From: an uncultured Chlorobiaceae bacterium
GTDB lineage: Bacteria > Bacteroidota > Chlorobiia > Chlorobiales > Chlorobiaceae
Direction of reading: 5' to 3'
Assembly: GCA_903895195.1 (NCBI GenBank)
Contig: CAITSZ010000030.1
Coordinates: 1 to 64,000 of the forward strand
Length of the DNA: 64,000 bases
A model generated the notes under the pieces. It saw nothing but the letters and a program-made list of their open reading frames with translations. It made no database searches and was not told the DNA's origin. Position numbers and translations under genes: made by a program. Within the stretch, counting starts at the first letter, position 1, and each line of letters opens with the position of its first letter. Shown here piece by piece: positions 1-64,000 of this stretch.

Positions 1-93
1 TGCAGGAACATCGGAAACGTACAATACGAAGAAGCGGAGTGGTTCCGTGCACCAGGACGTTCTTATGTTGCCGGAGTGGATTTCACTTTCTGA
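1..93 (+). CDS. C-terminal end of a TonB-dependent outer-membrane receptor (partial)
   Basis: Only the last 30 codons are present; the gene begins upstream of the window. The tail reads ...[17 protein letters not shown] and stops at 91-93. Alternating hydrophobic residues ending in an aromatic F are the signature of the last beta-strand of an outer-membrane barrel. The PGRSY pattern before that strand is typical of TonB-dependent receptors, including cobalamin (BtuB) and iron-chelate receptors. The substrate cannot be read from this fragment. A cobalamin receptor would make sense because the nearby BchE needs cobalamin, but that is inference only. A strong terminator follows directly. Confidence 0.6.
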
Positions 94-125
94 AGAGATC
101 CATAAGCAATAAGTCGTAATGACCT

Positions 126-163
126 GAGCCAGCCCTTCACACTGAGGGGCTGGCTCTTTTTTT
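126..163 (+). terminator. Rho-independent terminator of the receptor gene
   Basis: A perfect 10-bp stem (gagccagccc at 126-135 with gggctggctc at 147-156), an 11-nt loop and then a run of T. It separates the receptor gene from bchS, which therefore needs its own promoter in 164-246. Confidence 0.9.
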
Positions 164-246
164 AATCGTTAGTTTACATCAGAGGATTTTATTACATTTT
201 CCAATCCTGTTAAAACCACAACCAACGCACATCTTTTTGTAATTCT

Positions 247-3200
247 ATGCACGATAAAATCAGAATTGCCGCTATAGTCGGGATGGAGCAATGCAACCAG
301 CGTGTCTGGCGCGAGGTAACCTCCAAAATAGCCGCACACGTCGAATTGACCCAATGGACCGATCAGGATCTTGAGCATCAGAACCCTGAAGCAGCCAAGG
401 CCATCCACAATGCCGATTGTATTTTTACCACTCTGATTCAGTTCAAGGTTCAGGCAGACTGGCTGCATGAGCAAATTGAAGATTCGAAGGTAAAAGTGAT
501 TTTTGCCTATGAGTCGATGCCTGAAGTTATGCAGCTGACAAAAGTCGGCAATTATGTGGTTTCAGGGGACGGCAGCGGAATGCCTGAGATCGTCAAAAAA
601 GTTGCCAAGATGCTGGTGAAGGGGCGCGATGAAGATGCGCTTTACGGCTACATGAAGCTGCTGAAAATAATGCGCACCATGCTGCCGCTCATTCCTAAAA
701 AAGCGAAGGATTTCAAGAACTGGATGCAGGTTTATACCTACTGGATGAATCCGACGACGGACAATCTGGCATCGATGTTCAACTATATTGTAGCAGAATA
801 CTTCGAGGTAGACGTCAAGGCTGAGAAGGTACAGGAAGTACCCACAATGGGCTTTTACCATCCTGATGCACCGGAGTATCAGAAAGATCTGCACCATTAT
901 GAAAAGTGGCTGCACAAACGTGATAAGACATCAGCCAAAAGAAGAAACATTGGTCTCCTCTTCTTCCGCAAGCACCTGCTGCAGGAAAAAGAGTATATCG
1001 ACAATACCATCCGGGCCATCGAGGCCAAGGGGCTAAATCCCCTGCCGGTTTTCGTTATGGGCGTAGAGGGACATGTAGCCGCCAGAGAGTGGTTTACGCA
1101 TAACAACATCGACATGCTGATCAACATGATGGGCTTCGGCTTTGTGGGTGGTCCTGCGGGAGCAACCACACCTGGCGCATCGTCGGCAGCACGTGAAGAG
1201 ATACTTGGAAAAATCAACGCACCGTATGTGGTTTCTCAGCCACTCTTTATACAGGACTTTGCTTCATGGAAGTCGCAGGGAGTTATCCCATTGCAGTCGG
1301 CCATGACCTATTCACTGCCTGAGATGGACGGTGCAGTATGCCCTGTAGTGCTTGGCGCCATAAAAGACGGACGCCTGCAAACTGTTCCCGATCGTCTGGA
1401 AAGACTTGCCGGACTTGCCAAGAAGTTTTCCGATCTTCGACAGGTTTCCAACAGAGATAAGAAAGTTGCTCTTGTTGTCTATGACTATCCACCGGGTATG
1501 GGTAAAAAGGCAAGTGCCGCCCTGCTCGACGTACCGAAAAGTATTTACAATATCCTCGTCTCTCTTCGCAGTGAAGGCTACAATATCGGCGAGCTGCCGG
1601 AGTCGCCGGAAGCGCTGCTTGGAATGCTCGACAAGGCAACGGATTACGAAATCCAGGCTCACGAACAGGATTGCTTTTCCATTGACAGAGAGCTTTTCAA
1701 CAGCATCACCAGCGTCAGGGAGCGCGAGCGCATTGAAGGACGCTGGAGCGGATTTCCAGGTGACATTGCTCCAATTAAACCGGACAGACTTTTTATCGGC
1801 GGCATAACGCTTGGCAATATCTTTATCGGTGTTCAGCCGCGTCTTGGCATTCAAGGCGATCCGATGCGCCTGCTTTTCGACAAGGAGAACACTCCGCATC
1901 ATCAGTATATCGCCTTCTACCGCTGGATCAGCAGAGTGTTCGGAGCCAACGCACTTGTACACATCGGCATGCACGGCACTGCAGAATGGATGCCCGGCCT
2001 TCAGCTTGGCGTTACAGGCGATTGCTGGTCAGATGCTCTGCTCGGTGAAGTACCGCATTTCTATATTTACCCGATCAATAACCCGAGCGAAGCGAACATC
2101 GCAAAACGTCGCGGGTTCGCAACCATGATTTCGCATAACATTCCGCCGCTCGCAAGGGCAGGGCTTTACAAGGAGCTGCCCGCATTCAAGGAGATGCTGA
2201 GCGATTACCGCGAACGTGGTCTTGAGAAAATCGTGGACGTTGAGACGGAAGAAGTTATCATCACCAAAGCGCAGCAGCTCAATTTGACGGATGACTGCCC
2301 GCGCGTCGAAGGAGAAGCATTCCACGACTATATCAGCCGCCTCTATACCTATATGATGGAGCTTGAGGGACGCCTGATTTCTAACTCGCTTCATGTTTTC
2401 GGTGAAACGCCAAAGCTTGAAACCCAGGTGACAACCATTACAGAGTACCTGAAGGTGCGCGGTAATGAAAAGTCACTGCCATCGATCATCATGCAGGCAA
2501 TCGGTGAGGATGAAACCTACGGCGATTATGCCTCGCTTGCCACTCGTGCCCGCAAGGGTGAGCCGCTCGCCCTCAAGTCTCGTGAGACTGTTGACGAACA
2601 TACGAGAGAGTTTATCGAAAAGACCATTTTCGGACAGACCAACCCTGCAACTGTCATCAACAAGATGACGGGTGGAGCAAAAGTGTCGCAGGAGATGGTT
2701 GAGGCTATCAACAGTTCCCTGCAGGATGGTGTTGCCCTGAAGCGTGCGCTTGAGGACAACCGCAATGAGATGAGGGGCTTTCTGAGAGCTCTATGCGGTG
2801 AATACATCCCCTCAGGTTCCGGCGGCGATCTTGTACGTGACGGTGCAGGCATTCTGCCGACCGGTCGCAACATCCACGCTATCGATCCATGGCGCATCCC
2901 TTCAGAACTTGCGTTCAAGCGGGGCAAGCAGATTGGAGACACTATTCTGAAACGCCACACAGAAGAAAACGACGGTGAGTACCCTGAAACAATTGCACAG
3001 GTGCTCTGGGGTCTTGATACCATCAAGAGCAAGGGTGAGGCTGTTGCGGTGATCATTCACCTTATGGGCGCTGAACCAGCATACGACGCCCAAGGCAAAA
3101 TAAGCCACTACCGTCTCGTTCCGCTCGAAAAACTTGGCCGACCCAGAATTGATGTACTGATCCAGATCAGCTCGATCTTCCGTGACACTTTTGGTGTTCT

Positions 3201-4053
3201 TGTCGATCATCTTGATAAACTGGTCAAGGATGCGGCAAAAGCCATTGAGCCACATGAGATGAACCATATCAAAAAGCATGTTGATGCGGCATTGAAAGAG
3301 GGTAAAGATTTTGAGAGTGCAACATCACGTCTCTTTACTCAAGCACCGGGAGCTTACGGTTCGCAGGTTGAGGAACTTGTAGAAGATTCTGCCTGGGAGT
3401 CTGAAGAGGACCTTGACAACATGTTTATCAAACGAACCGGTTTCGCTTATGGCGGTAACCGTTACGGTGACCAGCAGACTGATATTCTGAAAGGCCTGCT
3501 CAGCACTGTTGATCGTGTTGTGCAGCAGGTTGACTCGGCTGAATTCGGCATTACTGATATCGACCGCTACTTCTCGTCTTCAGGAGCCCTCCAGCTGTCT
3601 GCCCGCCGCCGTAATCCTAAAGGGGATAACGTCAAGCTGAACTATGTTGAGACCTTTACGGCTGACGTGAAAATTGATGATGCTGATAAAGCTTTAAAGG
3701 TCGAGTTCCGTTCGAAGCTGCTCAACCCGAAATGGTTTGAAACAATGCTCGACCAGGGTCATAGCGGAGCGGCCGAAATCAGCAACCGCTTTACCTATAT
3801 GCTTGGCTGGGATGCGGTCACCAAAGGAGTTGACGACTGGGTATACAAGGAGGCAGCCGAAACATACGCCATAGATCCGAAAATGCGCGAACGCCTTATG
3901 AAGGTCAATCCAAAAGCGTTTAAAAACATTGTAGGCCGTATGCTTGAAGCGAGCGGTCGCGGAATGTGGAGCGCTGACCCCGAGATGATTGAAAAGCTGC
4001 AGGAAATTTATTCCGATCTCGAAGATCGCCTTGAAGGCATTGAGATTTCATAA
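247..4053 (+). CDS. bchS: Magnesium chelatase large subunit paralogue BchS
   Basis: 1268 residues, the usual length for the CobN/BchH-type large subunit that binds protoporphyrin IX and receives Mg2+ from the BchI/BchD motor. The family core motif HIGMHGTAEWMPG lies near residue 572, followed by the NNPSEANIAKRRG stretch, and the GGPAGATTPGAS segment lies near 300. Green sulfur bacteria are known to carry up to three paralogues (BchH, BchS, BchT). This one is called BchS because it is the first of the tandem pair upstream of bchH-bchM-bchE, the order I recall for Chlorobaculum tepidum. BchS is thought to favour the bacteriochlorophyll c branch. The assignment as H-type subunit is firm; the choice between S and H rests on order. 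A palindromic terminator follows. Confidence 0.9.
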   Translation: MHDKIRIAAIVGMEQCNQRVWREVTSKIAAHVELTQWTDQDLEHQNPEAAKAIHNADCIFTTLIQFKVQADWLHEQIEDSKVKVIFAYESMPEVMQLTKVGNYVVSGDGSGMPEIVKKVAKMLVKGRDEDALYGYMKLLKIMRTMLPLIPKKAKDFKNWMQVYTYWMNPTTDNLASMFNYIVAEYFEVDVKAEKVQEVPTMGFYHPDAPEYQKDLHHYEKWLHKRDKTSAKRRNIGLLFFRKHLLQEKEYIDNTIRAIEAKGLNPLPVFVMGVEGHVAAREWFTHNNIDMLINMMGFGFVGGPAGATTPGASSAAREEILGKINAPYVVSQPLFIQDFASWKSQGVIPLQSAMTYSLPEMDGAVCPVVLGAIKDGRLQTVPDRLERLAGLAKKFSDLRQVSNRDKKVALVVYDYPPGMGKKASAALLDVPKSIYNILVSLRSEGYNIGELPESPEALLGMLDKATDYEIQAHEQDCFSIDRELFNSITSVRERERIEGRWSGFPGDIAPIKPDRLFIGGITLGNIFIGVQPRLGIQGDPMRLLFDKENTPHHQYIAFYRWISRVFGANALVHIGMHGTAEWMPGLQLGVTGDCWSDALLGEVPHFYIYPINNPSEANIAKRRGFATMISHNIPPLARAGLYKELPAFKEMLSDYRERGLEKIVDVETEEVIITKAQQLNLTDDCPRVEGEAFHDYISRLYTYMMELEGRLISNSLHVFGETPKLETQVTTITEYLKVRGNEKSLPSIIMQAIGEDETYGDYASLATRARKGEPLALKSRETVDEHTREFIEKTIFGQTNPATVINKMTGGAKVSQEMVEAINSSLQDGVALKRALEDNRNEMRGFLRALCGEYIPSGSGGDLVRDGAGILPTGRNIHAIDPWRIPSELAFKRGKQIGDTILKRHTEENDGEYPETIAQVLWGLDTIKSKGEAVAVIIHLMGAEPAYDAQGKISHYRLVPLEKLGRPRIDVLIQISSIFRDTFGVLVDHLDKLVKDAAKAIEPHEMNHIKKHVDAALKEGKDFESATSRLFTQAPGAYGSQVEELVEDSAWESEEDLDNMFIKRTGFAYGGNRYGDQQTDILKGLLSTVDRVVQQVDSAEFGITDIDRYFSSSGALQLSARRRNPKGDNVKLNYVETFTADVKIDDADKALKVEFRSKLLNPKWFETMLDQGHSGAAEISNRFTYMLGWDAVTKGVDDWVYKEAAETYAIDPKMRERLMKVNPKAFKNIVGRMLEASGRGMWSADPEMIEKLQEIYSDLEDRLEGIEIS

Positions 4054-4074
4054 ACTCCAGCAACAACAAGATTA

Positions 4075-4112
4075 CAATAGAAAAGCACGGCTCACACCGT
4101 GCTTTTCTATTG
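4075..4112 (+). terminator. Strong hairpin after bchS
   Basis: A perfect 16-bp inverted repeat (4075-4090 with 4097-4112) around a 6-nt loop, with an A-rich left arm and a T-rich right arm, starting 21 bp after the bchS stop. It fits an intrinsic terminator active in either direction, or a processing site that lowers bchH expression relative to bchS. Confidence 0.8.
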
Positions 4113-4778
4113 ACGTATAATCGTCATTGCGAATGAAGCGTGAGCTATCATCCCGACAGGCAGGATAGTGGTATGAAGTTTCTTTTTTGCTGATGCGTTT
4201 GGTATATTATATGAAATATGTACTTATGGACATAGGGAATAGAAATATTATACGCAGCATCTGCCGATCCCTTGAGGTTCTGCTTTTTTTTGTGATTTCT
4301 GTTGTCGGCTTCAGCGTTCTCGTCAAAACAACATCTCTCAGCTCCAAGTCAAAGACAAAATCACAATACGGGTGCAGGCTTGCACCTCGTGAGCTTTGCA
4401 TCTCTGAATCCGCTCTTCCTTTACACTACGCTCTTGAAGGTATACATGGCTTTTTCACCTCTCAACACAAAACAGGCTCTTCATCATTTACAATACACTC
4501 AGGGACTCCCCCATTCCCTGATATTCTGCATCGCCAGCATCTCCCTATAGAGCAAAGGGGAAGTGAAGTACACAACAACGGTCTCTCCATTTCATCCCCT
4601 TTGCACAAGCCGGACAACCTCTTTCAGCAAAATCCCGTCTTACTGATTTGATTCCCCGCTATACGTTTACCTATTAAGCAAATACCACGCTTGAACCATT
4701 AATGGATCACTGAACCGGACACTCCACCCTACGGTGGATAGTTTGACGGTATTAACATTTTATTGACAGGTTACACGT
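4113..4778. other. Long non-coding gap between bchS and bchH
   Basis: No convincing gene is visible in these 666 bases. The open frames, such as one at 4187-4651, have no family resemblance and low-complexity composition. The gap holds small structured elements: an inverted repeat ggtgca/tgcacc near 4371-4386, a palindrome ccattaatgg at 4696-4705 and a tight hairpin tccacc/ggtgga at 4723-4738 with a 4-nt loop, about 40 bp before the bchH start. The last two probably belong to the bchH leader or promoter. I recall one extra locus number between bchS and bchH in C. tepidum, so a decayed small gene is possible. Confidence 0.5.
4121..4170. repeat. Probable dispersed intergenic repeat of the tcattgcga/gaagcg type
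   Basis: The stretch begins tcgtcattgcgaatgaagcg and continues to a ccgacaggcagg segment. It resembles a short intergenic repeat scattered through many bacterial genomes (cattgcgag...gaagcg). Only this one copy is visible in the window, so its repeat status is inferred from resemblance. Confidence 0.35.
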
Positions 4779-7700
4779 ATGCATTTTGTGTTTCTTACCA
4801 TGGAGGCTACCAACAACAGCACTCTTAAAGCTGCTGCTGATGAACTGAACAGGAAGTTTCATATCGGGCTGGAGGTGTCTGTATTCAGTCTTGGCCTTCA
4901 TAACAGCAAAAAGCTCTGGGAAACGCTTGAACATACTCTTCCTCATGCAGATGTAGTATTCGGATCGATGCTCTTCAGCGAGGAGATTGTACGCCCGCTT
5001 GAAAAACTGCTTGCGACTCTTAGCTGTCCTGTCTGCATGATTACCAGCAATCCCGCGCTGATAACCCAGACAAGACTTGGCAAGTTTTCTCTGGGAAAGA
5101 GTAAAAAAGAAGAGCCGAAGGAATCGAATATTTTTAAGCAATGGGCTTCAAAACTGATGCCCAAACACAGCCATGGAGAAAGCCAGCGGCAGCTGACGCT
5201 TGTGCGGAATGTCAGTAAAATCATGAAGTACCTGCCCGGCAGGGCTCGCGATATTCATACCTTTATTGCAGCCCACCAGTTCTGGCTGAACGGTTCGCAG
5301 GAAAATATGGAACGATTCCTTTCCCTGCTGGTTGACCGTTACGTTCCGGGCTGGCAAGGTAAACTCCCTCAGGAAGATCCGCTCTTTTATCCCGATGCGG
5401 CAATATGCCACCCTGAAGCGACTGAGCCTTTTTTCTCATCTACGCACTTTCTGGGGTGGCTGAAACAGAACAAACCGCACTTTAACACAGGACTGGTCGT
5501 AATTCTTGCCATGCGCTCGACAGTATTGAGCAAAAACATGGCGCACCTTAACTATCTGATACACTCATTGGAATCAAAGGGAATCAAATGCTGCATCGCC
5601 TATAGCGGCGGCCTGGATTTTCGTCCGGTTCTCGACAGGTTTTTTAATTCAGACGTATCCGGCTCACTGAAACCGTCACTGTTGATCAATGCTACAGGAT
5701 TTTCGCTTGTCGGCGGCCCTGCTGAAAACAAGGCCCCAGAAGCGATAGCAGTTTTGAAAAAGCTCGATATCCCCTGCCTTAATCTTATTCCTCTTTCATT
5801 CCAGCCCATTGAGCAGTGGCGAGAAAGCAATCTTGGACTGACACCACTTCAAACAGCTTTGAGTGTTGCTGTGACCGAGCTGGACGGATCAATAGAACCT
5901 CAGATCTATGCCGGGACTGAAACAGGGAGTGAACGGACTATTGCGCTTGAAGCTGAAGTAAACATTATTGCTGAACGAGTTCATCGGTTTCTCAGACTGC
6001 AGGATAGAGCTCCCGGTAACAAGAAAATTGCCATTATTCTTTTTAATTTTCCCCCTAATCTCGGCAATGCCGGTACGGCCGCTTATCTCAACGTTTTTGA
6101 GAGCCTGCACCGGCTGCTGCTTGAGATGAAAGCTGCAGGCTACAGTGTGGATGTTCCGGAAACAACTGAAGCATTGAGAGATCGACTGCTTGAAGGTAAC
6201 CGGCTTGTATATGGAACCGATGGCAATGTTGACGGTCATTTGACTGTTGAAGAGTACCGAAAACTCTTTCCTGCCTATGAGGGGATAGAACCTTTCTGGG
6301 GAGACGCTCCCGGTGAAATTCTCAATGACCGGACCCGCTTTCATATTCTCGGCTGCTCACTGGGAAATATTTTTATCGGCCAGCAGCCAAGTTTTGGATA
6401 TGAGCGCGATCCGATGCGCCTGCTTATGGCTAAGGATGCCGCGCCGAACCATGCATTTGCCGCATTCTATACATGGATTGAACATAGCTTCAACGCCGAT
6501 GCCGTGCTTCACTTCGGAACACATGGCGCACTTGAATTTATGCCAGGCAAACAGGTTGGACTTTCAAGCTTGTGCTGGCCGAAAAGACTGATTGGCGCTC
6601 TTCCTAACTTTTACTGCTATTGCGTCAATAATCCGAGCGAAGGAGCGATTGCCAAACGTCGCGGATTTGCCACGCTTGTCAGCTACCTTTCGCCTCCACT
6701 GGAACATGCCGGCCTCTACAAGGGTTTGCGCAAACTTAAAGATCTGGTTGCAGGGTACAGGAACAATCCATCAGATGACCTGCTTGATGAGATCAAGGAG
6801 CTGGCAACAGCTCTTGAAATTGACATCGACCAGAACAGTTTGCCCGTTCAAGAGTTCCTCACAAGACTGAACAGTGAGCTTTACCTGATTGAAGAGCGAA
6901 TGATTCCGCTTGGGCTGCATATCATGGGCGAAGCTCCTTCACCTGAAAGTGTCAGTGATCATCTGGCTCACCTTGCAGAACACTCGCGCCAGGAACTTGA
7001 CGGGAACTCCCTGCCGGAACTGATCTGCAATCACCTGAAGTACGATTACCAGCAGATACTTGATCAATTGGGAACGAACCGGGAAGCTCAGGAGAGATGG
7101 CAAGAGGTATCGGCAATTTCCCGAGAGACAGTCAAGCGATTTACCGGACATTTCGATACTGAAAAAAATCATGCCATTTCTTTGTCAAGACTCCTTGAAG
7201 GAAGCCTTGCCGTCAGGATATCGGCAGCAGACGACTATCTGCATAAGAGGGCAGGCATAAAACCGGGAGAGCTGAAGCGCTTCTGGCATTTCATGAACAT
7301 CGTTCTCATAAATCTCTCTGAAAACCACGAGCTTAAGGCAGTGCTCCATGCACTTGAAGGCAAGTTCATTGCTCCTTCACCAGGCAACGACCTGGTTCGG
7401 AACCCCGACATCGTGCCGACAGGAAGAAATATTCACAGCCTTGATCCTTACACCATTCCTTCAGCTTTTGCGCAACAGGCAGGGAAACGGTCTGCTGAAG
7501 AGCTGCTTCTGCAATACAAGAAGGAGAGCGGTGACAGTCCGGAATCGATTGCACTGATTCTGTGGGGGACTGATAACCTGAAAAGCGACGGCGAAGGAGT
7601 TGCTCAGGCACTGGCGCTGATGGGTGCAAAAGCTAAAACGGATGAACTTGGAAAAATAGGGGATGTGGAGCTTATCCCTCTCATTGAACTTGGCCGGCCC

Positions 7701-8609
7701 CGCATAGACGTGGTGATGACTATCAGCGGCATTTTCAGGGATCTTTTATCCCTGCAGGTCAGACTGCTTGACAAGGCTGCCCGTCTGGCTGCCGCAGCCG
7801 ATGAACCCGATGAGATGAACTTTATAAGAAAGCATGTACAGAGGGAGATGCTTGAGAGAAACTGCTCCTTTGAGGAGGCCTCGAACAGGGTTTATTCAAA
7901 TGCACCAGGAAGCTATGGCGCAAATGTAAACCATCTTGTTGAAAGCAGCACCTGGGAAGAGGACGAACAGCTTGCTGAAGCTTTTGTAACGAGGAAAAGC
8001 TTTGCAGTATCATCCTCCGGTCAGTGGGAGGAGTGCCCTGATGCCCTTCGCTCTGCGCTGAAAAATGTAACTCTGACATTCCAGAATATCGACAGCTTTG
8101 AAATCGGTATTTCTGATATTGACCATTATTATGAGTATCTTGGCGGAGTTTCAAAAACTGTGGAGCATCTTAGTAAAAGCAAACCGAAAGTGATGGTTGG
8201 CGATATAGATGGTGTGGGAACAAAGCAGCGTATCTGTTCTCTTGAAAAAATGGTTTCGCTTGAAGCACGCACCAAACTGCTTAATCCGAAATGGTATGAA
8301 GCCATGCTGGAGCAAGGCTATGAGGGGGTAAGGGAGATAGAGTCGCATCTCAGCAACACCTATGGATGGAGTGCCACTGCCTCGGCAGTTAAAAAGTGGA
8401 CCTATGATCAATTCAATGAAACCTTTCTGCAAGACAAGGCCATGCTCGAACGTCTTGCCGCCCTTAATCCGCATGCAACCATGTCGATGACCAGACGACT
8501 GCTCGAAGCTCACTCACGGGGATTCTGGGAGGCTGAGGATAGCGCCATCGAAGAACTTCAGGAACTCTATGCCGATCTTGAAACCAGAATTGAAGGGGTT
8601 CACCATTGA
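4779..8609 (+). CDS. bchH: Magnesium chelatase large subunit BchH
   Basis: 1276 residues, a second full-length CobN/BchH-family protein. It is a clear paralogue of the preceding gene: [15 protein letters not shown] starts near residue 578, followed by [13 protein letters not shown], and both genes share the GNIFIG and YERDPMRLL / QGDPMRLL regions. With BchI and BchD it inserts Mg2+ into protoporphyrin IX, the first committed step of bacteriochlorophyll synthesis. Its stop lies 57 bp before the preferred bchM start, so bchH-bchM, and perhaps bchE, form a transcription unit that hands Mg-protoporphyrin straight to the methyltransferase. The N-terminal half is much less like bchS than the C-terminal half. 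It is assigned as BchH rather than BchS because it adjoins bchM. Confidence 0.92.
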
Positions 8610-8666
8610 AGCATGGGCAAAGTAAAATTTATTAACACCAACCACGTAACGACAAAAACTTATACC

Positions 8667-9365
8667 ATGAGCAGCTCCTCTTTCAATGCTGAAGAACACA
8701 AAAAAATGCTCCGTACCTATTTCGACGGTCAGGGCTTTCAGAGGTGGGCATCAATATACGGTGACGATAAACTCTCTTCCGTACGCAATACTGTCCGGCA
8801 AGGCCATGCCGTTATGATGGACAAGGCATTTGACTGGCTGCAGCAGCTCGGACTTCCCAAAGGTGCAACCGTTCTTGATGCAGGATGCGGAACAGGACTG
8901 TTCAGTATTCGTCTTGCAAAAGAGGGTTACAAAGTGAAATCTGTCGATATCGCATCACAGATGGTGGCTAAAACAAAAGAAGAAGCTACCAAACAGGGAG
9001 TTCAGAATAACATGGAGTTTGAAGTGAACACCATTGAATCAGTAAGCGGAACTTATGATGCAGTGGTATGCTTTGATGTCCTGATCCATTACCCTGCTGA
9101 AGGATTTGCCCAGGCATTCCGGAACCTGAGCAGCCTGACAAAAGGTTCGGTCATATTCACCTACGCTCCTTACAATAACATTCTTGCTTTCCAGCATTGG
9201 CTTGGCGGTTTTTTTCCAAAAAAGGAACGCCGCACAACCATCCAGATGATCAGGGATGAGGAAATGCAAATGGCTATGGATGCAGCCGGAATGAAGGTGA
9301 AAAGTCGGGAAAAAATAAGTTTCGGATTTTATCATACCATGCTTATGAACGCATCGCACAAGTGA
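8667..9365 (+). CDS. bchM: Mg-protoporphyrin IX O-methyltransferase
   Basis: 232 residues from the chosen start. It transfers a methyl group from S-adenosylmethionine to the ring C propionate of Mg-protoporphyrin IX, the step between BchH and BchE. The SAM-binding motif [16 protein letters not shown] lies near residue 69 and [13 protein letters not shown] further on, both standard for this methyltransferase family. An ATG at 8613, 3 bp after bchH, would add 18 residues ([18 protein letters not shown]) unlike the family N-terminus; [15 protein letters not shown] is preferred although no good Shine-Dalgarno precedes either. Direct contact between BchH-type subunits and BchM has been reported in Chlorobaculum, which fits the close linkage. 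Confidence 0.92.
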
Positions 9366-9512
9366 CGGGCGTTGTGGTTAATAGCTTATGAGAATTTTAG
9401 AAAAAAAGTTGTAAATTAGTAATTCAGGGATTTTTATCAGTCAAACCAAGGTTCTCTTTGTAATGTACTGCAATCCCTATTTCGTAATAACAAATCTGGA
9501 GGATGGAGACCG

Positions 9513-11153
9513 ATGAAAATACTGATGGTTCAGCCAAATTATCATTCAGGGGGAGCCGAAATTGCCGGTAACTGGACACCAAGCTGGGTCGCCTATATCG
9601 GTGGCGCCCTAAAACAGGCAGGATTCGATCAGGTGAAATTTGTTGACGCCATGGCCGATGACATTCCTGATGACCAGATTGAGGAGATCATCCGGAAGAA
9701 CATGCCGGATGTGGTGATGACGACCAATATCACTCCTTCGATCTTTAAGGCACAGGCTATCATGAAACTCGCCAAGAAGGTGAATCCGAAGATCAGAACG
9801 ATCATGGGTGGTATCCATTCGACCTTCATGTACCCACAGGTACTCAGTGAGGCGCCTGAAACCGATTATGTTGTTCGCGGTGAAGGTGAAGAGGTGACCG
9901 TGAACCTCATCAAGGAGATCGCAGCAGGAACCGATATGCAGAACCGTGGAGATATTACCGGCATTGCCTATATCGACAACGAGGGCAAGGTGTTCGCAAC
10001 GCCTGCACATCCTGTCATTGAAGATCTTGATACTCTATCGCCCGACTGGAGCCTTTACGACTGGGATAAATACATTTATACGCCTCTCAACTGCCGCCTG
10101 GCGGTTCCCAACTTTGCAAGAGGATGTCCTTTCACCTGTACATTCTGTTCACAGTGGCAGTTCTGGCGCCGCTACCGTGCTCGCAGTCCAAAGCTTTTTG
10201 TTGATGAAATTGAGGTGCTGGTCAAGCAGCACAAAGTTGGCTTTTTTATCCTTGCTGATGAAGAACCAACAATCAACAAGCAGAAGTTTGTCTCGCTATG
10301 CCAGGAGCTTATCGACCGGAAGCTTGATGTTACCTGGGGTATCAACACCCGAGTGACCGACATCATGCGCGATGCCGATCTGCTGCCGTTCTTCCGCAGA
10401 GCGGGTCTTGTACACGTGTCACTCGGCACAGAAGCTGCCAGCCAGATGAACCTGAACCGCTTCCGCAAAGAGACCACAATCGAAGAGAACAAGCTTGCAA
10501 TCAAGCTGCTGCAGAAGAATGGAATCGTGGCTGAAGCACAGTTTGTTATGGGCCTTGAGCACGAAACCCCGGAAACTATCGAAGAGACCTACCAGCTCTG
10601 TAAAGACTGGGATCCCGATATGGCCAACTGGACCATCTACACCCCTTGGCCTTTCTCTGACCTCTTCAAGGAGCTTGGCGACAGGGTGGAGGTGCGCGAC
10701 TACTCAAAGTACAACTTTGTGACGCCGATCATCAAGCCTGACAACATGGAGCGTGAGGATGTGCTGAAACTGGTTCTGAAGTCATACGCCCGTTTCTATG
10801 CACGCAAGACCTTCTTCGGCTACCCATGGATCAAGGATCCTTATGTCCGCAAGTACATGCTTGGCTGTCTGAAAGCGTTTGCCCAGACTACCATTACCAA
10901 GCGCTTCTACGACATCGACAGGGTCAAAACAAAGAACCGCAAGATTGAGGTCGACCTTGGATTCGACAAGTCAAGGATTCTCACTCAGGAGGAGGTAAAG
11001 AATCTCAAGGAACTGCGCCCTGAAATGGTTGCTGATATGAGCTTCGGCCTTAAAGAGGCTGGGTACCAGCGTGAGCACGACGAGCACAATTGGGATGAGT
11101 TCGATGAGAGTACCATCAAGGACCGTAACTCTTCAACAATTCGCAACTGCTGA
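9513..11153 (+). CDS. bchE: Anaerobic Mg-protoporphyrin IX monomethyl ester cyclase
   Basis: 546 residues. This oxygen-independent cyclase forms the isocyclic fifth ring. The N-terminal half (to about residue 140) is a cobalamin-binding-type domain. The radical SAM CxxxCxxC cluster is Cys205, Cys209 and Cys212 in GCPFTCTFCSQWQFWR. The family needs cobalamin, SAM and a 4Fe-4S cluster. A good ribosome site (ctggaggatgg) lies just upstream. The 147-bp gap after bchM has AT-rich promoter-like sequence but no clear consensus, so the gene may be read both from bchH-bchM and from its own promoter. A terminator follows at 11178. Confidence 0.95.
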   Translation: MKILMVQPNYHSGGAEIAGNWTPSWVAYIGGALKQAGFDQVKFVDAMADDIPDDQIEEIIRKNMPDVVMTTNITPSIFKAQAIMKLAKKVNPKIRTIMGGIHSTFMYPQVLSEAPETDYVVRGEGEEVTVNLIKEIAAGTDMQNRGDITGIAYIDNEGKVFATPAHPVIEDLDTLSPDWSLYDWDKYIYTPLNCRLAVPNFARGCPFTCTFCSQWQFWRRYRARSPKLFVDEIEVLVKQHKVGFFILADEEPTINKQKFVSLCQELIDRKLDVTWGINTRVTDIMRDADLLPFFRRAGLVHVSLGTEAASQMNLNRFRKETTIEENKLAIKLLQKNGIVAEAQFVMGLEHETPETIEETYQLCKDWDPDMANWTIYTPWPFSDLFKELGDRVEVRDYSKYNFVTPIIKPDNMEREDVLKLVLKSYARFYARKTFFGYPWIKDPYVRKYMLGCLKAFAQTTITKRFYDIDRVKTKNRKIEVDLGFDKSRILTQEEVKNLKELRPEMVADMSFGLKEAGYQREHDEHNWDEFDESTIKDRNSSTIRNC

Positions 11154-11177
11154 GAGAGCTTGTTCAGTCATGAAAAC

Positions 11178-11210
11178 AAAAAAGCCCTTCAGAAACGGAG
11201 GGCTTTTTTA
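11178..11210 (+). terminator. Intrinsic terminator after bchE
   Basis: A-rich left arm ending agccct (11183-11188), a 10-nt loop, agggct (11199-11204) and a T run. The flanking A and T tracts would let it also serve the convergent DUF2239 gene ending at 11231. Confidence 0.85.
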
Positions 11211-11230
11211 TTTTATCTCATTATTTTTCT

Positions 11231-11827
11231 TCACACTTCGCACTGGAATGCATTGCTTGAAAGTTTTAGAAGATGACTGAGGATGTCGCTCGGCCATACA
11301 GCAACTGTCTTATTGAACGTTTCAGAATTTCCAGCAAACAAAGCCCTTGATGCCTCCTCAAATCCAGGCAGGTCACCAGCCATAGCGAACATAAATCTGT
11401 ATGTAGCCCCTTGCGAAGTGCGCAACAGATCCCTATCACTGTTCATACGTCGCGCCTCCTCAACAAGCTTACGAAGAGCAACCGATGCTCCGCCAGGTTG
11501 GCTGTTAAGCCACTCCCAATGCCGAGGCAGTAGGGTGACTTCCCGTGGAATAACACCCAGTTTCGGGCGTCCTGGTCCCCTCTGAACAGCGCTCTGCCTG
11601 CTGTCAAGAGCTGAGGGATTAGTCAACCGGCTCAGAACATTTTCCATCGTTCCACGGAAATCAACTTCAATAAGCTCACTGCTTTTATCATCAAAGATCA
11701 AAACAGAGAGGGCCGCCCCTTTATCAACACTCTCTTTAACCTTTTTGACGACCTCCATCAGCTCTCCTGATGCAATACAGCGATTACCATCAAATGCCGT
11801 GCAATGTTGAATATTTTCTCTGTTCAT
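11231..11827 (-). CDS. DUF2239 family protein
   Basis: 198 residues. The centre carries the family hallmark GRPKLGVIPREVTLLPRH followed by WEWLNSQPGGASVALRKLV, conserved in DUF2239 proteins of unknown function. GRPK resembles a minor-groove AT-hook, and the helices after it look like a small DNA-binding unit, so a regulatory role is possible but unproven. The N-terminal part, with a DDKSSELIEVDF segment, is predicted alpha/beta. No signal peptide or membrane segment. The gene converges on bchE, and its upstream region holds two palindromes. Confidence 0.75.
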   Translation of the reverse strand: MNRENIQHCTAFDGNRCIASGELMEVVKKVKESVDKGAALSVLIFDDKSSELIEVDFRGTMENVLSRLTNPSALDSRQSAVQRGPGRPKLGVIPREVTLLPRHWEWLNSQPGGASVALRKLVEEARRMNSDRDLLRTSQGATYRFMFAMAGDLPGFEEASRALFAGNSETFNKTVAVWPSDILSHLLKLSSNAFQCEV

Positions 11828-11849
11828 TTTGTATGAGCTTTCGATTTTA

Positions 11850-11919
11850 ATTATATCCGGATATAATACCTCGCAAATGTAACAGAATAGAAAAGAATTA
11901 CCAATATTACCCGGATAAT
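11850..11919 (-). promoter_or_regulatory. Paired palindromes upstream of the DUF2239 gene
   Basis: An 18-bp perfect palindrome attatatccggatataat lies at 11850-11867, 23 bp upstream of the DUF2239 start. A related 14-bp palindrome with one mismatched pair, attacccggataat, lies at 11906-11919. Their centres are 54 bp apart, about five helical turns. The first contains a -10-like tataat. The pair looks like a dimer-binding operator, perhaps for autoregulation. Confidence 0.5.
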
Positions 11920-11931
11920 TATAATTCTAAA

Positions 11932-12819
11932 CTATTTCAACATTGTTCCAATACCGAGACGGTCGGCAATATTGGCTTTTGGATCGATCACCGGCCTGAT
12001 GAGAGGAGAGGCACAGGTCATGAGCGTGGTAACACCGGGTCCGTGACCGGCTTCCATGCAATCGCTGTGTACAACGATTCCGATACTGACCGCACCTTTA
12101 CGGTAGGCTCTGCCATACCTGTTATCGTGATCCAGAAGTGCAACAAAATCACCGAAACGGATTTTATCGATATTATACTCTTTTACTGTTTCAGCATCGC
12201 TGGTCATGATATCGTAATCACCTTTTGCCACATGGGCTGAACCGATTCCTGATCCCATACAGACCGCAGGAACAACTGTGGTAACCGGCACTTCAAGCAC
12301 TCCACCCTCAAGTTCTCGAATATTCATGACCTTAAGCAGATCAGGGTCGAGATTGAAGAGGGTAATATCAGGATAGTCCGTAAGCTTCAGACCCTGTCCT
12401 TTTCCCCGAATGATGATGGTATCGCTGTAAAGGAGCTTTTCCTTAACATCGCGCACAAAATCCACGATCACATGTTCCGATCCGCCATGATGACCGAGTA
12501 CACGTCCTTCAGCACCTTTAGCTTCCCCTGTAGCGACTGTGGCAATATTGCCGGCGCAAGAGTATATCTGCAAACCGACGTTGGGATGCTCAAAGGGTTT
12601 ATTGGTATCGGCTGTGCAGCTCACTCCAGGCTCTATATGATCACCCTGCCATCCAAAAGCCGCATCTCCAACCTGGACGTTCAGAGTAATGCCTCCTATG
12701 GAAGGAAGAAGAAAAGGGGTGCCGTGATGGTCAACTTCCCAGTTCCCTCTTGTTCTCGGTTGACCGGGCTGGCATTGAAGGAGAAACTCTACAAGATGTT
12801 GTTCGTTTGTGGTAAGCAT
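11932..12819 (-). CDS. DUF4438 domain protein
   Basis: 295 residues, cytoplasmic, with no signal peptide. The sequence is recognised as the DUF4438 family (for example [15 protein letters not shown], and [19 protein letters not shown] near the C-terminus). Conserved His, Asp and Cys residues in [12 protein letters not shown] suggest a metal or ligand site, but no reaction is known to me. The gene is separated by 45 bp from the next gene upstream and by 104 bp from DUF2239, so it is probably transcribed with 12865-13599. Confidence 0.7.
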
Positions 12820-12864
12820 AACTTCTTTTAAATAATGATTGTCTCAATTAATTGCTCAGAATGG

Positions 12865-13599
12865 CTATGAATCAAATCCCGGCCTAATAAAGGCGCGAGC
12901 GGAAGGAAATACAACTTCAGTGGAACGGCGCAAACGGTCAAGATGAAGAAGAATAGATAGTGTTTTATCCTCTTGAGCAGGATACTCTGCATAGAGTACA
13001 CTCCATGCAGCGAGGGAACGATCAATGGCTATCAGTGCGACCTTGGCAGTGCCGTTGGAATCGCTTTGCAGTTCAGTTTGTGCTATAGATGATTCATTCA
13101 AACGACCTTCTACAGCTCGAACAGTCTTAGGGTAAATAAAATACTGATAATGGCGGATCACCTGAATATGTTCATCAAGAGAAAGAGGGTGATTGGTCAG
13201 CAGTGATTCTTCTGCTTCCAAAAATTCGTCCACAGCAGCAAACCATTCGTTCACCATGCCGGAATAGACAAGTGACGCTGTCGCACAAGGGTGTTCACGG
13301 GCGTTACGATGGAAACTTTCCTCCTGTTCGGAAAATGCAGTTTCCTTATCAAGATCTTCCGGATCGATCCCATGCTGTGCTGCCATTTCCCTGATAAGAC
13401 GCATGGCTTGAACAAGAGCTTCACCCATTTCCTCCCAAAACCTGGCATTCAATGCATCAAAACCCCTCAGTGCATCACCGCTCGATGTATCCTCGGATTC
13501 AATCTGAAACTGAAGGCAACACGACGTATATGCACACCGTTCACACCATCGGTCGCAATAGTTGTAGATGCCTGGTATCAAATCCGGTTTTGCGCTCAT
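12865..13599 (-). CDS. Conserved hypothetical protein with N-terminal Cys cluster
   Basis: 244 residues; I do not recognise a named family. The N-terminus has five closely spaced cysteines, in YNYCDRWCERCAYTSCCLQF (about residues 12-31), a pattern that could bind zinc or an iron-sulfur cluster. The remainder is acidic and helical, with RFWEEMGEALVQAMRLIREM near 54-73 and no membrane segment. It lies 36 bp downstream of the arfB gene and is probably co-transcribed with it. The short Cys-rich head on an all-helical body suggests a redox-sensing or metal-binding role, but that is conjecture. Confidence 0.65.
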   Translation of the reverse strand: MSAKPDLIPGIYNYCDRWCERCAYTSCCLQFQIESEDTSSGDALRGFDALNARFWEEMGEALVQAMRLIREMAAQHGIDPEDLDKETAFSEQEESFHRNAREHPCATASLVYSGMVNEWFAAVDEFLEAEESLLTNHPLSLDEHIQVIRHYQYFIYPKTVRAVEGRLNESSIAQTELQSDSNGTAKVALIAIDRSLAAWSVLYAEYPAQEDKTLSILLHLDRLRRSTEVVFPSARAFIRPGFDS

Positions 13600-13635
13600 T
13601 ACTTACCCTATTACGTTATCTTTCAGATGCCTTAC

Positions 13636-14061
13636 CTACCAATCGATCCGACCTCTCAGTGATTTGATATCCGAGCGCTTCTCCTTTTTTTCAAGTCGTT
13701 TCACTTTGGAGGTGAAGGTTGGCTTTGTCTTCCTTCGATTTTTTGGAACATCGGCCGCACTTCCCACAATCATCTGAAGCCGGTCAAGAGCATCTTCACG
13801 ATTTTTCTCCCTTGAGCGAAACCGCTGTGCTTTTATAATAATAACTCCTTCGCGTGAAAGGCGCTGGTCTCTTCTCATACTTAGCAACCGCTCCTTGATC
13901 TCATCAGGAAGAGAGGATGCCCTGATATCAAAACGTAAATGAACTGCGGTCTCAACCTTGTTCACATTCTGCCCCCCTGCCCCCTGAGAGCGCATGGCAT
14001 GCAGCTCGATTTCGGTGAGAGAAACAGTTACCTTCTCTCTGATTTTATTACCATCCGTCAT
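13636..14061 (-). CDS. arfB: Alternative ribosome-rescue factor ArfB (YaeJ type)
   Basis: 141 residues, the usual length of stand-alone class I release-factor-like hydrolases. The catalytic GGQ (residues 29-31, in RSQGAGGQNVNKVETAVHL) hydrolyses peptidyl-tRNA on ribosomes stalled without a stop codon. The basic tail with KRLEKKEKRSDIKSLRGRI fits the part that enters the empty mRNA channel. It lacks the codon-recognition domains of full release factors, so it is not PrfA or PrfB. Confidence 0.88.
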   Translation of the reverse strand: MTDGNKIREKVTVSLTEIELHAMRSQGAGGQNVNKVETAVHLRFDIRASSLPDEIKERLLSMRRDQRLSREGVIIIKAQRFRSREKNREDALDRLQMIVGSAADVPKNRRKTKPTFTSKVKRLEKKEKRSDIKSLRGRIDW

Positions 14062-14124
14062 TAGTAAGCTCTATGTCAGGCTTTGCATGATACATCGTCA
14101 GTCAAATTAATATGGTGAACCTTT

Positions 14125-14718
14125 CTATAAGGACGCAAGGGCTCTGATAGTTTCTGGCCATGTTGCAAATCTGATGCTTTTTATTCCTACGGATGCCGCA
14201 GAACTGCAGTTTACAGGTTTGTCATCGATCAGTATAAATTCATCGGCGGCAATTCCTGTATCATTAAGAACGTGCTGAAATGCTTCCGGAGAACTTTTCA
14301 AAAAACCGTGTTCGTAAGAAAGATAGTAACGCTCCCTCTCCCTTAAAAGGGGGTATCTGGTCAGAAGAAAAGCAAAATGCAGAGGGTCAGTATCGCTCAT
14401 TATCCAGAGCTTGTGGTCCCTGCAGAGAGCCACCACACATTCTTCGACCCCCTCCATCGGGGAAAACACATCCTGCCAGCGCTCCCTTATTTCACCGTGG
14501 CTCATATTTCCTGTCAGCGAATCACGCCCGATCATACAGAGAAAGTCGAGCGGAGCGATGATACCTTGATCAAACTTTATTTTCAGCTCTCCCTGGCAAT
14601 ATTTCCTGTACACTGCCTGCAGGTCGGAAGAGCTATCTGAAAGAACTACTCCCCTGCAGAATCTTAAAAAATCTACAGATGCAATCACATTTCCGATATC
14701 AAGTAAAATAATGCTCAT
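14125..14718 (-). CDS. HAD-superfamily phosphatase (YihX-like)
   Basis: 197 residues. HAD motif I is at the extreme N-terminus (IILLDIGNVIASVDF), motif II is probably LWIMSDTDPLHF and motif IV is EFILIDDKPVNCSSA. The first motif reads DIGNV in place of DxDxT; the second Asp is also replaced by Gly in YihX-type HAD phosphatases, which hydrolyse small sugar phosphates. A helical cap (about residues 15-90) follows motif I. The substrate is unknown. The nearest genes are arfB and cspA; no pathway link is visible. Confidence 0.75.
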   Translation of the reverse strand: MSIILLDIGNVIASVDFLRFCRGVVLSDSSSDLQAVYRKYCQGELKIKFDQGIIAPLDFLCMIGRDSLTGNMSHGEIRERWQDVFSPMEGVEECVVALCRDHKLWIMSDTDPLHFAFLLTRYPLLRERERYYLSYEHGFLKSSPEAFQHVLNDTGIAADEFILIDDKPVNCSSAASVGIKSIRFATWPETIRALASL

Positions 14719-14776
14719 TCTGAATCTTCTCTTTTGTTCTTACGCCGGGTTCCGGCGCCTCAAATTCTTTGAAATA

Positions 14777-14822
14777 GCAGAAACACAAAGGGCGCATGGT
14801 TATGCGCCCTTTGTGTTTCTGC
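14777..14822. terminator. Very stable 21-bp hairpin
   Basis: A perfect 21-bp inverted repeat (14777-14797 with 14802-14822) around the 4-nt loop ggtt. It lies between the HAD gene and cspA, both on the minus strand. Only short T runs follow, so it may be a transcript-end stabiliser or processing site as much as a terminator. Confidence 0.75.
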
Positions 14823-14936
14823 CATAGTTGAAACTGTTCTGCTCCTCTTCGAAAAGCCTTTAGCGGTTAATCACAACAACCGCAGAATAAAACGATAGTA
14901 CTGATAACTAATCCGCAGACAAAGCAGCTCGGACAA

Positions 14937-14957
14937 AACGGTGTGAGAACCGTTCTA
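14937..14957 (-). terminator. Probable terminator of cspA
   Basis: On the minus strand, aacggt pairs with accgtt around a 6-nt loop and is followed by TTTG, beginning 16 bp after the cspA stop. It is short and of moderate strength; the large hairpin at 14777 may back it up. Confidence 0.5.
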
Positions 14958-14972
14958 TGGTTCGAAATTAAT

Positions 14973-15182
14973 TTAGAGAGGAGTTACGTCTTCAGCCTGA
15001 AGGCCTTTTGCTCCCTGGGTCACTTCCATCAATACTTTCTGGCCTTCTACAAGTGTTTTGCGACCAGTACCGTTAATAGCACTATGATGCACAAAAACAT
15101 CTTTTCCGCCTTTCTGCTCGATGAAGCCGTAACCTTTTTCTTCGTTGAACCATTTAACAGTTCCTTCAACCTGAGTACCCAT
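14973..15182 (-). CDS. cspA: Cold-shock-domain RNA-binding protein
   Basis: 69 residues, a single cold shock domain. RNP1 is KGYGFI (16-21) and RNP2 is VFVHH (29-33); the N-terminal [14 protein letters not shown] is canonical. The protein binds single-stranded RNA or DNA and melts secondary structure. A purine-rich agaggt precedes the ATG. The 229-bp region up to the WD40 gene leaves room for a long 5' leader, as in cspA genes that are regulated post-transcriptionally by temperature. Confidence 0.93.
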
Positions 15183-15345
15183 ATCTACCTCTTTTTATTT
15201 TTGCCATTTAAATTTGGCGTTACAATGAACGAACCCCGACATGAGGCGTTCAAAAACGAATATACTTTTCGTAATAATGAATTTACTCACTTTAAGCTAA
15301 TTCAAAAAGGAAGTTGATCATTTTACGCTACTTTTTTATTTTTGA

Positions 15346-15378
15346 CAAAAAAAAGCAGTGGGCTCTTTTTCAGAGCTC
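15346..15378 (-). terminator. Terminator of the WD40 gene
   Basis: Reading the minus strand, gctct/agagc with a gaaaa loop (15362-15376 on the plus strand) is followed by ccactg and then a run of eight T. It lies 34 bp after the WD40 stop and separates that gene from cspA. Confidence 0.6.
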
Positions 15379-15411
15379 CAGGGTGGCGCAAACTGATGAT
15401 ATCCTCTTACA

Positions 15412-16362
15412 CTACCTTATTGCCCAGAGCTTAATCTTGCGATCGTCACTACCGCTGGCAATAATTTTTCCGTCAGGAGAGACATCAACTGACTGCACTT
15501 CAAGCACATGACCACGATAAGAGTGGAGCTGTTTACCGCTCTCTACATCCCAAAGTCTGACGGATTCATCGTTGGCTGCACTCACAATCTTGGTGCCATC
15601 CGGAGTGAAACAGACGCTTCGTACAGCATCTTCATGACCTTCAAACACTGTTATAATTTCGCCGCTTGCTGCATTGAGAAGCTTAACCTTTGCATCCCGT
15701 CCGCAGAAAGCTATAAGCGTATCATCCGGACTGAAGGCTAATGCATGAGAAAGTCTGTCATTAGTATTGAAGTTGGCAATATTTTTACCGCTCTCAACAT
15801 CCCATATTTTAATGATTGGTTCTTCTCCACAACTGGCGATTTTTTTACCATCGTGACTGTATGCCAGACATTCGATATATGATTTGTGGCCGAGAAGCCG
15901 GGATAGCTCACGACCCGTTTCGACATCCCAGAGCCTGATTGTTGTGTCACGTGAACAGCTTGCAACAATTTTGCTGTCAGGACTGAAAGCCACCATGCGG
16001 ACTGCAGTATCGTGACCTTTGCAAACATGGAGAGACTCGCCGGTCGACGCATCCCAGATTCTAACAGTGCTATCGGTACTTCCGCTGGCAAGCCTTTTGC
16101 CGTCGCGACTGTAATCGATACACTCAACCCAGGTTTCGTGCCCTTTCATGGTAAACAGAGGTTTGCCGGACTCTACATCCCAAAGCATAACCTGTTCATC
16201 AAAACTACCACTGACAAGTTTTTTTCCATCGGTACTGAATTTTACGCCAAGTACCCTATCAAGATGGCCTTCCATCGTCTTTATCAGGTTAACATCCTCA
16301 ATAACTTTGGGAAGCTTCAATTCCACTTCCTTTTTCCCGAATATTTTCGATAAGAAACCCAT
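15412..16362 (-). CDS. Seven-bladed WD40 beta-propeller protein
   Basis: 316 residues. After a short N-terminal tail (MGFLSKIFGKKEVELKLP) the protein is seven WD40 repeats of about 41 residues each, typically GH-x-SPDG-x-ASGS-x-D-x-LWD. Blade 5 (NFNTNDRLSHALAFSPDD) is the most divergent and lacks the GH dipeptide. Seven blades make one closed propeller with no enzymatic domain, so it should act as a protein-binding scaffold. There is no signal peptide; the tail with FLSKIF could be a weak amphipathic helix. The partner is unknown. Confidence 0.88.
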   Translation of the reverse strand: MGFLSKIFGKKEVELKLPKVIEDVNLIKTMEGHLDRVLGVKFSTDGKKLVSGSFDEQVMLWDVESGKPLFTMKGHETWVECIDYSRDGKRLASGSTDSTVRIWDASTGESLHVCKGHDTAVRMVAFSPDSKIVASCSRDTTIRLWDVETGRELSRLLGHKSYIECLAYSHDGKKIASCGEEPIIKIWDVESGKNIANFNTNDRLSHALAFSPDDTLIAFCGRDAKVKLLNAASGEIITVFEGHEDAVRSVCFTPDGTKIVSAANDESVRLWDVESGKQLHSYRGHVLEVQSVDVSPDGKIIASGSDDRKIKLWAIR

Positions 16363-16466
16363 AAGAATACTCTCGTTTGAATTGATACTCTTTTACCCGA
16401 TACAGTTCACTCTGGTTGGAGATCACTGATTTTAATCCTGCAATTTAAAAAAAATTATCTCCTCTA

Positions 16467-17606
16467 TCAGGAAAAATTGTAATGTCGCCCTTTCCAGAGA
16501 GCGCCCCTGCCAAATTTTATCTTTAAAAAAGAGTTGAGGGCGATACCAATAAGTAATACCTGGGAGAAAACATGAAGAAAAGCTATAAAGAGTGACTGGC
16601 GAAAAAGCTTTGCAATGATGAGACGGCAGAGCAGGGCTATGATAATCTGGGAAAGAGGGAGCCAGAACAATGAAATGCCGGATTCTCCGAGCAGCAGTGA
16701 GCGGAACAAAAAAAGATAGGGCAGAACATAGCATGCGGCAACAATAACCACAAGAATAAGCAGCCCTGAGGTACTGTATCCTAAGGCCGGAAAAAGATTT
16801 TTTGAAAAGCCCTCCCAGATTTCCTTGAAATTACGATACATCCGGCAAGTGACGGCATCGGAACCGTTAAAAGCGAGCACACTGCCTCCGGCTTTTTTAA
16901 CGGCTCTGCAGAGCCATACATCTTCAACAATGGCATCTCTGACACTTGCATGGCCACCAATACGCTCATAGAGAGCGCGGCGAAAACAAATAAACTGACC
17001 GTTGGCAAAACTGAACGCCGGTTTCGGATTTGTTCGGACAAGACGAAGGGGCAGATAACACATAAGAATAACATGAATCAGCGGCACCAAAAGTTTTTCC
17101 CAGAACGATCCGAGTTCCTGCCAGGGCATAAGGGAAAGCATATCAGCATTTGATCTCTGCATGGCGCCAACCGAACGACGAAGTGCATGAGGCTCATGCA
17201 TGGTATCTGCATCAGTAAAAAGCAGCAGTTCGCCCTTTGCCTGGCGACTGAGCTGAAAACAGGCCCACGCTTTTCCATGCCATCCGGAGGGAAGAGGTTG
17301 ACCATTCAAAAGATGCAGGCGATCCCCCGACTCTTTCTGCAGGCGATCAAGAATTTCCGGGGTAGCATCGGTTGAGTCGTCATCAAGCACAAGAATCTCA
17401 TAGGAGCCGTAGTCCTGTCGCAAGAGTGAGGATATACAGCGTTCGATGTTCAGTGCTTCATTGCGGGCAGGCACCATAACCGAAACTAATGGCCCTGCAG
17501 GAGATGGATTTTCAGGCATACAGGGAAAATCCGCCAGGTTTCTGAGCAAAACCACTAAAAAAAGCAGCAAAAACAGCAGAACCACTATCTGATAGAAAAA
17601 AAACAT
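16467..17606 (-). CDS. cruC: Membrane glycosyltransferase family 2, probable chlorobactene glucosyltransferase
   Basis: 379 residues from the ATG at 17606. It has one N-terminal membrane helix, a GT2 domain (VSVMVPARNEALNIERCI, LVLDDDSTDATPEIL, TDADT, and VEDVWLCRAVKKAG) and at least two C-terminal membrane helices, the CrtQ/CruC architecture. In green sulfur bacteria CruC glucosylates hydroxychlorobactene. The nearby bchK agrees with my memory of the C. tepidum cruC region, so CruC is the favoured name, but another lipid or carotenoid glycosyltransferase cannot be excluded. A GTG at 17627 would extend the protein by 7 residues but lies inside the hisG terminator, so the ATG is preferred. Confidence 0.7.
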   Translation of the reverse strand: MFFFYQIVVLLFLLLFLVVLLRNLADFPCMPENPSPAGPLVSVMVPARNEALNIERCISSLLRQDYGSYEILVLDDDSTDATPEILDRLQKESGDRLHLLNGQPLPSGWHGKAWACFQLSRQAKGELLLFTDADTMHEPHALRRSVGAMQRSNADMLSLMPWQELGSFWEKLLVPLIHVILMCYLPLRLVRTNPKPAFSFANGQFICFRRALYERIGGHASVRDAIVEDVWLCRAVKKAGGSVLAFNGSDAVTCRMYRNFKEIWEGFSKNLFPALGYSTSGLLILVVIVAACYVLPYLFLFRSLLLGESGISLFWLPLSQIIIALLCRLIIAKLFRQSLFIAFLHVFSQVLLIGIALNSFLKIKFGRGALWKGRHYNFS

Positions 17607-17615
17607 GGCAACGAT

Positions 17616-17642
17616 AAAAAAGGCCACCCTTACGGGCGGCCT
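17616..17642 (-). terminator. Terminator of hisG
   Basis: On the minus strand, aggccgccc pairs with gggtggcct (one G-T pair) around gtaa and is followed by TTTTTT. It starts 31 bp after the hisG stop and ends 10 bp before the cruC ATG. Confidence 0.8.
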
Positions 17643-17672
17643 GCAAGTTCATGAGTAGAAGTAGAAAACCTT

Positions 17673-18557
17673 TCAGTCGATCAGTTTATTGATATTATAC
17701 TCAAAAATACCCTCGGCACCGGCTCTTTTCAGTTCCGGAATGAGATGACGAACTATTTTTTCTTTAACGATAACTTCAAGTGCCACCCAGCCTTCTTCAG
17801 AAAGATGGGATATTGTCGGCTGACGCAGGGCGGGAATAATGGCTATTATCTTGTCGAGCGAAGATTTCGGCGCATTCATTTTCAAGCCAACCTTTCCCTG
17901 AGCATTAATAGCGCCTTGAAGCAGCATCGCCATATTTTCTATCTTCTCGCGCTTCCATGGATCATTCCATGATTTTTTATTGGCGATCAATTTTGTGTTC
18001 GACTCGAGGATCGTATCAACAATTCTCAGCTTGTTAGCCCTGAGCGAGGAGCCTGTTTCCGTCACTTCGACAATGGCATCGGCAAGGTCGGGCGGTTTAA
18101 CTTCGGTGGCTCCCCAGCTGAACTCCACCAAAGCATTGACTCCGTTTTTGGCAAGGTATTTCTTGGTAATATTAACCACTTCTGTAGCAATATGCTTGCC
18201 TTCAAGGTCTTTGACCGACTGAACAGGGGAATTTTCGGGAACACAAAGCACCCAGCGAACCGGCCGCATTGAAGCTTTGGAATAGACAAGATCAGCAACC
18301 TCAACCACATCCGCATCTGTTTCGATGATCCAGTCTTTGCCGGTCAGCCCTACATCAAAGGCGCCAAGTTCAACATAGTGAGCCATTTCCTGCGCCCTGA
18401 TAAGAATGGCTTCCAACTCATCATCATCTATTGAGGGAAAATATGAACGGCTCTGAACAGAAAAATGAAATCCTGCATGTGCAAAAAGATCGATTGTAGA
18501 ATCCTGCAGGCTTCCTTTTGGTAAACCAAGTTTCAGAACCTTGTTTGTATTACTCAT
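17673..18557 (-). CDS. hisG: ATP phosphoribosyltransferase (long form)
   Basis: 294 residues, the hexameric long form with a C-terminal regulatory domain (about 220-294) that usually binds histidine. It catalyses the first step of histidine synthesis, joining ATP and PRPP. The N-terminus [18 protein letters not shown] and the segments [20 protein letters not shown] and [19 protein letters not shown] (PRPP binding) are diagnostic. No other his genes lie in this window, so the pathway is scattered, as in other Chlorobi. Confidence 0.95.
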
Positions 18558-18582
18558 ATCAGCAGCTGTCTATAAATTAACG

Positions 18583-19311
18583 TTATAACTCTTTGAGTTG
18601 AAAAACACCATTTTTAAAAACTCCATAAGGCAATTTACCCTCTATCCATGATCCAAGATTGACATACCTGCAGGGAGGAACAGAAAGCTCCTTTATCCCC
18701 TGAACATGATTATGGCCGCAGACAAAATAGTCAAACTCCTTTTCCTCCGCCAGTGATTCTGCAAAGTTTAACAAACGATCTGTTTCAAACACACGATCAA
18801 CTTTTTTATGCGTGCGACTTAAGCGTGATAACCTTTTCATCAAGCTTATAGCAAGATCCGGATGAAACTCCAAAAGAGAGAGATTAAAGCGGTTTCTTAC
18901 AAGACGAGCAAAGAGCTTGTAGCCAATATCACCTTTCCCCAGACCATCTCCATGGGCAAGGAGAAACTTAGAGCCATCGAGCAATCGCTCATGCATCCCG
19001 TATATCGTCTTTACGCCAAGTTCATCATCAAAATAACGGCCAAGATAAAAATCATGGTTTCCCGCCAGATAGACTACCTCGATATTATGGCGAACAAGAT
19101 CAGACAATAAACAAATAAATCTGGAAAACCCCTTCGGAATGAGATGACGAAATTCCATCCAGTAATCTACAATATCGCCAAGCATATAAAGCGAACGGCC
19201 TTCTGCCTTGATGATGGCAAAAAGCCGTTCGAGGTTGTCAAGCTTGAGCTGCTCGCTTTTTTGGTCCTGCAGTCCTATATGAATGTCGCTGATAAAATAA
19301 ATGGCCGGCAT
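18583..19311 (-). CDS. lpxH: UDP-2,3-diacylglucosamine diphosphatase-like metallophosphoesterase
   Basis: 242 residues with all calcineurin-type metal motifs: DIHIG (Asp9, His11), GDIVDYW, GNHDFYLG, HGDG and CGHNHV. LpxH hydrolyses the pyrophosphate of UDP-2,3-diacylglucosamine to give lipid X in lipid A synthesis at the membrane. Assignment within the LpxH-like family is likely because the window also holds lpxA, but related phosphoesterases share these motifs. It lies between hisG and a kinase-like gene with short spacers (25 and 23 bp), consistent with one transcript. Confidence 0.8.
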   Translation of the reverse strand: MPAIYFISDIHIGLQDQKSEQLKLDNLERLFAIIKAEGRSLYMLGDIVDYWMEFRHLIPKGFSRFICLLSDLVRHNIEVVYLAGNHDFYLGRYFDDELGVKTIYGMHERLLDGSKFLLAHGDGLGKGDIGYKLFARLVRNRFNLSLLEFHPDLAISLMKRLSRLSRTHKKVDRVFETDRLLNFAESLAEEKEFDYFVCGHNHVQGIKELSVPPCRYVNLGSWIEGKLPYGVFKNGVFQLKEL

Positions 19312-19334
19312 ATCCCCGTTTTCATGAGTTCATT

Positions 19335-20048
19335 TCATAAAAACCGGGCTGCTGCAATCACTGCAAGAGGAATGGTAATATTATCAACCTCTTTAGGGCT
19401 TACACCTTCAACAATAGTTGCAATCACAGCAATAGCAATAATCTTACCGGCATCAAACGATTCAGGTGCAATAAGCTTGACAAAAAACAAACCGGCAAAA
19501 ATACTGCCCACAAGAAAGGCAAGACTGCCTTCAACACTTTTATCGCTCAGCACACGATATTTCAATTTACCATACCTGGTACCGATTATAGGTGCAAGTC
19601 CATCTCCCCAACCGAGAATCGCCATTGCCAGCACACCTGCGAACTGCTTGTAATACACAGTTCCGCAAATTATGGCGACAATCACAAAATAGAGAGTGCC
19701 CTTGAGAAGTTCACGTTTGTTACCGGTACGGGTCATAGTTTTAACGGCCTGATCGTCCTCTGCGGCAAACAAACCTTTCTGTATAAGCAGAATAGTCCAG
19801 ACAGCAAAAACGGTGATATTAAGAAAGTGAGAGCTGCCAATGTCGATAAAAAGGGGAAGAAAAATAATTGCTGAGCCTGCACAGATGTGGGTAATCTTGC
19901 GACTGATATCCCTTGGAAGCGCATGATTGGTGACAAGGTAATCCATAAGAGGAGGAACACTGAAGACATAGACAAAAGTCATCAGGGTGACCAGTGCATT
20001 ATGCCATAACACTGGAAGCGAGAAAAAGGTCACTGGAAGAGTATTCAT
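19335..20048 (-). CDS. Phytol/dolichol kinase-like membrane protein (VTE5/SEC59-type)
   Basis: 237 residues with about six membrane helices. The stretch GWGDGLAPIIGTRYGKLKY and the later SVEGSLAFLVGS are the conserved CTP-binding segments of the dolichol kinase/phytol kinase (VTE5) and CdsA-related families. These enzymes phosphorylate polyprenols such as phytol or farnesol using CTP. The neighbour upstream is bchK, which esterifies bacteriochlorophyllide c with farnesyl diphosphate, so this protein may salvage farnesol or phytol for chlorophyll or quinone synthesis. Family assignment is good; substrate is inference. Confidence 0.7.
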   Translation of the reverse strand: MNTLPVTFFSLPVLWHNALVTLMTFVYVFSVPPLMDYLVTNHALPRDISRKITHICAGSAIIFLPLFIDIGSSHFLNITVFAVWTILLIQKGLFAAEDDQAVKTMTRTGNKRELLKGTLYFVIVAIICGTVYYKQFAGVLAMAILGWGDGLAPIIGTRYGKLKYRVLSDKSVEGSLAFLVGSIFAGLFFVKLIAPESFDAGKIIAIAVIATIVEGVSPKEVDNITIPLAVIAAARFL

Positions 20049-20190
20049 AGCATGATGATGGTTTAAGATTACGCTATTTCCTGAACAGGGAAATGATTGA
20101 AAACAGTCTGGTTCAGAAGCGATCTGTGAATAAAAATTCCTGCCACGTTAACCTTCCTGATGCTGGCAGAGGCCTTGCACTATCTTGACG

Positions 20191-21198
20191 TCATATATCC
20201 TTAATGTATTTCAATCCAACCATTCCAGCAACAAGCAGATTGTTGAGTAGAAAAAGAATATTGTTAATCACCTGAAACCTGAGAAATGTATTGTGTTCCT
20301 GAACATCACTCTTGCCGATAGCATGACCGAATCCATCTTCAACGGCACCCTTCATAAATGAAATTCCGCCTTTTGGATCCCGTAAAAGCTGAACCTGAAT
20401 GGAGAGATTGAGGGCAAGACCGATTAAAACAAACACTGAGGGAATAATAAAGCCCCATGTATACGAAAGGTAAGCAAGAACTGCGAAAACAGCATCAATA
20501 ATCAAAAAAGAGACAAGAAATGTATTTCTGGCTCCGATCATCACAGTCAGGGATTTGAGTCCACCCTCTTTATCACCTTCCGCCGACTTGAAATCATTAA
20601 GAATGATCAAGGCGACCGCCATAAAAAAGTTCAGGGTTGCGAGCCATAGAGCTTCGGGACGAATATCCCCGAAAAGGGCATTGGCTGACAAAAAAGAGAC
20701 AAAACCATAGGAGAATCCGACAGCCGGAGCAGAGGTAAGAATGTTTTTTTTCAGTTTGAGAGGAGGTGCAGAATAAATATAGGCGACAAAAAGAGCTGCC
20801 ATAATTGACAGAACAATGACCAGGCCTCGAACTCCGCCGATATGCACCCCGATAAACACGCCGATACCCATAGCAAGCAGAAGCGCAACGATACTGTTCC
20901 CTAAAGCTTCCATTTCAGTCAAACGGCCTGAAGGAATCGGACGGGAAGGCTCATTGACCATGTCAAGCTCAAGATCAAAATAGTCATTGACTGACTGGCT
21001 GAAACCGGTACCGAGGGGACCGAACATCAGAAAAATGGCAAAAAGAAGAAGATAGTCGTGAACAGTCGGCTGCATGGCTCCCGAAGCCATAACACCTCCG
21101 GCAAGACAGGGAAAAACGCTGATCCAGGTAACAGGATCAAGCAGTTCAAGATGTGCTCTTACTTTATCGACCAACCCAAGTTTTACGGGAACTGACAT
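20191..21198 (-). CDS. bchK: Bacteriochlorophyll c/d/e synthase (polyprenyltransferase)
   Basis: 335 residues from ATG 21198 (MSVPVKLGLVDK). An upstream ATG at 21252 would add 18 residues without a family match. It is a UbiA-family prenyltransferase with about eight membrane helices and the two Asp-rich sites, NDYFDLELDMVNEPSRPIPSG (near residue 71) and DFKSAEGDKEGG. It attaches a polyprenyl tail, mainly farnesyl in chlorosome pigments, to bacteriochlorophyllide. BchK is distinguished from BchG and MenA by the long overall match I recall and by neighbouring cruC; BchG is the alternative. Confidence 0.82.
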   Translation of the reverse strand: MSVPVKLGLVDKVRAHLELLDPVTWISVFPCLAGGVMASGAMQPTVHDYLLLFAIFLMFGPLGTGFSQSVNDYFDLELDMVNEPSRPIPSGRLTEMEALGNSIVALLLAMGIGVFIGVHIGGVRGLVIVLSIMAALFVAYIYSAPPLKLKKNILTSAPAVGFSYGFVSFLSANALFGDIRPEALWLATLNFFMAVALIILNDFKSAEGDKEGGLKSLTVMIGARNTFLVSFLIIDAVFAVLAYLSYTWGFIIPSVFVLIGLALNLSIQVQLLRDPKGGISFMKGAVEDGFGHAIGKSDVQEHNTFLRFQVINNILFLLNNLLVAGMVGLKYIKDI

Positions 21199-21320
21199 AC
21201 TTATACTTATCTCCGAAGCCCTGATATGAGCTTTTTTATATGTTGATTGCAAAACATCAATTTACAAATCCAGCTCCAGATAAAAAACTCTTAATAGGGC
21301 AGGGATTCAGCCTTACCCGG

Positions 21321-22667
21321 TCAAGAGAGATCAGCGCCGGAATGCATCGGTTTACCAATCAATGTTGCCGAGGTTGCTGACGTGATGAGAACATTCAGCC
21401 GTTCGCCTGCCTGAAAGTGTTCACGGTCAAAAACAACAACCCGATTGGTGTCAGTTCGGCCCATCAACTGCGATGATGATCGCTTGCTTTCAGATTCAGC
21501 AAGAACCTCAACAACTGTCCCTATGCTCCCTTGATTCAACTCTTCTGAGACTGTGTTCTGCAGATCAATAATTTCCTGCAACCTTCTTTTTTTTACCGCC
21601 TCAGGAACATCATCTTCAAGGGTTCGTGCGGCAAGAGTTCCGGGTCTTTCAGAGTAAAAAAACATATAGGCTAAATCAAACCGTAAATCTGAGAGAAGTT
21701 TCAGCGTTGCCTGATGATCCTCTTCCTCTTCACCGCAAAATCCCGCGATAATATCGGTGGTAAGAACAACTCCAGGAATCACCTCTCGAATCAACGCTAT
21801 TTTTTCCCTGTACTCCTCAATGGAGTGCCCCCGGTTCATAAGGCCAAGCATTCTTGAAGAACCTGACTGCACCGGCAGATGTATGTGGTTGCAGATGTTC
21901 GGCCGATCGGCAATTGTGCGCACAAGCTCTTCAGAGATATCTTTCGGATGTGAGGTTGAAAACCGGATTCTCTGCATGGGCGCCTCACAACTGACCGCGT
22001 CGAGAAGAGCTGCAAAGTTTCGCCCCTCTGCAGGGTCGCAGTATGAATTGACATTTTGTCCCAGCAGGGTAATCTCCCTGTAGCCTGAAGCAACAAGCTC
22101 ACGGACTTCGTCGATAACTGAACTGAACGGGTGACTGCGCTCCCGGCCACGGGTAAACGGCACAACGCAAAATGCACACATGTTGTTACACCCCCTCATC
22201 ACCGGAACAAACGCACTGATCAAGCCCTGTCGGACAGTATCTATCCCCGCATAGGTTTCGGCTGAATCAAACTCCAATGCGGCAGGTTTCAGGCCGGTTC
22301 GAACCTGTTCAATCAGCAATGGAAGGGATCGGTAGGTATCAGGGCCTGCAAGAAAATCAATTGCAGGAGAGATTGAAAACATATCCTGCCTCTGGTACTG
22401 GGGCACACATCCGACGACACCGACAATCAGGCCCTTGTGTCTTTTTTTCAAACCCTGAAGACGCTGAAGATAATTTTCAATACGATCGACGGCGTGTTCC
22501 CTGACCGCACATGTATTAAGCAGAATAATCCATGCGTCGTCCTCACTTTCTGCGGGAGAGTACCCTTCCTGCTGCAGCAATGCTGTTATGATTCCGGAGT
22601 CAGCATGGTTCATCGCGCAGCCGAACGTATGAATATAAAAGTTGTTATTTACGCCTGTTCTCATCAT
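21321..22667 (-). CDS. miaB: tRNA-2-methylthio-N6-dimethylallyladenosine synthase
   Basis: 448 residues. An N-terminal UPF0004 domain supplies Cys17, Cys53 and a third Cys in VVGCVP, binding the auxiliary 4Fe-4S cluster. The radical SAM core CNNMCAFC lies near residue 160 and a TRAM domain forms the C-terminus (to 448). It methylthiolates i6A37 of tRNAs that read UNN codons. The motifs DFLAGPD and [16 protein letters not shown] are typical of MiaB rather than RimO. The enzyme needs iron-sulfur supply, which fits the adjacent nifU-nifS pair. Confidence 0.93.
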
Positions 22668-22709
22668 GAATGTTGTTTCTTCCCGTAGCGAATTATTTCA
22701 AAATAGTAC

Positions 22710-22934
22710 TCATCTCTCTTCCCGGGCAACTTTTCGGGCAACAAAAACGGATAAAAGACCGGCAAGCGTGAGAAAAAAATCACCGGTTTTAGCCGGGTTC
22801 TCTCCATAGTACGTTAATTCAGAGATATCAAATGCTGGCAGAATTTTTTTTGCTTCTGCAATAAACAAGAATGGGGGACAGAATAGTCCCCCATCGTTGA
22901 AATTTACCACTTGCAGGAAGCACCAGGAATGCAC
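22710..22934 (-). CDS. Small hypothetical ORF, GTG start, doubtful
   Basis: 74 residues beginning with GTG. The C-terminal half (KTGDFFLTLAGLLSVFVARK) looks like a single membrane helix with a basic tail, which could be real. The N-terminal half overlaps the nifU terminator at 22871-22894 and has no ribosome site, so translation of the whole ORF is doubtful; a shorter product or a relic of a lost gene is more likely. No family recognised. Confidence 0.25.
   Translation of the reverse strand: MHSWCFLQVVNFNDGGLFCPPFLFIAEAKKILPAFDISELTYYGENPAKTGDFFLTLAGLLSVFVARKVAREER
22871..22894 (-). terminator. Hairpin after nifU
   Basis: A perfect 9-bp stem (atgggggac at 22871-22879 with gtcccccat at 22886-22894) around a 6-nt loop, lying 70 bp after the nifU stop. 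The following T run is interrupted (attcttgttt), so termination may be partial. Confidence 0.65.
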
Positions 22935-22963
22935 TTTCCAGAGATGCTTTCGTCATCTACCGT

Positions 22964-23575
22964 TCAGACTCCGAAATGAATATGCTTGAATTTATCAAGC
23001 AGCACTTCAGCTTCGTCCTTGCACTGGCCACATACTGTGCCGAGCTTGGTTCGCTCCTGCAGTTCAAAATAAGTACGGGCTCCTTCAAGAACTGCCTCTT
23101 CTATATCATGATCGGTAATGCTCATGCACTGACAGATAACCTTGGCCTGTTCCTGCTTAACCTTGTCGGTTTGACCGTTACGGGTATAGTAGTTGTTTAT
23201 GGCCGCCCTCAAAGCCTTGTCACCGAGCACTGAACAGTGAATTTTGTGGTCCGGCAGACCTCCAAGCGCTACAGCCACCTCTTTGGGGGAGACATGAAAT
23301 GCCTGATCGAGTGTCATGCCTTTAACCATTTCGGAAAGAACGGATGTACTGGCAATAGCACTTGCACAACCATAGGTTTTCCACTGACAGTCAGTGATCA
23401 GCTCTTTCTGTTTGTCCACCATGATCACAACCATCATCTGATCACCGCACTGCAGGTTACCTTCCATACCAACACCATCAAATGCATCAGTATCCTCACC
23501 CTGAAGAATGTTCTTAGGGTTCATGAAATGTTCCTTAAGTGTTTCACTATAAGCCCACTCACCTGCTTGCAGCAT
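22964..23575 (-). CDS. nifU: NifU-like iron-sulfur scaffold with Bfd-type [2Fe-2S] domain
   Basis: 203 residues. Residues 1-130 form the NifU/IscU scaffold with ligand cysteines 43, 70 and 114. Residues 145-190 form a bacterioferritin-associated-ferredoxin-type domain with Cys148, Cys150, Cys182 and Cys185. The C-terminal Nfu domain of full-length NifU is absent, so this is a two-domain form. It assembles clusters with sulfur from NifS. A strong ribosome site (aaggaggattgc) precedes the ATG, and the gene overlaps the end of nifS by 17 bp. Confidence 0.9.
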   Translation of the reverse strand: MLQAGEWAYSETLKEHFMNPKNILQGEDTDAFDGVGMEGNLQCGDQMMVVIMVDKQKELITDCQWKTYGCASAIASTSVLSEMVKGMTLDQAFHVSPKEVAVALGGLPDHKIHCSVLGDKALRAAINNYYTRNGQTDKVKQEQAKVICQCMSITDHDIEEAVLEGARTYFELQERTKLGTVCGQCKDEAEVLLDKFKHIHFGV

Positions 23576-24764
23576 GCAATCCTCCTTTTATATATGCCGT
23601 TGACATGTTTCTGATTCTTTCAATTATTTTTGGTAACACATTGAGGGTATAATCCACCTCCTCGCTTGTACTTTGACGACCCATGCTGAACCGTATGGAA
23701 CCATGGGCAAGTTCGGCATCCACACCCGTCGCAAGAAGCACATGCGAAGGGTCAAGGGATCCGGATGCACATGCAGATCCTGTAGAGACGGCAATACCTT
23801 CTATATCGAGATAGAGCAGAATAGCCTCGCCTTCCACCCCTGTAAACGAAACATTAAGCGTTCCGGCAAGTGAATCGTCGGGGTGACCGTTGAAATGAAT
23901 ATCATCGATGCTGCTCTCGATTCCGGCTCTGAGTCTGTTCTTCAATGCGAGCAACCGCTCATGCTCACCCGGCATTTCGAGCGCTCTCATTTCAACTGCT
24001 TTTCCAAGACCGAGAATACCGAGAGTGTTTTCGGTACCTGCACGACGGCCAAGCTCCTGATGACCTCCCCGGATCAAAGGACAGTAAGGGACACCTTTCT
24101 TTACAAACAACGCTCCAATACCTTTAGGCCCATAGATCTTATGGGCTGAAATGGTAAGAAAATCAACGCCGAGCGAGCGAACATCAACTGGCACCTTACC
24201 AATAGCCTGAACGGCATCGGTATGCATCAATGCTCCACTTTCATGGACCATATCTGCTATGGTTTTAATATCCTGCAGCGTACCGATCTCATTGTTAGCC
24301 ATCATGATCGAGACCAGGCCTACATCATCCCCCAGCATCCCGGCCAATTGATCGAGATCAACTTTGCCATACTGGTCAACATCAAGATACTTGACCCGTA
24401 CACCACGGTGACCAAGGCATTCAGATGTCTCAAGAACACAGGGATGTTCAATTTTAGTGGTAATGATTGAACTGCGCATCTTAGAACCGGGAATACACTG
24501 GCTCGATCCACAGACAAAGAGAGAGAGCACGGTATTGTTCGCTTCCGATCCACTTCCGACAAAAACAATTTCTTTTTCGGTGGCCCCGATAAAATCAGCA
24601 ACCTGACGACGGGCATTTTCAACGTTTGCCCTTGCTTCACGTCCATAGGCATGCATACTGGAAGGATTGCCGAACATCTCCATTGCAGCAATCATTTCCT
24701 TTTTCACTTCCGGATGCAGAGGCGTCGTGGCATTGTTATCAAAATAAACCTTCATGTCTGCCAT
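23559..24764 (-). CDS. nifS: Cysteine desulfurase NifS
   Basis: 401 residues. Pyridoxal phosphate is held by Lys209 in ISAHKIYGPKG. The catalytic cysteine is Cys332 in STGSACASGSLDPSHVL, a NifS-type active-site loop. The enzyme removes sulfur from cysteine and passes it to NifU. The gene overlaps nifU, indicating translational coupling. The pair may serve general iron-sulfur biogenesis, as expected for a bacterium whose pigment synthesis (BchE, BchLNB) and photosystem depend on clusters; nothing here ties it specifically to nitrogenase. Confidence 0.93.
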   Translation of the reverse strand: MADMKVYFDNNATTPLHPEVKKEMIAAMEMFGNPSSMHAYGREARANVENARRQVADFIGATEKEIVFVGSGSEANNTVLSLFVCGSSQCIPGSKMRSSIITTKIEHPCVLETSECLGHRGVRVKYLDVDQYGKVDLDQLAGMLGDDVGLVSIMMANNEIGTLQDIKTIADMVHESGALMHTDAVQAIGKVPVDVRSLGVDFLTISAHKIYGPKGIGALFVKKGVPYCPLIRGGHQELGRRAGTENTLGILGLGKAVEMRALEMPGEHERLLALKNRLRAGIESSIDDIHFNGHPDDSLAGTLNVSFTGVEGEAILLYLDIEGIAVSTGSACASGSLDPSHVLLATGVDAELAHGSIRFSMGRQSTSEEVDYTLNVLPKIIERIRNMSTAYIKGGLHAASR

Positions 24765-25211
24765 AATACTTTCAATATTCGTGGGTTAAGCTTGTGCGAT
24801 TACTAAGGAAAACTTCAGTCATTAAGTAAACTGTTCTTCTAAAATCCAGGGCACATTATTTCAAACGGCATAATCCGGTAAAAAAACAACAATAATATTT
24901 CACTCCAGTAAAAGAACCAATAATAGCCAATAAACAGACTTTTTCACAACGACTTCCGTACTCCGGACTTCATATTGAACCAACTTTTATCTTGCTGCGA
25001 ATGAATACACTTGAAAACCTTCAACCTCAATTCATTCAAAGCTTACTCCTGCAACATCCCTGACTCAGGTAAAATCATACCCTTTCTATCGAAATTATGT
25101 ATGAAGAAATGTTTTATCGGCACAATTAATTCCTAACAAGACTTAATTTATCCTATTTATATCAATAAAGCTAAACTCACTTATAAAAAAAGGTTTAGCG
25201 CACAAAAAAGC
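24765..25211. other. AT-rich intergenic region upstream of nifS
   Basis: No gene is recognisable in these 447 bases. The part nearest nifS must hold its promoter; no palindrome stands out. The end nearest the RodZ-like gene contains gctaaac/gtttagc (25171-25200) around a 16-nt loop with T/A runs, a weak terminator candidate for that gene. Confidence 0.45.
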
Positions 25212-26204
25212 TCAATTAATAATAAGAATACGATCTGTTGTCGGCGGGAGTTTTTTCCCGTTGAGGTACAACTCGACAAATTTCGGGCGTCCTATGTTGA
25301 CCCAGAAGTTTTTTCGCGCCTCGTATCGAAGAACCTGACCGTTGCTGAACTTTCCGCCAGGATAGACCCTGGAGCTGTCATCGGCGATAACCTTGACCCA
25401 TGAATATTCGTCAACCAGGCGGACAACAAGCACCTTTCGGTACGGGGAGGTTGAAGAGGATGGCAGAAAAGAGACGTTTTTTGCCCACTCAGTGGAAGCA
25501 GAAGCTGTTGCTGGTAGCGCTGCTGCAGATGAAACCGGTGCTGGTGTTGCAATAGCAGCAGGCCTGGAGGTCGCTGCAGAATCAACCCTTGCCGGAGCTT
25601 TCAGTTCAGGAGATGACGAGGCTGCATTGAGAGGCGGTTTATTAAAACCGGAAATCTGAAGAGAATCAATAATCTGTTCTGCAACAGCGACAGTATCTTC
25701 CGCAGTTGCAGATTGCAGCGGAAAAACGCCGGAAGAGCGCTTATCTGAAAAATGAAGATTGCCGTCAAAATAATAGAACGCAAATCCGGCAGCAGCAACG
25801 AGTACGATGCCGCTGATCAACAAAACTAAATATCTTGGAAATCGGACATCACGAAAGTTTGTATCCCTGCCAGGGCGTTTTTCCTTCCTGGGTAAAGCTT
25901 TATCAAGAACAACGTCACGCTTTAGGGCGCTGGTCAGCTGCAGCTCTTTTTTGCATTGTTCAAAAGTTTCATCGTTACCAACCCCCATCAGTAGCGCATA
26001 CTCCTTGATGAAGGTAAAAACATATGCCTTGGGCAGGAAAGTGAAATCGCCTTCCTCTATTTTTTCAAGATGATTCTTTTGAACCGTGGTCAAACGGCTC
26101 ACATCTTCCAGTGAAAGGTTTTTTTCGATTCTGGCATTTTTCAGCTCCCTTGAAAGAACCTCCAATGCTATGATGCTTGATACCTGCTCAGTCATGGAAA
26201 ACAA
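25212..26204 (-). CDS. RodZ-like membrane-anchored helix-turn-helix protein
   Basis: 330 residues. An N-terminal HTH_25-type domain (about 14-75, ARIEKNLSLEDVSRLTTVQK) lies in the cytoplasm, a single membrane helix spans about 124-146, and after a Ser/Ala/Pro-rich linker a C-terminal DUF4115-type beta domain (about 250-330) lies in the periplasm. This is the RodZ plan, in which the HTH contacts MreB and helps set rod shape. Neighbours give no further clue. The linker is unusually long and low in complexity. A start at codon 4 is also possible. Confidence 0.75.
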   Translation of the reverse strand: MFSMTEQVSSIIALEVLSRELKNARIEKNLSLEDVSRLTTVQKNHLEKIEEGDFTFLPKAYVFTFIKEYALLMGVGNDETFEQCKKELQLTSALKRDVVLDKALPRKEKRPGRDTNFRDVRFPRYLVLLISGIVLVAAAGFAFYYFDGNLHFSDKRSSGVFPLQSATAEDTVAVAEQIIDSLQISGFNKPPLNAASSSPELKAPARVDSAATSRPAAIATPAPVSSAAALPATASASTEWAKNVSFLPSSSTSPYRKVLVVRLVDEYSWVKVIADDSSRVYPGGKFSNGQVLRYEARKNFWVNIGRPKFVELYLNGKKLPPTTDRILIIN

Positions 26205-26368
26205 ACCAAATGCGATAACCCAAGAAAATACAAAAACTTTCAGCCTGACAAATTTACAAAAAAGATGGAAAGCATATCAAAAAAAGGATGATTTTATTCT
26301 CAGAGAATTATCCGTTTTTGATAACGGAAATAGAACACCTGCTCATGATAAACCAATTTTATTCCCAC

Positions 26369-28435
26369 TTAATCAATTCCGTATGAGGAAATATTCATCA
26401 GTATTTCACGAGTAACATCAGAATTTACACCAAGAGAAAACAGTGCGCCTGACCCGGATACCGTCCCCTGCATCTCTTGACTGATTTGTTGTTGAATTGC
26501 CCCAATCTCAACTCTGCCAAGGTTTTTCCAGAGAATAAAAACTCTGTCGTGCGGAAAAAAGAGTTTTTGGAGTCTTGCTCCTGTAACTTTATCCGGACTG
26601 AAAAACAAAATTCTTGAAAGAGTCTGTGCCGATTCGCGGTGCTCAGATAACAAAGAAAACTCTTTAATAGAATGGAGGTATGAATATCTTTTTTCAGGAA
26701 TAGAATTATTATTAATACTCAAATTATGGAAGGGGAAAAGATCGTCACTAATAAAAATAAGATGTTTGTAGCTTGCAAGTGAAGGGGCAATAGACTCATA
26801 AAACGCTTTACTGAACCACTCACGCTCTACAGTACTCTGTTGAGGGCTGGAAAGCTCTCTTCTGAATGCCTCCATTTTTAAACCTGGAGTATTAAGAGAG
26901 TCAAAGGTGACGCCACTGCGAGCTATCTGCAACTGCGTTCTGCCTATCAGCATGGAGCCGCAAAGACTGTCGGATATAAGCGGTTTTATTATTGCCTGAT
27001 CCTCTTTCAGAGCTGCCTGAACTGTGCGAAGAGTTACCGGGATAAGCTGGATGGCTTCAGCTGCAAGCGGATTTATGACCTTCACCTGGGGAAGCAGCTC
27101 AATTAATCGGCCTCTTTTGATGTTAAGAGCCTGATCGGCAATCCTGTTTTTGTCATACCCTTCTGCGCGGATGAAAATATCGGCTTTCCGCTGAAGCAAT
27201 GCGGAAATCTCGTGCTGCAATTGAGAGATTTCTGTTTCGAGAGCTTCATGGCCCTTGCCAAGGCTGAAGCTTTTTCTATAAATCTGCAACATACGCTGCA
27301 GGTCGATATTCCCTGCCTGTTCCCCGGCATCAAACAGTTCAAAAATTCTCGACTTTTCAAGAAGCAACCCTGTAAGACGATGTGCTGATTTTTTTTCAAG
27401 CTGAAGCAGTTCGGTTGTCGGATATGGGGGGGCGAAATATCTGTTGACCGAAATTCCCTGCTGCAGAACGCTGATCCGTTCATCCTCTTTAAGTGACTTG
27501 CTTCCGCCAAGCATCAAAAGCGAGCTGGCCTGGGCATACTGCATATTTTTGATGCGGAAATATTCAGCTGCTTCTCGGAAAGGAAGCGATTTATGAACAA
27601 TAACCTGATTTGATTCAAGCCGAAGTATATTCAACAGCAAAGGATTACGGGACTGCTCGGCAAGCATGAGCGCCTTAAACAGATAAAAGCTGGCATTCCT
27701 GCGATGCTTTTCAACAAGCTGAGCACTTTTTGATGCTGCCCTGAGCGCCTGAATCTTTGGTTCAAATTCACCATCCATCGCCAAAACACGCCCTGACTCA
27801 GCAGCAATCTTCATGGCAATGGCATCTGCTTTTTCAAGGCCAGGCTGAGGCTGTGCAACAGTGCATTGCAGCAGGCCGGCATACGCAGTAATCCTGGTAG
27901 CGGGATCATGCTCTACACCCGATAGACGACGATATATTTCTGCAGACTTCTGAAATTCGCCAGACTTCAGAAGGAGGGAAGCCTGCTCAAACTTCACTGC
28001 CGGGGAGGGTGAAACGACGTGTTCAAGAGTCAGCGCGGCAGCCCGAAAACTTCCCAATTCACGAAGCAAGACTGCCTTATCGGTAAAGAGTGCATTGCGA
28101 AGTGAATCCGGGAATATCTTTGAGGGGAGTTTTTCCAGAAGTGCCGATGTTTTGAGCGCCTCATAATATTCACCTGTCAAGCCCTCAATGACCCTTTTTT
28201 CATTCAAGGCCTTGACTACCCTCGGTAATGCAACATTAAGAGTGTCCAGAGAAAGCGCCTTATTATACAAATCGAGGCCTTTCCGATACTCTCCATGACT
28301 TACGCTGGAAAATGCCTTCTTGTAGAGCGGATCGGGAGATTCCCGTTGATTATTGTCGGTACTGCAACCTGAAAAAAGAAAAAAAAGGCTCAAAAACACC
28401 ATTCTTCCAGGAAAACACCTGAAACAAATGTTCAT
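26369..28435 (-). CDS. Lipoprotein with TPR-like helices and a degenerate CHAT-like domain
   Basis: 688 residues. The N-terminal signal ends in a lipobox (LFFLFSGC, Cys24), so the protein is lipid-anchored. Residues 30-420 are helical with TPR-like spacing. Residues about 460-610 resemble the first half of a CHAT (caspase-like) domain: ALKEDQAII, then YKHLIFISDDLFPFHNLSI, the segment in which CHAT proteins read IVPDG-x-LH-x-IPFEAL. I see no catalytic His-Gly or Ala-Cys block afterwards, and the protein ends soon after RVFILWKNLG. It is therefore probably an inactive CHAT relative, perhaps a binding scaffold. No family name is certain. Confidence 0.6.
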   Translation of the reverse strand: MNICFRCFPGRMVFLSLFFLFSGCSTDNNQRESPDPLYKKAFSSVSHGEYRKGLDLYNKALSLDTLNVALPRVVKALNEKRVIEGLTGEYYEALKTSALLEKLPSKIFPDSLRNALFTDKAVLLRELGSFRAAALTLEHVVSPSPAVKFEQASLLLKSGEFQKSAEIYRRLSGVEHDPATRITAYAGLLQCTVAQPQPGLEKADAIAMKIAAESGRVLAMDGEFEPKIQALRAASKSAQLVEKHRRNASFYLFKALMLAEQSRNPLLLNILRLESNQVIVHKSLPFREAAEYFRIKNMQYAQASSLLMLGGSKSLKEDERISVLQQGISVNRYFAPPYPTTELLQLEKKSAHRLTGLLLEKSRIFELFDAGEQAGNIDLQRMLQIYRKSFSLGKGHEALETEISQLQHEISALLQRKADIFIRAEGYDKNRIADQALNIKRGRLIELLPQVKVINPLAAEAIQLIPVTLRTVQAALKEDQAIIKPLISDSLCGSMLIGRTQLQIARSGVTFDSLNTPGLKMEAFRRELSSPQQSTVEREWFSKAFYESIAPSLASYKHLIFISDDLFPFHNLSINNNSIPEKRYSYLHSIKEFSLLSEHRESAQTLSRILFFSPDKVTGARLQKLFFPHDRVFILWKNLGRVEIGAIQQQISQEMQGTVSGSGALFSLGVNSDVTREILMNISSYGID

Positions 28436-28473
28436 ATAGCGGAGACTCCTACTCCATAGAAATATTATCCCGA

Positions 28474-28950
28474 TTAAAACGAGCGTATAGGCCTTACACG
28501 GCCGGTGTTTGATTTATTACCATCGATCTGCTGGCCATTGCTGAAATCCTGAGCCCACGCTTTAGCGGCTTGGCTCTCCGAAGAACTCCAGTAATAGGTT
28601 TCCAGAGTACCGCCAAGGCTGCTGCGATGAATATAGATCAGATTCAACTGATCCTTGTTCGGTAAAACCCAGTCGCAATACCCATCCACAAAGGTGTTCG
28701 CCGCAACCTTCGCACCATACCAGTTAAAGAACCCCTCCACCTTGCCGGTAGAACCCGTCATATCAGCTTTCGCGGCAATAAGCCCATGCTGCCCGGTACC
28801 ATCAATATAAATTATAACACCGCCATTAAGGCTGTCACCAATCTTCATCCCTGCCGCAGAGGAAAGAGAAGAAACAGACACCATACTCAGGCCGGCAATC
28901 AGAAAAATGGCCCAGAGCCGGATAACATATTTTTTGGAATTCAGTTTCAT
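28474..28950 (-). CDS. Secreted DUF1566 (Lcl-type) protein
   Basis: 158 residues. A signal peptide covers about residues 1-33 (IFLIAGLSMVSVSSLSSAAG). The rest is one DUF1566-type domain: GGVIIYIDGTGQHGLIAA, then WVLPNKDQLNLIY, YYWSSSE and RVRPIRSF. Such domains occur in exported adhesin-like proteins of Chlorobi and others and fold like C-type lectin/sulfatase-modifying modules. The gene lies 38 bp upstream of the CHAT-like lipoprotein on the same strand and is likely co-transcribed with it. Confidence 0.75.
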   Translation of the reverse strand: MKLNSKKYVIRLWAIFLIAGLSMVSVSSLSSAAGMKIGDSLNGGVIIYIDGTGQHGLIAAKADMTGSTGKVEGFFNWYGAKVAANTFVDGYCDWVLPNKDQLNLIYIHRSSLGGTLETYYWSSSESQAAKAWAQDFSNGQQIDGNKSNTGRVRPIRSF

Positions 28951-29474
28951 GAGTCAGTCCGTTTACAATTAACAGGGTAAATATCATACTGAGGTTCTAT
29001 GCCATCAATATAAAAGGGGTAACAGGCAAAGAAAAACTTTAGACCCCTAATGGCCTAAAAAACAGAAAACAAACCTTGCTTTAAATTGCTGACTCAAGTA
29101 CATAAATACAGTTAGTCATGACCATCCCATAGACTTCAAAAAAAGTACTGAGGGCTGAAAGAAGGTACCCTCTTTTGCAAATAACTAAATGGGTTCGTTT
29201 TGTAAATTTTATTAATCCGCCTCAGATTATCAAGCCTTTGCAATGAGTGGCACTGAAAATCGGGACAACCAAAAGTGCGATCTCCAGACTGGAATCCGGC
29301 AGCAAGCACTCCCCATCCATTACCACCCTCAGGAAATATGCCGAAGCTGATGGCTGCGAACTTGAAATCAAGCTGACTCCGAAAAAACAGAAAAAAACGG
29401 CAGGTTAACATTTCCTCTTTGACAAAAGTCAAATGATTGACGCTCTGATGCAGAAAGGGGGATCCGGATCATCT
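28951..29474. other. Gap between the DUF1566 gene and the Fic gene
   Basis: About 520 bases. 28951-29130 is AT-rich and probably holds the promoter of the minus-strand DUF1566 gene. 29247-29408 holds an antitoxin relic on the plus strand, listed separately. At 29418-29433 a tttgac/gtcaaa inverted repeat with an aaaa loop lies downstream of both the relic and the Fic gene. Nothing else coding is convincing. Confidence 0.5.
29247..29408 (+). pseudogene. Truncated XRE/HigA-type antitoxin relic
   Basis: A 53-codon frame beginning at GTG 29247, preceded directly by an in-frame TGA, translates to MALKIGTTKSAISRLESGSK followed by HSPSITTLRKYAEADGCELE and a lysine-rich tail. IGTTKSAISRLESG is the recognition-helix part of an XRE helix-turn-helix, and STLRKYAEA-GCELEIKL is the usual end of HigA/XRE antitoxins partnered with RelE-type toxins. 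The first helices, normally 30-40 residues, are missing, and no toxin gene is seen next to it. It is best read as the 3' remnant of a lost toxin-antitoxin pair. Confidence 0.65.
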
Positions 29475-30653
29475 TTAAACCAACTCCCGGCCCGGCAACT
29501 CTGTTCCACGATTCATGATATCAAAATACCTGCTGTAACTGAACAAGCGGTTTCGCTTCTGCTTAGTCAGCTCAGTCACAATCCCCAGACGGACAAGATG
29601 CTCAAGTGCTTTGTTCACAGTAGCATGGGTTATACCTGTCTTTTCAACAATCAGTCCTGACGTAGCAATCGGATGTTCTATCAAAACCCTGTGAACCTGC
29701 ACGGTGGATGCTGCTGCCCTGCCAAGCTCAATAATATTTGCCCGGTCTTTGTTCGCTAAATCGAGAAGCTGTTGAGCTGTCTCAACAGCCTGGGTTGCAG
29801 TAACAATGACAGCTTCAGCAAAGAAATCGAGCCATGCTTCCCAGTCACCAGTTATGCGGACCTTGTTAAGGAGTTCGTAATAATATTGAGAATGTGTCTT
29901 GAAATAAAGACTCAGATAGAGCATCGGCTGCTGCAGCACATCCTGCTCACAGAGGAGCAAAGTAATCAGAAGACGACCAAGACGTCCGTTCCCATCAAGG
30001 AATGGGTGAATCGTCTCAAACTGCACATGGGCTAGTGCGACCTTGAGCAGGATGGGGGTAGGTTCTGGTTTATCGTGTAAAAACAATTCCAGCTTTCCCA
30101 TACACTCCATCATCTTTTCAGGCGGTGGAGGCACAAAAGCCGCATTACCCGCTCGGGTTCCGCCAATCCAGTTCTGGCTTTTACGAAACTCACCAGGAGT
30201 ATGGTTACTCCCCCTTCCTTTTGTCAGAAGAATGCCATGAACCTCCCTAATCAATCTTAAAGAGAGCGGAAAGCCTTCAGCCAAGCGCTTCAGACCATAG
30301 TGAAGTGCCCTGACATAGTTGCTGACCTCCAACACATCATTCAAAGGAACTCCCGGCTCCTGATCAAGCTCGAACAACAGAAGATCAGAGAGCGATGACT
30401 GGGTTCCTTCAATCATCGATGACAGGACAGCCTCTTTACGAACATACATATAGAGAAAAAGCGATGTGTCAGGAAGAAGCCTCGAAACACTGTCTAAACG
30501 ACCAAGAGCCAGCAGCGCCTTGTCAAATTTGCTGCGCAATTCCGGAGTCCAGTCAATTGACGGATCCGGTGGAAGTGGAGCAGGAACAAAGGCCAGAACG
30601 CTCTCACCAACCGTCGATACCTTTGCATAATGTCCCTGAAGCTCTCGTTGCAT
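29475..30653 (-). CDS. Fic-domain protein with C-terminal winged helix (class II Fic)
   Basis: 392 residues. The Fic motif HPFLDGNGRLGR starts at His216, so catalysis (usually AMP transfer to a target hydroxyl) should be intact. A self-inhibition motif of class II type, S78-x-x-x-E82-G83, lies in the N-terminal domain. Residues about 310-380 (STVQVHRVLIEHPIATSGLI, VEKTGITHATVNKALEHL) form a winged helix that could bind DNA. Three copies of an 11-bp repeat sit in the promoter and may be its own operator. The gene stands alone as a transcript. Targets are unknown. Confidence 0.9.
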   Translation of the reverse strand: MQRELQGHYAKVSTVGESVLAFVPAPLPPDPSIDWTPELRSKFDKALLALGRLDSVSRLLPDTSLFLYMYVRKEAVLSSMIEGTQSSLSDLLLFELDQEPGVPLNDVLEVSNYVRALHYGLKRLAEGFPLSLRLIREVHGILLTKGRGSNHTPGEFRKSQNWIGGTRAGNAAFVPPPPEKMMECMGKLELFLHDKPEPTPILLKVALAHVQFETIHPFLDGNGRLGRLLITLLLCEQDVLQQPMLYLSLYFKTHSQYYYELLNKVRITGDWEAWLDFFAEAVIVTATQAVETAQQLLDLANKDRANIIELGRAAASTVQVHRVLIEHPIATSGLIVEKTGITHATVNKALEHLVRLGIVTELTKQKRNRLFSYSRYFDIMNRGTELPGRELV

Positions 30654-30667
30654 GCAAATAAGTTTTA

Positions 30668-30719
30668 TCCTAAAATAAGATCAACCATTATTTTAGGATA
30701 TTAACTAATCCTAAAATAA
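30668..30719 (-). promoter_or_regulatory. Triple repeat tcctaaaataa in the Fic gene promoter
   Basis: The 11-mer tcctaaaataa occurs at 30668-30678 and 30709-30719 in one orientation and at 30688-30698 in the other, with starts 20 and 21 bp apart, i.e. two helical turns. The nearest copy ends 15 bp upstream of the Fic start. This regular spacing is what cooperative dimer-binding repressors use. The winged helix of the adjacent Fic protein is the obvious candidate ligand. Confidence 0.7.
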
Positions 30720-30995
30720 AACCCATAAACTTTGATGAAGAAAAAAAGAGATGTTGGCCTATAATCAGCTGAACAACAACTGACGAAGCGGCTGGAAAGC
30801 TTGGGATTCGGCGGGATTACCTGTTTTTAAGACCGTTGAGGCTATGACCTCGTGTGGGACACTTAGGGACTCTCACTCGAATCTCGTAACCTGGACATTC
30901 ATTTCCATGCTTTCAATATCAAACAAACAAATATGCTCACAGTATACTGCATGAAAATGAGGTGGGGGATGGTCGCAAAAAAAACAACTTGATAT
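30720..30995. other. Region between the Fic operator and the HigA-like gene
   Basis: No gene can be supported. On the plus strand a 20-residue frame near 30770-30830 reads EQQLTKRLESLGFGGITCF and ends at a stop; it could be a relic tail of some island gene, but it matches nothing I know. No terminator for the HigA-like gene is clear. Confidence 0.35.
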
Positions 30996-31340
30996 TCAAG
31001 CAGGAACGCGCTGATTCCCTTTCGTGTAAGATGAGGTCAGCTTGAAGCTGATTCCCTCATTCTTTGTTATAGCGTGAATAACCTGAAAGAGGTTCTCCAT
31101 CCTCGGATTACCTGAAGGTGCCAACATCCTATGTATGCTTTTACTGGATTTATCAAGCTCCTCTGCTAACCTCTCAAAACCTATAGTTGAATTTACCAGA
31201 TCTCGAAGCAGTGCCTTACCAACAGCTGTGTCACCTTCCAGAAATGCACCTATTGCTTCATCAAATAATGCAGCACGAAATTCAGGATCACGCTCTACCC
31301 GTGCTTTGATTGTGTCTTTATATGATCTGCTTAACGGCAT
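30996..31340 (-). CDS. HigA-type antitoxin / XRE-like regulator
   Basis: 114 residues from the ATG at 31340, which has a Shine-Dalgarno-like aagga upstream; a longer frame reaching to 31451 reads through other sequence. MPLSRSYKDTIKARVERDPE and the later LAEELDKSSKSIHRMLAPSG, with NLFQVIHAITKNEGISFKL at the end, match the antitoxin family often paired with RelE/HigB-like toxins. The helix-turn-helix (about 60-90) should repress its own operon. The cognate toxin gene upstream appears broken, so the antitoxin may now act as a free regulator. Confidence 0.75.
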   Translation of the reverse strand: MPLSRSYKDTIKARVERDPEFRAALFDEAIGAFLEGDTAVGKALLRDLVNSTIGFERLAEELDKSSKSIHRMLAPSGNPRMENLFQVIHAITKNEGISFKLTSSYTKGNQRVPA

Positions 31341-31350
31341 AATAATATCC

Positions 31351-31434
31351 TTATGTTTTCTCTCGGCTTTGCTTTTTGAAGGCCTTATGTTCTTCCCAAA
31401 GTTTTTTGGCTCTCTGGATAGCTTTTTTCGGCAT
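31351..31434 (-). pseudogene. C-terminal remnant of a RelE/HigB-like toxin
   Basis: A 27-residue frame (MPKKAIQRAKKLWEEHKAFK plus a basic tail) ends 10 bp before the HigA start, in the position a toxin gene would occupy. Its PKKAIQRAKKLWEEH pattern matches the last helix of Gp49/HigB-type toxins (KTPxxEIxxAxxR). The toxin core is not found in any frame directly upstream, so this is a fragment. Confidence 0.5.
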
Positions 31435-31478
31435 GCACTATGGTAACACATAAGTTACTATTCTCAAACAAATTTTCA

Positions 31479-31565
31479 CTATTCTGCGATCTCAGCACTG
31501 AGACGCTTTACATCCCTTCCCTCCCGTAACTGCACGATAAAAACACCGTCCCCAAGTTCTTGCAT
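31479..31565 (-). CDS. 28-residue peptide overlapping the DUF2281 gene, perhaps toxin debris
   Basis: The ATG overlaps the stop of the upstream gene (taATG), the coupling usual in toxin-antitoxin pairs. The product is MQELGDGVFIVQLREGRDVK followed by RLSAEIAE. LGDGVFIVQLREGRD resembles a central strand of HigB-like toxins (LGDG-x-E-LR-x-x-G), so it could be the other part of the broken toxin, or a genuine small protein. Real translation is uncertain. Confidence 0.35.
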   Translation of the reverse strand: MQELGDGVFIVQLREGRDVKRLSAEIAE

Positions 31566-31774
31566 TATTCTAACTCCAAACGTTGTTCAGGGTCGCCTTG
31601 TGGAGCGCGTTCAATTGGCTCCCCTTTCCATCCGCCCGCAGTGTGCTCAAAAACACTCGGAGGCCACTCTGTTCCGCGTCGAGTGCGTACAAATAACAAA
31701 AAGTCCAATACCTCTTGAGCTAATGGTTCCGTAAAAAACTCAGCTTCTTGTTTCAGTTGTTCGATGGCGGTCAT
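31565..31774 (-). CDS. DUF2281-like antitoxin component
   Basis: 69 residues. The N-terminal helices (LKQEAEFFTEPLAQEVLDFL) and the tail GGWKGEPIERAPQGDPEQRL match short DUF2281 proteins, usually antitoxins with C-terminal toxin-binding tails. It lies 77 bp downstream of hsdR on the same strand and overlaps the following 28-residue frame by 1 bp. No complete toxin partner is present. Confidence 0.65.
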   Translation of the reverse strand: MTAIEQLKQEAEFFTEPLAQEVLDFLLFVRTRRGTEWPPSVFEHTAGGWKGEPIERAPQGDPEQRLELE

Positions 31775-31851
31775 TATGCTCTCCGATAATCATGATAAAA
31801 GGACTATAGCGTAGGACTTTTTACACCTTCTGAGTCCTTGACTGGACACAC

Positions 31852-34800
31852 TCATGCCCATTCAGCGCTTAGGGTTTCGGCTTGTTGGAGGACTAGCTTT
31901 ATGGCTTCTTCCTGTTTTGCGGGGGGGTATTTGTATTTGCGGAGGATGCGTTTTACCATGAGGCGGAGTTTGGCTCTAACGCTGTCGCGGACTGACCAGT
32001 CGACGCTGATATTCTGGCGGAGGCTTTCGGCGAGTTCGTGGGCTATTTTTTTCAGGATGTCGTCACCCATCTCCCTGACTGCCTCTTCGTTGTTGGCGAG
32101 TGCATCGTAAAAGGCCAGTTCGTCGGGGTTGAGGCCGAGCTCTTCACCTCTGCCGATGGCTTCCTGGAATTTCTTTGCCATGGCTATCAGCTCTTCAATC
32201 ACCTGCGCGGTTTCGATTGCGCGGTTCTGATAACGATGGACAACGTTGGAGAGGAGGTCTGAAAACTTCTTTTGCTGCACGACGTTTGTGGCAAAGCGGG
32301 TTCTGATTTCACCACCAAGGAGTCGTTCCAGAAGTTCTACCGCCAGATTGCGTTCCGGCAGGTTCCTTATCTCACTCAGGAAGGTGTCGTCAAGAATACC
32401 GATGTTCGGTTTGTCGAGCCCTACCGCTTCGAAGATGTCCACTACCTCATCGGAGACAAGGGCTGAACCGATAATCTGGCGGATTGCCAGCTCGCGCTCT
32501 TCATTGGTTCGTTTTTTGCCGCTGATCTCTTTTTTGGTCAACAGTACCTTTATTGCCTGAAAAAAAGCGACCTCTTCACGCACGGCTTTTGCTTCATCGA
32601 GCGTGCAGCATAGGCTGAAAGCTTTGGACATGGCGAGTGCACTGTCGCAAAACCGCTTTTTGCCATCCTTTATACCGAGCACATGGTTTGCTGCTTTAGC
32701 CAGCATACGGTGGCCGCCGGTGAGGAAGCCGCTGTAATCGAATTCGAAGAGCATTGCGCGCAGTACATCAAGCTTCTCCTCCAGGACGGCATATACTTCG
32801 TAAGCATCAACGGTAGGCCGCCCACGTCCCTTGCTTGCCGTGTACTCCTTAAGGGCCTGCTTGAGGTCGTTGGCAATGCCGATATAGTCAACCACCAGGC
32901 CGCCCTGCTTGTCGCGGAAGACGCGGTTGACCCTTGCAATCGCCTGCATCAGGTTGTGCCCCTTCATCGGCTTGTCGACGTATATGGTATGGACGCAAGG
33001 CGCATCAAAGCCGGTGAGCCACATATCCCTGACAATGACGAGCTGCATCGGATCATCAGGGTCTTTGAAGCGTTTCTCGAGGCGTTTTTTGACCTTGCCT
33101 GAATAGATATGCGGACGCAAAAGAGGCTTGTCGCTGGCTGAACCTGTCATCACCACTTTTATCACTCCTTTTTCGGGATCGAGGTCGTGCCACAGAGGGC
33201 GCAGATCGACGATAGCGTTATAGAGGTGAACGCAGATTTCGCGGCTCATGGCGACAATCATTGCCTTGCCTTTTTGAGCCTTGTTGCGTTCTTCAAAGTG
33301 TGCCACCAGGTCAGCTGCTACCTGCCTGATTCGAGGCTCTGCCCCGACAATTTTTTCGAGCGCGGCCCATTTGCTTTTGAGTCTGGCCTGCTGGTACTCC
33401 TCTTCGTCTTCGGCAAGCTGGTCCACTTCGGCATCGATATCCGGAAGCACCGCACTATTCAACCCAAGCTTGGCCAGCCGCGATTCAAAATAGATTGCAA
33501 CCGTAGCCCCGTCATCGCGGGACTGCTGCATATCATAAATACTGATATAGTCGCCAAAGACGGCGCGGGTGTCGCGGTCTTCGCTTGATACGGGGGTGCC
33601 GGTAAATGCTACAAAGGTTGCATTGGGCAGCGCATCACGGAGATGCTGGGCATAGCCCGCCTGATAGCCTCTCTCATCACCCTTGAATTTAGATTCAAAT
33701 CCATACTGGGTGCGGTGGGCCTCATCGGCAATCACGACAATATTGTGCCGGTCAGAAAGGACAGGGAAGTTGTCTTCATCCTCACCCGGCATGAACTTCT
33801 GTATGGTGGCAAACACAATGCCGCCTGAAGGCCTGTTGGAGAGCTTGGCTCGTAAATCCTGCCGTGTTTCGCCCTGTACCGGCTGCTCACGCAGGAGATC
33901 CTCGGAGAGTGAGAAGACACCGAAGAGTTGACCGTCCAGATCGTTACGGTCGGTAATCACAACAATGGTTGGATTCTCCATGGCAGCTTCGCGCATGACA
34001 CGCGCGGCAAAGCAGACCATCGTGATGCTCTTGCCCGACCCCTGGGTATGCCATACAACCCCGCCTTTATGGTTGCCATTGCTCGCTGAAGCCACAATGA
34101 CGCGCTCAATGGCTGAACGCACTGCATGGAACTGGTGGTATCCGGCGATCTTTTTTATCAAGGTGCCGTCATCTTCAAACAGGACAAAGTAGCGCAGAAA
34201 ATCGAGCAGATAGGTTGGTGACAGCACACCACGAATCAAGGTTTCAAGTTCACTGAACTGGCCGAGTGGGTCGAGGGTGAGGCCATCAATGGTTCGCCAG
34301 GCCATAAAGCGTTCAACATTGGCAGAGAGTGAACCCATAAGGGCCTCGGTGCCGTCTGAAATCACCAGAATTTCGTTGTACTGAAAAACATCCGGAATCT
34401 GTTCTTTATAGGTCTCTATCTGGTCGAATGCCTTCCAGATGTCCGCTTTTTCGTCAGCCGGATTCTTCAACTCCAGCAACACAATCGGCAGGCCATTGAC
34501 AAAGAGCACAATGTCAGGGCGGCGAGTCTGCTTTAGCCCCTTAATCGAGTACTGATTTACCGCCAGCCACTCATTTGCATCCCCATCCCCAAAATCGATC
34601 AATCGAACAAAGTCGCCACGAGTCTCCCCATCTTTCTGATACTCGACCGGCACACCATTAACCAGCAGCTGATGAAACCGTCTATTGGCCGCAAGCAGCA
34701 CCGGTGTGTCAAGATTCAGCACCTGACGCAAAGCATCCTCCCGAGCAACAAGAGGCACCAAAGGGTTCAGCCGGTTTATCGCTTCACGCAGTCGCCCAAC

Positions 34801-34932
34801 CAGCACAACCTCGGTATACGTCCTCCGTTCCGGCGAAGGCCCATCAGGCGCAATATCAAGCCCAGAGCGGTGACTGTACCCCACGTCACCAAGCCAGCCC
34901 AAAGCCTCCCGTTCAAGTTGATCTTCAGTCAT
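31852..34932 (-). CDS. hsdR: Type I restriction endonuclease subunit R
   Basis: 1026 residues from the ATG at 34932, which overlaps the Fic stop by 4 bp (ATGA). A start at 34947 is possible but lacks that coupling. In the frame counted from 34947, the nuclease PD...ExK is D145, E159, K161 ([20 protein letters not shown]). The motor has Walker [11 protein letters not shown] near 305 and a DEAH box ([13 protein letters not shown]), with the helicase C-terminal domain following. It cuts unmodified DNA far from the recognition site after translocation, together with HsdM and HsdS. A C7 run near the C-terminus is noted as a possible slippage site. Confidence 0.95.
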
Positions 34933-35891
34933 TTCAGAACCTCCCAATGGCCGCCTTTTGCTGCACCGATTCGACGTAACCGGCCATCCTTTTGCAGTTG
35001 TTGCAGATTGCGTTCAATTGAACGGGTTGAAATGCCAATCATGTGAGCGAGTTCCGGAATAGTCATAAAGCAGTTTTTATTGAGTGCATCAATAATTTTC
35101 CCCGACGTTTTCCCCGACGTTATCACCGACGTTTTTATGAGAACTTCCGTCATGGCATCATGCAATGCCTGCAGCATAAATTCAATAAACGGGGTGGCAC
35201 TTGCTATCCTGTCCGCCTCAGCGAGTGCCTCGTAATAGGCCGTTTGCCGCATCCTGATCACCGATTCAACCGGCAGATAAGCCAGTATCGGCTCCCACTT
35301 GCTCAGGATGAGCGTTTGCCACAACCGACCCATGCGGCCGTTGCCATCCGCAAAAGGGTGTATGAATTCAAACTCGTAATGGAAGACAGAGCTGGCAATC
35401 AAAGGATGCACCGGAGCCGATGCAAGCCACTCCAGCAGATCAGCCATAAGTCCTGACAGCATTTTGGCTGGCGGAGCCATGTGCACCAATCCCTTGTCGC
35501 TATAAATACCTACGCCACCCTTGCGGTAATGTCCGGCATCATCAACCAGCTCATCCATAAGCAAACCATGCGCAGCCAAAAGATCACTCTGAGAGTGCGG
35601 CCGCCATTTCGATACCTGTTCATAAGCAGTAAAAGCGTTGCGAACCTCCTGAATTTCACGAGGCAACCCGACAACCGCTTTGCCATCAAGAACATCAGTC
35701 ACCTGCTCAATGCTCAAAGTGTTATTTTCAATAGCAAGGGAGGCCTGAATAGTACGGATGCGATTGTTGCGGCGAAGCTGAGGTGTCAGAGCGCTCTCAT
35801 CCGAATAGCTCCAACGGGTTACAAGTTCCACAATATCAGCCACCTGCTGCACAATCTGCGGTGTGATAGTATAGGGTGGCTGATAACTCAT
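34929..35891 (-). CDS. Fic-domain protein inside the type I restriction operon
   Basis: 320 residues. An N-terminal inhibitory helix contains S51-LAI-E55-N56 ([ST]xxxE[GN]), the Fic motif HPFADGNGRMGR starts at His178, and a C-terminal helix-turn-helix (about 274-318) follows a short linker. All Fic catalytic residues are present, so AMPylation or a related reaction is likely. It overlaps hsdS and hsdR by 4 bp each (ATGA), so it is made as part of the restriction operon. The linker (SVITSGKTSGK) is encoded by a triple 12-bp repeat. Target unknown; it might modify Hsd subunits or act when restriction fails. Confidence 0.92.
   Translation of the reverse strand: MSYQPPYTITPQIVQQVADIVELVTRWSYSDESALTPQLRRNNRIRTIQASLAIENNTLSIEQVTDVLDGKAVVGLPREIQEVRNAFTAYEQVSKWRPHSQSDLLAAHGLLMDELVDDAGHYRKGGVGIYSDKGLVHMAPPAKMLSGLMADLLEWLASAPVHPLIASSVFHYEFEFIHPFADGNGRMGRLWQTLILSKWEPILAYLPVESVIRMRQTAYYEALAEADRIASATPFIEFMLQALHDAMTEVLIKTSVITSGKTSGKIIDALNKNCFMTIPELAHMIGISTRSIERNLQQLQKDGRLRRIGAAKGGHWEVLK
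35096..35131. repeat. Three tandem 12-bp units inside the Fic gene
   Basis: The unit ttttccccgacg is repeated twice exactly (35096-35107, 35108-35119) and once with two changes, ttatcaccgacg (35120-35131). As 12 is a multiple of three, copy number changes would add or remove four residues (GKTS) without shifting frame. It lies in the linker between the Fic domain and the helix-turn-helix. Confidence 0.8.
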
Positions 35892-37127
35892 GCCGTTGTC
35901 TCCTCAATGAGTGCCTCAGCTTCCGGTATGCGCAATTGACCGGAAATCAAGCGGGGGAGAAGGGTATCGCGGATGGCGGTAAGAGTTTGTGATTGTTCTT
36001 CAATAACTTTGATTCGGTAAAAAATAGCACTGACATTATTCTGGAAGGCTTTCAAAATGGACTGGTCAGCCACAAGAATTGGAATATTTTTTACCGTTTT
36101 TGAATTAACCGCGTCAGCTATTGATGACGTACTGCTTAGCGTAGAGTATTTGAATTGTTTCAGATACAAATAAATATATTCACTTGTCAGAGGTGATTTT
36201 TCATCGAGCTTAAAGTGTGCAATTGCCTCGTTAGATGTCATCTTCCCGACAGTCAATGAAACCCTCCCAATAGTCATCTTAAAACTCAATAAAACAGTAT
36301 TTCCAGGAATGATACGGACATTGAATCGATCAATAGATTCTGCTGTGAGATATTCGCTTGTTTGGGAAATAAAGACACCAGAGATACCCATATCTCTAAT
36401 AGACACCCACCGCTCATCTTTGTTATTTTCAGAAAACCACTGAGGTTCTTTTCTTGGGGGTGTTTTTCCAATACCGACAGTTGAAATGCTATCCATCGTA
36501 CTCCAATTCCACCCTTTCGGTATCAACCCCAGTTCAGACTCCTCAAAGCTGTCAGGGAAAAGCGCAGCGGTATCAGCATCCATACCTTCCGGTTCACGGC
36601 CTTCCTGTTTGGCGCGCACGGGGTCGAAGTCCACAAACCATGATTTGAACAGCGCCTGAGCTATGGCTTCAAGAGTGGTGTTTGTTTCGAGCAATAGGGT
36701 GATGCGGTCATCAAGCATTTGAAGATGATCAGCGATCTCCCGTTGAATTTGTATTGGTGGGATAACGATAGGCAGTGCATGAGCATTATCTCTGTTAAGT
36801 CCGGGCACCGCACTGTCACTATTCATCTGATTTAGTCCAAGCGTCTTGAGCATGAAGTAAACAAATCTGATGTCGCGTATTTCTGGCTCGTCTGCAACAT
36901 AGAAAGCCGTGTCAATTGCCCAGAAAGGGTTTTCAGAATAAGTGACGTTTCCCACCGTGCCTTTTCTTCCGATAACCACTCCTGGCTTATTGACCAAGTG
37001 ATTGTTGTGTACGCCGACAAATCCTGCTGAGCTAATCACTGGAAAAATACCGTATTTTCGGTCGCGCTCTGGAAGTGCTTTTCCGTAGCTAAACGGACAA
37101 AAGTCTCCAACAGTTGTTTCATTCCAC

Positions 37128-37138
<11 letters not shown>
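35888..37138 (-). CDS. hsdS: Type I restriction-modification specificity subunit S
   Basis: 416 residues. It has two target recognition domains (about 1-130 and 210-350), each followed by a conserved helical spacer ([20 protein letters not shown] near 134, [20 protein letters not shown] towards the end) that forms the coiled-coil arms contacting HsdM. It sets the DNA sequence recognised by both methylation and restriction. It overlaps hsdM by 11 bp and the Fic gene by 4 bp. No inverted repeats or second hsdS fragment for shuffling are seen nearby. Confidence 0.92.
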
Positions 37139-38702
<1,564 letters not shown>

Positions 38703-38751
38703 AAGGTTAAGCGGCGGCTCTGGATTCTCAGGTTTGTCACTACTCTAACAT

Positions 38752-38768
38752 ATTATTTACAAAATAAT
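38752..38768 (-). promoter_or_regulatory. Palindrome upstream of hsdM
   Basis: attattt-aca-aaataat, a perfect 7+3+7 palindrome 50 bp upstream of hsdM and in the divergent promoter region with ndk. On the minus strand it includes a -10-like taaataat. It shares the ttattt/aaataa arms with the Fic-gene operator repeats at 30668-30719, which raises the possibility of a common regulator. Confidence 0.45.
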
Positions 38769-38908
38769 TGCTTTAGATGAAAGTGATTGCTCGGGTGATG
38801 GTGTCAATAGTATGGTGAATAGATGCCGCCCACATTTCAATAATCTTGTGAGTTTGTGTATCTTCGCTCGAACTTTTTTCTTAAAAAACTGAAAATGCAC
38901 ACACCACA

Positions 38909-39331
38909 ATGGAAAGAACGCTTACCATCCTGAAACCCGATTGCGTCCGCAAACAGCTAATCGGTGCAGTCATCGACAAAATTGAACGCGCAGGCTTCCG
39001 AGTTGTCGCCATGAAAAAAATCAAGCTCACCAAAGAAACAGCCGGCGAATTCTACGCCGTACACCGCGAACGCCCATTTTACGGCGAACTCGTTGACTTC
39101 ATGTCATCAGGCCCATGCGTACCCATCATCCTTGAAAAAGCAAACGCCGTAGCCGACTTCCGCACCCTGATCGGCGCAACCGATCCAGCCCAGGCCGACG
39201 AAGGCACCGTTCGCAAACTCTATGCAGACAGCAAAGGCGAGAACATTGTCCATGGATCCGACTCTGAAGAGAACGCCGCCATTGAGGCTGGATTTTTCTT
39301 TTCAGCCGAAGAGGTTGTCCGCAGCAACTGA
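38909..39331 (+). CDS. ndk: Nucleoside diphosphate kinase
   Basis: 140 residues, the standard length. The phosphohistidine is His115 in [12 protein letters not shown]; the N-terminus [17 protein letters not shown] is canonical. It transfers the terminal phosphate from ATP to nucleoside diphosphates to balance NTP pools. It is divergent from hsdM and marks the return to housekeeping genes. Upstream sequence is AT-rich with no clear ribosome site. Confidence 0.96.
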
Positions 39332-39352
39332 TTGCCGATAAAATATAGCACA

Positions 39353-39384
39353 ATAAAAAAAGCGACCGAAAGGCCGCTTTTTTT
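39353..39384 (+). terminator. Terminator shared by ndk and the toxin-antitoxin pair
   Basis: A run of A with agcgacc, a gaaa loop, ggccgct and a run of T, giving a stem with one mismatch. A and T tracts on both sides make it usable from either strand; the convergent toxin gene stops at 39383. Confidence 0.8.
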
Positions 39385-39682
39385 ATTCTATCCTTTGAAT
39401 ATCCTGCTTGCTATTAAAGAGATAAACTAAATTGATCACATGATCAGCTATCTCATAAAAAATGATAGTCTGCCTGCTCAATACAGCTTTTCGTAATCTT
39501 GGGTTATATGCTGAAACTGGAAATATTTTCGGATTTTGCTCTATCAACTCAATTTTCTTACCTAACTTTTTTTTGAAATTGTCAACCTCGCGTTGTGTCC
39601 ATACATGATCAAGGTAATCCAAAATAGCTTCCAGATTATCTATTGCTTCATCTGTCCAAACAACCTTACAATCAGAGTCCAT
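39383..39682 (-). CDS. ParE/RelE-superfamily toxin
   Basis: 99 residues. WTDEAIDNLEAILDYLDHVW followed by FKKKLGKKIELIEQNPKIFP and NPRLRKAVLSRQTIIFYEI is the ParE-type fold. Such toxins either block gyrase (ParE) or cleave mRNA (RelE); sequence alone does not decide. It overlaps the upstream antitoxin gene by 11 bp, giving coupled translation with antitoxin first. Confidence 0.8.
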   Translation of the reverse strand: MDSDCKVVWTDEAIDNLEAILDYLDHVWTQREVDNFKKKLGKKIELIEQNPKIFPVSAYNPRLRKAVLSRQTIIFYEIADHVINLVYLFNSKQDIQRIE

Positions 39683-39899
39683 ACTTCATGATTATATCAT
39701 TGTGTGAATGAACTCTTCCTTCATCTACATCCTTAAGGCCACGGGCTATACCGGACTTTTGTTCATCCGTCAAATCATGCCACCAATCTTTTTGCGTATC
39801 ATTTGAATCCTTTACCACTTTGAGATAATCAATGGTTTCATCGTCTTCAAGATTAGCCAACCATTGAATCAATTCAAGCTTGATTGATTCCTGTCCCAT
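39672..39899 (-). CDS. Antitoxin partner of the ParE-like toxin
   Basis: 75 residues. The N-terminal helix (KLELIQWLANLEDDETIDYL) probably dimerises and binds DNA, and the C-terminal part (DLTDEQKSGIARGLKDVDEG) is the toxin-wrapping tail seen in antitoxins next to ParE-like toxins in Chlorobi and Bacteroidetes. It precedes the toxin gene with an overlap. An imperfect palindrome lies 34 bp upstream. Confidence 0.75.
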   Translation of the reverse strand: MGQESIKLELIQWLANLEDDETIDYLKVVKDSNDTQKDWWHDLTDEQKSGIARGLKDVDEGRVHSHNDIIMKYGL

Positions 39900-39932
39900 A
39901 GTATCGCTTTTTATCAGATTTATAAACCCACC

Positions 39933-39949
39933 GTATTTTAGAAATATAC
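39933..39949 (-). promoter_or_regulatory. Imperfect palindrome upstream of the antitoxin
   Basis: gtattttagaaatatac pairs at six of eight positions about a central g. The position, 34 bp from the antitoxin start, suits autoregulation by the antitoxin-toxin complex. Confidence 0.35.
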
Positions 39950-40012
39950 ACTTTCACTTGATTTTTTCGGCGGAAAAAAGCTACCCTCTCAAGACAGATT
40001 GACATCGACCAA

Positions 40013-40040
40013 GGAGGGCGACCACAAGGGTCGCCCCTAC
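40013..40040. repeat. REP-like palindromic element
   Basis: gggcgacc at 40016-40023 pairs with ggtcgccc at 40029-40036 around a 5-nt loop, flanked by agga and ctac. This gggcgacc...ggtcgcccctac unit is a dispersed palindromic repeat seen in many bacterial genomes. One copy is visible in the window. It ends 10 bp before the stop of the permease gene and may also help end that transcript. Confidence 0.6.
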
Positions 40041-40049
40041 GGCGACGTT

Positions 40050-41147
40050 CTACTCTGCCGGTTCCTTTTTGATTTCTGTCAGGAATGAGCTGAAGGTTTC
40101 GCCGTACATTTCCCATACTGTCATAAAGAGCGCTGCAATGATCGGGCCGATAATGAAGCCGAATATTCCGAAAAGGCCTATTCCTCCGAGCGTTCCAAAA
40201 AAGATAAGGAGTGCGTGCATCTGGGTATCGCGCCCGACCAGAATGGGGCGGAGAATATTGTCGATCTGGCCGACAACAAGCGCGCAGAACAACAGCAACC
40301 CTATAGCTTGAGGATAACTGCCTGTGACCGCCAGAAAGATGACCGCAGGGAACCAGACAAGCCCTGACCCGATAATAGGCAGCACGGAAATCACCGACAT
40401 AATGGCTCCCCAGAAGATTGCACTCTCAATGCCTGCAAGATGCATGGCAATCCCGGCAAGAGTGCCCTGCAGAATGCCTATAACCATGCTCCCCTTTATG
40501 GTCGCTCTCGTCACCGAAAGAAACTTGTCGAGCAGCCGATGCTGATCACTCTCAGTGAGGGGAGAATATGAAAGGACTTTTGCGAGAATCAGCCTGCCGT
40601 CTTTTAAAAAAAAGAACATGGTGTAGAGAAACACAAAGAGAAGAAAAAGATCATTAAACGCTGAGTAGGTAAACGAGGATGCACTTTCGAAAAGCAGTGA
40701 TCCTGCTTTGCTGACGAGTTCGCCGGCTTTTTGCAGAATAGTGACACGGTAGATTTCAAGCTCGGCATAAAACGGCAGCGAACGCAATTGATCGTTGAAT
40801 GCTGCCGGCTCCTTAAACTGCTGCTGAATCCAGGGCACTGCAACACTTGCTATCCTGCCTGCCTGCTCAACAACAATACCGAGAAGAACTGCCAGAGGAA
40901 CAATAAAAATCAGAAGCAGCGTAACCATGGTCATCGCCGCGCTCATGCTTTTACGCCCTTTGAACCAGCGATCGAACCGGTTGAATACCGGCATTGCGAG
41001 AGCTGAAAAAATAGCCGCCAGAACAATAACCATGAGGAAATACTGGATCATGGCAAAAAAAATGGAGGAAATAAACAGGACAATCAGAAGAAGGATTACC
41101 TGGTTTGCTTTTATGCTGTTCATCGTTTTTTCTGTTGTGTTCGTCAT
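40050..41147 (-). CDS. AI-2E family membrane transporter (PerM-like)
   Basis: 365 residues from ATG 41147, chosen because a longer frame overlaps rsmE and adds 50 unrelated residues. Seven to eight membrane helices are visible (QVILLLIVLFISSIFFAMI near 12-30, and so on), with a long periplasm-facing helix (about 100-160) and the conserved GIFGFIIGPIIAALFMTVWE near the end. This is the AI-2E/PerM family, whose members export signals or ions; the substrate here is unknown. A start at MNSIKANQ, 7 residues in, is also possible. Confidence 0.82.
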   Translation of the reverse strand: MTNTTEKTMNSIKANQVILLLIVLFISSIFFAMIQYFLMVIVLAAIFSALAMPVFNRFDRWFKGRKSMSAAMTMVTLLLIFIVPLAVLLGIVVEQAGRIASVAVPWIQQQFKEPAAFNDQLRSLPFYAELEIYRVTILQKAGELVSKAGSLLFESASSFTYSAFNDLFLLFVFLYTMFFFLKDGRLILAKVLSYSPLTESDQHRLLDKFLSVTRATIKGSMVIGILQGTLAGIAMHLAGIESAIFWGAIMSVISVLPIIGSGLVWFPAVIFLAVTGSYPQAIGLLLFCALVVGQIDNILRPILVGRDTQMHALLIFFGTLGGIGLFGIFGFIIGPIIAALFMTVWEMYGETFSSFLTEIKKEPAE

Positions 41148-41166
41148 GTCATAACAATTGTCATAC

Positions 41167-41910
41167 TTAAAACCACTCCTGAGACTCTCCGCCAAGAAGC
41201 TGAGCCCGAACAAAGGCGACTGCAAATATTCCGGCTGTTTCAGCCCGTAGAATTGTTTTTCCCAGAGAGATTTCGCTAAACCCCGCCTTGCGTGCATCCT
41301 CTACCTCTTTTTCTGAAAATCCCCCTTCCCCTCCAATCAGAAAAAGCGTGTTTTTGCCGGCACAATGCACTTTGGGAGCTTCATCTGAAACCTCGTAAGG
41401 AATCAGCTTGAGATCGTAACCATCGAGAGCGGTAACAACCCTGAAAGAGAGCGGCTCAGCAAGATGCGGCAGGTAATATCGTTTAGACTGCCGGGCTGCT
41501 GAAAGAACAATCGTTCTCCACCTGTTGAGCCTGCCCTGTACCCTTTCACTCGTCGGCTGACTCACCGTTCGCGCCGTAATCATCGGAATAATGGTTGAGA
41601 CTCCGAGTTCGGTGGCTTTTTCAAGAAAAAGCTCAAACCGCTGGGGCGCCTTCAAAAGAGAGATGGCAACAGTAACGGAGGTATTCGGCCTTTCAACCAC
41701 TGCATGATCGAGAATTTCACCTTCAAGCGACTTTTTGCCGATATCTACTATCCTGACCTCACAACGCGAACCAGCGCCATCAGTCACAAGAATCTGATCG
41801 CCTGTTTTTTTTCTGAGAACCCTCGCAAGATGATGAAATTCATCGCCATCAATGACCATGCGGGCTGCACTGAGCGTTATGTTCTCCGGGGAAGTATAAA
41901 ATAGTTCCAT
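41167..41910 (-). CDS. rsmE: 16S rRNA m3U1498 methyltransferase RsmE
   Basis: 247 residues. It is a SPOUT-class methyltransferase with an N-terminal PUA-like domain; FLIGGEGGFSEKEVEDARKA and SLGKTILRAETAGI form the SAM-binding knot. It methylates U1498 in 16S rRNA. It sits 6 bp before the comF gene end on the same strand and is probably co-transcribed with comF. Confidence 0.9.
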   Translation of the reverse strand: MELFYTSPENITLSAARMVIDGDEFHHLARVLRKKTGDQILVTDGAGSRCEVRIVDIGKKSLEGEILDHAVVERPNTSVTVAISLLKAPQRFELFLEKATELGVSTIIPMITARTVSQPTSERVQGRLNRWRTIVLSAARQSKRYYLPHLAEPLSFRVVTALDGYDLKLIPYEVSDEAPKVHCAGKNTLFLIGGEGGFSEKEVEDARKAGFSEISLGKTILRAETAGIFAVAFVRAQLLGGESQEWF

Positions 41911-41916
41911 GAGTTC

Positions 41917-42612
41917 TTAATCCTTCATCGCTATGGCCAGTGCAGCAAAAGAGACCTTTTCAACCCCGGCCTGAAACAGTGCCGAAGCGGCTGCGGCCAG
42001 AGTCGCGCCGGTTGTAACAATATCATCAACAAGAAGCACATGACGCACTGCAGCGCCTTTTACCACAGAAAAAGCACCTTCGGGATTTATTTTCCGCTCT
42101 TCAGCTGAAAGCCCGGTCTGCGAAACGGTGTAGCGTTTTCTTACAAGCAGTTTCCCCTTAACAGGTTTGCCAAGCGATTTACCCAGACCATCAGCAATTT
42201 TTTCAGACTGGTTATAGGATCGTTCAATTTTTTTCAGGCGATGAAGAGGCACAGGCACTATACAATCGATATCGCCGATACCGCCACCTGCCAGCATCCA
42301 CTCTCCCAGTTGGCGACCGAACATGCCTCCAAGGTTATACATCCCTTCATATTTCATGGCGTGAATGGCAAGCTGCAAAGAGCTTTTTTTGTGAAACTTG
42401 TAGCGACACCATCCGCGTTCAAAGAGAACTGCTTTGCCAAAACGGGAGACAATAACATTACGCAACGTCTGTTCGGCCTCCAATGAGTTTTGGAACGGAT
42501 CGAAACCGGTCATGCACGTGCTGCAGCAGCCATATTCAGAATCCATGAGAAGCCTGCCGCAGACCACGCAGACATTGGGCAAGAGCAAGTGAAGAAGCTG
42601 GTCAAGCACCAC
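41917..42612 (-). CDS. comF: ComF-family phosphoribosyltransferase-like protein
   Basis: 231 residues. The N-terminus has a four-Cys zinc finger (CVVCG ... CCSTC) and the C-terminal half carries the PRPP-binding loop VLLVDDIVTTGATLAAA. ComF/GntX proteins are linked to DNA uptake or nucleotide salvage; the function here is not shown by context. The gene lies between rsmE and the ROK kinase. Confidence 0.82.
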   Translation of the reverse strand: MVLDQLLHLLLPNVCVVCGRLLMDSEYGCCSTCMTGFDPFQNSLEAEQTLRNVIVSRFGKAVLFERGWCRYKFHKKSSLQLAIHAMKYEGMYNLGGMFGRQLGEWMLAGGGIGDIDCIVPVPLHRLKKIERSYNQSEKIADGLGKSLGKPVKGKLLVRKRYTVSQTGLSAEERKINPEGAFSVVKGAAVRHVLLVDDIVTTGATLAAAASALFQAGVEKVSFAALAIAMKD

Positions 42613-42632
42613 AGGTAACCCCTACGTTATGT

Positions 42633-43616
42633 TCAGCCAAAGCATAAGGCCGCAGAACCGTACATTCCTGCCTTGTTTCCGAGAAGTGCGGGCACTATTT
42701 CAAGTCCGTCATGCATGGTTTGAAGTGTAGATCGTCGGAGCTGATCAAGAGCCGGATTGAAAATAAGGTCGCCCGCTGCGGAAATGCCACCGCCTATTAC
42801 AAATTTTCTGATATCCATGAGCGACACAACGTTTGCCAGACCAACACCGAGCATGGAGCCTATCATCTCCCATACAGCGAGGGATACGGCGTCGCCCTCT
42901 TTGGCTGCATGTTCAAGATGGCGGGGTGACAGCTTTGTGTAGTCATTGTCACAGAATTTGCCGACAGAAGAGCCGGAAGGAGAGGCTTCAATCATCCGGA
43001 GAGCGAGTTCCACAATACTCTTTTTCCCGATAAGACTCTCAAGAGTGCCTTTTACACCCGCATGAATCTTTGATCCTTCAAAATCAATAATCAGAAACCC
43101 AACCTCTCCAGCCGTTCCATGAGAGCCGCGATAGAGCTTTCTGTTCAGAATAATTCCTCCACCCACGCCGGTACCAAGGGTCACCATGAGAAAGTCCTTA
43201 AACTCTCGTCCTGCACCGTAGAACGCTTCTCCAAAGGCTGCAGCGTTAGCGTCATTGTCGATAAAAACTGGAAGCGACAGCCCTTTATGCTGCTGAAGAT
43301 GGTGCTGGAGATTGTCGCGCAAAGGAACAACACTCCACCCTGGAAGGTTCGGCGGATAGCTCAGCGTTCCTTTATCGGCATTGACTGCCCCGGGAGCTCC
43401 CAGTCCGATCCCTGCACAATCGGCCGGGTCCAAAGTCAGAGAGGCCTGATGATAGAGATCAGTAATAATTTCAGCAAGCTGGGCAACAATCCCTGCCGGA
43501 CCTGAAGCCGCATCAGTCGGAATACGCAGGTCTGTCAAAATTCCACTCTTCTCGTCGACTATCGCAGCCTTGATTGCCGTACCTCCAAGATCTATACCAA
43601 GCGCCCATCGGGACAT
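42633..43616 (-). CDS. ROK-family sugar kinase (glucokinase-like)
   Basis: 327 residues. The ATP site is GIDLGGTAIKAAIVD (7-21) and the sugar-binding segment is FIDNDANAAAFGEA (118-131). GTLGTGVGGGIILN follows. The usual ROK zinc site, GEIGH followed by CxCGxxGC, is replaced by GEVGF (170-174) and a Cys-free segment, so it appears zinc-free. It probably phosphorylates glucose or an N-acetyl sugar. It is upstream of comF with a 20-bp spacer. Confidence 0.85.
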   Translation of the reverse strand: MSRWALGIDLGGTAIKAAIVDEKSGILTDLRIPTDAASGPAGIVAQLAEIITDLYHQASLTLDPADCAGIGLGAPGAVNADKGTLSYPPNLPGWSVVPLRDNLQHHLQQHKGLSLPVFIDNDANAAAFGEAFYGAGREFKDFLMVTLGTGVGGGIILNRKLYRGSHGTAGEVGFLIIDFEGSKIHAGVKGTLESLIGKKSIVELALRMIEASPSGSSVGKFCDNDYTKLSPRHLEHAAKEGDAVSLAVWEMIGSMLGVGLANVVSLMDIRKFVIGGGISAAGDLIFNPALDQLRRSTLQTMHDGLEIVPALLGNKAGMYGSAALCFG

Positions 43617-43649
43617 ACTGTTCTCTTTTTATCCTTCGTTCTGGGATGT

Positions 43650-44447
43650 TCAGCTGTTAAAGTGCCTTAAGAATTGCCGGCCATACCTTCCTGAAGAAAA
43701 AAAGTCGAGAATCTCGATAATTTCCGGTTCCTGTGGAAGTTCCGACTTAACCTGTTCGAGCGCATTATTGAGCAGCAGACCTGACTGAAAAATAATCCTG
43801 TAAGCATCTTTTATGATTGTGATTTTTTCAGAACTGAACCCTCTCCGCTTCAACCCGATTGAGTTAAGACCCTCATAACGGAAAGACTCATGCCCGCCGG
43901 CCATGACAAAAGGCGGAACGTCAAGAGAGGCTCTGGCGACTCCCCCAACCATTGAAAAGCGGCCGATTCGAACAAACTGGTGCACTGCGGCAAGTCCCCC
44001 GATAACGACATAATCACCAACCTCGCAATGGCCTCCGAACGGAACACAGTTTGCGACAACAACATGATTGCCGATCACACAATCATGCCCGACATGCGAA
44101 TAGGCCATGAACAGATTATCAGAACCAATAACTGTTTTCCCTGTCGCCATAGTGCCACGGTTAAGGGTAACACACTCCCTGACAACATTCCTGTCGCCCA
44201 GATAAAGATAGGTCTTCTCTCCGGAAAACTTGAGATCCTGAGGCTCATTGGAAATGACGGCTCCGGAATGAATTTTACAGTCACTGCCAATCCGTGCGCC
44301 TGACGCTATATGAACATGGGGCCATATTGTGGTGCCATTTCCGATTTCGACGTCATCATCAATAACCGAGTATGGGCCAACAGTAACCCCCTCTCCAAGA
44401 ACGGCACTTTTGCCGATCACTGCAGTTGCATGAATGCTGCTTTGCAT
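43650..44447 (-). CDS. lpxA: UDP-N-acetylglucosamine acyltransferase
   Basis: 265 residues. Left-handed beta-helix hexapeptide repeats make up the N-terminal two-thirds (for example IGKSAVLGEGVTVGPYSVI). LFMAYSHVGHDC holds the catalytic His, and the C-terminal helical bundle follows. LpxA adds the first acyl chain in lipid A synthesis. The gene lies 6 bp after the DUF2723 gene on the same strand. Confidence 0.93.
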   Translation of the reverse strand: MQSSIHATAVIGKSAVLGEGVTVGPYSVIDDDVEIGNGTTIWPHVHIASGARIGSDCKIHSGAVISNEPQDLKFSGEKTYLYLGDRNVVRECVTLNRGTMATGKTVIGSDNLFMAYSHVGHDCVIGNHVVVANCVPFGGHCEVGDYVVIGGLAAVHQFVRIGRFSMVGGVARASLDVPPFVMAGGHESFRYEGLNSIGLKRRGFSSEKITIIKDAYRIIFQSGLLLNNALEQVKSELPQEPEIIEILDFFSSGRYGRQFLRHFNS

Positions 44448-44452
44448 ATGGT

Positions 44453-47098
44453 TTATTCTTTCATTGTTTCAAACTTATCCACTAAGCCCGGCTGTTTCAG
44501 CTCTTTTGCAAGGAATTGAATGACGCGCCGGGCATCCTCTTTTCTACCGATATTCCGATATGCTCTTGCCAGGATATAAAAAAGCCTTGGTTCGGATTTA
44601 GGCGAAGAGTGATTTGTCAATTTTTCAAGATATACAATATACTGATACGCTTTCTCTCTTTCACCAAGCCTTACATAAAGGGCCACCACCGAACCGGCAA
44701 GTTCCGGATTCAAGGGATACTGCGCTGGGGGAAGAAGTTTGCCTGAGGCATCAAGCACCTGCAAGGCTAATGTGCCTCGAGAGATATCCTTGAGGGAGCC
44801 CGATGCATCCTCTATTTTAAGCGTCCCCTCTGGATTACCAGCCAGCTCAAGAGCGAGTCTTACAAAGAGAGGTGTGTAGTTGCCGCAGAGTCTCCTTGAC
44901 GTTTCTTCAAGGAAGACCTGCTGATTATTAATATTTCTGTACTGGTAGACCCCCATAAGGTTTTTGTAGAGCAAGACCGGATCGACATAGCTCATGGGAT
45001 CGGCGCTTTTAACCGGCACGACCTTATAGACCAGCCCGTCGAGACGAAGATAATTTTCAAGCCCGATCATACTGTCGGGATCGACTGTCAGAGCAAAATA
45101 AACCGGACGCTGAGCAAAGTTGTTGATGAGAATTTCATAAACAGCAATATCCTGAGGTCTGAAATATCCCTGACCATTATAGGTCATTCCGGGCTTCAAA
45201 AGCCATGTCATCGTATCAGTCGGCTCGGAGGGTAAGGAATAGCCATGAAGACGGGACTCGCGCAGAAGTTTCTGGCGGGCGGGAAATGAAGGAAGCACCG
45301 CGTCAACCGAATCTATGGGGATATAGGTAATACCGGCAATTTCGCCGTCGCTCATGCTGAAGTCAACAGGTTTTGCTCCCCTTGGCCGGGTATTTTTGAG
45401 CTGCTGGAGATACCAGCCGGTATTGGCCAGACTTAGGTTGACAACCCGCACATCGGTTCTGATGCGGGCTACCTCCTGAAGATACCACAAGGGAAAGGTG
45501 TCGTTATCGCCGTTGGTAAAAAGAATGGCATCTTTTTCACAACTCTGGAGCATATTCCAGGCCCAGTCCCACGGCACATAGTTACCCGAGCGGTCGTGCA
45601 CCCTGTAGTTCACCTGGAGCATTCGGGCATTGATCAAGAGAACACCGGCAGTAACCGTCAAGAGGGCAAGCAGAAGCTGGTTCCTTTTCGAGGCAACCTT
45701 AAAGCGCTCGCGGAGCCAATACCAGATGCTTTCAATTCCTATCCCTATCCAGATGGCAAATGCGAAAAAACTGCCGACGTAACTGTAGTCACGCTCTCTG
45801 GGCTGAGGTTCAGTCTGGTTAAGATAGATGACAAGCGCTGCGCCGGTAAGCACAAAGAGCGCAGAGACAACAAGCCCCATTTTCCATTGTCGCCGGAAAT
45901 GGGTAACCGCTCCGACCATGCCTACCAGAAAAGGAATACCCCACAGCACCGACCAGTCTACACCGGCACCTTCCATATCATGCTCACGTCCGATAAACTG
46001 CCAGCCAAAGTAGCGGAAGTACATCTTCTGCATCTGATAGGTGACAAAATAGTCGAGATCACTGGAGTACTGCTGGTAATAATACTGGTGAACCGGTTCG
46101 GGCGACCAGCGTCTCGGCCAGAGCGGCATTTCGCCATACTGTTCACGATTGACATAGGAGAAAAAAGCCTCCGGTGTGGAAGGATTGTTTTCGTTGAGGG
46201 GAGGGCCTGCCTCGGCACGGACATAGATCAGACTGTAGGATGTATATCCGATAATAATGAGGAAGAGCGACATGAAGAGTGTATTCAACAGCGCCATTTT
46301 ATGCCGGTGTGAATACCAGGTGCCGTAAGCGAGCAGCCCGATAAGAAGGAAAAATCCCCACCATGAGGTGAGATGCAGGAGCACTGGAAGGCCCCTGATA
46401 ACCCCGATATAGATCAGAAAAAACAGCCCTACAGCCGAGAGAATAAAGAGAGAGAAGGATTTTACAGTGACTTCGTATTTTTTGAAATAGTAGGCAACTG
46501 CAACTGCAAAAATCGCAAGCAGACTCAAGAGATGGACGCCAATCGACAAGCCGATCATGTACATGACTACCAGGAGCCAGCGTTCGTGACCGGGCTTGGG
46601 ATCCTCTTCATACCAGCGCAAGATCAGCCAGACAACGACGGCTGTAAAAAAAGATGAAGGGGCCCAGACTCCCGCTTCAACGGCGTTAAACCAGAAGCTG
46701 TCTGAGACGGCAAGGGCGAGAGCGCCGATGACGGCACCACCATAAGCCGATACCTTCTCTGCCTGGCTCCAGCTGTCGGGATCGGTTTTACGATAGAGAA
46801 TTATAAAGCGTATGGTGATAAGGTAGGTGAGCATCACCGTTCCGGAACTTACAAGAGTACCTATCAGGTTGACACGAGCACCGATATCAGAAAAAGAAGG
46901 TATCATCGAAAAGAGGTGCGCGATCAGAAGAAAAAGGGGCGCTCCCGGCGGATGTGGAATCCCGAGGGTATAGGCCGTGGCAATAGATTCTCCGCAATCC
47001 CAGAAAGAGAGTGTGGGAGCCATGGTACGGAGATATAAAATAACTGCGGCAAAAAAGAGAAGAGCTGCAAGAGTGCGGTTAATCGTCCGGTGTGTCAT
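44453..47098 (-). CDS. DUF2723 membrane protein (GT117-like glycosyltransferase)
   Basis: 881 residues. The N-terminus (TMAPTLSFWDCGESIATAYT then LGIPHPPGAPLFLLIAHLF) with about 12 membrane helices is the DUF2723 signature, a GT-C-like fold resembling protein O-mannosyltransferases. A lumenal/periplasmic part follows and the last 150 residues look TPR-like (LVRLGEREKAYQYIVYLEKL). It may transfer a sugar to exported proteins or glycans; the donor is unknown. It is encoded directly upstream of lpxA. Confidence 0.85.
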   Translation of the reverse strand: MTHRTINRTLAALLFFAAVILYLRTMAPTLSFWDCGESIATAYTLGIPHPPGAPLFLLIAHLFSMIPSFSDIGARVNLIGTLVSSGTVMLTYLITIRFIILYRKTDPDSWSQAEKVSAYGGAVIGALALAVSDSFWFNAVEAGVWAPSSFFTAVVVWLILRWYEEDPKPGHERWLLVVMYMIGLSIGVHLLSLLAIFAVAVAYYFKKYEVTVKSFSLFILSAVGLFFLIYIGVIRGLPVLLHLTSWWGFFLLIGLLAYGTWYSHRHKMALLNTLFMSLFLIIIGYTSYSLIYVRAEAGPPLNENNPSTPEAFFSYVNREQYGEMPLWPRRWSPEPVHQYYYQQYSSDLDYFVTYQMQKMYFRYFGWQFIGREHDMEGAGVDWSVLWGIPFLVGMVGAVTHFRRQWKMGLVVSALFVLTGAALVIYLNQTEPQPRERDYSYVGSFFAFAIWIGIGIESIWYWLRERFKVASKRNQLLLALLTVTAGVLLINARMLQVNYRVHDRSGNYVPWDWAWNMLQSCEKDAILFTNGDNDTFPLWYLQEVARIRTDVRVVNLSLANTGWYLQQLKNTRPRGAKPVDFSMSDGEIAGITYIPIDSVDAVLPSFPARQKLLRESRLHGYSLPSEPTDTMTWLLKPGMTYNGQGYFRPQDIAVYEILINNFAQRPVYFALTVDPDSMIGLENYLRLDGLVYKVVPVKSADPMSYVDPVLLYKNLMGVYQYRNINNQQVFLEETSRRLCGNYTPLFVRLALELAGNPEGTLKIEDASGSLKDISRGTLALQVLDASGKLLPPAQYPLNPELAGSVVALYVRLGEREKAYQYIVYLEKLTNHSSPKSEPRLFYILARAYRNIGRKEDARRVIQFLAKELKQPGLVDKFETMKE

Positions 47099-47125
47099 AA
47101 AAAAAATATCATTTCAATGGGCTTT

Positions 47126-48283
47126 TTACCCGAAAATAAAGTCCCCGGCAATAAGATCAGCAAACAAAAAACCTTTTGGTGTCAGGTAAAGACGCCCTTC
47201 CTTCTCTTCTATCCATCCTTTCTGTTCGAATCGGGTAACAGTCTGTGAAAGACGAAGTCCTAATTTATTTTCTTTTCGCAAAAACTCAACATCAAGGCCG
47301 CTGTTTATTCGAAGTGACAGAAAAACTTCTTCTGTAAATCGTTCTTCAGCCGAAAGCTCTTCACAAAAGGTGACAGCATGCTCTGGAGAGGCGATGTAGC
47401 GGCTCAGGCTTGAAACATTAGCGCTACGGGTCTCTTTCCCTTCAGAAACAATAAAGCTGTGTGCAGAGGGGCCGAAACCAAGGTATTGCTCCCGCTTCCA
47501 GCTTGCCAGATTATAGCGGGAGTGATAGCCCTCGAGACAGAAATTGGATACCTCGTAATGAGAGTACCCCCGGTTGACAAGTTCACTGAGGGCATATTCA
47601 TAGAGAGATGCCTGAACTTCATCATCAGGAACGCTTACTTCGCCGCGCAGAACATTTCGGTAGAGCCTTGTTTTCGGCTCTAATGAAAGCATATAAACCG
47701 ATATATGCTGGGGCCTAAGCGCAAGAGCCACCTGCAGATCGGTCTGCCAGAGCGGAAGATTCTCACCGGGAACGCCGCAGATTAGGTCTACGCTTACAGA
47801 GTCAAACTTCTTAATCGCCCTTGCCGTTGCCTCTTTGGACTCAAGCGCAGAGTGCCTCCGGCCGAGGGCCTGCAGCTTTTCTGCAGTAAATGACTGAACA
47901 CCAAGGCTCAGCCTTGTTATGCCGGCAGCCCGGAGATCATCCATGGCACTGCCGCCAAGGTCTTCAGGGTTGGCTTCGAAAGCAATCTCAATATCAGGAG
48001 CAAGCATGCACAAAGCGGAAATCTCGTCGAGCCACTGGACGATATAGCGCACAGGCACAAAAGAGGGCGTTCCGCCACCAAAATGAATGGCACTGATGGT
48101 ACGTCCTTTCAGATCAGAAGAGCGGGAGCTGGTTTCAATTGAAAGAGCCTTAAAAAATGCATCTATAAGGTCGGGGCGTGTAACAAGATAAAAATCACAG
48201 TAACTGCAACGGGTTTTACAGAAAGGAATATGCACATAAAGACTCAGCATACCAGGAACAGGCTGGCGTAAGGAAGCGGACAA
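47126..48283 (-). CDS. hemW: HemW-type radical SAM heme chaperone
   Basis: 385 residues. The radical SAM cluster is Cys22, Cys26, Cys29 in YVHIPFCKTRCSYCDFYL, with SAM motifs FGGGTPSF and SLGVQSF further on. It has the HemW C-terminal domain (LYLTPKGFLFADLI) and is often mis-annotated as coproporphyrinogen oxidase HemN. HemW delivers heme to target proteins, and its family is distinguished from HemN by the lack of the fourth Cys at the cluster. Its start abuts the end of gmhB. Confidence 0.88.
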   Translation of the reverse strand: MSASLRQPVPGMLSLYVHIPFCKTRCSYCDFYLVTRPDLIDAFFKALSIETSSRSSDLKGRTISAIHFGGGTPSFVPVRYIVQWLDEISALCMLAPDIEIAFEANPEDLGGSAMDDLRAAGITRLSLGVQSFTAEKLQALGRRHSALESKEATARAIKKFDSVSVDLICGVPGENLPLWQTDLQVALALRPQHISVYMLSLEPKTRLYRNVLRGEVSVPDDEVQASLYEYALSELVNRGYSHYEVSNFCLEGYHSRYNLASWKREQYLGFGPSAHSFIVSEGKETRSANVSSLSRYIASPEHAVTFCEELSAEERFTEEVFLSLRINSGLDVEFLRKENKLGLRLSQTVTRFEQKGWIEEKEGRLYLTPKGFLFADLIAGDFIFG

Positions 48284-48877
48284 TCAGGCAATGGCAAGAA
48301 TATACTCCGTCACAGCTTTATAAAGATCGTCAGCTACAAATTCAGGGATGATGTTGCGCTCGATACAGAGATCTTCTTCATTGTGACCTGTTCTGACCAG
48401 CACCGATCTCATTCCGGCACGCTTACCGCACTCCACATCGAGCGTTTTATCGCCGACAAAAAACGATGCGCTTCTATCGACAACAAGCCCTTCAGCGAGA
48501 AAGTCAACAATTGCGCTCTCAACCATACCCGTCGCCGGTTTCCGGAATTCCACAAAACGATCGTAATCCGGATGGGGATAATCAGGATGATAAGGACAGT
48601 AATAACAACGGTCAAAGCCTGCATCTCTGGCCGAAAGCAGCTCATTGAGATAAAGGTTCACCTCTTCGACCTGCTCCACCGTGGCTATACCCCTGGCAAT
48701 ACCGGCCTGATTGGTTACAATGACAATCCGGAACCCTGCACTTTTTGCAAGTGCAATAGCCTCATCAGCCCTGTCGATAAGAACAAGCTGTTCTTTGGTG
48801 GAAATGTAGCTGCCGGTATCCTGGTTGATCGTCCCATCTCTGTCAAGAAAAAGGACCTTTATTGTCTGCACCGTCAT
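48284..48877 (-). CDS. gmhB: D-glycero-D-manno-heptose-1,7-bisphosphate phosphatase-like HAD protein
   Basis: 197 residues. HAD motif I is FLDRDGTINQDTGSYI, motif II VIVTNQAGIARG, and motif IV FFVGDKTLDVECGKRAG. GmhB dephosphorylates heptose bisphosphate for lipopolysaccharide core. The zinc loop is degenerate: CPYHPDYPHPD is followed by FVEFRKP where many GmhB have CxCRKP, so substrate specificity is less sure. There is no spacer to hemW. Confidence 0.78.
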   Translation of the reverse strand: MTVQTIKVLFLDRDGTINQDTGSYISTKEQLVLIDRADEAIALAKSAGFRIVIVTNQAGIARGIATVEQVEEVNLYLNELLSARDAGFDRCYYCPYHPDYPHPDYDRFVEFRKPATGMVESAIVDFLAEGLVVDRSASFFVGDKTLDVECGKRAGMRSVLVRTGHNEEDLCIERNIIPEFVADDLYKAVTEYILAIA

Positions 48878-48880
48878 CCC

Positions 48881-50350
48881 CTATTTCTCAAGAAGTTGAC
48901 GGTAGAGCTGATCATACTCTTCGGCTGAATTCTTCCAGGTGAAGTCTCTGTTCATGCCGGCGGAAACGATCTGCTCCCAACTCTCCCCGTCATGATAGCA
49001 TTCAATAGCCTCATTCAGCTTGCCGAGAAGCGAGTCAACGGTATAGTCATGGAAAATAAATCCTGATCCACTTTCGTCTGTAAAATCGTCTATGGTTTCA
49101 ACAATTCCGCCTCCGGCATAAGCCACAGGTATGGTGCCATAGTTCATGGCAAACATCTGGATCATGCCGCATGATTCAATCATGCCCGGCATAAGCAGAA
49201 TGTCGAGCCCTGCAATTGAAAGGTGGAAAAAAGAATCGGAATACTCGGCATGCAGGCTCACCTGGTCGGGATGCGCAGAGGCAAAATCCTGAAAAAGCTT
49301 TTCGTATTTCTTGTCGCCGGAGCCGCTGATTATTAGTTGTATATCGAGGGCAGCAAGCTGTTCGAGACTTTGCAGCAAGAGCTCAGCTCCCTGAAATTCA
49401 TCAAAATTGGCAATAACTCCGACAAGAGGAACCCCTTCGCTATAGGGAAGTCCTGCTTCCTCAAGAAGAGCTTTTTTATTGTCGAGCTTGCCGTCCATAT
49501 TTTCAATACCGTAGCGCTTTTTGATGAGCTTGTCGGCCGAAGGGTTCCACTGGCGGCTGTCAATACCGTTGAGGATACCGTAAAATTTTTCCTGATGCTC
49601 CTCAAGGACCGGACCGAGCCCGAAGGTCTGAGGACCATCCTGAACAATTTCCTCGGCATAGCGTTTCGATGTCGTGGTAAAAAGATCGACATGCTCAATA
49701 CCGGTGTAGAGTATATTCACCTCGTCATTGGTGCAATAGAGCCCCGAGCAGACATCATCGGAGAGAAGCTTCTGAAATGACTTGAAGGGAACAACACCCT
49801 GACGGTAGACATTATGAATGGTAAGAACAGTTTTAATATCCTTGAAAAACTCGTTCTCAGCATAAACCGTTTTCAGCAGAAGAGGGATAAGGCATGCATA
49901 CCAGTCGTGACAATGAATAATGTCAGGTTTCCATCCAAGACGCTGCAAGGTCTCAAGAACACCTACATTGAAAAAAACAACCTTGTCGGCACTTCCCTTC
50001 AGATCAGCTCCGCTGTAGAGATCGGTAAAAAGACCGTTACGTTTGAAATATTTTTCGTTATACAAAAAATATGTCTGGATCTTGCTTGAGGGCAACGCAG
50101 TCACCTTGACGTTCAGTAAATCTATTTTCTCCTTCAGATGAACCTCTATATCGGAGAGACGCAAAACATCATGCAACCGGAACTTCCGGTCGTTGATGGT
50201 GCCGTACTTCGGCATCATTATGCGTGCCTCAAAACCTTCTTCCTCAATAGCTTGGGGGAAAGATGCCATAAAATCAGCAAGTGCGCTGATTCTTATAAAA
50301 GGAGAAACTTCACCGGAGACATAAAGAACTTTAATATTTCGTCTGGCCAT
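48881..50350 (-). CDS. glgA: Glycogen synthase (GT5)
   Basis: 489 residues, the usual size. VLYVSGEVSPF, a middle HCHDWYACLIPLLLK and the C-terminal MPGMIESCGMIQMFAMNYGT are GlgA hallmarks. It extends glucan chains from ADP-glucose. The N-terminal KxGGL that normally binds ADP-glucose reads IRISALADF (19-27), a change worth attention. The gene is divergent from the Ig-like lipoprotein gene at 50477, and 3 bp separates it from gmhB downstream. Confidence 0.88.
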   Translation of the reverse strand: MARRNIKVLYVSGEVSPFIRISALADFMASFPQAIEEEGFEARIMMPKYGTINDRKFRLHDVLRLSDIEVHLKEKIDLLNVKVTALPSSKIQTYFLYNEKYFKRNGLFTDLYSGADLKGSADKVVFFNVGVLETLQRLGWKPDIIHCHDWYACLIPLLLKTVYAENEFFKDIKTVLTIHNVYRQGVVPFKSFQKLLSDDVCSGLYCTNDEVNILYTGIEHVDLFTTTSKRYAEEIVQDGPQTFGLGPVLEEHQEKFYGILNGIDSRQWNPSADKLIKKRYGIENMDGKLDNKKALLEEAGLPYSEGVPLVGVIANFDEFQGAELLLQSLEQLAALDIQLIISGSGDKKYEKLFQDFASAHPDQVSLHAEYSDSFFHLSIAGLDILLMPGMIESCGMIQMFAMNYGTIPVAYAGGGIVETIDDFTDESGSGFIFHDYTVDSLLGKLNEAIECYHDGESWEQIVSAGMNRDFTWKNSAEEYDQLYRQLLEK

Positions 50351-50476
50351 CTATATCACTATCAATCTATAATTTTTCACGAAAAACTTTCATAGAACTA
50401 CTTTAGTTTTTAATTTACGAATTTTCACAGACACATACAATCAAGCCTCTCTTAGAAGTAGAATAGAAGGATTTTC

Positions 50477-52207
50477 ATGCAAAGTGTATCGCGTATCATG
50501 AAGATGTTCTTCATTCTCCTGCTTTGGCTTTCCAGTGGCTGCGCTTCCGATCGCCCACCGACAGGGGGATCTGTCGATACTGCTCCATTACAGGTGCTCT
50601 TTTCCAATCCTGCTCCATCTGCCGTCAATATATCCACAGAGAGAATCCACCTCACATTCAACCATTATATTTCCGGACGGCAACTGCTCAACTCTCTTCG
50701 TTTTTCGCCCTCTATCGGGAAATATGACATCACGGTCAATGGAAAAGAGGTGGAGATAAGAGTCTTCAACCCTCTGGAAAAGAATCGCACCTACGTCATC
50801 ACCCTCGACAAAAACCTGAGAGATACTCAAGGCCGTACCTTTCCCGGCCCTTATACCATTGCATTTTCTACCGGGCCGGTTATCGACAGCGGAATAATCA
50901 GCGGCAAAGTCATTAACGCAGACTTTCCGCCGGCGACAAACGCTTTACTGCTGGCTTTCTCCGAGCAGTCCGGCACGGCCGGGAAAGGAAGCCTGCTGAC
51001 AAGGGAGCCTGATTGCCTTATACAGGCGAATGCATCCGGGGAGTTCTCTTTTAACAACATAGGCAAAGGCTTGTACAAAATTATTGCCGTTAACAACCGC
51101 AACAATGAGCTGCGCTATAACTCGAGGAACGAAGAGGTCGGCTTAAGCAATGCGGCACTGGTTCAGGCAGGCTCTTCCAACCTGATGTTCCGCCTTGACG
51201 GCCTGCACCGCATTACTGACGGGATTGCATCATGCTCGCCGCTGGAAGAGCAGTTGCTCGAAATTACATTCGGTCGGCCGCTCAACATCACCTCTTTCAA
51301 CCCGGAAAAGCTTGAAATTCGCCACGCCGGGTCTCAAGCCCTGATTCCTGCAGTTACCTGGTTCAGCAAAAACCGATCATTGTATGAGAGTACATTTCTT
51401 ATTATGACGGATAAGCTCAAACCCAATGAACCCTATCTGATTAGCTACAAAGGAGATGAAGGAACGGGAACAATCAGAACGATTCCATTTTATGGCTCAT
51501 CACGGCCCAAAGTCATTCGACCGCTTTCGATAACCATTGCTCCTGATAACGGGAGTAATCCGGCACACCTCGATCTGGCATGGCCTTCACTTGGGAAGGT
51601 AGTCGTGATCAGGTTGTCAGAACCGCGTACTGAATCTGAACTCAGCCATGCCATAACCCTTTCAGAAACAGCTTCCGGCACTGAGGGGAACCTTCGTTTT
51701 TCATTGACAAAAATCGATCCCCGCACGTTTGCCCTGAAACCAGCCAATGGATTTCAGCCCGGCCGATCATACCGCGTGAGCGTCAATCCTGCTGACTTTC
51801 GAAACATAACGGAGAAATCCGATCAGGTAACCCCGGTCGTTTCGCAATTCAGGACAGCCGAGAAAAAAGATACAGGAAGCATTTCAGGAACCGGCCATGC
51901 TTCAGGAAAGTATGTAGTGATAGAGGCTAAATTGTCGGGTTCAGCATCAACGTTCAGCACGACAGCTCTTTGCGACAAGAACGGAACATTTCTCTACCTG
52001 TTTCCGGAACTTCCTCCAGGCAGCTATACTGTCAGTGCATTTATCCCTTCAGGCAGCAAACCGCCAGGCGCATACCAGCAATGGAGTCCGGGATCAATTG
52101 AACCTTATAGACCGGCCGAAGCATTCGGATTTTTTGCTGAACCAGTAAAAGTTCGGGCAGGGTGGACAACCGAGCATATCGATATACAGATCATACCATC
52201 ACGATAA
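50477..52207 (+). CDS. Lipoprotein with Ig-like (Big_5/SbsA-type) domains
   Basis: 576 residues. The signal peptide ends in the lipobox LSSGC (Cys22). Residues about 36-135 form an SbsA-type Ig-like domain (VLFSNPAPSAVNISTERIHL ... KNLRDTQGRTFPGPYTIAFS), with further Ig-like strands, and near the C-terminus a CnaB-like segment (LFPELPPGSYTVSAFIPSG). It is likely a cell-envelope surface lipoprotein. The neighbour downstream is bchJ but there is no functional link visible; the two genes read in the same direction with a 23-bp gap. Confidence 0.78.
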   Translation: MQSVSRIMKMFFILLLWLSSGCASDRPPTGGSVDTAPLQVLFSNPAPSAVNISTERIHLTFNHYISGRQLLNSLRFSPSIGKYDITVNGKEVEIRVFNPLEKNRTYVITLDKNLRDTQGRTFPGPYTIAFSTGPVIDSGIISGKVINADFPPATNALLLAFSEQSGTAGKGSLLTREPDCLIQANASGEFSFNNIGKGLYKIIAVNNRNNELRYNSRNEEVGLSNAALVQAGSSNLMFRLDGLHRITDGIASCSPLEEQLLEITFGRPLNITSFNPEKLEIRHAGSQALIPAVTWFSKNRSLYESTFLIMTDKLKPNEPYLISYKGDEGTGTIRTIPFYGSSRPKVIRPLSITIAPDNGSNPAHLDLAWPSLGKVVVIRLSEPRTESELSHAITLSETASGTEGNLRFSLTKIDPRTFALKPANGFQPGRSYRVSVNPADFRNITEKSDQVTPVVSQFRTAEKKDTGSISGTGHASGKYVVIEAKLSGSASTFSTTALCDKNGTFLYLFPELPPGSYTVSAFIPSGSKPPGAYQQWSPGSIEPYRPAEAFGFFAEPVKVRAGWTTEHIDIQIIPSR

Positions 52208-52230
52208 TAAAACAGGTTTTTTCTCACACA

Positions 52231-52803
52231 ATGAGTACACCTTCAAAAATAGGACCTAATTCCATTATCCAGACCGTCGCAGCTCTTGAGGCAAAATTCG
52301 GTAAAGCGGAAGCTGAGGCAATACTGAATAAAATCGGTCAGGGGCACTTTATCGGAAACCTGCCGACCGAGATGATTGAGGAGTCAAAATTTCATGCGAT
52401 GGTCACCTCTCTGCAACAAGAGATCGGTGATACTGCAACTGCAGGAATTCTGAAAGAATCGGGAGAACGCACAGCCCGTTACCTTTTGAGGGTTCGTATT
52501 CCAGACATATTCCAGAAACTGCTGAAACTTCTGCCCAGTCGATTGGCTTTTAAACTGTTCCTTTTTGCCATCAGCAAAAACGCATGGACTTTTGCCGGCA
52601 GCGGCAAATTCAGCTATACGATGAGCCGTCCGCCCGAAATAACTGTGATAGTTACTTATCCGACACATCCAGTTGTGGGCAACTTCTATTTGGGGACTTT
52701 TACTGCTCTTTTGCAGGAGCTGGTGAACAAGAATACCAAAATTAAGGCTGATATTCGGCAGGGGAGTAAGACTATAGGGTGCAGGTACCGGTGTGAGATT
52801 TGA
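52231..52803 (+). CDS. bchJ: Bacteriochlorophyll biosynthesis protein BchJ (V4R domain)
   Basis: 190 residues from ATG 52231 (MSTPSKIGPNSIIQTV); an upstream ATG at 52162 lies inside the lipoprotein gene. It has the 4-vinyl-reductase (V4R)-type fold: RYLLRVRIPDIFQKLLKLLP, then KNAWTFAGSGKFSYTMSRPP. BchJ was once named 8-vinyl reductase. Genetic work in Chlorobaculum tepidum instead indicates a supporting role in substrate handling, the reductase being BciA or BciB. The protein is soluble and cytoplasmic. Confidence 0.85.
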   Translation: MSTPSKIGPNSIIQTVAALEAKFGKAEAEAILNKIGQGHFIGNLPTEMIEESKFHAMVTSLQQEIGDTATAGILKESGERTARYLLRVRIPDIFQKLLKLLPSRLAFKLFLFAISKNAWTFAGSGKFSYTMSRPPEITVIVTYPTHPVVGNFYLGTFTALLQELVNKNTKIKADIRQGSKTIGCRYRCEI

Positions 52804-52841
52804 AAAAGCTGAAAGAATATGCCCTATGGGTCTTATAGGAC

Positions 52842-54683
52842 CTATATCATTTGCTGCTTTATCTTTGAGACAAGGCCGCTCTTTTTGACTCTCCAGAATG
52901 TTGACTCCTCCTGGGGATTATAGGTAACCTCCTTATAAAAAAAGAGGTTGTGGGTAAAGACAAATATTTGCTTGATGTTACCTTTTCCTGACTGCATCTC
53001 ATCATACAACCCTTTGATGAGTTCGCTGACTATTAACAGAATATCATTGTCAAGGCTTGAGACTGGGTCATCAAAGACAGCAACTCGATCGACGGTCATT
53101 CCAGACTCCGAGTTACTCCCTTTCAAAAGATGAAAAAAGTAGAGAAAGGCAACTAATGACGATTCGCCTTCACTCAATGATTCTTTCGCATCTGAACCAT
53201 CCGCCCTGATTAACCTATAACCTGTTCTATTGTCTGCCATGGCAAGTGAGAAAGACTCAAAACCGACAGATCGTAACAGTGCATTTATGTCATCAATCGT
53301 AGGTTGGATACTTGTTGAACTCTTTTCAAGACGCCTGAGTTCAGCGACCTGAGCTTTCCGGGAGATTGTTGCTGATTCAATTTGTTGTGTGATGTCCGCA
53401 ATAGCTTTTTTCAAGCCATTGCCCATAAACTTGTAATCGGGCAAATCCGTTTTGAGCTCTTGATGAAGAATAAACCTCCACACCTGCGCTGTCAGATTGC
53501 TACGCTCCTGACTGAGATTTTCAACCATCCTGTTATGCTCAGCAGTCAACGCATTTGCTTCATCGATAAGAGTCTTTATGGTAAACACAACATCAGTGAT
53601 GGATTGCAACGCAACAATCCGGCTCGGCTCTTTCTGTTTTAAGGCAAGCAACTGGAGGTTTATTTTGATTCTCGTATCCAGCAGTTCCTTTTGCATTTTC
53701 AACCTCTCTACATCCAGAAACCTGCATGGCGTTGCCATGATTGATGCAATCTTTCGCTGAAGTCGAGCAGAATCGTCCATGTAATTTATAGAGAGATCAT
53801 CAAGAGCTTTGCTCTCTTCCTTGAAAGCCTCATCGAAATAGTTGTTCAAACTTTTTTCGAATTCATCAGTTGTCTGCTGTTGGCAAAAGGGACAGACCTT
53901 CCCGTTTTCATCATGAAAAACACGGCCTTCACCTACCCAGTCACTGTTGCCCAATTTTTTGATCATCGCGGCTATATCAACCTCTTCCTTGCCAATTATT
54001 TTCTTTTTTAGAATGGAAGCTGATTCATGGGCAATAATTTTTACGGCATCTATTGGAGGGACTGCTTGTTCTAAAAACGGAGTTGGACCGTAAACAGTAC
54101 TGGCAATTTTTTCGAGATAAGCCAAAGACTTTATAGGTGCGGAATTGAAAGAGGACTCCTGTAGAACCTTATATTTGATCCTCGCCTTGGTTGACCGGAA
54201 ACCATCAAACGCATCGGACAGCTTATCTTTGTGCTTTTTATAAACAGACCAGCACCTTTCTTTGAAATTTTCGTCGAGGGTGGCCAACTCAGCCATTTTG
54301 CCTCCACTCCCATCTTTTCCATGCAGGACAAAATGCAGGTTATCGATTCTCTTTGTGATACCATCAAGTTCACCCTTTGCAGAAGCAATTTTCCTTATGC
54401 TCTCAATATTCTTTTCGCCAAGAGTGAAAATTCCTTTGAGTTCAGATGATTGGCTGAAGTTCCTGGTGACAAAATCCCGATTATAAACCAGTGTCTGCAA
54501 CTTCATACCGCTCCAGGTCACACTGCAGGCCGGGAACCCTGCGTCATCCGAGATCACTCGGGAAATCGTTGTTTTCCCTGATCCATTGGAGCCATAGAGA
54601 AAATTAAATCTGGATAACCCGGTCAAAAACTCAGGAGTTTGGCTATAACTTGCAACGCCGGCTATTCTGATAGATTCAATCAT
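52842..54683 (-). CDS. RloC/AAA_13-type coiled-coil ATPase, probably C-terminally truncated
   Basis: 613 residues. Walker A GSNGSGKTT is at 31-39 and a zinc-hook CPFC at 264-267 in the coiled-coil middle. An ABC signature LSEGE lies near 507 and Walker B AVFDDPVSSLD near 541, then FVFTHNLFFYKEV. This is the AAA_13 plan of RloC/PrrC-like anticodon-nuclease proteins, which sense DNA ends or restriction damage. The protein stops 40 residues after the FTHNL segment, where relatives continue, so the nuclease part appears missing. The stop lies just after bchJ. It is probably a defence gene or its remnant. Confidence 0.7.
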   Translation of the reverse strand: MIESIRIAGVASYSQTPEFLTGLSRFNFLYGSNGSGKTTISRVISDDAGFPACSVTWSGMKLQTLVYNRDFVTRNFSQSSELKGIFTLGEKNIESIRKIASAKGELDGITKRIDNLHFVLHGKDGSGGKMAELATLDENFKERCWSVYKKHKDKLSDAFDGFRSTKARIKYKVLQESSFNSAPIKSLAYLEKIASTVYGPTPFLEQAVPPIDAVKIIAHESASILKKKIIGKEEVDIAAMIKKLGNSDWVGEGRVFHDENGKVCPFCQQQTTDEFEKSLNNYFDEAFKEESKALDDLSINYMDDSARLQRKIASIMATPCRFLDVERLKMQKELLDTRIKINLQLLALKQKEPSRIVALQSITDVVFTIKTLIDEANALTAEHNRMVENLSQERSNLTAQVWRFILHQELKTDLPDYKFMGNGLKKAIADITQQIESATISRKAQVAELRRLEKSSTSIQPTIDDINALLRSVGFESFSLAMADNRTGYRLIRADGSDAKESLSEGESSLVAFLYFFHLLKGSNSESGMTVDRVAVFDDPVSSLDNDILLIVSELIKGLYDEMQSGKGNIKQIFVFTHNLFFYKEVTYNPQEESTFWRVKKSGLVSKIKQQMI

Positions 54684-54836
54684 TAATGTATTTCACGGTT
54701 TACGAGCTACTATTATTGATCTAAGAAGAACTCATCTACCTGAGAAATATAGCGTATTTTATTTGAAATAAAATATAGAGAAAAGAGTATTTAATAAAAA
54801 TAAAGAATAGGGCTTATAATTAAAGGGAGTGGGTAT

Positions 54837-54870
54837 AAAAAAAGCGGATCTACTGATCCGCTTTTTTTGG
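54837..54870 (-). terminator. Terminator of bchL
   Basis: A perfect 14-bp stem (54837-54850 with 54855-54868) with loop tact, A run on one side and T run on the other. It begins 20 bp after the bchL stop on the minus strand. The region 54684-54836 is AT-rich and holds the AAA_13 gene promoter. Confidence 0.9.
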
Positions 54871-54889
54871 ACTATGGGAGATTTTGGCT

Positions 54890-55717
54890 TTACTGCCAGC
54901 CGCCTACCATGGCGAAGATTTCGCGGTCGCCGATTGGTACGGGGACTGCGGCTACCGGATTTTCCTGGATGAGGAAATCGGCAATTTCGTTGTAGGGGAC
55001 AAGGCACTCTGCTTTTTCGGGAGTGTCATCCATGGCGAACATGGTTTTGCCTGCAAAACGGCTCTTGCGGATAAGCTCGTGGTAAGGCACTTTTGCAAGG
55101 AGGCTTGTGCCTACTTTTTCGGCAAACTGGTCGAGCATGTTTGTGCCTCCACCGGTGGTGTAGTCGACCCGGTTGGCAACAATGCCTGCAAGCTTGACCT
55201 TGTAGCGAACGCTTTTCTGCTGGATGGCCATGCAGAGGCGGTTGGCTGCAAAAATGCTGTCGAAATCGTTGGTGGCAATGATGATGGCATAGTCGGCATA
55301 GTTCAACGGAGCGCTGAAACCGCCGCACACAACGTCACCAAGAACATCGAACAGGATGACATCATATTTATCGTAAAGACCGAGTTCCTGGAGCAGGGTA
55401 ACTGATTCGCCGACAACATAGCCGCCGCATCCGCTTCCGGCCGGAGGTCCGCCGGCTTCAAGGCAGTCAATGCCTGCAAATCCGGTTTCAATAATATCTT
55501 CAGCAGTAAGCTCTTCGTGATGGAAATCCACCTCTTCGAGAGCCTCAATAACGGTTTTCTGCAGCTTCCCGGTAATCGGGAATGTGCTGTCGTGCTTGGG
55601 ATCACAGCCTATCTGCAATACCTTCGCGCCTTTGAGGGCAAGGGCTGCGGAAATATTGGCGCTTGTGGTGCTTTTCCCTATGCCGCCTTTTCCATATACG
55701 GCTAAAACTAAACTCAT
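54890..55717 (-). CDS. bchL: Light-independent protochlorophyllide reductase, ATP-binding protein BchL
   Basis: 275 residues, a NifH-like dimeric ATPase. P-loop [10 protein letters not shown] (8-17), and the bridging 4Fe-4S cluster is held by Cys97 ([10 protein letters not shown]) and Cys131 (GDVVCGGF). It passes electrons to the BchN-BchB complex, which reduces ring D of protochlorophyllide without light. It is third in the order bchN-bchB-bchL (minus strand), 34 bp after bchB. Confidence 0.97.
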
Positions 55718-55751
55718 AGTGATTAGAGAGAATATGATTGATAGAAAAAAC

Positions 55752-57350
55752 TTACCCGCCGAGGGACTCTTTTGCTTTTCGGAAAACCTCTACAGTGACA
55801 ATGGATTCGCCGATGCTTCGGGCAAAGGTGTCAGTATTCTTCCTGACCTTTTTGCGAACAAAAAACGGCACTTTCTTAAGCATTGTTTCGGCATCATCTG
55901 TCCACTTCATCTCTCCATCTTCAGCAGCCGAATCGTTATCAACAGAAACCGTATTGGATACTTGCCCGTTCCCGTTGGATGGCTCGGCCTCAGGCGACTG
56001 AGATACTCCGTTCTCCTCATATTCCAGACCGGCATCACCGAAAAAGTCGATCAAGTGCTTTTCGAGACCGAGTTTGCATGAAAGATAGACCCTGTCGGCA
56101 ATGACATCAGATCCATCAAAACCGAAAAACGGATAATAGCCGAGCAGATGGTTTTCGATATGGGTCGGAGGGCAGATAACCATACAGGGAACATCGAGCT
56201 TGCGGCAGCTATGGCGCTCCATCTGGGTACCGCAGACCAGATCAGGCATTTCATCGTCAATAATTTTTGCAACGTCCTGAAACCGGTCAGTAACGACAAG
56301 CGGACCTGGAAGGTAGCCCTCCAGCTCTTTGCGTACCCACTCTGCATGACGCTCCATATAGGTGCCTGCGCCAATGATTTTCATACCGAGTTCATCACGC
56401 AAAAACTTCACAATCGCAACGGTATGCGTGGCATCGCCAAAGACAAAAGCCCGTTTGTTGCTGAAGCTTTCCATATCTGCAGTTCTGGCAAACCACGGCA
56501 CTCCGCTCGGAGAACTCAGGCCATCAAGCGAGAAAGCGCTGAGTTTCGGAAGGGTGAGTGGAGGAACACCTTTTTCAGCACCTGTTTTATTCAGCTTTTC
56601 GATGACAGAACGAAGCCATGCAAGAGTTGGTTCAACCCCTATCGGGGCTTCGTATATCGCCGGCATGGCAAACGCTTCAGCAAGATATTCAGCTGCCGTT
56701 AAGCCGATTTCACGGTACGGGGCAATATTGAGCCAGGCTGCGGGCAGCTTTTTAAGATCATCTATACCTGCTCCCCATGGAGCAACAACATTGACGGTAA
56801 TGCCAAGCGTCTGCAGCATGCGCCGGAGGCTGGTCAGGTTGGCACGCAAATGAAAGCCAAGGGATGTAAAGCCGAGAAGGTTCACTGAAGGCAGGGCCGT
56901 TTTTTCCTGAGGTGCGGCATATCTTTTTACCAGTTCAGTCAACAGCCCGTCAGCCGCCTCATTTTCAGACACCCTGAAAGGATTGAGTGCATAGACAAGA
57001 GTTTTTTCCGGAGGCAGACCAGAGTGTGCTGTAAGCTGATGGAGGTCTTCCTGAAGAAGAGCTGTACTGCAGCTCGGTGCTATAACGGTAAGATCGGGAT
57101 GGTAGTGGTGATCAACCTGCTGCAGTGTTCCGGGAAGTCTTGAGACTCCCTGTGCAAGGTCTCTTCCTCGAACAACGCTGATTGAGAGGCCCGGAAAGTC
57201 CGGGGTCCGTTCAAGCATGCTGTAGGTGGCCGTGATGTAATCATCGCCCTGAGGCGCATGATAGACAGTGTGAACCCTTTTCATACTGTTGGTGACTCGG
57301 CTGATACCGTGGAGGGCAGTTCCCTCATAGAGCCAGAAAGCTAAGCGCAT
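55752..57350 (-). CDS. bchB: Light-independent protochlorophyllide reductase subunit B
   Basis: 532 residues. It forms the catalytic heterotetramer with BchN. The N-terminal nitrogenase-like fold ([17 protein letters not shown], then [15 protein letters not shown]) supplies cluster ligands and substrate contacts. The C-terminal 46 residues ([20 protein letters not shown]) are the PCP_red domain found in chlorophyll reductases. A Ser/Asn-rich linker ([20 protein letters not shown]) separates the two. 38 bp lie between it and bchN. Confidence 0.96.
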
Positions 57351-57388
57351 ACTCTGTGACGTTTGTTATTACGATTTCCTTACGAGAA

Positions 57389-58651
57389 TTATTCAGCGCT
57401 CGGCATGACACCTTGAAGCCATACCTCCTTGTCAAACGCGGGTAGCTTACTGCGGCGATTGAGCGGTGAAACAAACAAATTAGCCAGTGGAATAACTCCG
57501 GACCAGCTGTGAATCGGCGAAAGCATGAACTCCATACTCCACTTGACAACAAAACCATGACCAGCAAAAGGATTGGCAGTCATCAGCGACGTAACAATGA
57601 GGTCCGGCTGAATGCGCTTGACATCCTCAAGCTGACGATGAAAATTGGGCTGCTCCACAACACGGACACCCTGAAGAGCCTCAAGTTCACGCGCATGAAA
57701 TTTTTTGTTGATATAGGCGCTGCTACATTCTACTACATCAGCACCGGCACTTTTAAGAAAACGTGCAAGAGGCAGCTCCATCATGGTATCTGCGGTCAGA
57801 AAAACCTTTTTACCATGAAGCAGCGCAGTCTGAGTACGGATTTTTTCCCATGCGGCTTTTTCGCGGTCGCGAAGGTCAACGGTGATACCGAATTCACGGG
57901 CAAGATCTTCCCAGAAAGCCCTTGTTCCGTCAGGTCCGAAAGGAAAAAGAGAGTGAAGAACACGCGCTCCGCGTTCACGTTCGAGCTTGACAGCAACCCT
58001 TGAAAGATAAGGCTGGATAGGAGCAAGCACGGTATCGGGACCGATAGCGGGCATTTTATCAAAACGGGATTCAGGAAGAAATCCGGCGACATGAATACCA
58101 AGCTCTTCAGCCTCCGCTCTGAGATCGTCAGCAGTAGCGTCATTGACTGAACCGAGAAAGACCACACTTTTCTGACCGGCGGGGGCTACGGGACAGAACG
58201 GCACAAGAGCGTGCAATACAGAATCCTCAGCCTGCGTGAAGTTATAGACCAGGCCACTGGCCGGAACAAAAAGCACCGGAACATCCGCTGTACTGAGATG
58301 ATGGGCAAGACCCTTGAAATCAACCTTCATAACCTCAGGAGTACATGAGGAGAGAAGAAAAATCACTGAGGGATTATGGTCGGCCTTGATTTCGCGAATT
58401 ATCTCTTCGAGGGTAGGCTCGTTCTTTGAAAGATCCCCTTCCTCCATGAGAGCGATACCGAAGCGAGGCTTGGCAAAAATCATCATGCCAAGAGCATTCT
58501 GCAGAAAATGAGCGCACGTATGCGTTCCGAGAACAAGAAAAAAACTGTCTTTGATCTTCTGATACATCCAGCCGACACAGGCAAGACCACAAAAACTGTG
58601 CGTAACGTTATCTTCCTTGATTATATGAACATCACCGGAAACCTGCATCAT
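57389..58651 (-). CDS. bchN: Light-independent protochlorophyllide reductase subunit N
   Basis: 420 residues from ATG 58651, which has aggag nine bases upstream; an ATG at 58693 would give 434 residues but has no ribosome site. Cluster-ligand cysteines lie in SFCGLACVG (Cys21, Cys25), THTCAHFLQ and [12 protein letters not shown]. It is homologous to NifD and pairs with BchB. The first gene of bchN-bchB-bchL on the minus strand; the promoter must lie in 58652-58767, before the thiamine-binding protein gene. Confidence 0.95.
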
Positions 58652-58767
58652 GAAGTGTTTCTCCTGATAGTTACTGCCCCGCAACAACTCCATCTCTGAT
58701 GGGGTGCAAAAGCGTTACAACGGCCAATCTTAAAGAATGTGAAGATAAAATATTTTCACTAATCCCC

Positions 58768-59079
58768 CTACTCCGCGGGGGGGGCTATTTTTGCTTTGAC
58801 GGAAGCCGTCTTTTCACCAAGACGGACAGTCCGGTCCCTTCGATCATCTATTTTCATGACAGTATATACCCTCTTGCCACCTTTACTGAACGAGTACTCG
58901 TGAAGTTTCTCGGCAAGCTCAAAAAGCAGATGCGCCGGACCTTCAACCGTTGTGCCCATATCATGAAGGCGGTAGCTGCATCCGCTTACGCCGAGAAGCT
59001 CCTGCAATCCGGCTACAAAGCCACTCAGACTGCCCTCTTTACTGTCGAGCGGAATAACTGCGATATCCATCAAAGCCAT
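58768..59079 (-). CDS. MTH1187/YkoF-type thiamine-binding protein
   Basis: 103 residues with the DUF77/MTH1187 signature: IAVIPLDSKEGSLSGFVAGL, YRLHDMGTTVEGP and LHEYSFSKGGKRVYTVMKID. Family members form tetramers and bind thiamine derivatives. It lies between purA and bchN on the same strand; adjacency to a pigment operon may be chance. The last codons hold an eight-base C run, and cccccccc/ggggg around the stop can form a hairpin. Confidence 0.75.
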   Translation of the reverse strand: MALMDIAVIPLDSKEGSLSGFVAGLQELLGVSGCSYRLHDMGTTVEGPAHLLFELAEKLHEYSFSKGGKRVYTVMKIDDRRDRTVRLGEKTASVKAKIAPPAE

Positions 59080-59096
59080 GGTAAAAAACTCCAGGG

Positions 59097-60994
<1,898 letters not shown>

Positions 60995-61128
60995 ACAAAT
61001 ATTAAGCGGTCGAACAAAAAAGAGCAATAAAAAGGAAGCTAAAAACCTTGCGTTAAAAACCCAAATGTTTAACTTTCATCCAGCTTTTTACGCATTATAC
61101 CCATAGATAAAAGGAAGAACAGGAGAAG

Positions 61129-62583
61129 ATGTCACTTTTCATTTACAATTCCCTCAAGAGAGCCAAAGAAAAGTTCGAGCCCCTGCGTCCGGGGATGGTG
61201 AGCATCTATGTGTGCGGTCCGACGGTTTACGGACATGCCCATCTTGGGCATGCGAAAAGCTATGTATCTTTTGACGTTGTAGTCCGCTGGCTGCGTCATT
61301 CGGGATACCACGTAAAGTATGTTCAGAACATTACCGATGTGGGGCACCTGACTGATGACGCCGATGAAGGTGAGGACAAGATATCCAAACAGGCCCGCCT
61401 CGAAAAAACTGACCCGATGGAAATTTCGCAGTTCTATACCCGAAGTTTCTATGAGGACATGGACCTGCTCGGTGTTGTACGCCCGAATATAGCACCTGCG
61501 GCCACAGCCCACATCCCGGAACAGATTGCCCTTATAGAACGCTTGATCAATGCCGGTCATGCCTACGAGGTCAACGGCAATGTTTATTTCTCCGTTCTCT
61601 CATTTCCAGGATATGGAAAACTATCAGGAAGAACAGATCAGGAGGCGTTACAATCCGGTGTAAGGGTTGAGACACGCTCTGACAAGCGACATCCTTCTGA
61701 TTTTGCATTATGGAAAAAGGCTGAGGAAGGGCATCTCATGAAATGGAATTCGCCATGGAGCATCGGCTATCCAGGATGGCATCTGGAGTGTTCGGCGATG
61801 TCGATGAAATATCTTGGTGAGACCATCGACATTCACGGAGGTGGCATGGAAAACAAGTTTCCGCACCATGACTGCGAAATCGCCCAGTCAGAAGCGGTAA
61901 CAGGAAAACCTTATGTCAGGTTCTGGATGCACAACAACATGGTGACGGTGAACGGCATAAAAATGGGGAAATCCCTGAAAAACTCTGTCAATCTCAAGGA
62001 TTTGTTTATAGAAACCGATCCTCTGGTTATCCGATTCTTTGTTCTTCAATCGCATTACCGTTCGCAACTGGATTACTCTCAATCCGCCATAAAAGCATCA
62101 ACAACCGGACTCGAAAAACTTCGCGAAACACGGCGGCGACTGGCGGAACAGAAAACCGGGAGTGCCGTGTTTGACGCTGAACCATTCATCAAGCGATTTA
62201 CCGACGCAATGGATGATGATTTTAATACCCCAGTAGCTATAGCAGTACTTTTCGATCTCTCAAAAGCCATTAATGCCACGCTTGATTGCAGCGAAGGCAT
62301 GACAGAAGAGTCACGGGAAACAACTCAGGCTTTTCTTCACTCGTCCGCCTCGGAGATTCTTGGCATCCTGAACCAGAATGAACAATCCACAGGCAGAGAT
62401 TCCGTGCAGACCGGTAAAAAGCTCGATGGCATTATGGACGTTCTCCTCGAGCTTCGGGCTGAAGCGAGGCAGAACAAAAATTTTGCACTCAGTGATAAAA
62501 TCCGCGACAGGCTTTTAGCTGTAGGGATTGAAATCAAGGATACAAAAGAGGGGGCAAGCTGGTCGAATAAAAACGGGGCTTAA
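61129..62583 (+). CDS. cysS: Cysteinyl-tRNA synthetase
   Basis: 484 residues, class I synthetase. The HIGH-like motif is HAHLGHA (36-42), preceded by the zinc ligand Cys29; the second zinc site CS/HHDCE lies further on. The KMSKS-like motif reads KMGKSLKNS (near 278), a Ser-to-Gly variant. It charges tRNA-Cys. Its 3' end overlaps manC (convergent) by 4 bp. Confidence 0.96.
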   Translation: MSLFIYNSLKRAKEKFEPLRPGMVSIYVCGPTVYGHAHLGHAKSYVSFDVVVRWLRHSGYHVKYVQNITDVGHLTDDADEGEDKISKQARLEKTDPMEISQFYTRSFYEDMDLLGVVRPNIAPAATAHIPEQIALIERLINAGHAYEVNGNVYFSVLSFPGYGKLSGRTDQEALQSGVRVETRSDKRHPSDFALWKKAEEGHLMKWNSPWSIGYPGWHLECSAMSMKYLGETIDIHGGGMENKFPHHDCEIAQSEAVTGKPYVRFWMHNNMVTVNGIKMGKSLKNSVNLKDLFIETDPLVIRFFVLQSHYRSQLDYSQSAIKASTTGLEKLRETRRRLAEQKTGSAVFDAEPFIKRFTDAMDDDFNTPVAIAVLFDLSKAINATLDCSEGMTEESRETTQAFLHSSASEILGILNQNEQSTGRDSVQTGKKLDGIMDVLLELRAEARQNKNFALSDKIRDRLLAVGIEIKDTKEGASWSNKNGA

Positions 62584-63701
62584 AGGTATTCCTCGAGCTC
62601 GTCTCGCCTCAGGATATCAACAGCATCTTTTACCCTTTGCGACTCCCCTTTTTTGCAGATCAGAAGCGCATCATCGGTCTCGATAATGATCACGTCCCGA
62701 ATGCCTATCGTACAGATTACCTTGTCCTTGGGTTTTCTGACAAAGATATTTTCACAATCAATCTGCACAAGCCGATCGTCGGATAGCAGCTCCGCATTGA
62801 GGCTCCGCCTACCCATTACTTTAACTACTTCATCCCAGGACCCAAGATCAGTCCAGCCGAATTCCCCCGTGAGAACGAAAACAGAATCAGCCTTTTCCAT
62901 AATCCCGTAGTCAATAGAAATAGGATGAATCCAGGAATAAACATCTTTAATGACTTTTTGTTCTTTTTCGGTTCCAAGACTCTCATAGATTGTGAGCAGA
63001 TCCTTATATAAATCAGGCATTGATCGTTCAAACTCTCTGGAAATAGCATCAATATGCCAGATAAAGACACCGCTGTTCCAGTAAAAGTCCTTGCTTTCAA
63101 GAAACTCCACTGCCGTGGCAAGGTCGGGCTTTTCAGCAAAAGCCTTTGCTCTGAAAAGGGTAAATTCACAACCTGCATCAAATGCCAACGGAATGGGAAG
63201 CTCTTCATCCACCTGAATGTAACCGTAGTCTATTTCAGGTCTGTCTGCCTTGACACCAATGGTAACGAGGCCTTTGTTGCCCGATGCAATTTCAATACCG
63301 GCATTGACAATATGAAGAAAAGCCTTATGGTCCGTCACCAGATGGTCAGCAGGGAGAACTATAGTAACAGCATCAGGATCCCTTTTTTTGATATGAGCGG
63401 TCGCAAGAGCAATGCATGGCGCTGTATTACGACTGGAAGGCTCAACAATGATATTATCCGGCCTGAACCCGGTTAGAGATGTGGAAATCAGCTTACGACC
63501 CTGTTCGCTGGTTATAATAAAAATATTGTCCTCAATCACGGTACCGCTGATGCGCTGGACTGTTTTGGCAATCATGGTACCTTCATCATAAAGATCTACA
63601 AACTGCTTTGGCATTTGTTTTCTTGAAACAGGCCAAAGCTGCTTGCCAATTCCGCCGGCCATAATCAGCGCATAAACATGCTCGCTCGGACAACTACTCA
63701 T
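62580..63701 (-). CDS. manC: Mannose-1-phosphate guanylyltransferase
   Basis: 373 residues. Nucleotidyltransferase N-terminus ALIMAGGIGKQLWPVSRKQM with PKQFVDL, then VEPSSRNTAPCIALA, VLPADHLV and AFAEKP. It makes GDP-mannose from mannose-1-phosphate and GTP for exopolysaccharide or glycoprotein sugars. There is no C-terminal phosphomannose isomerase domain, so it is the single-function form. The GGIGKQLWP stretch differs slightly from the usual GGxGTRLWP. Confidence 0.88.
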   Translation of the reverse strand: MSSCPSEHVYALIMAGGIGKQLWPVSRKQMPKQFVDLYDEGTMIAKTVQRISGTVIEDNIFIITSEQGRKLISTSLTGFRPDNIIVEPSSRNTAPCIALATAHIKKRDPDAVTIVLPADHLVTDHKAFLHIVNAGIEIASGNKGLVTIGVKADRPEIDYGYIQVDEELPIPLAFDAGCEFTLFRAKAFAEKPDLATAVEFLESKDFYWNSGVFIWHIDAISREFERSMPDLYKDLLTIYESLGTEKEQKVIKDVYSWIHPISIDYGIMEKADSVFVLTGEFGWTDLGSWDEVVKVMGRRSLNAELLSDDRLVQIDCENIFVRKPKDKVICTIGIRDVIIIETDDALLICKKGESQRVKDAVDILRRDELEEYL

Positions 63702-63867
63702 AAAACCTGAATTAATGTTGAGGGTTCATATAGAGTAAAATGCAGACTGGTTAAAATGCATTCCATTCCATATCTGTTATAATTTACTCAATTATTAAAG
63801 CCAATTTGTCATTCATCTTAAAATGTCGTTTTTTGCGGTAAACAACTGAACAGAAGGATTAAAACGC

Positions 63868-64000
63868 ATGGAACGACTGACGAGTGATTTAGCTACACTG
63901 GAAAAATTGTGTACTGGGCAGGGGATTGTGCTTGACCCCTTAGCCCTTGAGCAATTGGTTCGATATGGCAGCCTGCTTGAGGAGTGGAACCATAAGATTA
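63868..64000 (+). CDS. rsmG: 16S rRNA methyltransferase RsmG, N-terminal part
   Basis: The first 44 codons, MERLTSDLATLEKLCTGQGI then LEQLVRYGSLLEEWNHKI, end at the window edge. RYGSLLEEWNHKINL is the start of the GidB/RsmG family, which methylates G527 of 16S rRNA. A purine-rich agaagga lies 10 bp before the ATG. The rest is outside the window. Confidence 0.8.
   Translation, partial: MERLTSDLATLEKLCTGQGIVLDPLALEQLVRYGSLLEEWNHKI

Follow-up and report, generated by a model that had tools for sequence, protein, structure and literature searches.

The 52-bp element lying directly upstream of the fic gene is very likely (probability of about 0.88) the operator through which an AMPylating anti-phage toxin of SoFic type represses its own gene; neither binding nor expression data are available. 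The comparative analysis shows: (i) the sequence and the position of the element; (ii) its conservation; (iii) a spacing quantised in helical turns; (iv) a co-divergence of its word with the recognition helix and the wing of the Fic protein.

In the window (i.e., the whole stretch of 64,000 nucleotides that was analysed), the element is made of three exact copies of TCCTAAAATAA on alternating strands, with centres 20 and 21 bp apart and gaps of 9 and 10 bp (Table 1). Counted in full, the inverted arms measure 13 bp (30666-30678/30688-30700) and 12 bp (30688-30699/30708-30719). The copy nearest to the gene is 14 bp from the ATG of fic (first base 30653, minus strand). This start codon is conserved across orthologues, and the position of half-site 3 is conserved in L010, L011, L013, L026, L030 and L199. 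The −35 of the window gene is not obvious.

The first-pass annotation, made from the sequence alone, had described three alternating copies with starts 20-21 bp apart ahead of the fic start, and a product ending in a winged helix. Both statements hold, the former as exact matches and the latter in the AF2 model. It had also admitted that the idea of an operator would fail if the 11-mer proved to be a frequent AT-rich word, spread genome-wide without relation to fic. This is not the case: the 2.49-Mb genome contains five exact copies of TCCTAAAATAA, three of them at the fic array, and the paired form TATTTTA-N10-18-TAAAATA is found genome-wide only there. The fic array is also the sole exact alternating 11-mer triple of the window. 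Matches with at most one mismatch number 53 in the genome. An operator serving further genes is ruled out, the two remaining exact copies being single (one intergenic, the other within a membrane-transport gene). The array, unique in the genome, is thus considered as a single-target operator.

Table 1. Positions in the window of the array copies (putative half-sites), of the fic gene and of the DNA-reading elements of its product.
Feature	Position	Strand	Basis
Half-site 3, in gene orientation, nearest to the start codon, TCCTAAAATAA	30668..30678	+	exact match
Half-site 2, middle, opposite orientation	30688..30698	-	exact match
Half-site 1, farthest from the start codon	30709..30719	+	exact match
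SoFic-type Fic gene, 392 aa, Fic_N + Fic + C-terminal winged helix	29475..30653	-	Pfam, PADLOC, structure
wHTH recognition helix, residues 341-355	29589..29633	-	DSSP of the AF2 model
wHTH wing, residues 359-372	29538..29579	-	DSSP of the AF2 model; includes R367 and N368, two of the residues that co-diverge best

The protein contains the Pfam domains Fic_N (PF13784) and Fic (PF02661), and the PADLOC SoFic model matches its residues 19-382 (E=3.6e-119). With the NCBIfam SoFic equivalog NF046030 it obtains 151 bits, below the curated cut-off of 550 bits; it is thus a SoFic relative and not an equivalog. The catalytic motif HPFLDGNGRLGR is intact at residues 216-227 (HPFx(D/E)GNGR type, with His216 as catalytic residue), as is the N-terminal inhibitory motif SSMIEGT. 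The AF2 model (pLDDT 88.8) superposes on full-length Shewanella SoFic (3ZCN/3EQX) with a Z of 39 over residues 8-383. In this model the C-terminal wHTH (residues about 309-385; DSSP) comprises helices 311-326 and 332-339, followed by the recognition helix (343-355 as a helix of the model) and the wing. The gene comes after a type I restriction-modification operon, which consists of hsdM, hsdS, another Fic gene and hsdR, and its neighbourhood is thus of defence type. It belongs to the SoFic defence family, and a protection against phages by AMPylation is inferred from this membership.

The second Fic gene (34929-35891, between hsdS and hsdR) also encodes a C-terminal winged helix. As its start and the end of hsdS overlap, there is no space for it to have a promoter or an array of its own. 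Upstream of fic, an ORF of 151 aa (30996-31451, minus strand) resembles an addiction-module antidote family only weakly (E 0.009), and the analysis identified no gene for a toxin that could be its partner. Likewise, no antitoxin resembling the AS1 of EcSofic was identified for the window fic.

The first-pass annotation had suggested a search for the same 11-mer upstream of orthologues in related genomes. Alternating arrays are indeed found there, the word itself varying by lineage. Close relatives (70-96% identity) have alternating copies at the equivalent place upstream of fic. The word differs between loci, yet the copies within one locus stay matched: it is TTATTTTAGGA in the window, L026 and L199, and TTATTTTACAAT in L030. 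The truncated fic genes of L026 and L030 (67 and about 48 homologous residues, respectively) keep recognisable arrays. In L012 and L014 the outer two copies are kept 40 bp apart and the middle copy is missing. The Fic motif of these two loci reads HPFLYGNGHLGR, so that catalysis is probably lost. The pattern is as if the loss of toxicity had relaxed repression; these are only two cases, and they are related.

As a correction to the first-pass annotation, the array is not tied to this one gene but belongs to the SoFic-type family. Words differ with the lineage: that of L063, a homologue from a non-pathogenic Erythrobacter, is of TCCTTTCTTT type. A homologue on pSymA of Sinorhizobium meliloti 1021 has an array of period 41. 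Homologues were collected from GTDB genomes, from viral contigs and from the phylum of the window, then reduced to 145 representatives with less than 75% identity. These 145 non-redundant homologues span many phyla. The best triple of 10-mers (W, rcW, W) was searched over 150 bp ahead of every start, dinucleotide shuffles and other segments of the same loci being used as controls. A score ≥26 is reached by 49.7% of the 145 loci, vs. 1.1% of the shuffles and 0.55% of the other same-locus segments. For a score ≥28 these values become 26%, 0/1450 and 0/1450, respectively. The same-orientation period is 40-42 bp in 81.6 of the 145 loci (56%), vs. about 5% in both controls (5.3% for the shuffles). 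Outside this 41-bp class, 26 of 47 loci have a period of 30-31, 50-52 or 61-62 bp, for 5.8 expected. Periods of approximately 31, 41, 51 and 62 bp correspond to 3, 4, 5 and 6 helical turns. The one-face spacing put forward in the first-pass annotation is supported by these whole-turn periods and by the conserved upstream arrays, binding itself being untested.

The other period classes were read by eye. Loci of period 31 or 62 have words such as CTAGTAAAG; there are at most five copies, and the −35 (TTGACT) and the −10 (TAAGAT) fall on two of them. In three loci of this type (L166, L188 and L189) the −35 and −10 themselves resemble half-sites; promoter and operator thus seem to be merged. Loci of period 51 have TGAAATAA in four copies, and one copy lies in the −35/−10 spacer. 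With reference to the 41-bp class, period 31 appears to shorten one interval and period 51 to lengthen the other, by about one turn each. A model with constant spacing at one dyad and variation only at the other is thus rejected, again by eye.

The simple 10-mer model gives no clear array in about 30% of the homologues. Below about 35% identity, and likewise in three haloarchaeal loci, the signal is faint or missing. Thirty Fic genes with a different architecture, most of them from one genus, were taken as a negative control: none reaches a score of 26, and their mean equals the background. In the same genus, Fic genes of a different type, of about 505 aa (L273, L274, L276-L282 and L036) have a conserved upstream element of their own, with repeated GCGACA words (TATTTGCGACAAA...GGACGAATAACGCGACAT), which suggests another operator design.

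As regards the promoter, copy 3 ends at a median of 22 bp ahead of the start codon in the homologue survey. Promoter-like sites are present in 28 of 81 loci (13 expected from shuffles), and 16 of the −10s are within 16 bp of the first dyad of the array (about 4 expected). In several homologues half-site 1 overlaps the −10 of the promoter-like site. Repressor sites usually overlap promoter and leader in this way.

Which protein reads the word was addressed by partial Mantel tests on 75 loci with a 40-42 bp array, words being compared in either orientation. Word distance is correlated with wHTH distance once Fic-domain distance is removed (partial r 0.175, 0/2000 permutations). On the contrary, no correlation with Fic-domain distance remains after removal of wHTH distance (r −0.005, p 0.55). 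When the protein is scanned along its length, the signal is highest at residues 325-354. By structural element, the recognition helix comes first (r 0.249, 0/300 permutations), then the wing (r 0.152, p 0.01); neither helix 311-326 nor the linker helix nor Fic_N gives a signal. Taken one by one, the residues R367, A344, N347, E361, T342 and N368, which are located in the recognition helix and the wing, perform best. Without orientation-free matching the correlation is weaker (r 0.10, p 0.01). It must be kept in mind that these correlations are modest and that shared ancestry can make partial Mantel tests anti-conservative, a concern which the Fic-domain and sliding-window controls answer only in part. 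Nevertheless, the word tracks the recognition helix and the wing and not the catalytic domain, which is strong evidence that the Fic protein reads the array. The self-regulation first proposed as a natural idea is supported by this comparative evidence, in the absence of binding data.

The mechanism proposed here is inferred for binding, cooperativity and repression alike. Each 11-bp copy would be a half-site, read by one Fic protomer through its C-terminal winged helix. At least three alternating half-sites on one face of the DNA would be filled cooperatively by Fic dimers; the array of three sites being odd, more than one dimer would be needed, or one dimer would be half-used. Since the array overlaps promoter and leader, the bound protein is expected to shut its own gene, which would hold the toxic enzyme at a low level. 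A bolder reading, not excluded by the evidence but unlikely, is that the alternating array is occupied by SoFic in an assembly that exceeds a dimer and is built by two-fold contacts of two different kinds. Operator DNA would then nucleate an oligomer sized by the number of half-sites, repressing the gene and keeping the AMPylator inactive, and phage take-over, by clearing or degrading the promoter DNA, would free the toxin and derepress its gene at once. The operator itself would thus act as an antitoxin.

Among the rival explanations, the copies might pair into alternative RNA hairpins in the leader of fic, as part of an attenuator or an antiterminator. In favour of this view, adjacent copies are inverted and could pair, and copies 2 and 3 are probably within the transcript. 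However, hairpin arms would predict a better matching of adjacent inverted copies, and there is no such excess: the similarity is 8.84/10 between copies 1 and 3 (direct) vs. 8.86 and 8.79 between adjacent inverted copies. Moreover, the spacing is set in DNA helical turns across families, word divergence follows the DNA-recognition helix, and no Rfam family matches. The hairpins are thus very unlikely. Chance repeats of AT-rich DNA are all but excluded. The word is indeed AT-rich and copies with one mismatch are common, but the exact triple is unique in the window and the paired form in the genome, and the conservation of the array in orthologues and beyond has already refuted this explanation.

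Two other rivals concern the protein and its effect. The array could be the operator of a separate regulator encoded elsewhere. Outside regulators such as WYL proteins control many defence genes, but nothing specific speaks for one here. Against it, the array is found nowhere else in the genome, arrays with different words accompany SoFic-type genes in many phyla, and the word co-diverges with Fic's own wHTH and not with the catalytic domain; this possibility is accordingly given very little weight. Alternatively, the array-bound Fic could activate, or the array could bring the AMPylator to DNA (DNA-triggered activity), repression not being the main role. DNA induces the activity of CbFic2 of Coxiella (PMC10628234), which is in favour of this view. 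On the other hand, the array overlaps promoter-like elements and leader, as repressor sites usually do; CccR, the autoregulated relative that has been studied, represses (PMC9755527); and CbFic2 binds random DNA, whereas the window word is specific. This last rival is also considered as highly improbable.

The autorepressor reading gives the C-terminal winged helix of SoFic, without a demonstrated role in the literature found, a putative one, i.e., that of reader of its own operator. It bears on this role and on how a lone AMPylating toxin stays safe. The comparative evidence predicts a DNA word for each lineage together with the residues reading it, and the words found in nature, about a hundred, each with its recognition helix, constitute a ready training set for winged-helix specificity.

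Several known systems can be compared with the window. SoFic (Shewanella SO_4266; E. coli H397; PDB 3EQX/3ZCN) shares the domain order, the full-length fold and 27-28% identity with the window protein. SoFic is an anti-phage defence, and EcSofic is restrained by AS1, an antitoxin of 47 aa (PMC12249575). DNA binding by SoFic was not demonstrated according to the 2023 paper on CbFic2 (PMC10628234), and no operator for SoFic was described in the literature found. CbFic2 is, like the window protein, a Fic with a C-terminal wHTH; it is dimeric and binds random DNA (PMC10628234), but no operator is known for it. In type II/IV toxin-antitoxin systems (Phd-Doc, AbiEi), cooperative binding at repeated sites in the promoter of a toxic module is also met. 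There, however, the antitoxin binds DNA, whereas in the SoFic type of the window the putative DNA reader and the toxin are in one polypeptide.

The first-pass annotation knew of no operator of this form for a Fic gene, and this needs correction. CccR of Yersinia pseudotuberculosis, a Fic protein with a C-terminal HTH reported to be 29% identical to SO_4266, represses itself via AGATAATCAT-N26-ATGATAATCT, a dimer being required (PMC9755527). With this precedent of 2022, the single one known, a Fic-HTH protein regulating its own gene is no novelty. Both systems have a C-terminal winged helix and inverted half-sites, putative ones in the window, directly upstream of the protein's own gene. They differ in that CccR uses two 10-bp half-sites with a 26-bp spacer (approximately 36 bp centre to centre), while the window has three at approximately 20.5 bp. 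Alternating arrays before SoFic genes are undescribed in the full texts searched, which leave out most subscription papers, preprints and the SoFic PDB entries 9TB0, 9TC4, 9TCH and 9TCL; if DNA were present in one of these entries, as it might be, the finding would be less new. With respect to CccR, what appears to be new is: (i) an alternating array of at least three copies; (ii) its helical quantisation; (iii) its family-wide spread; (iv) the co-divergence of word and recognition helix.
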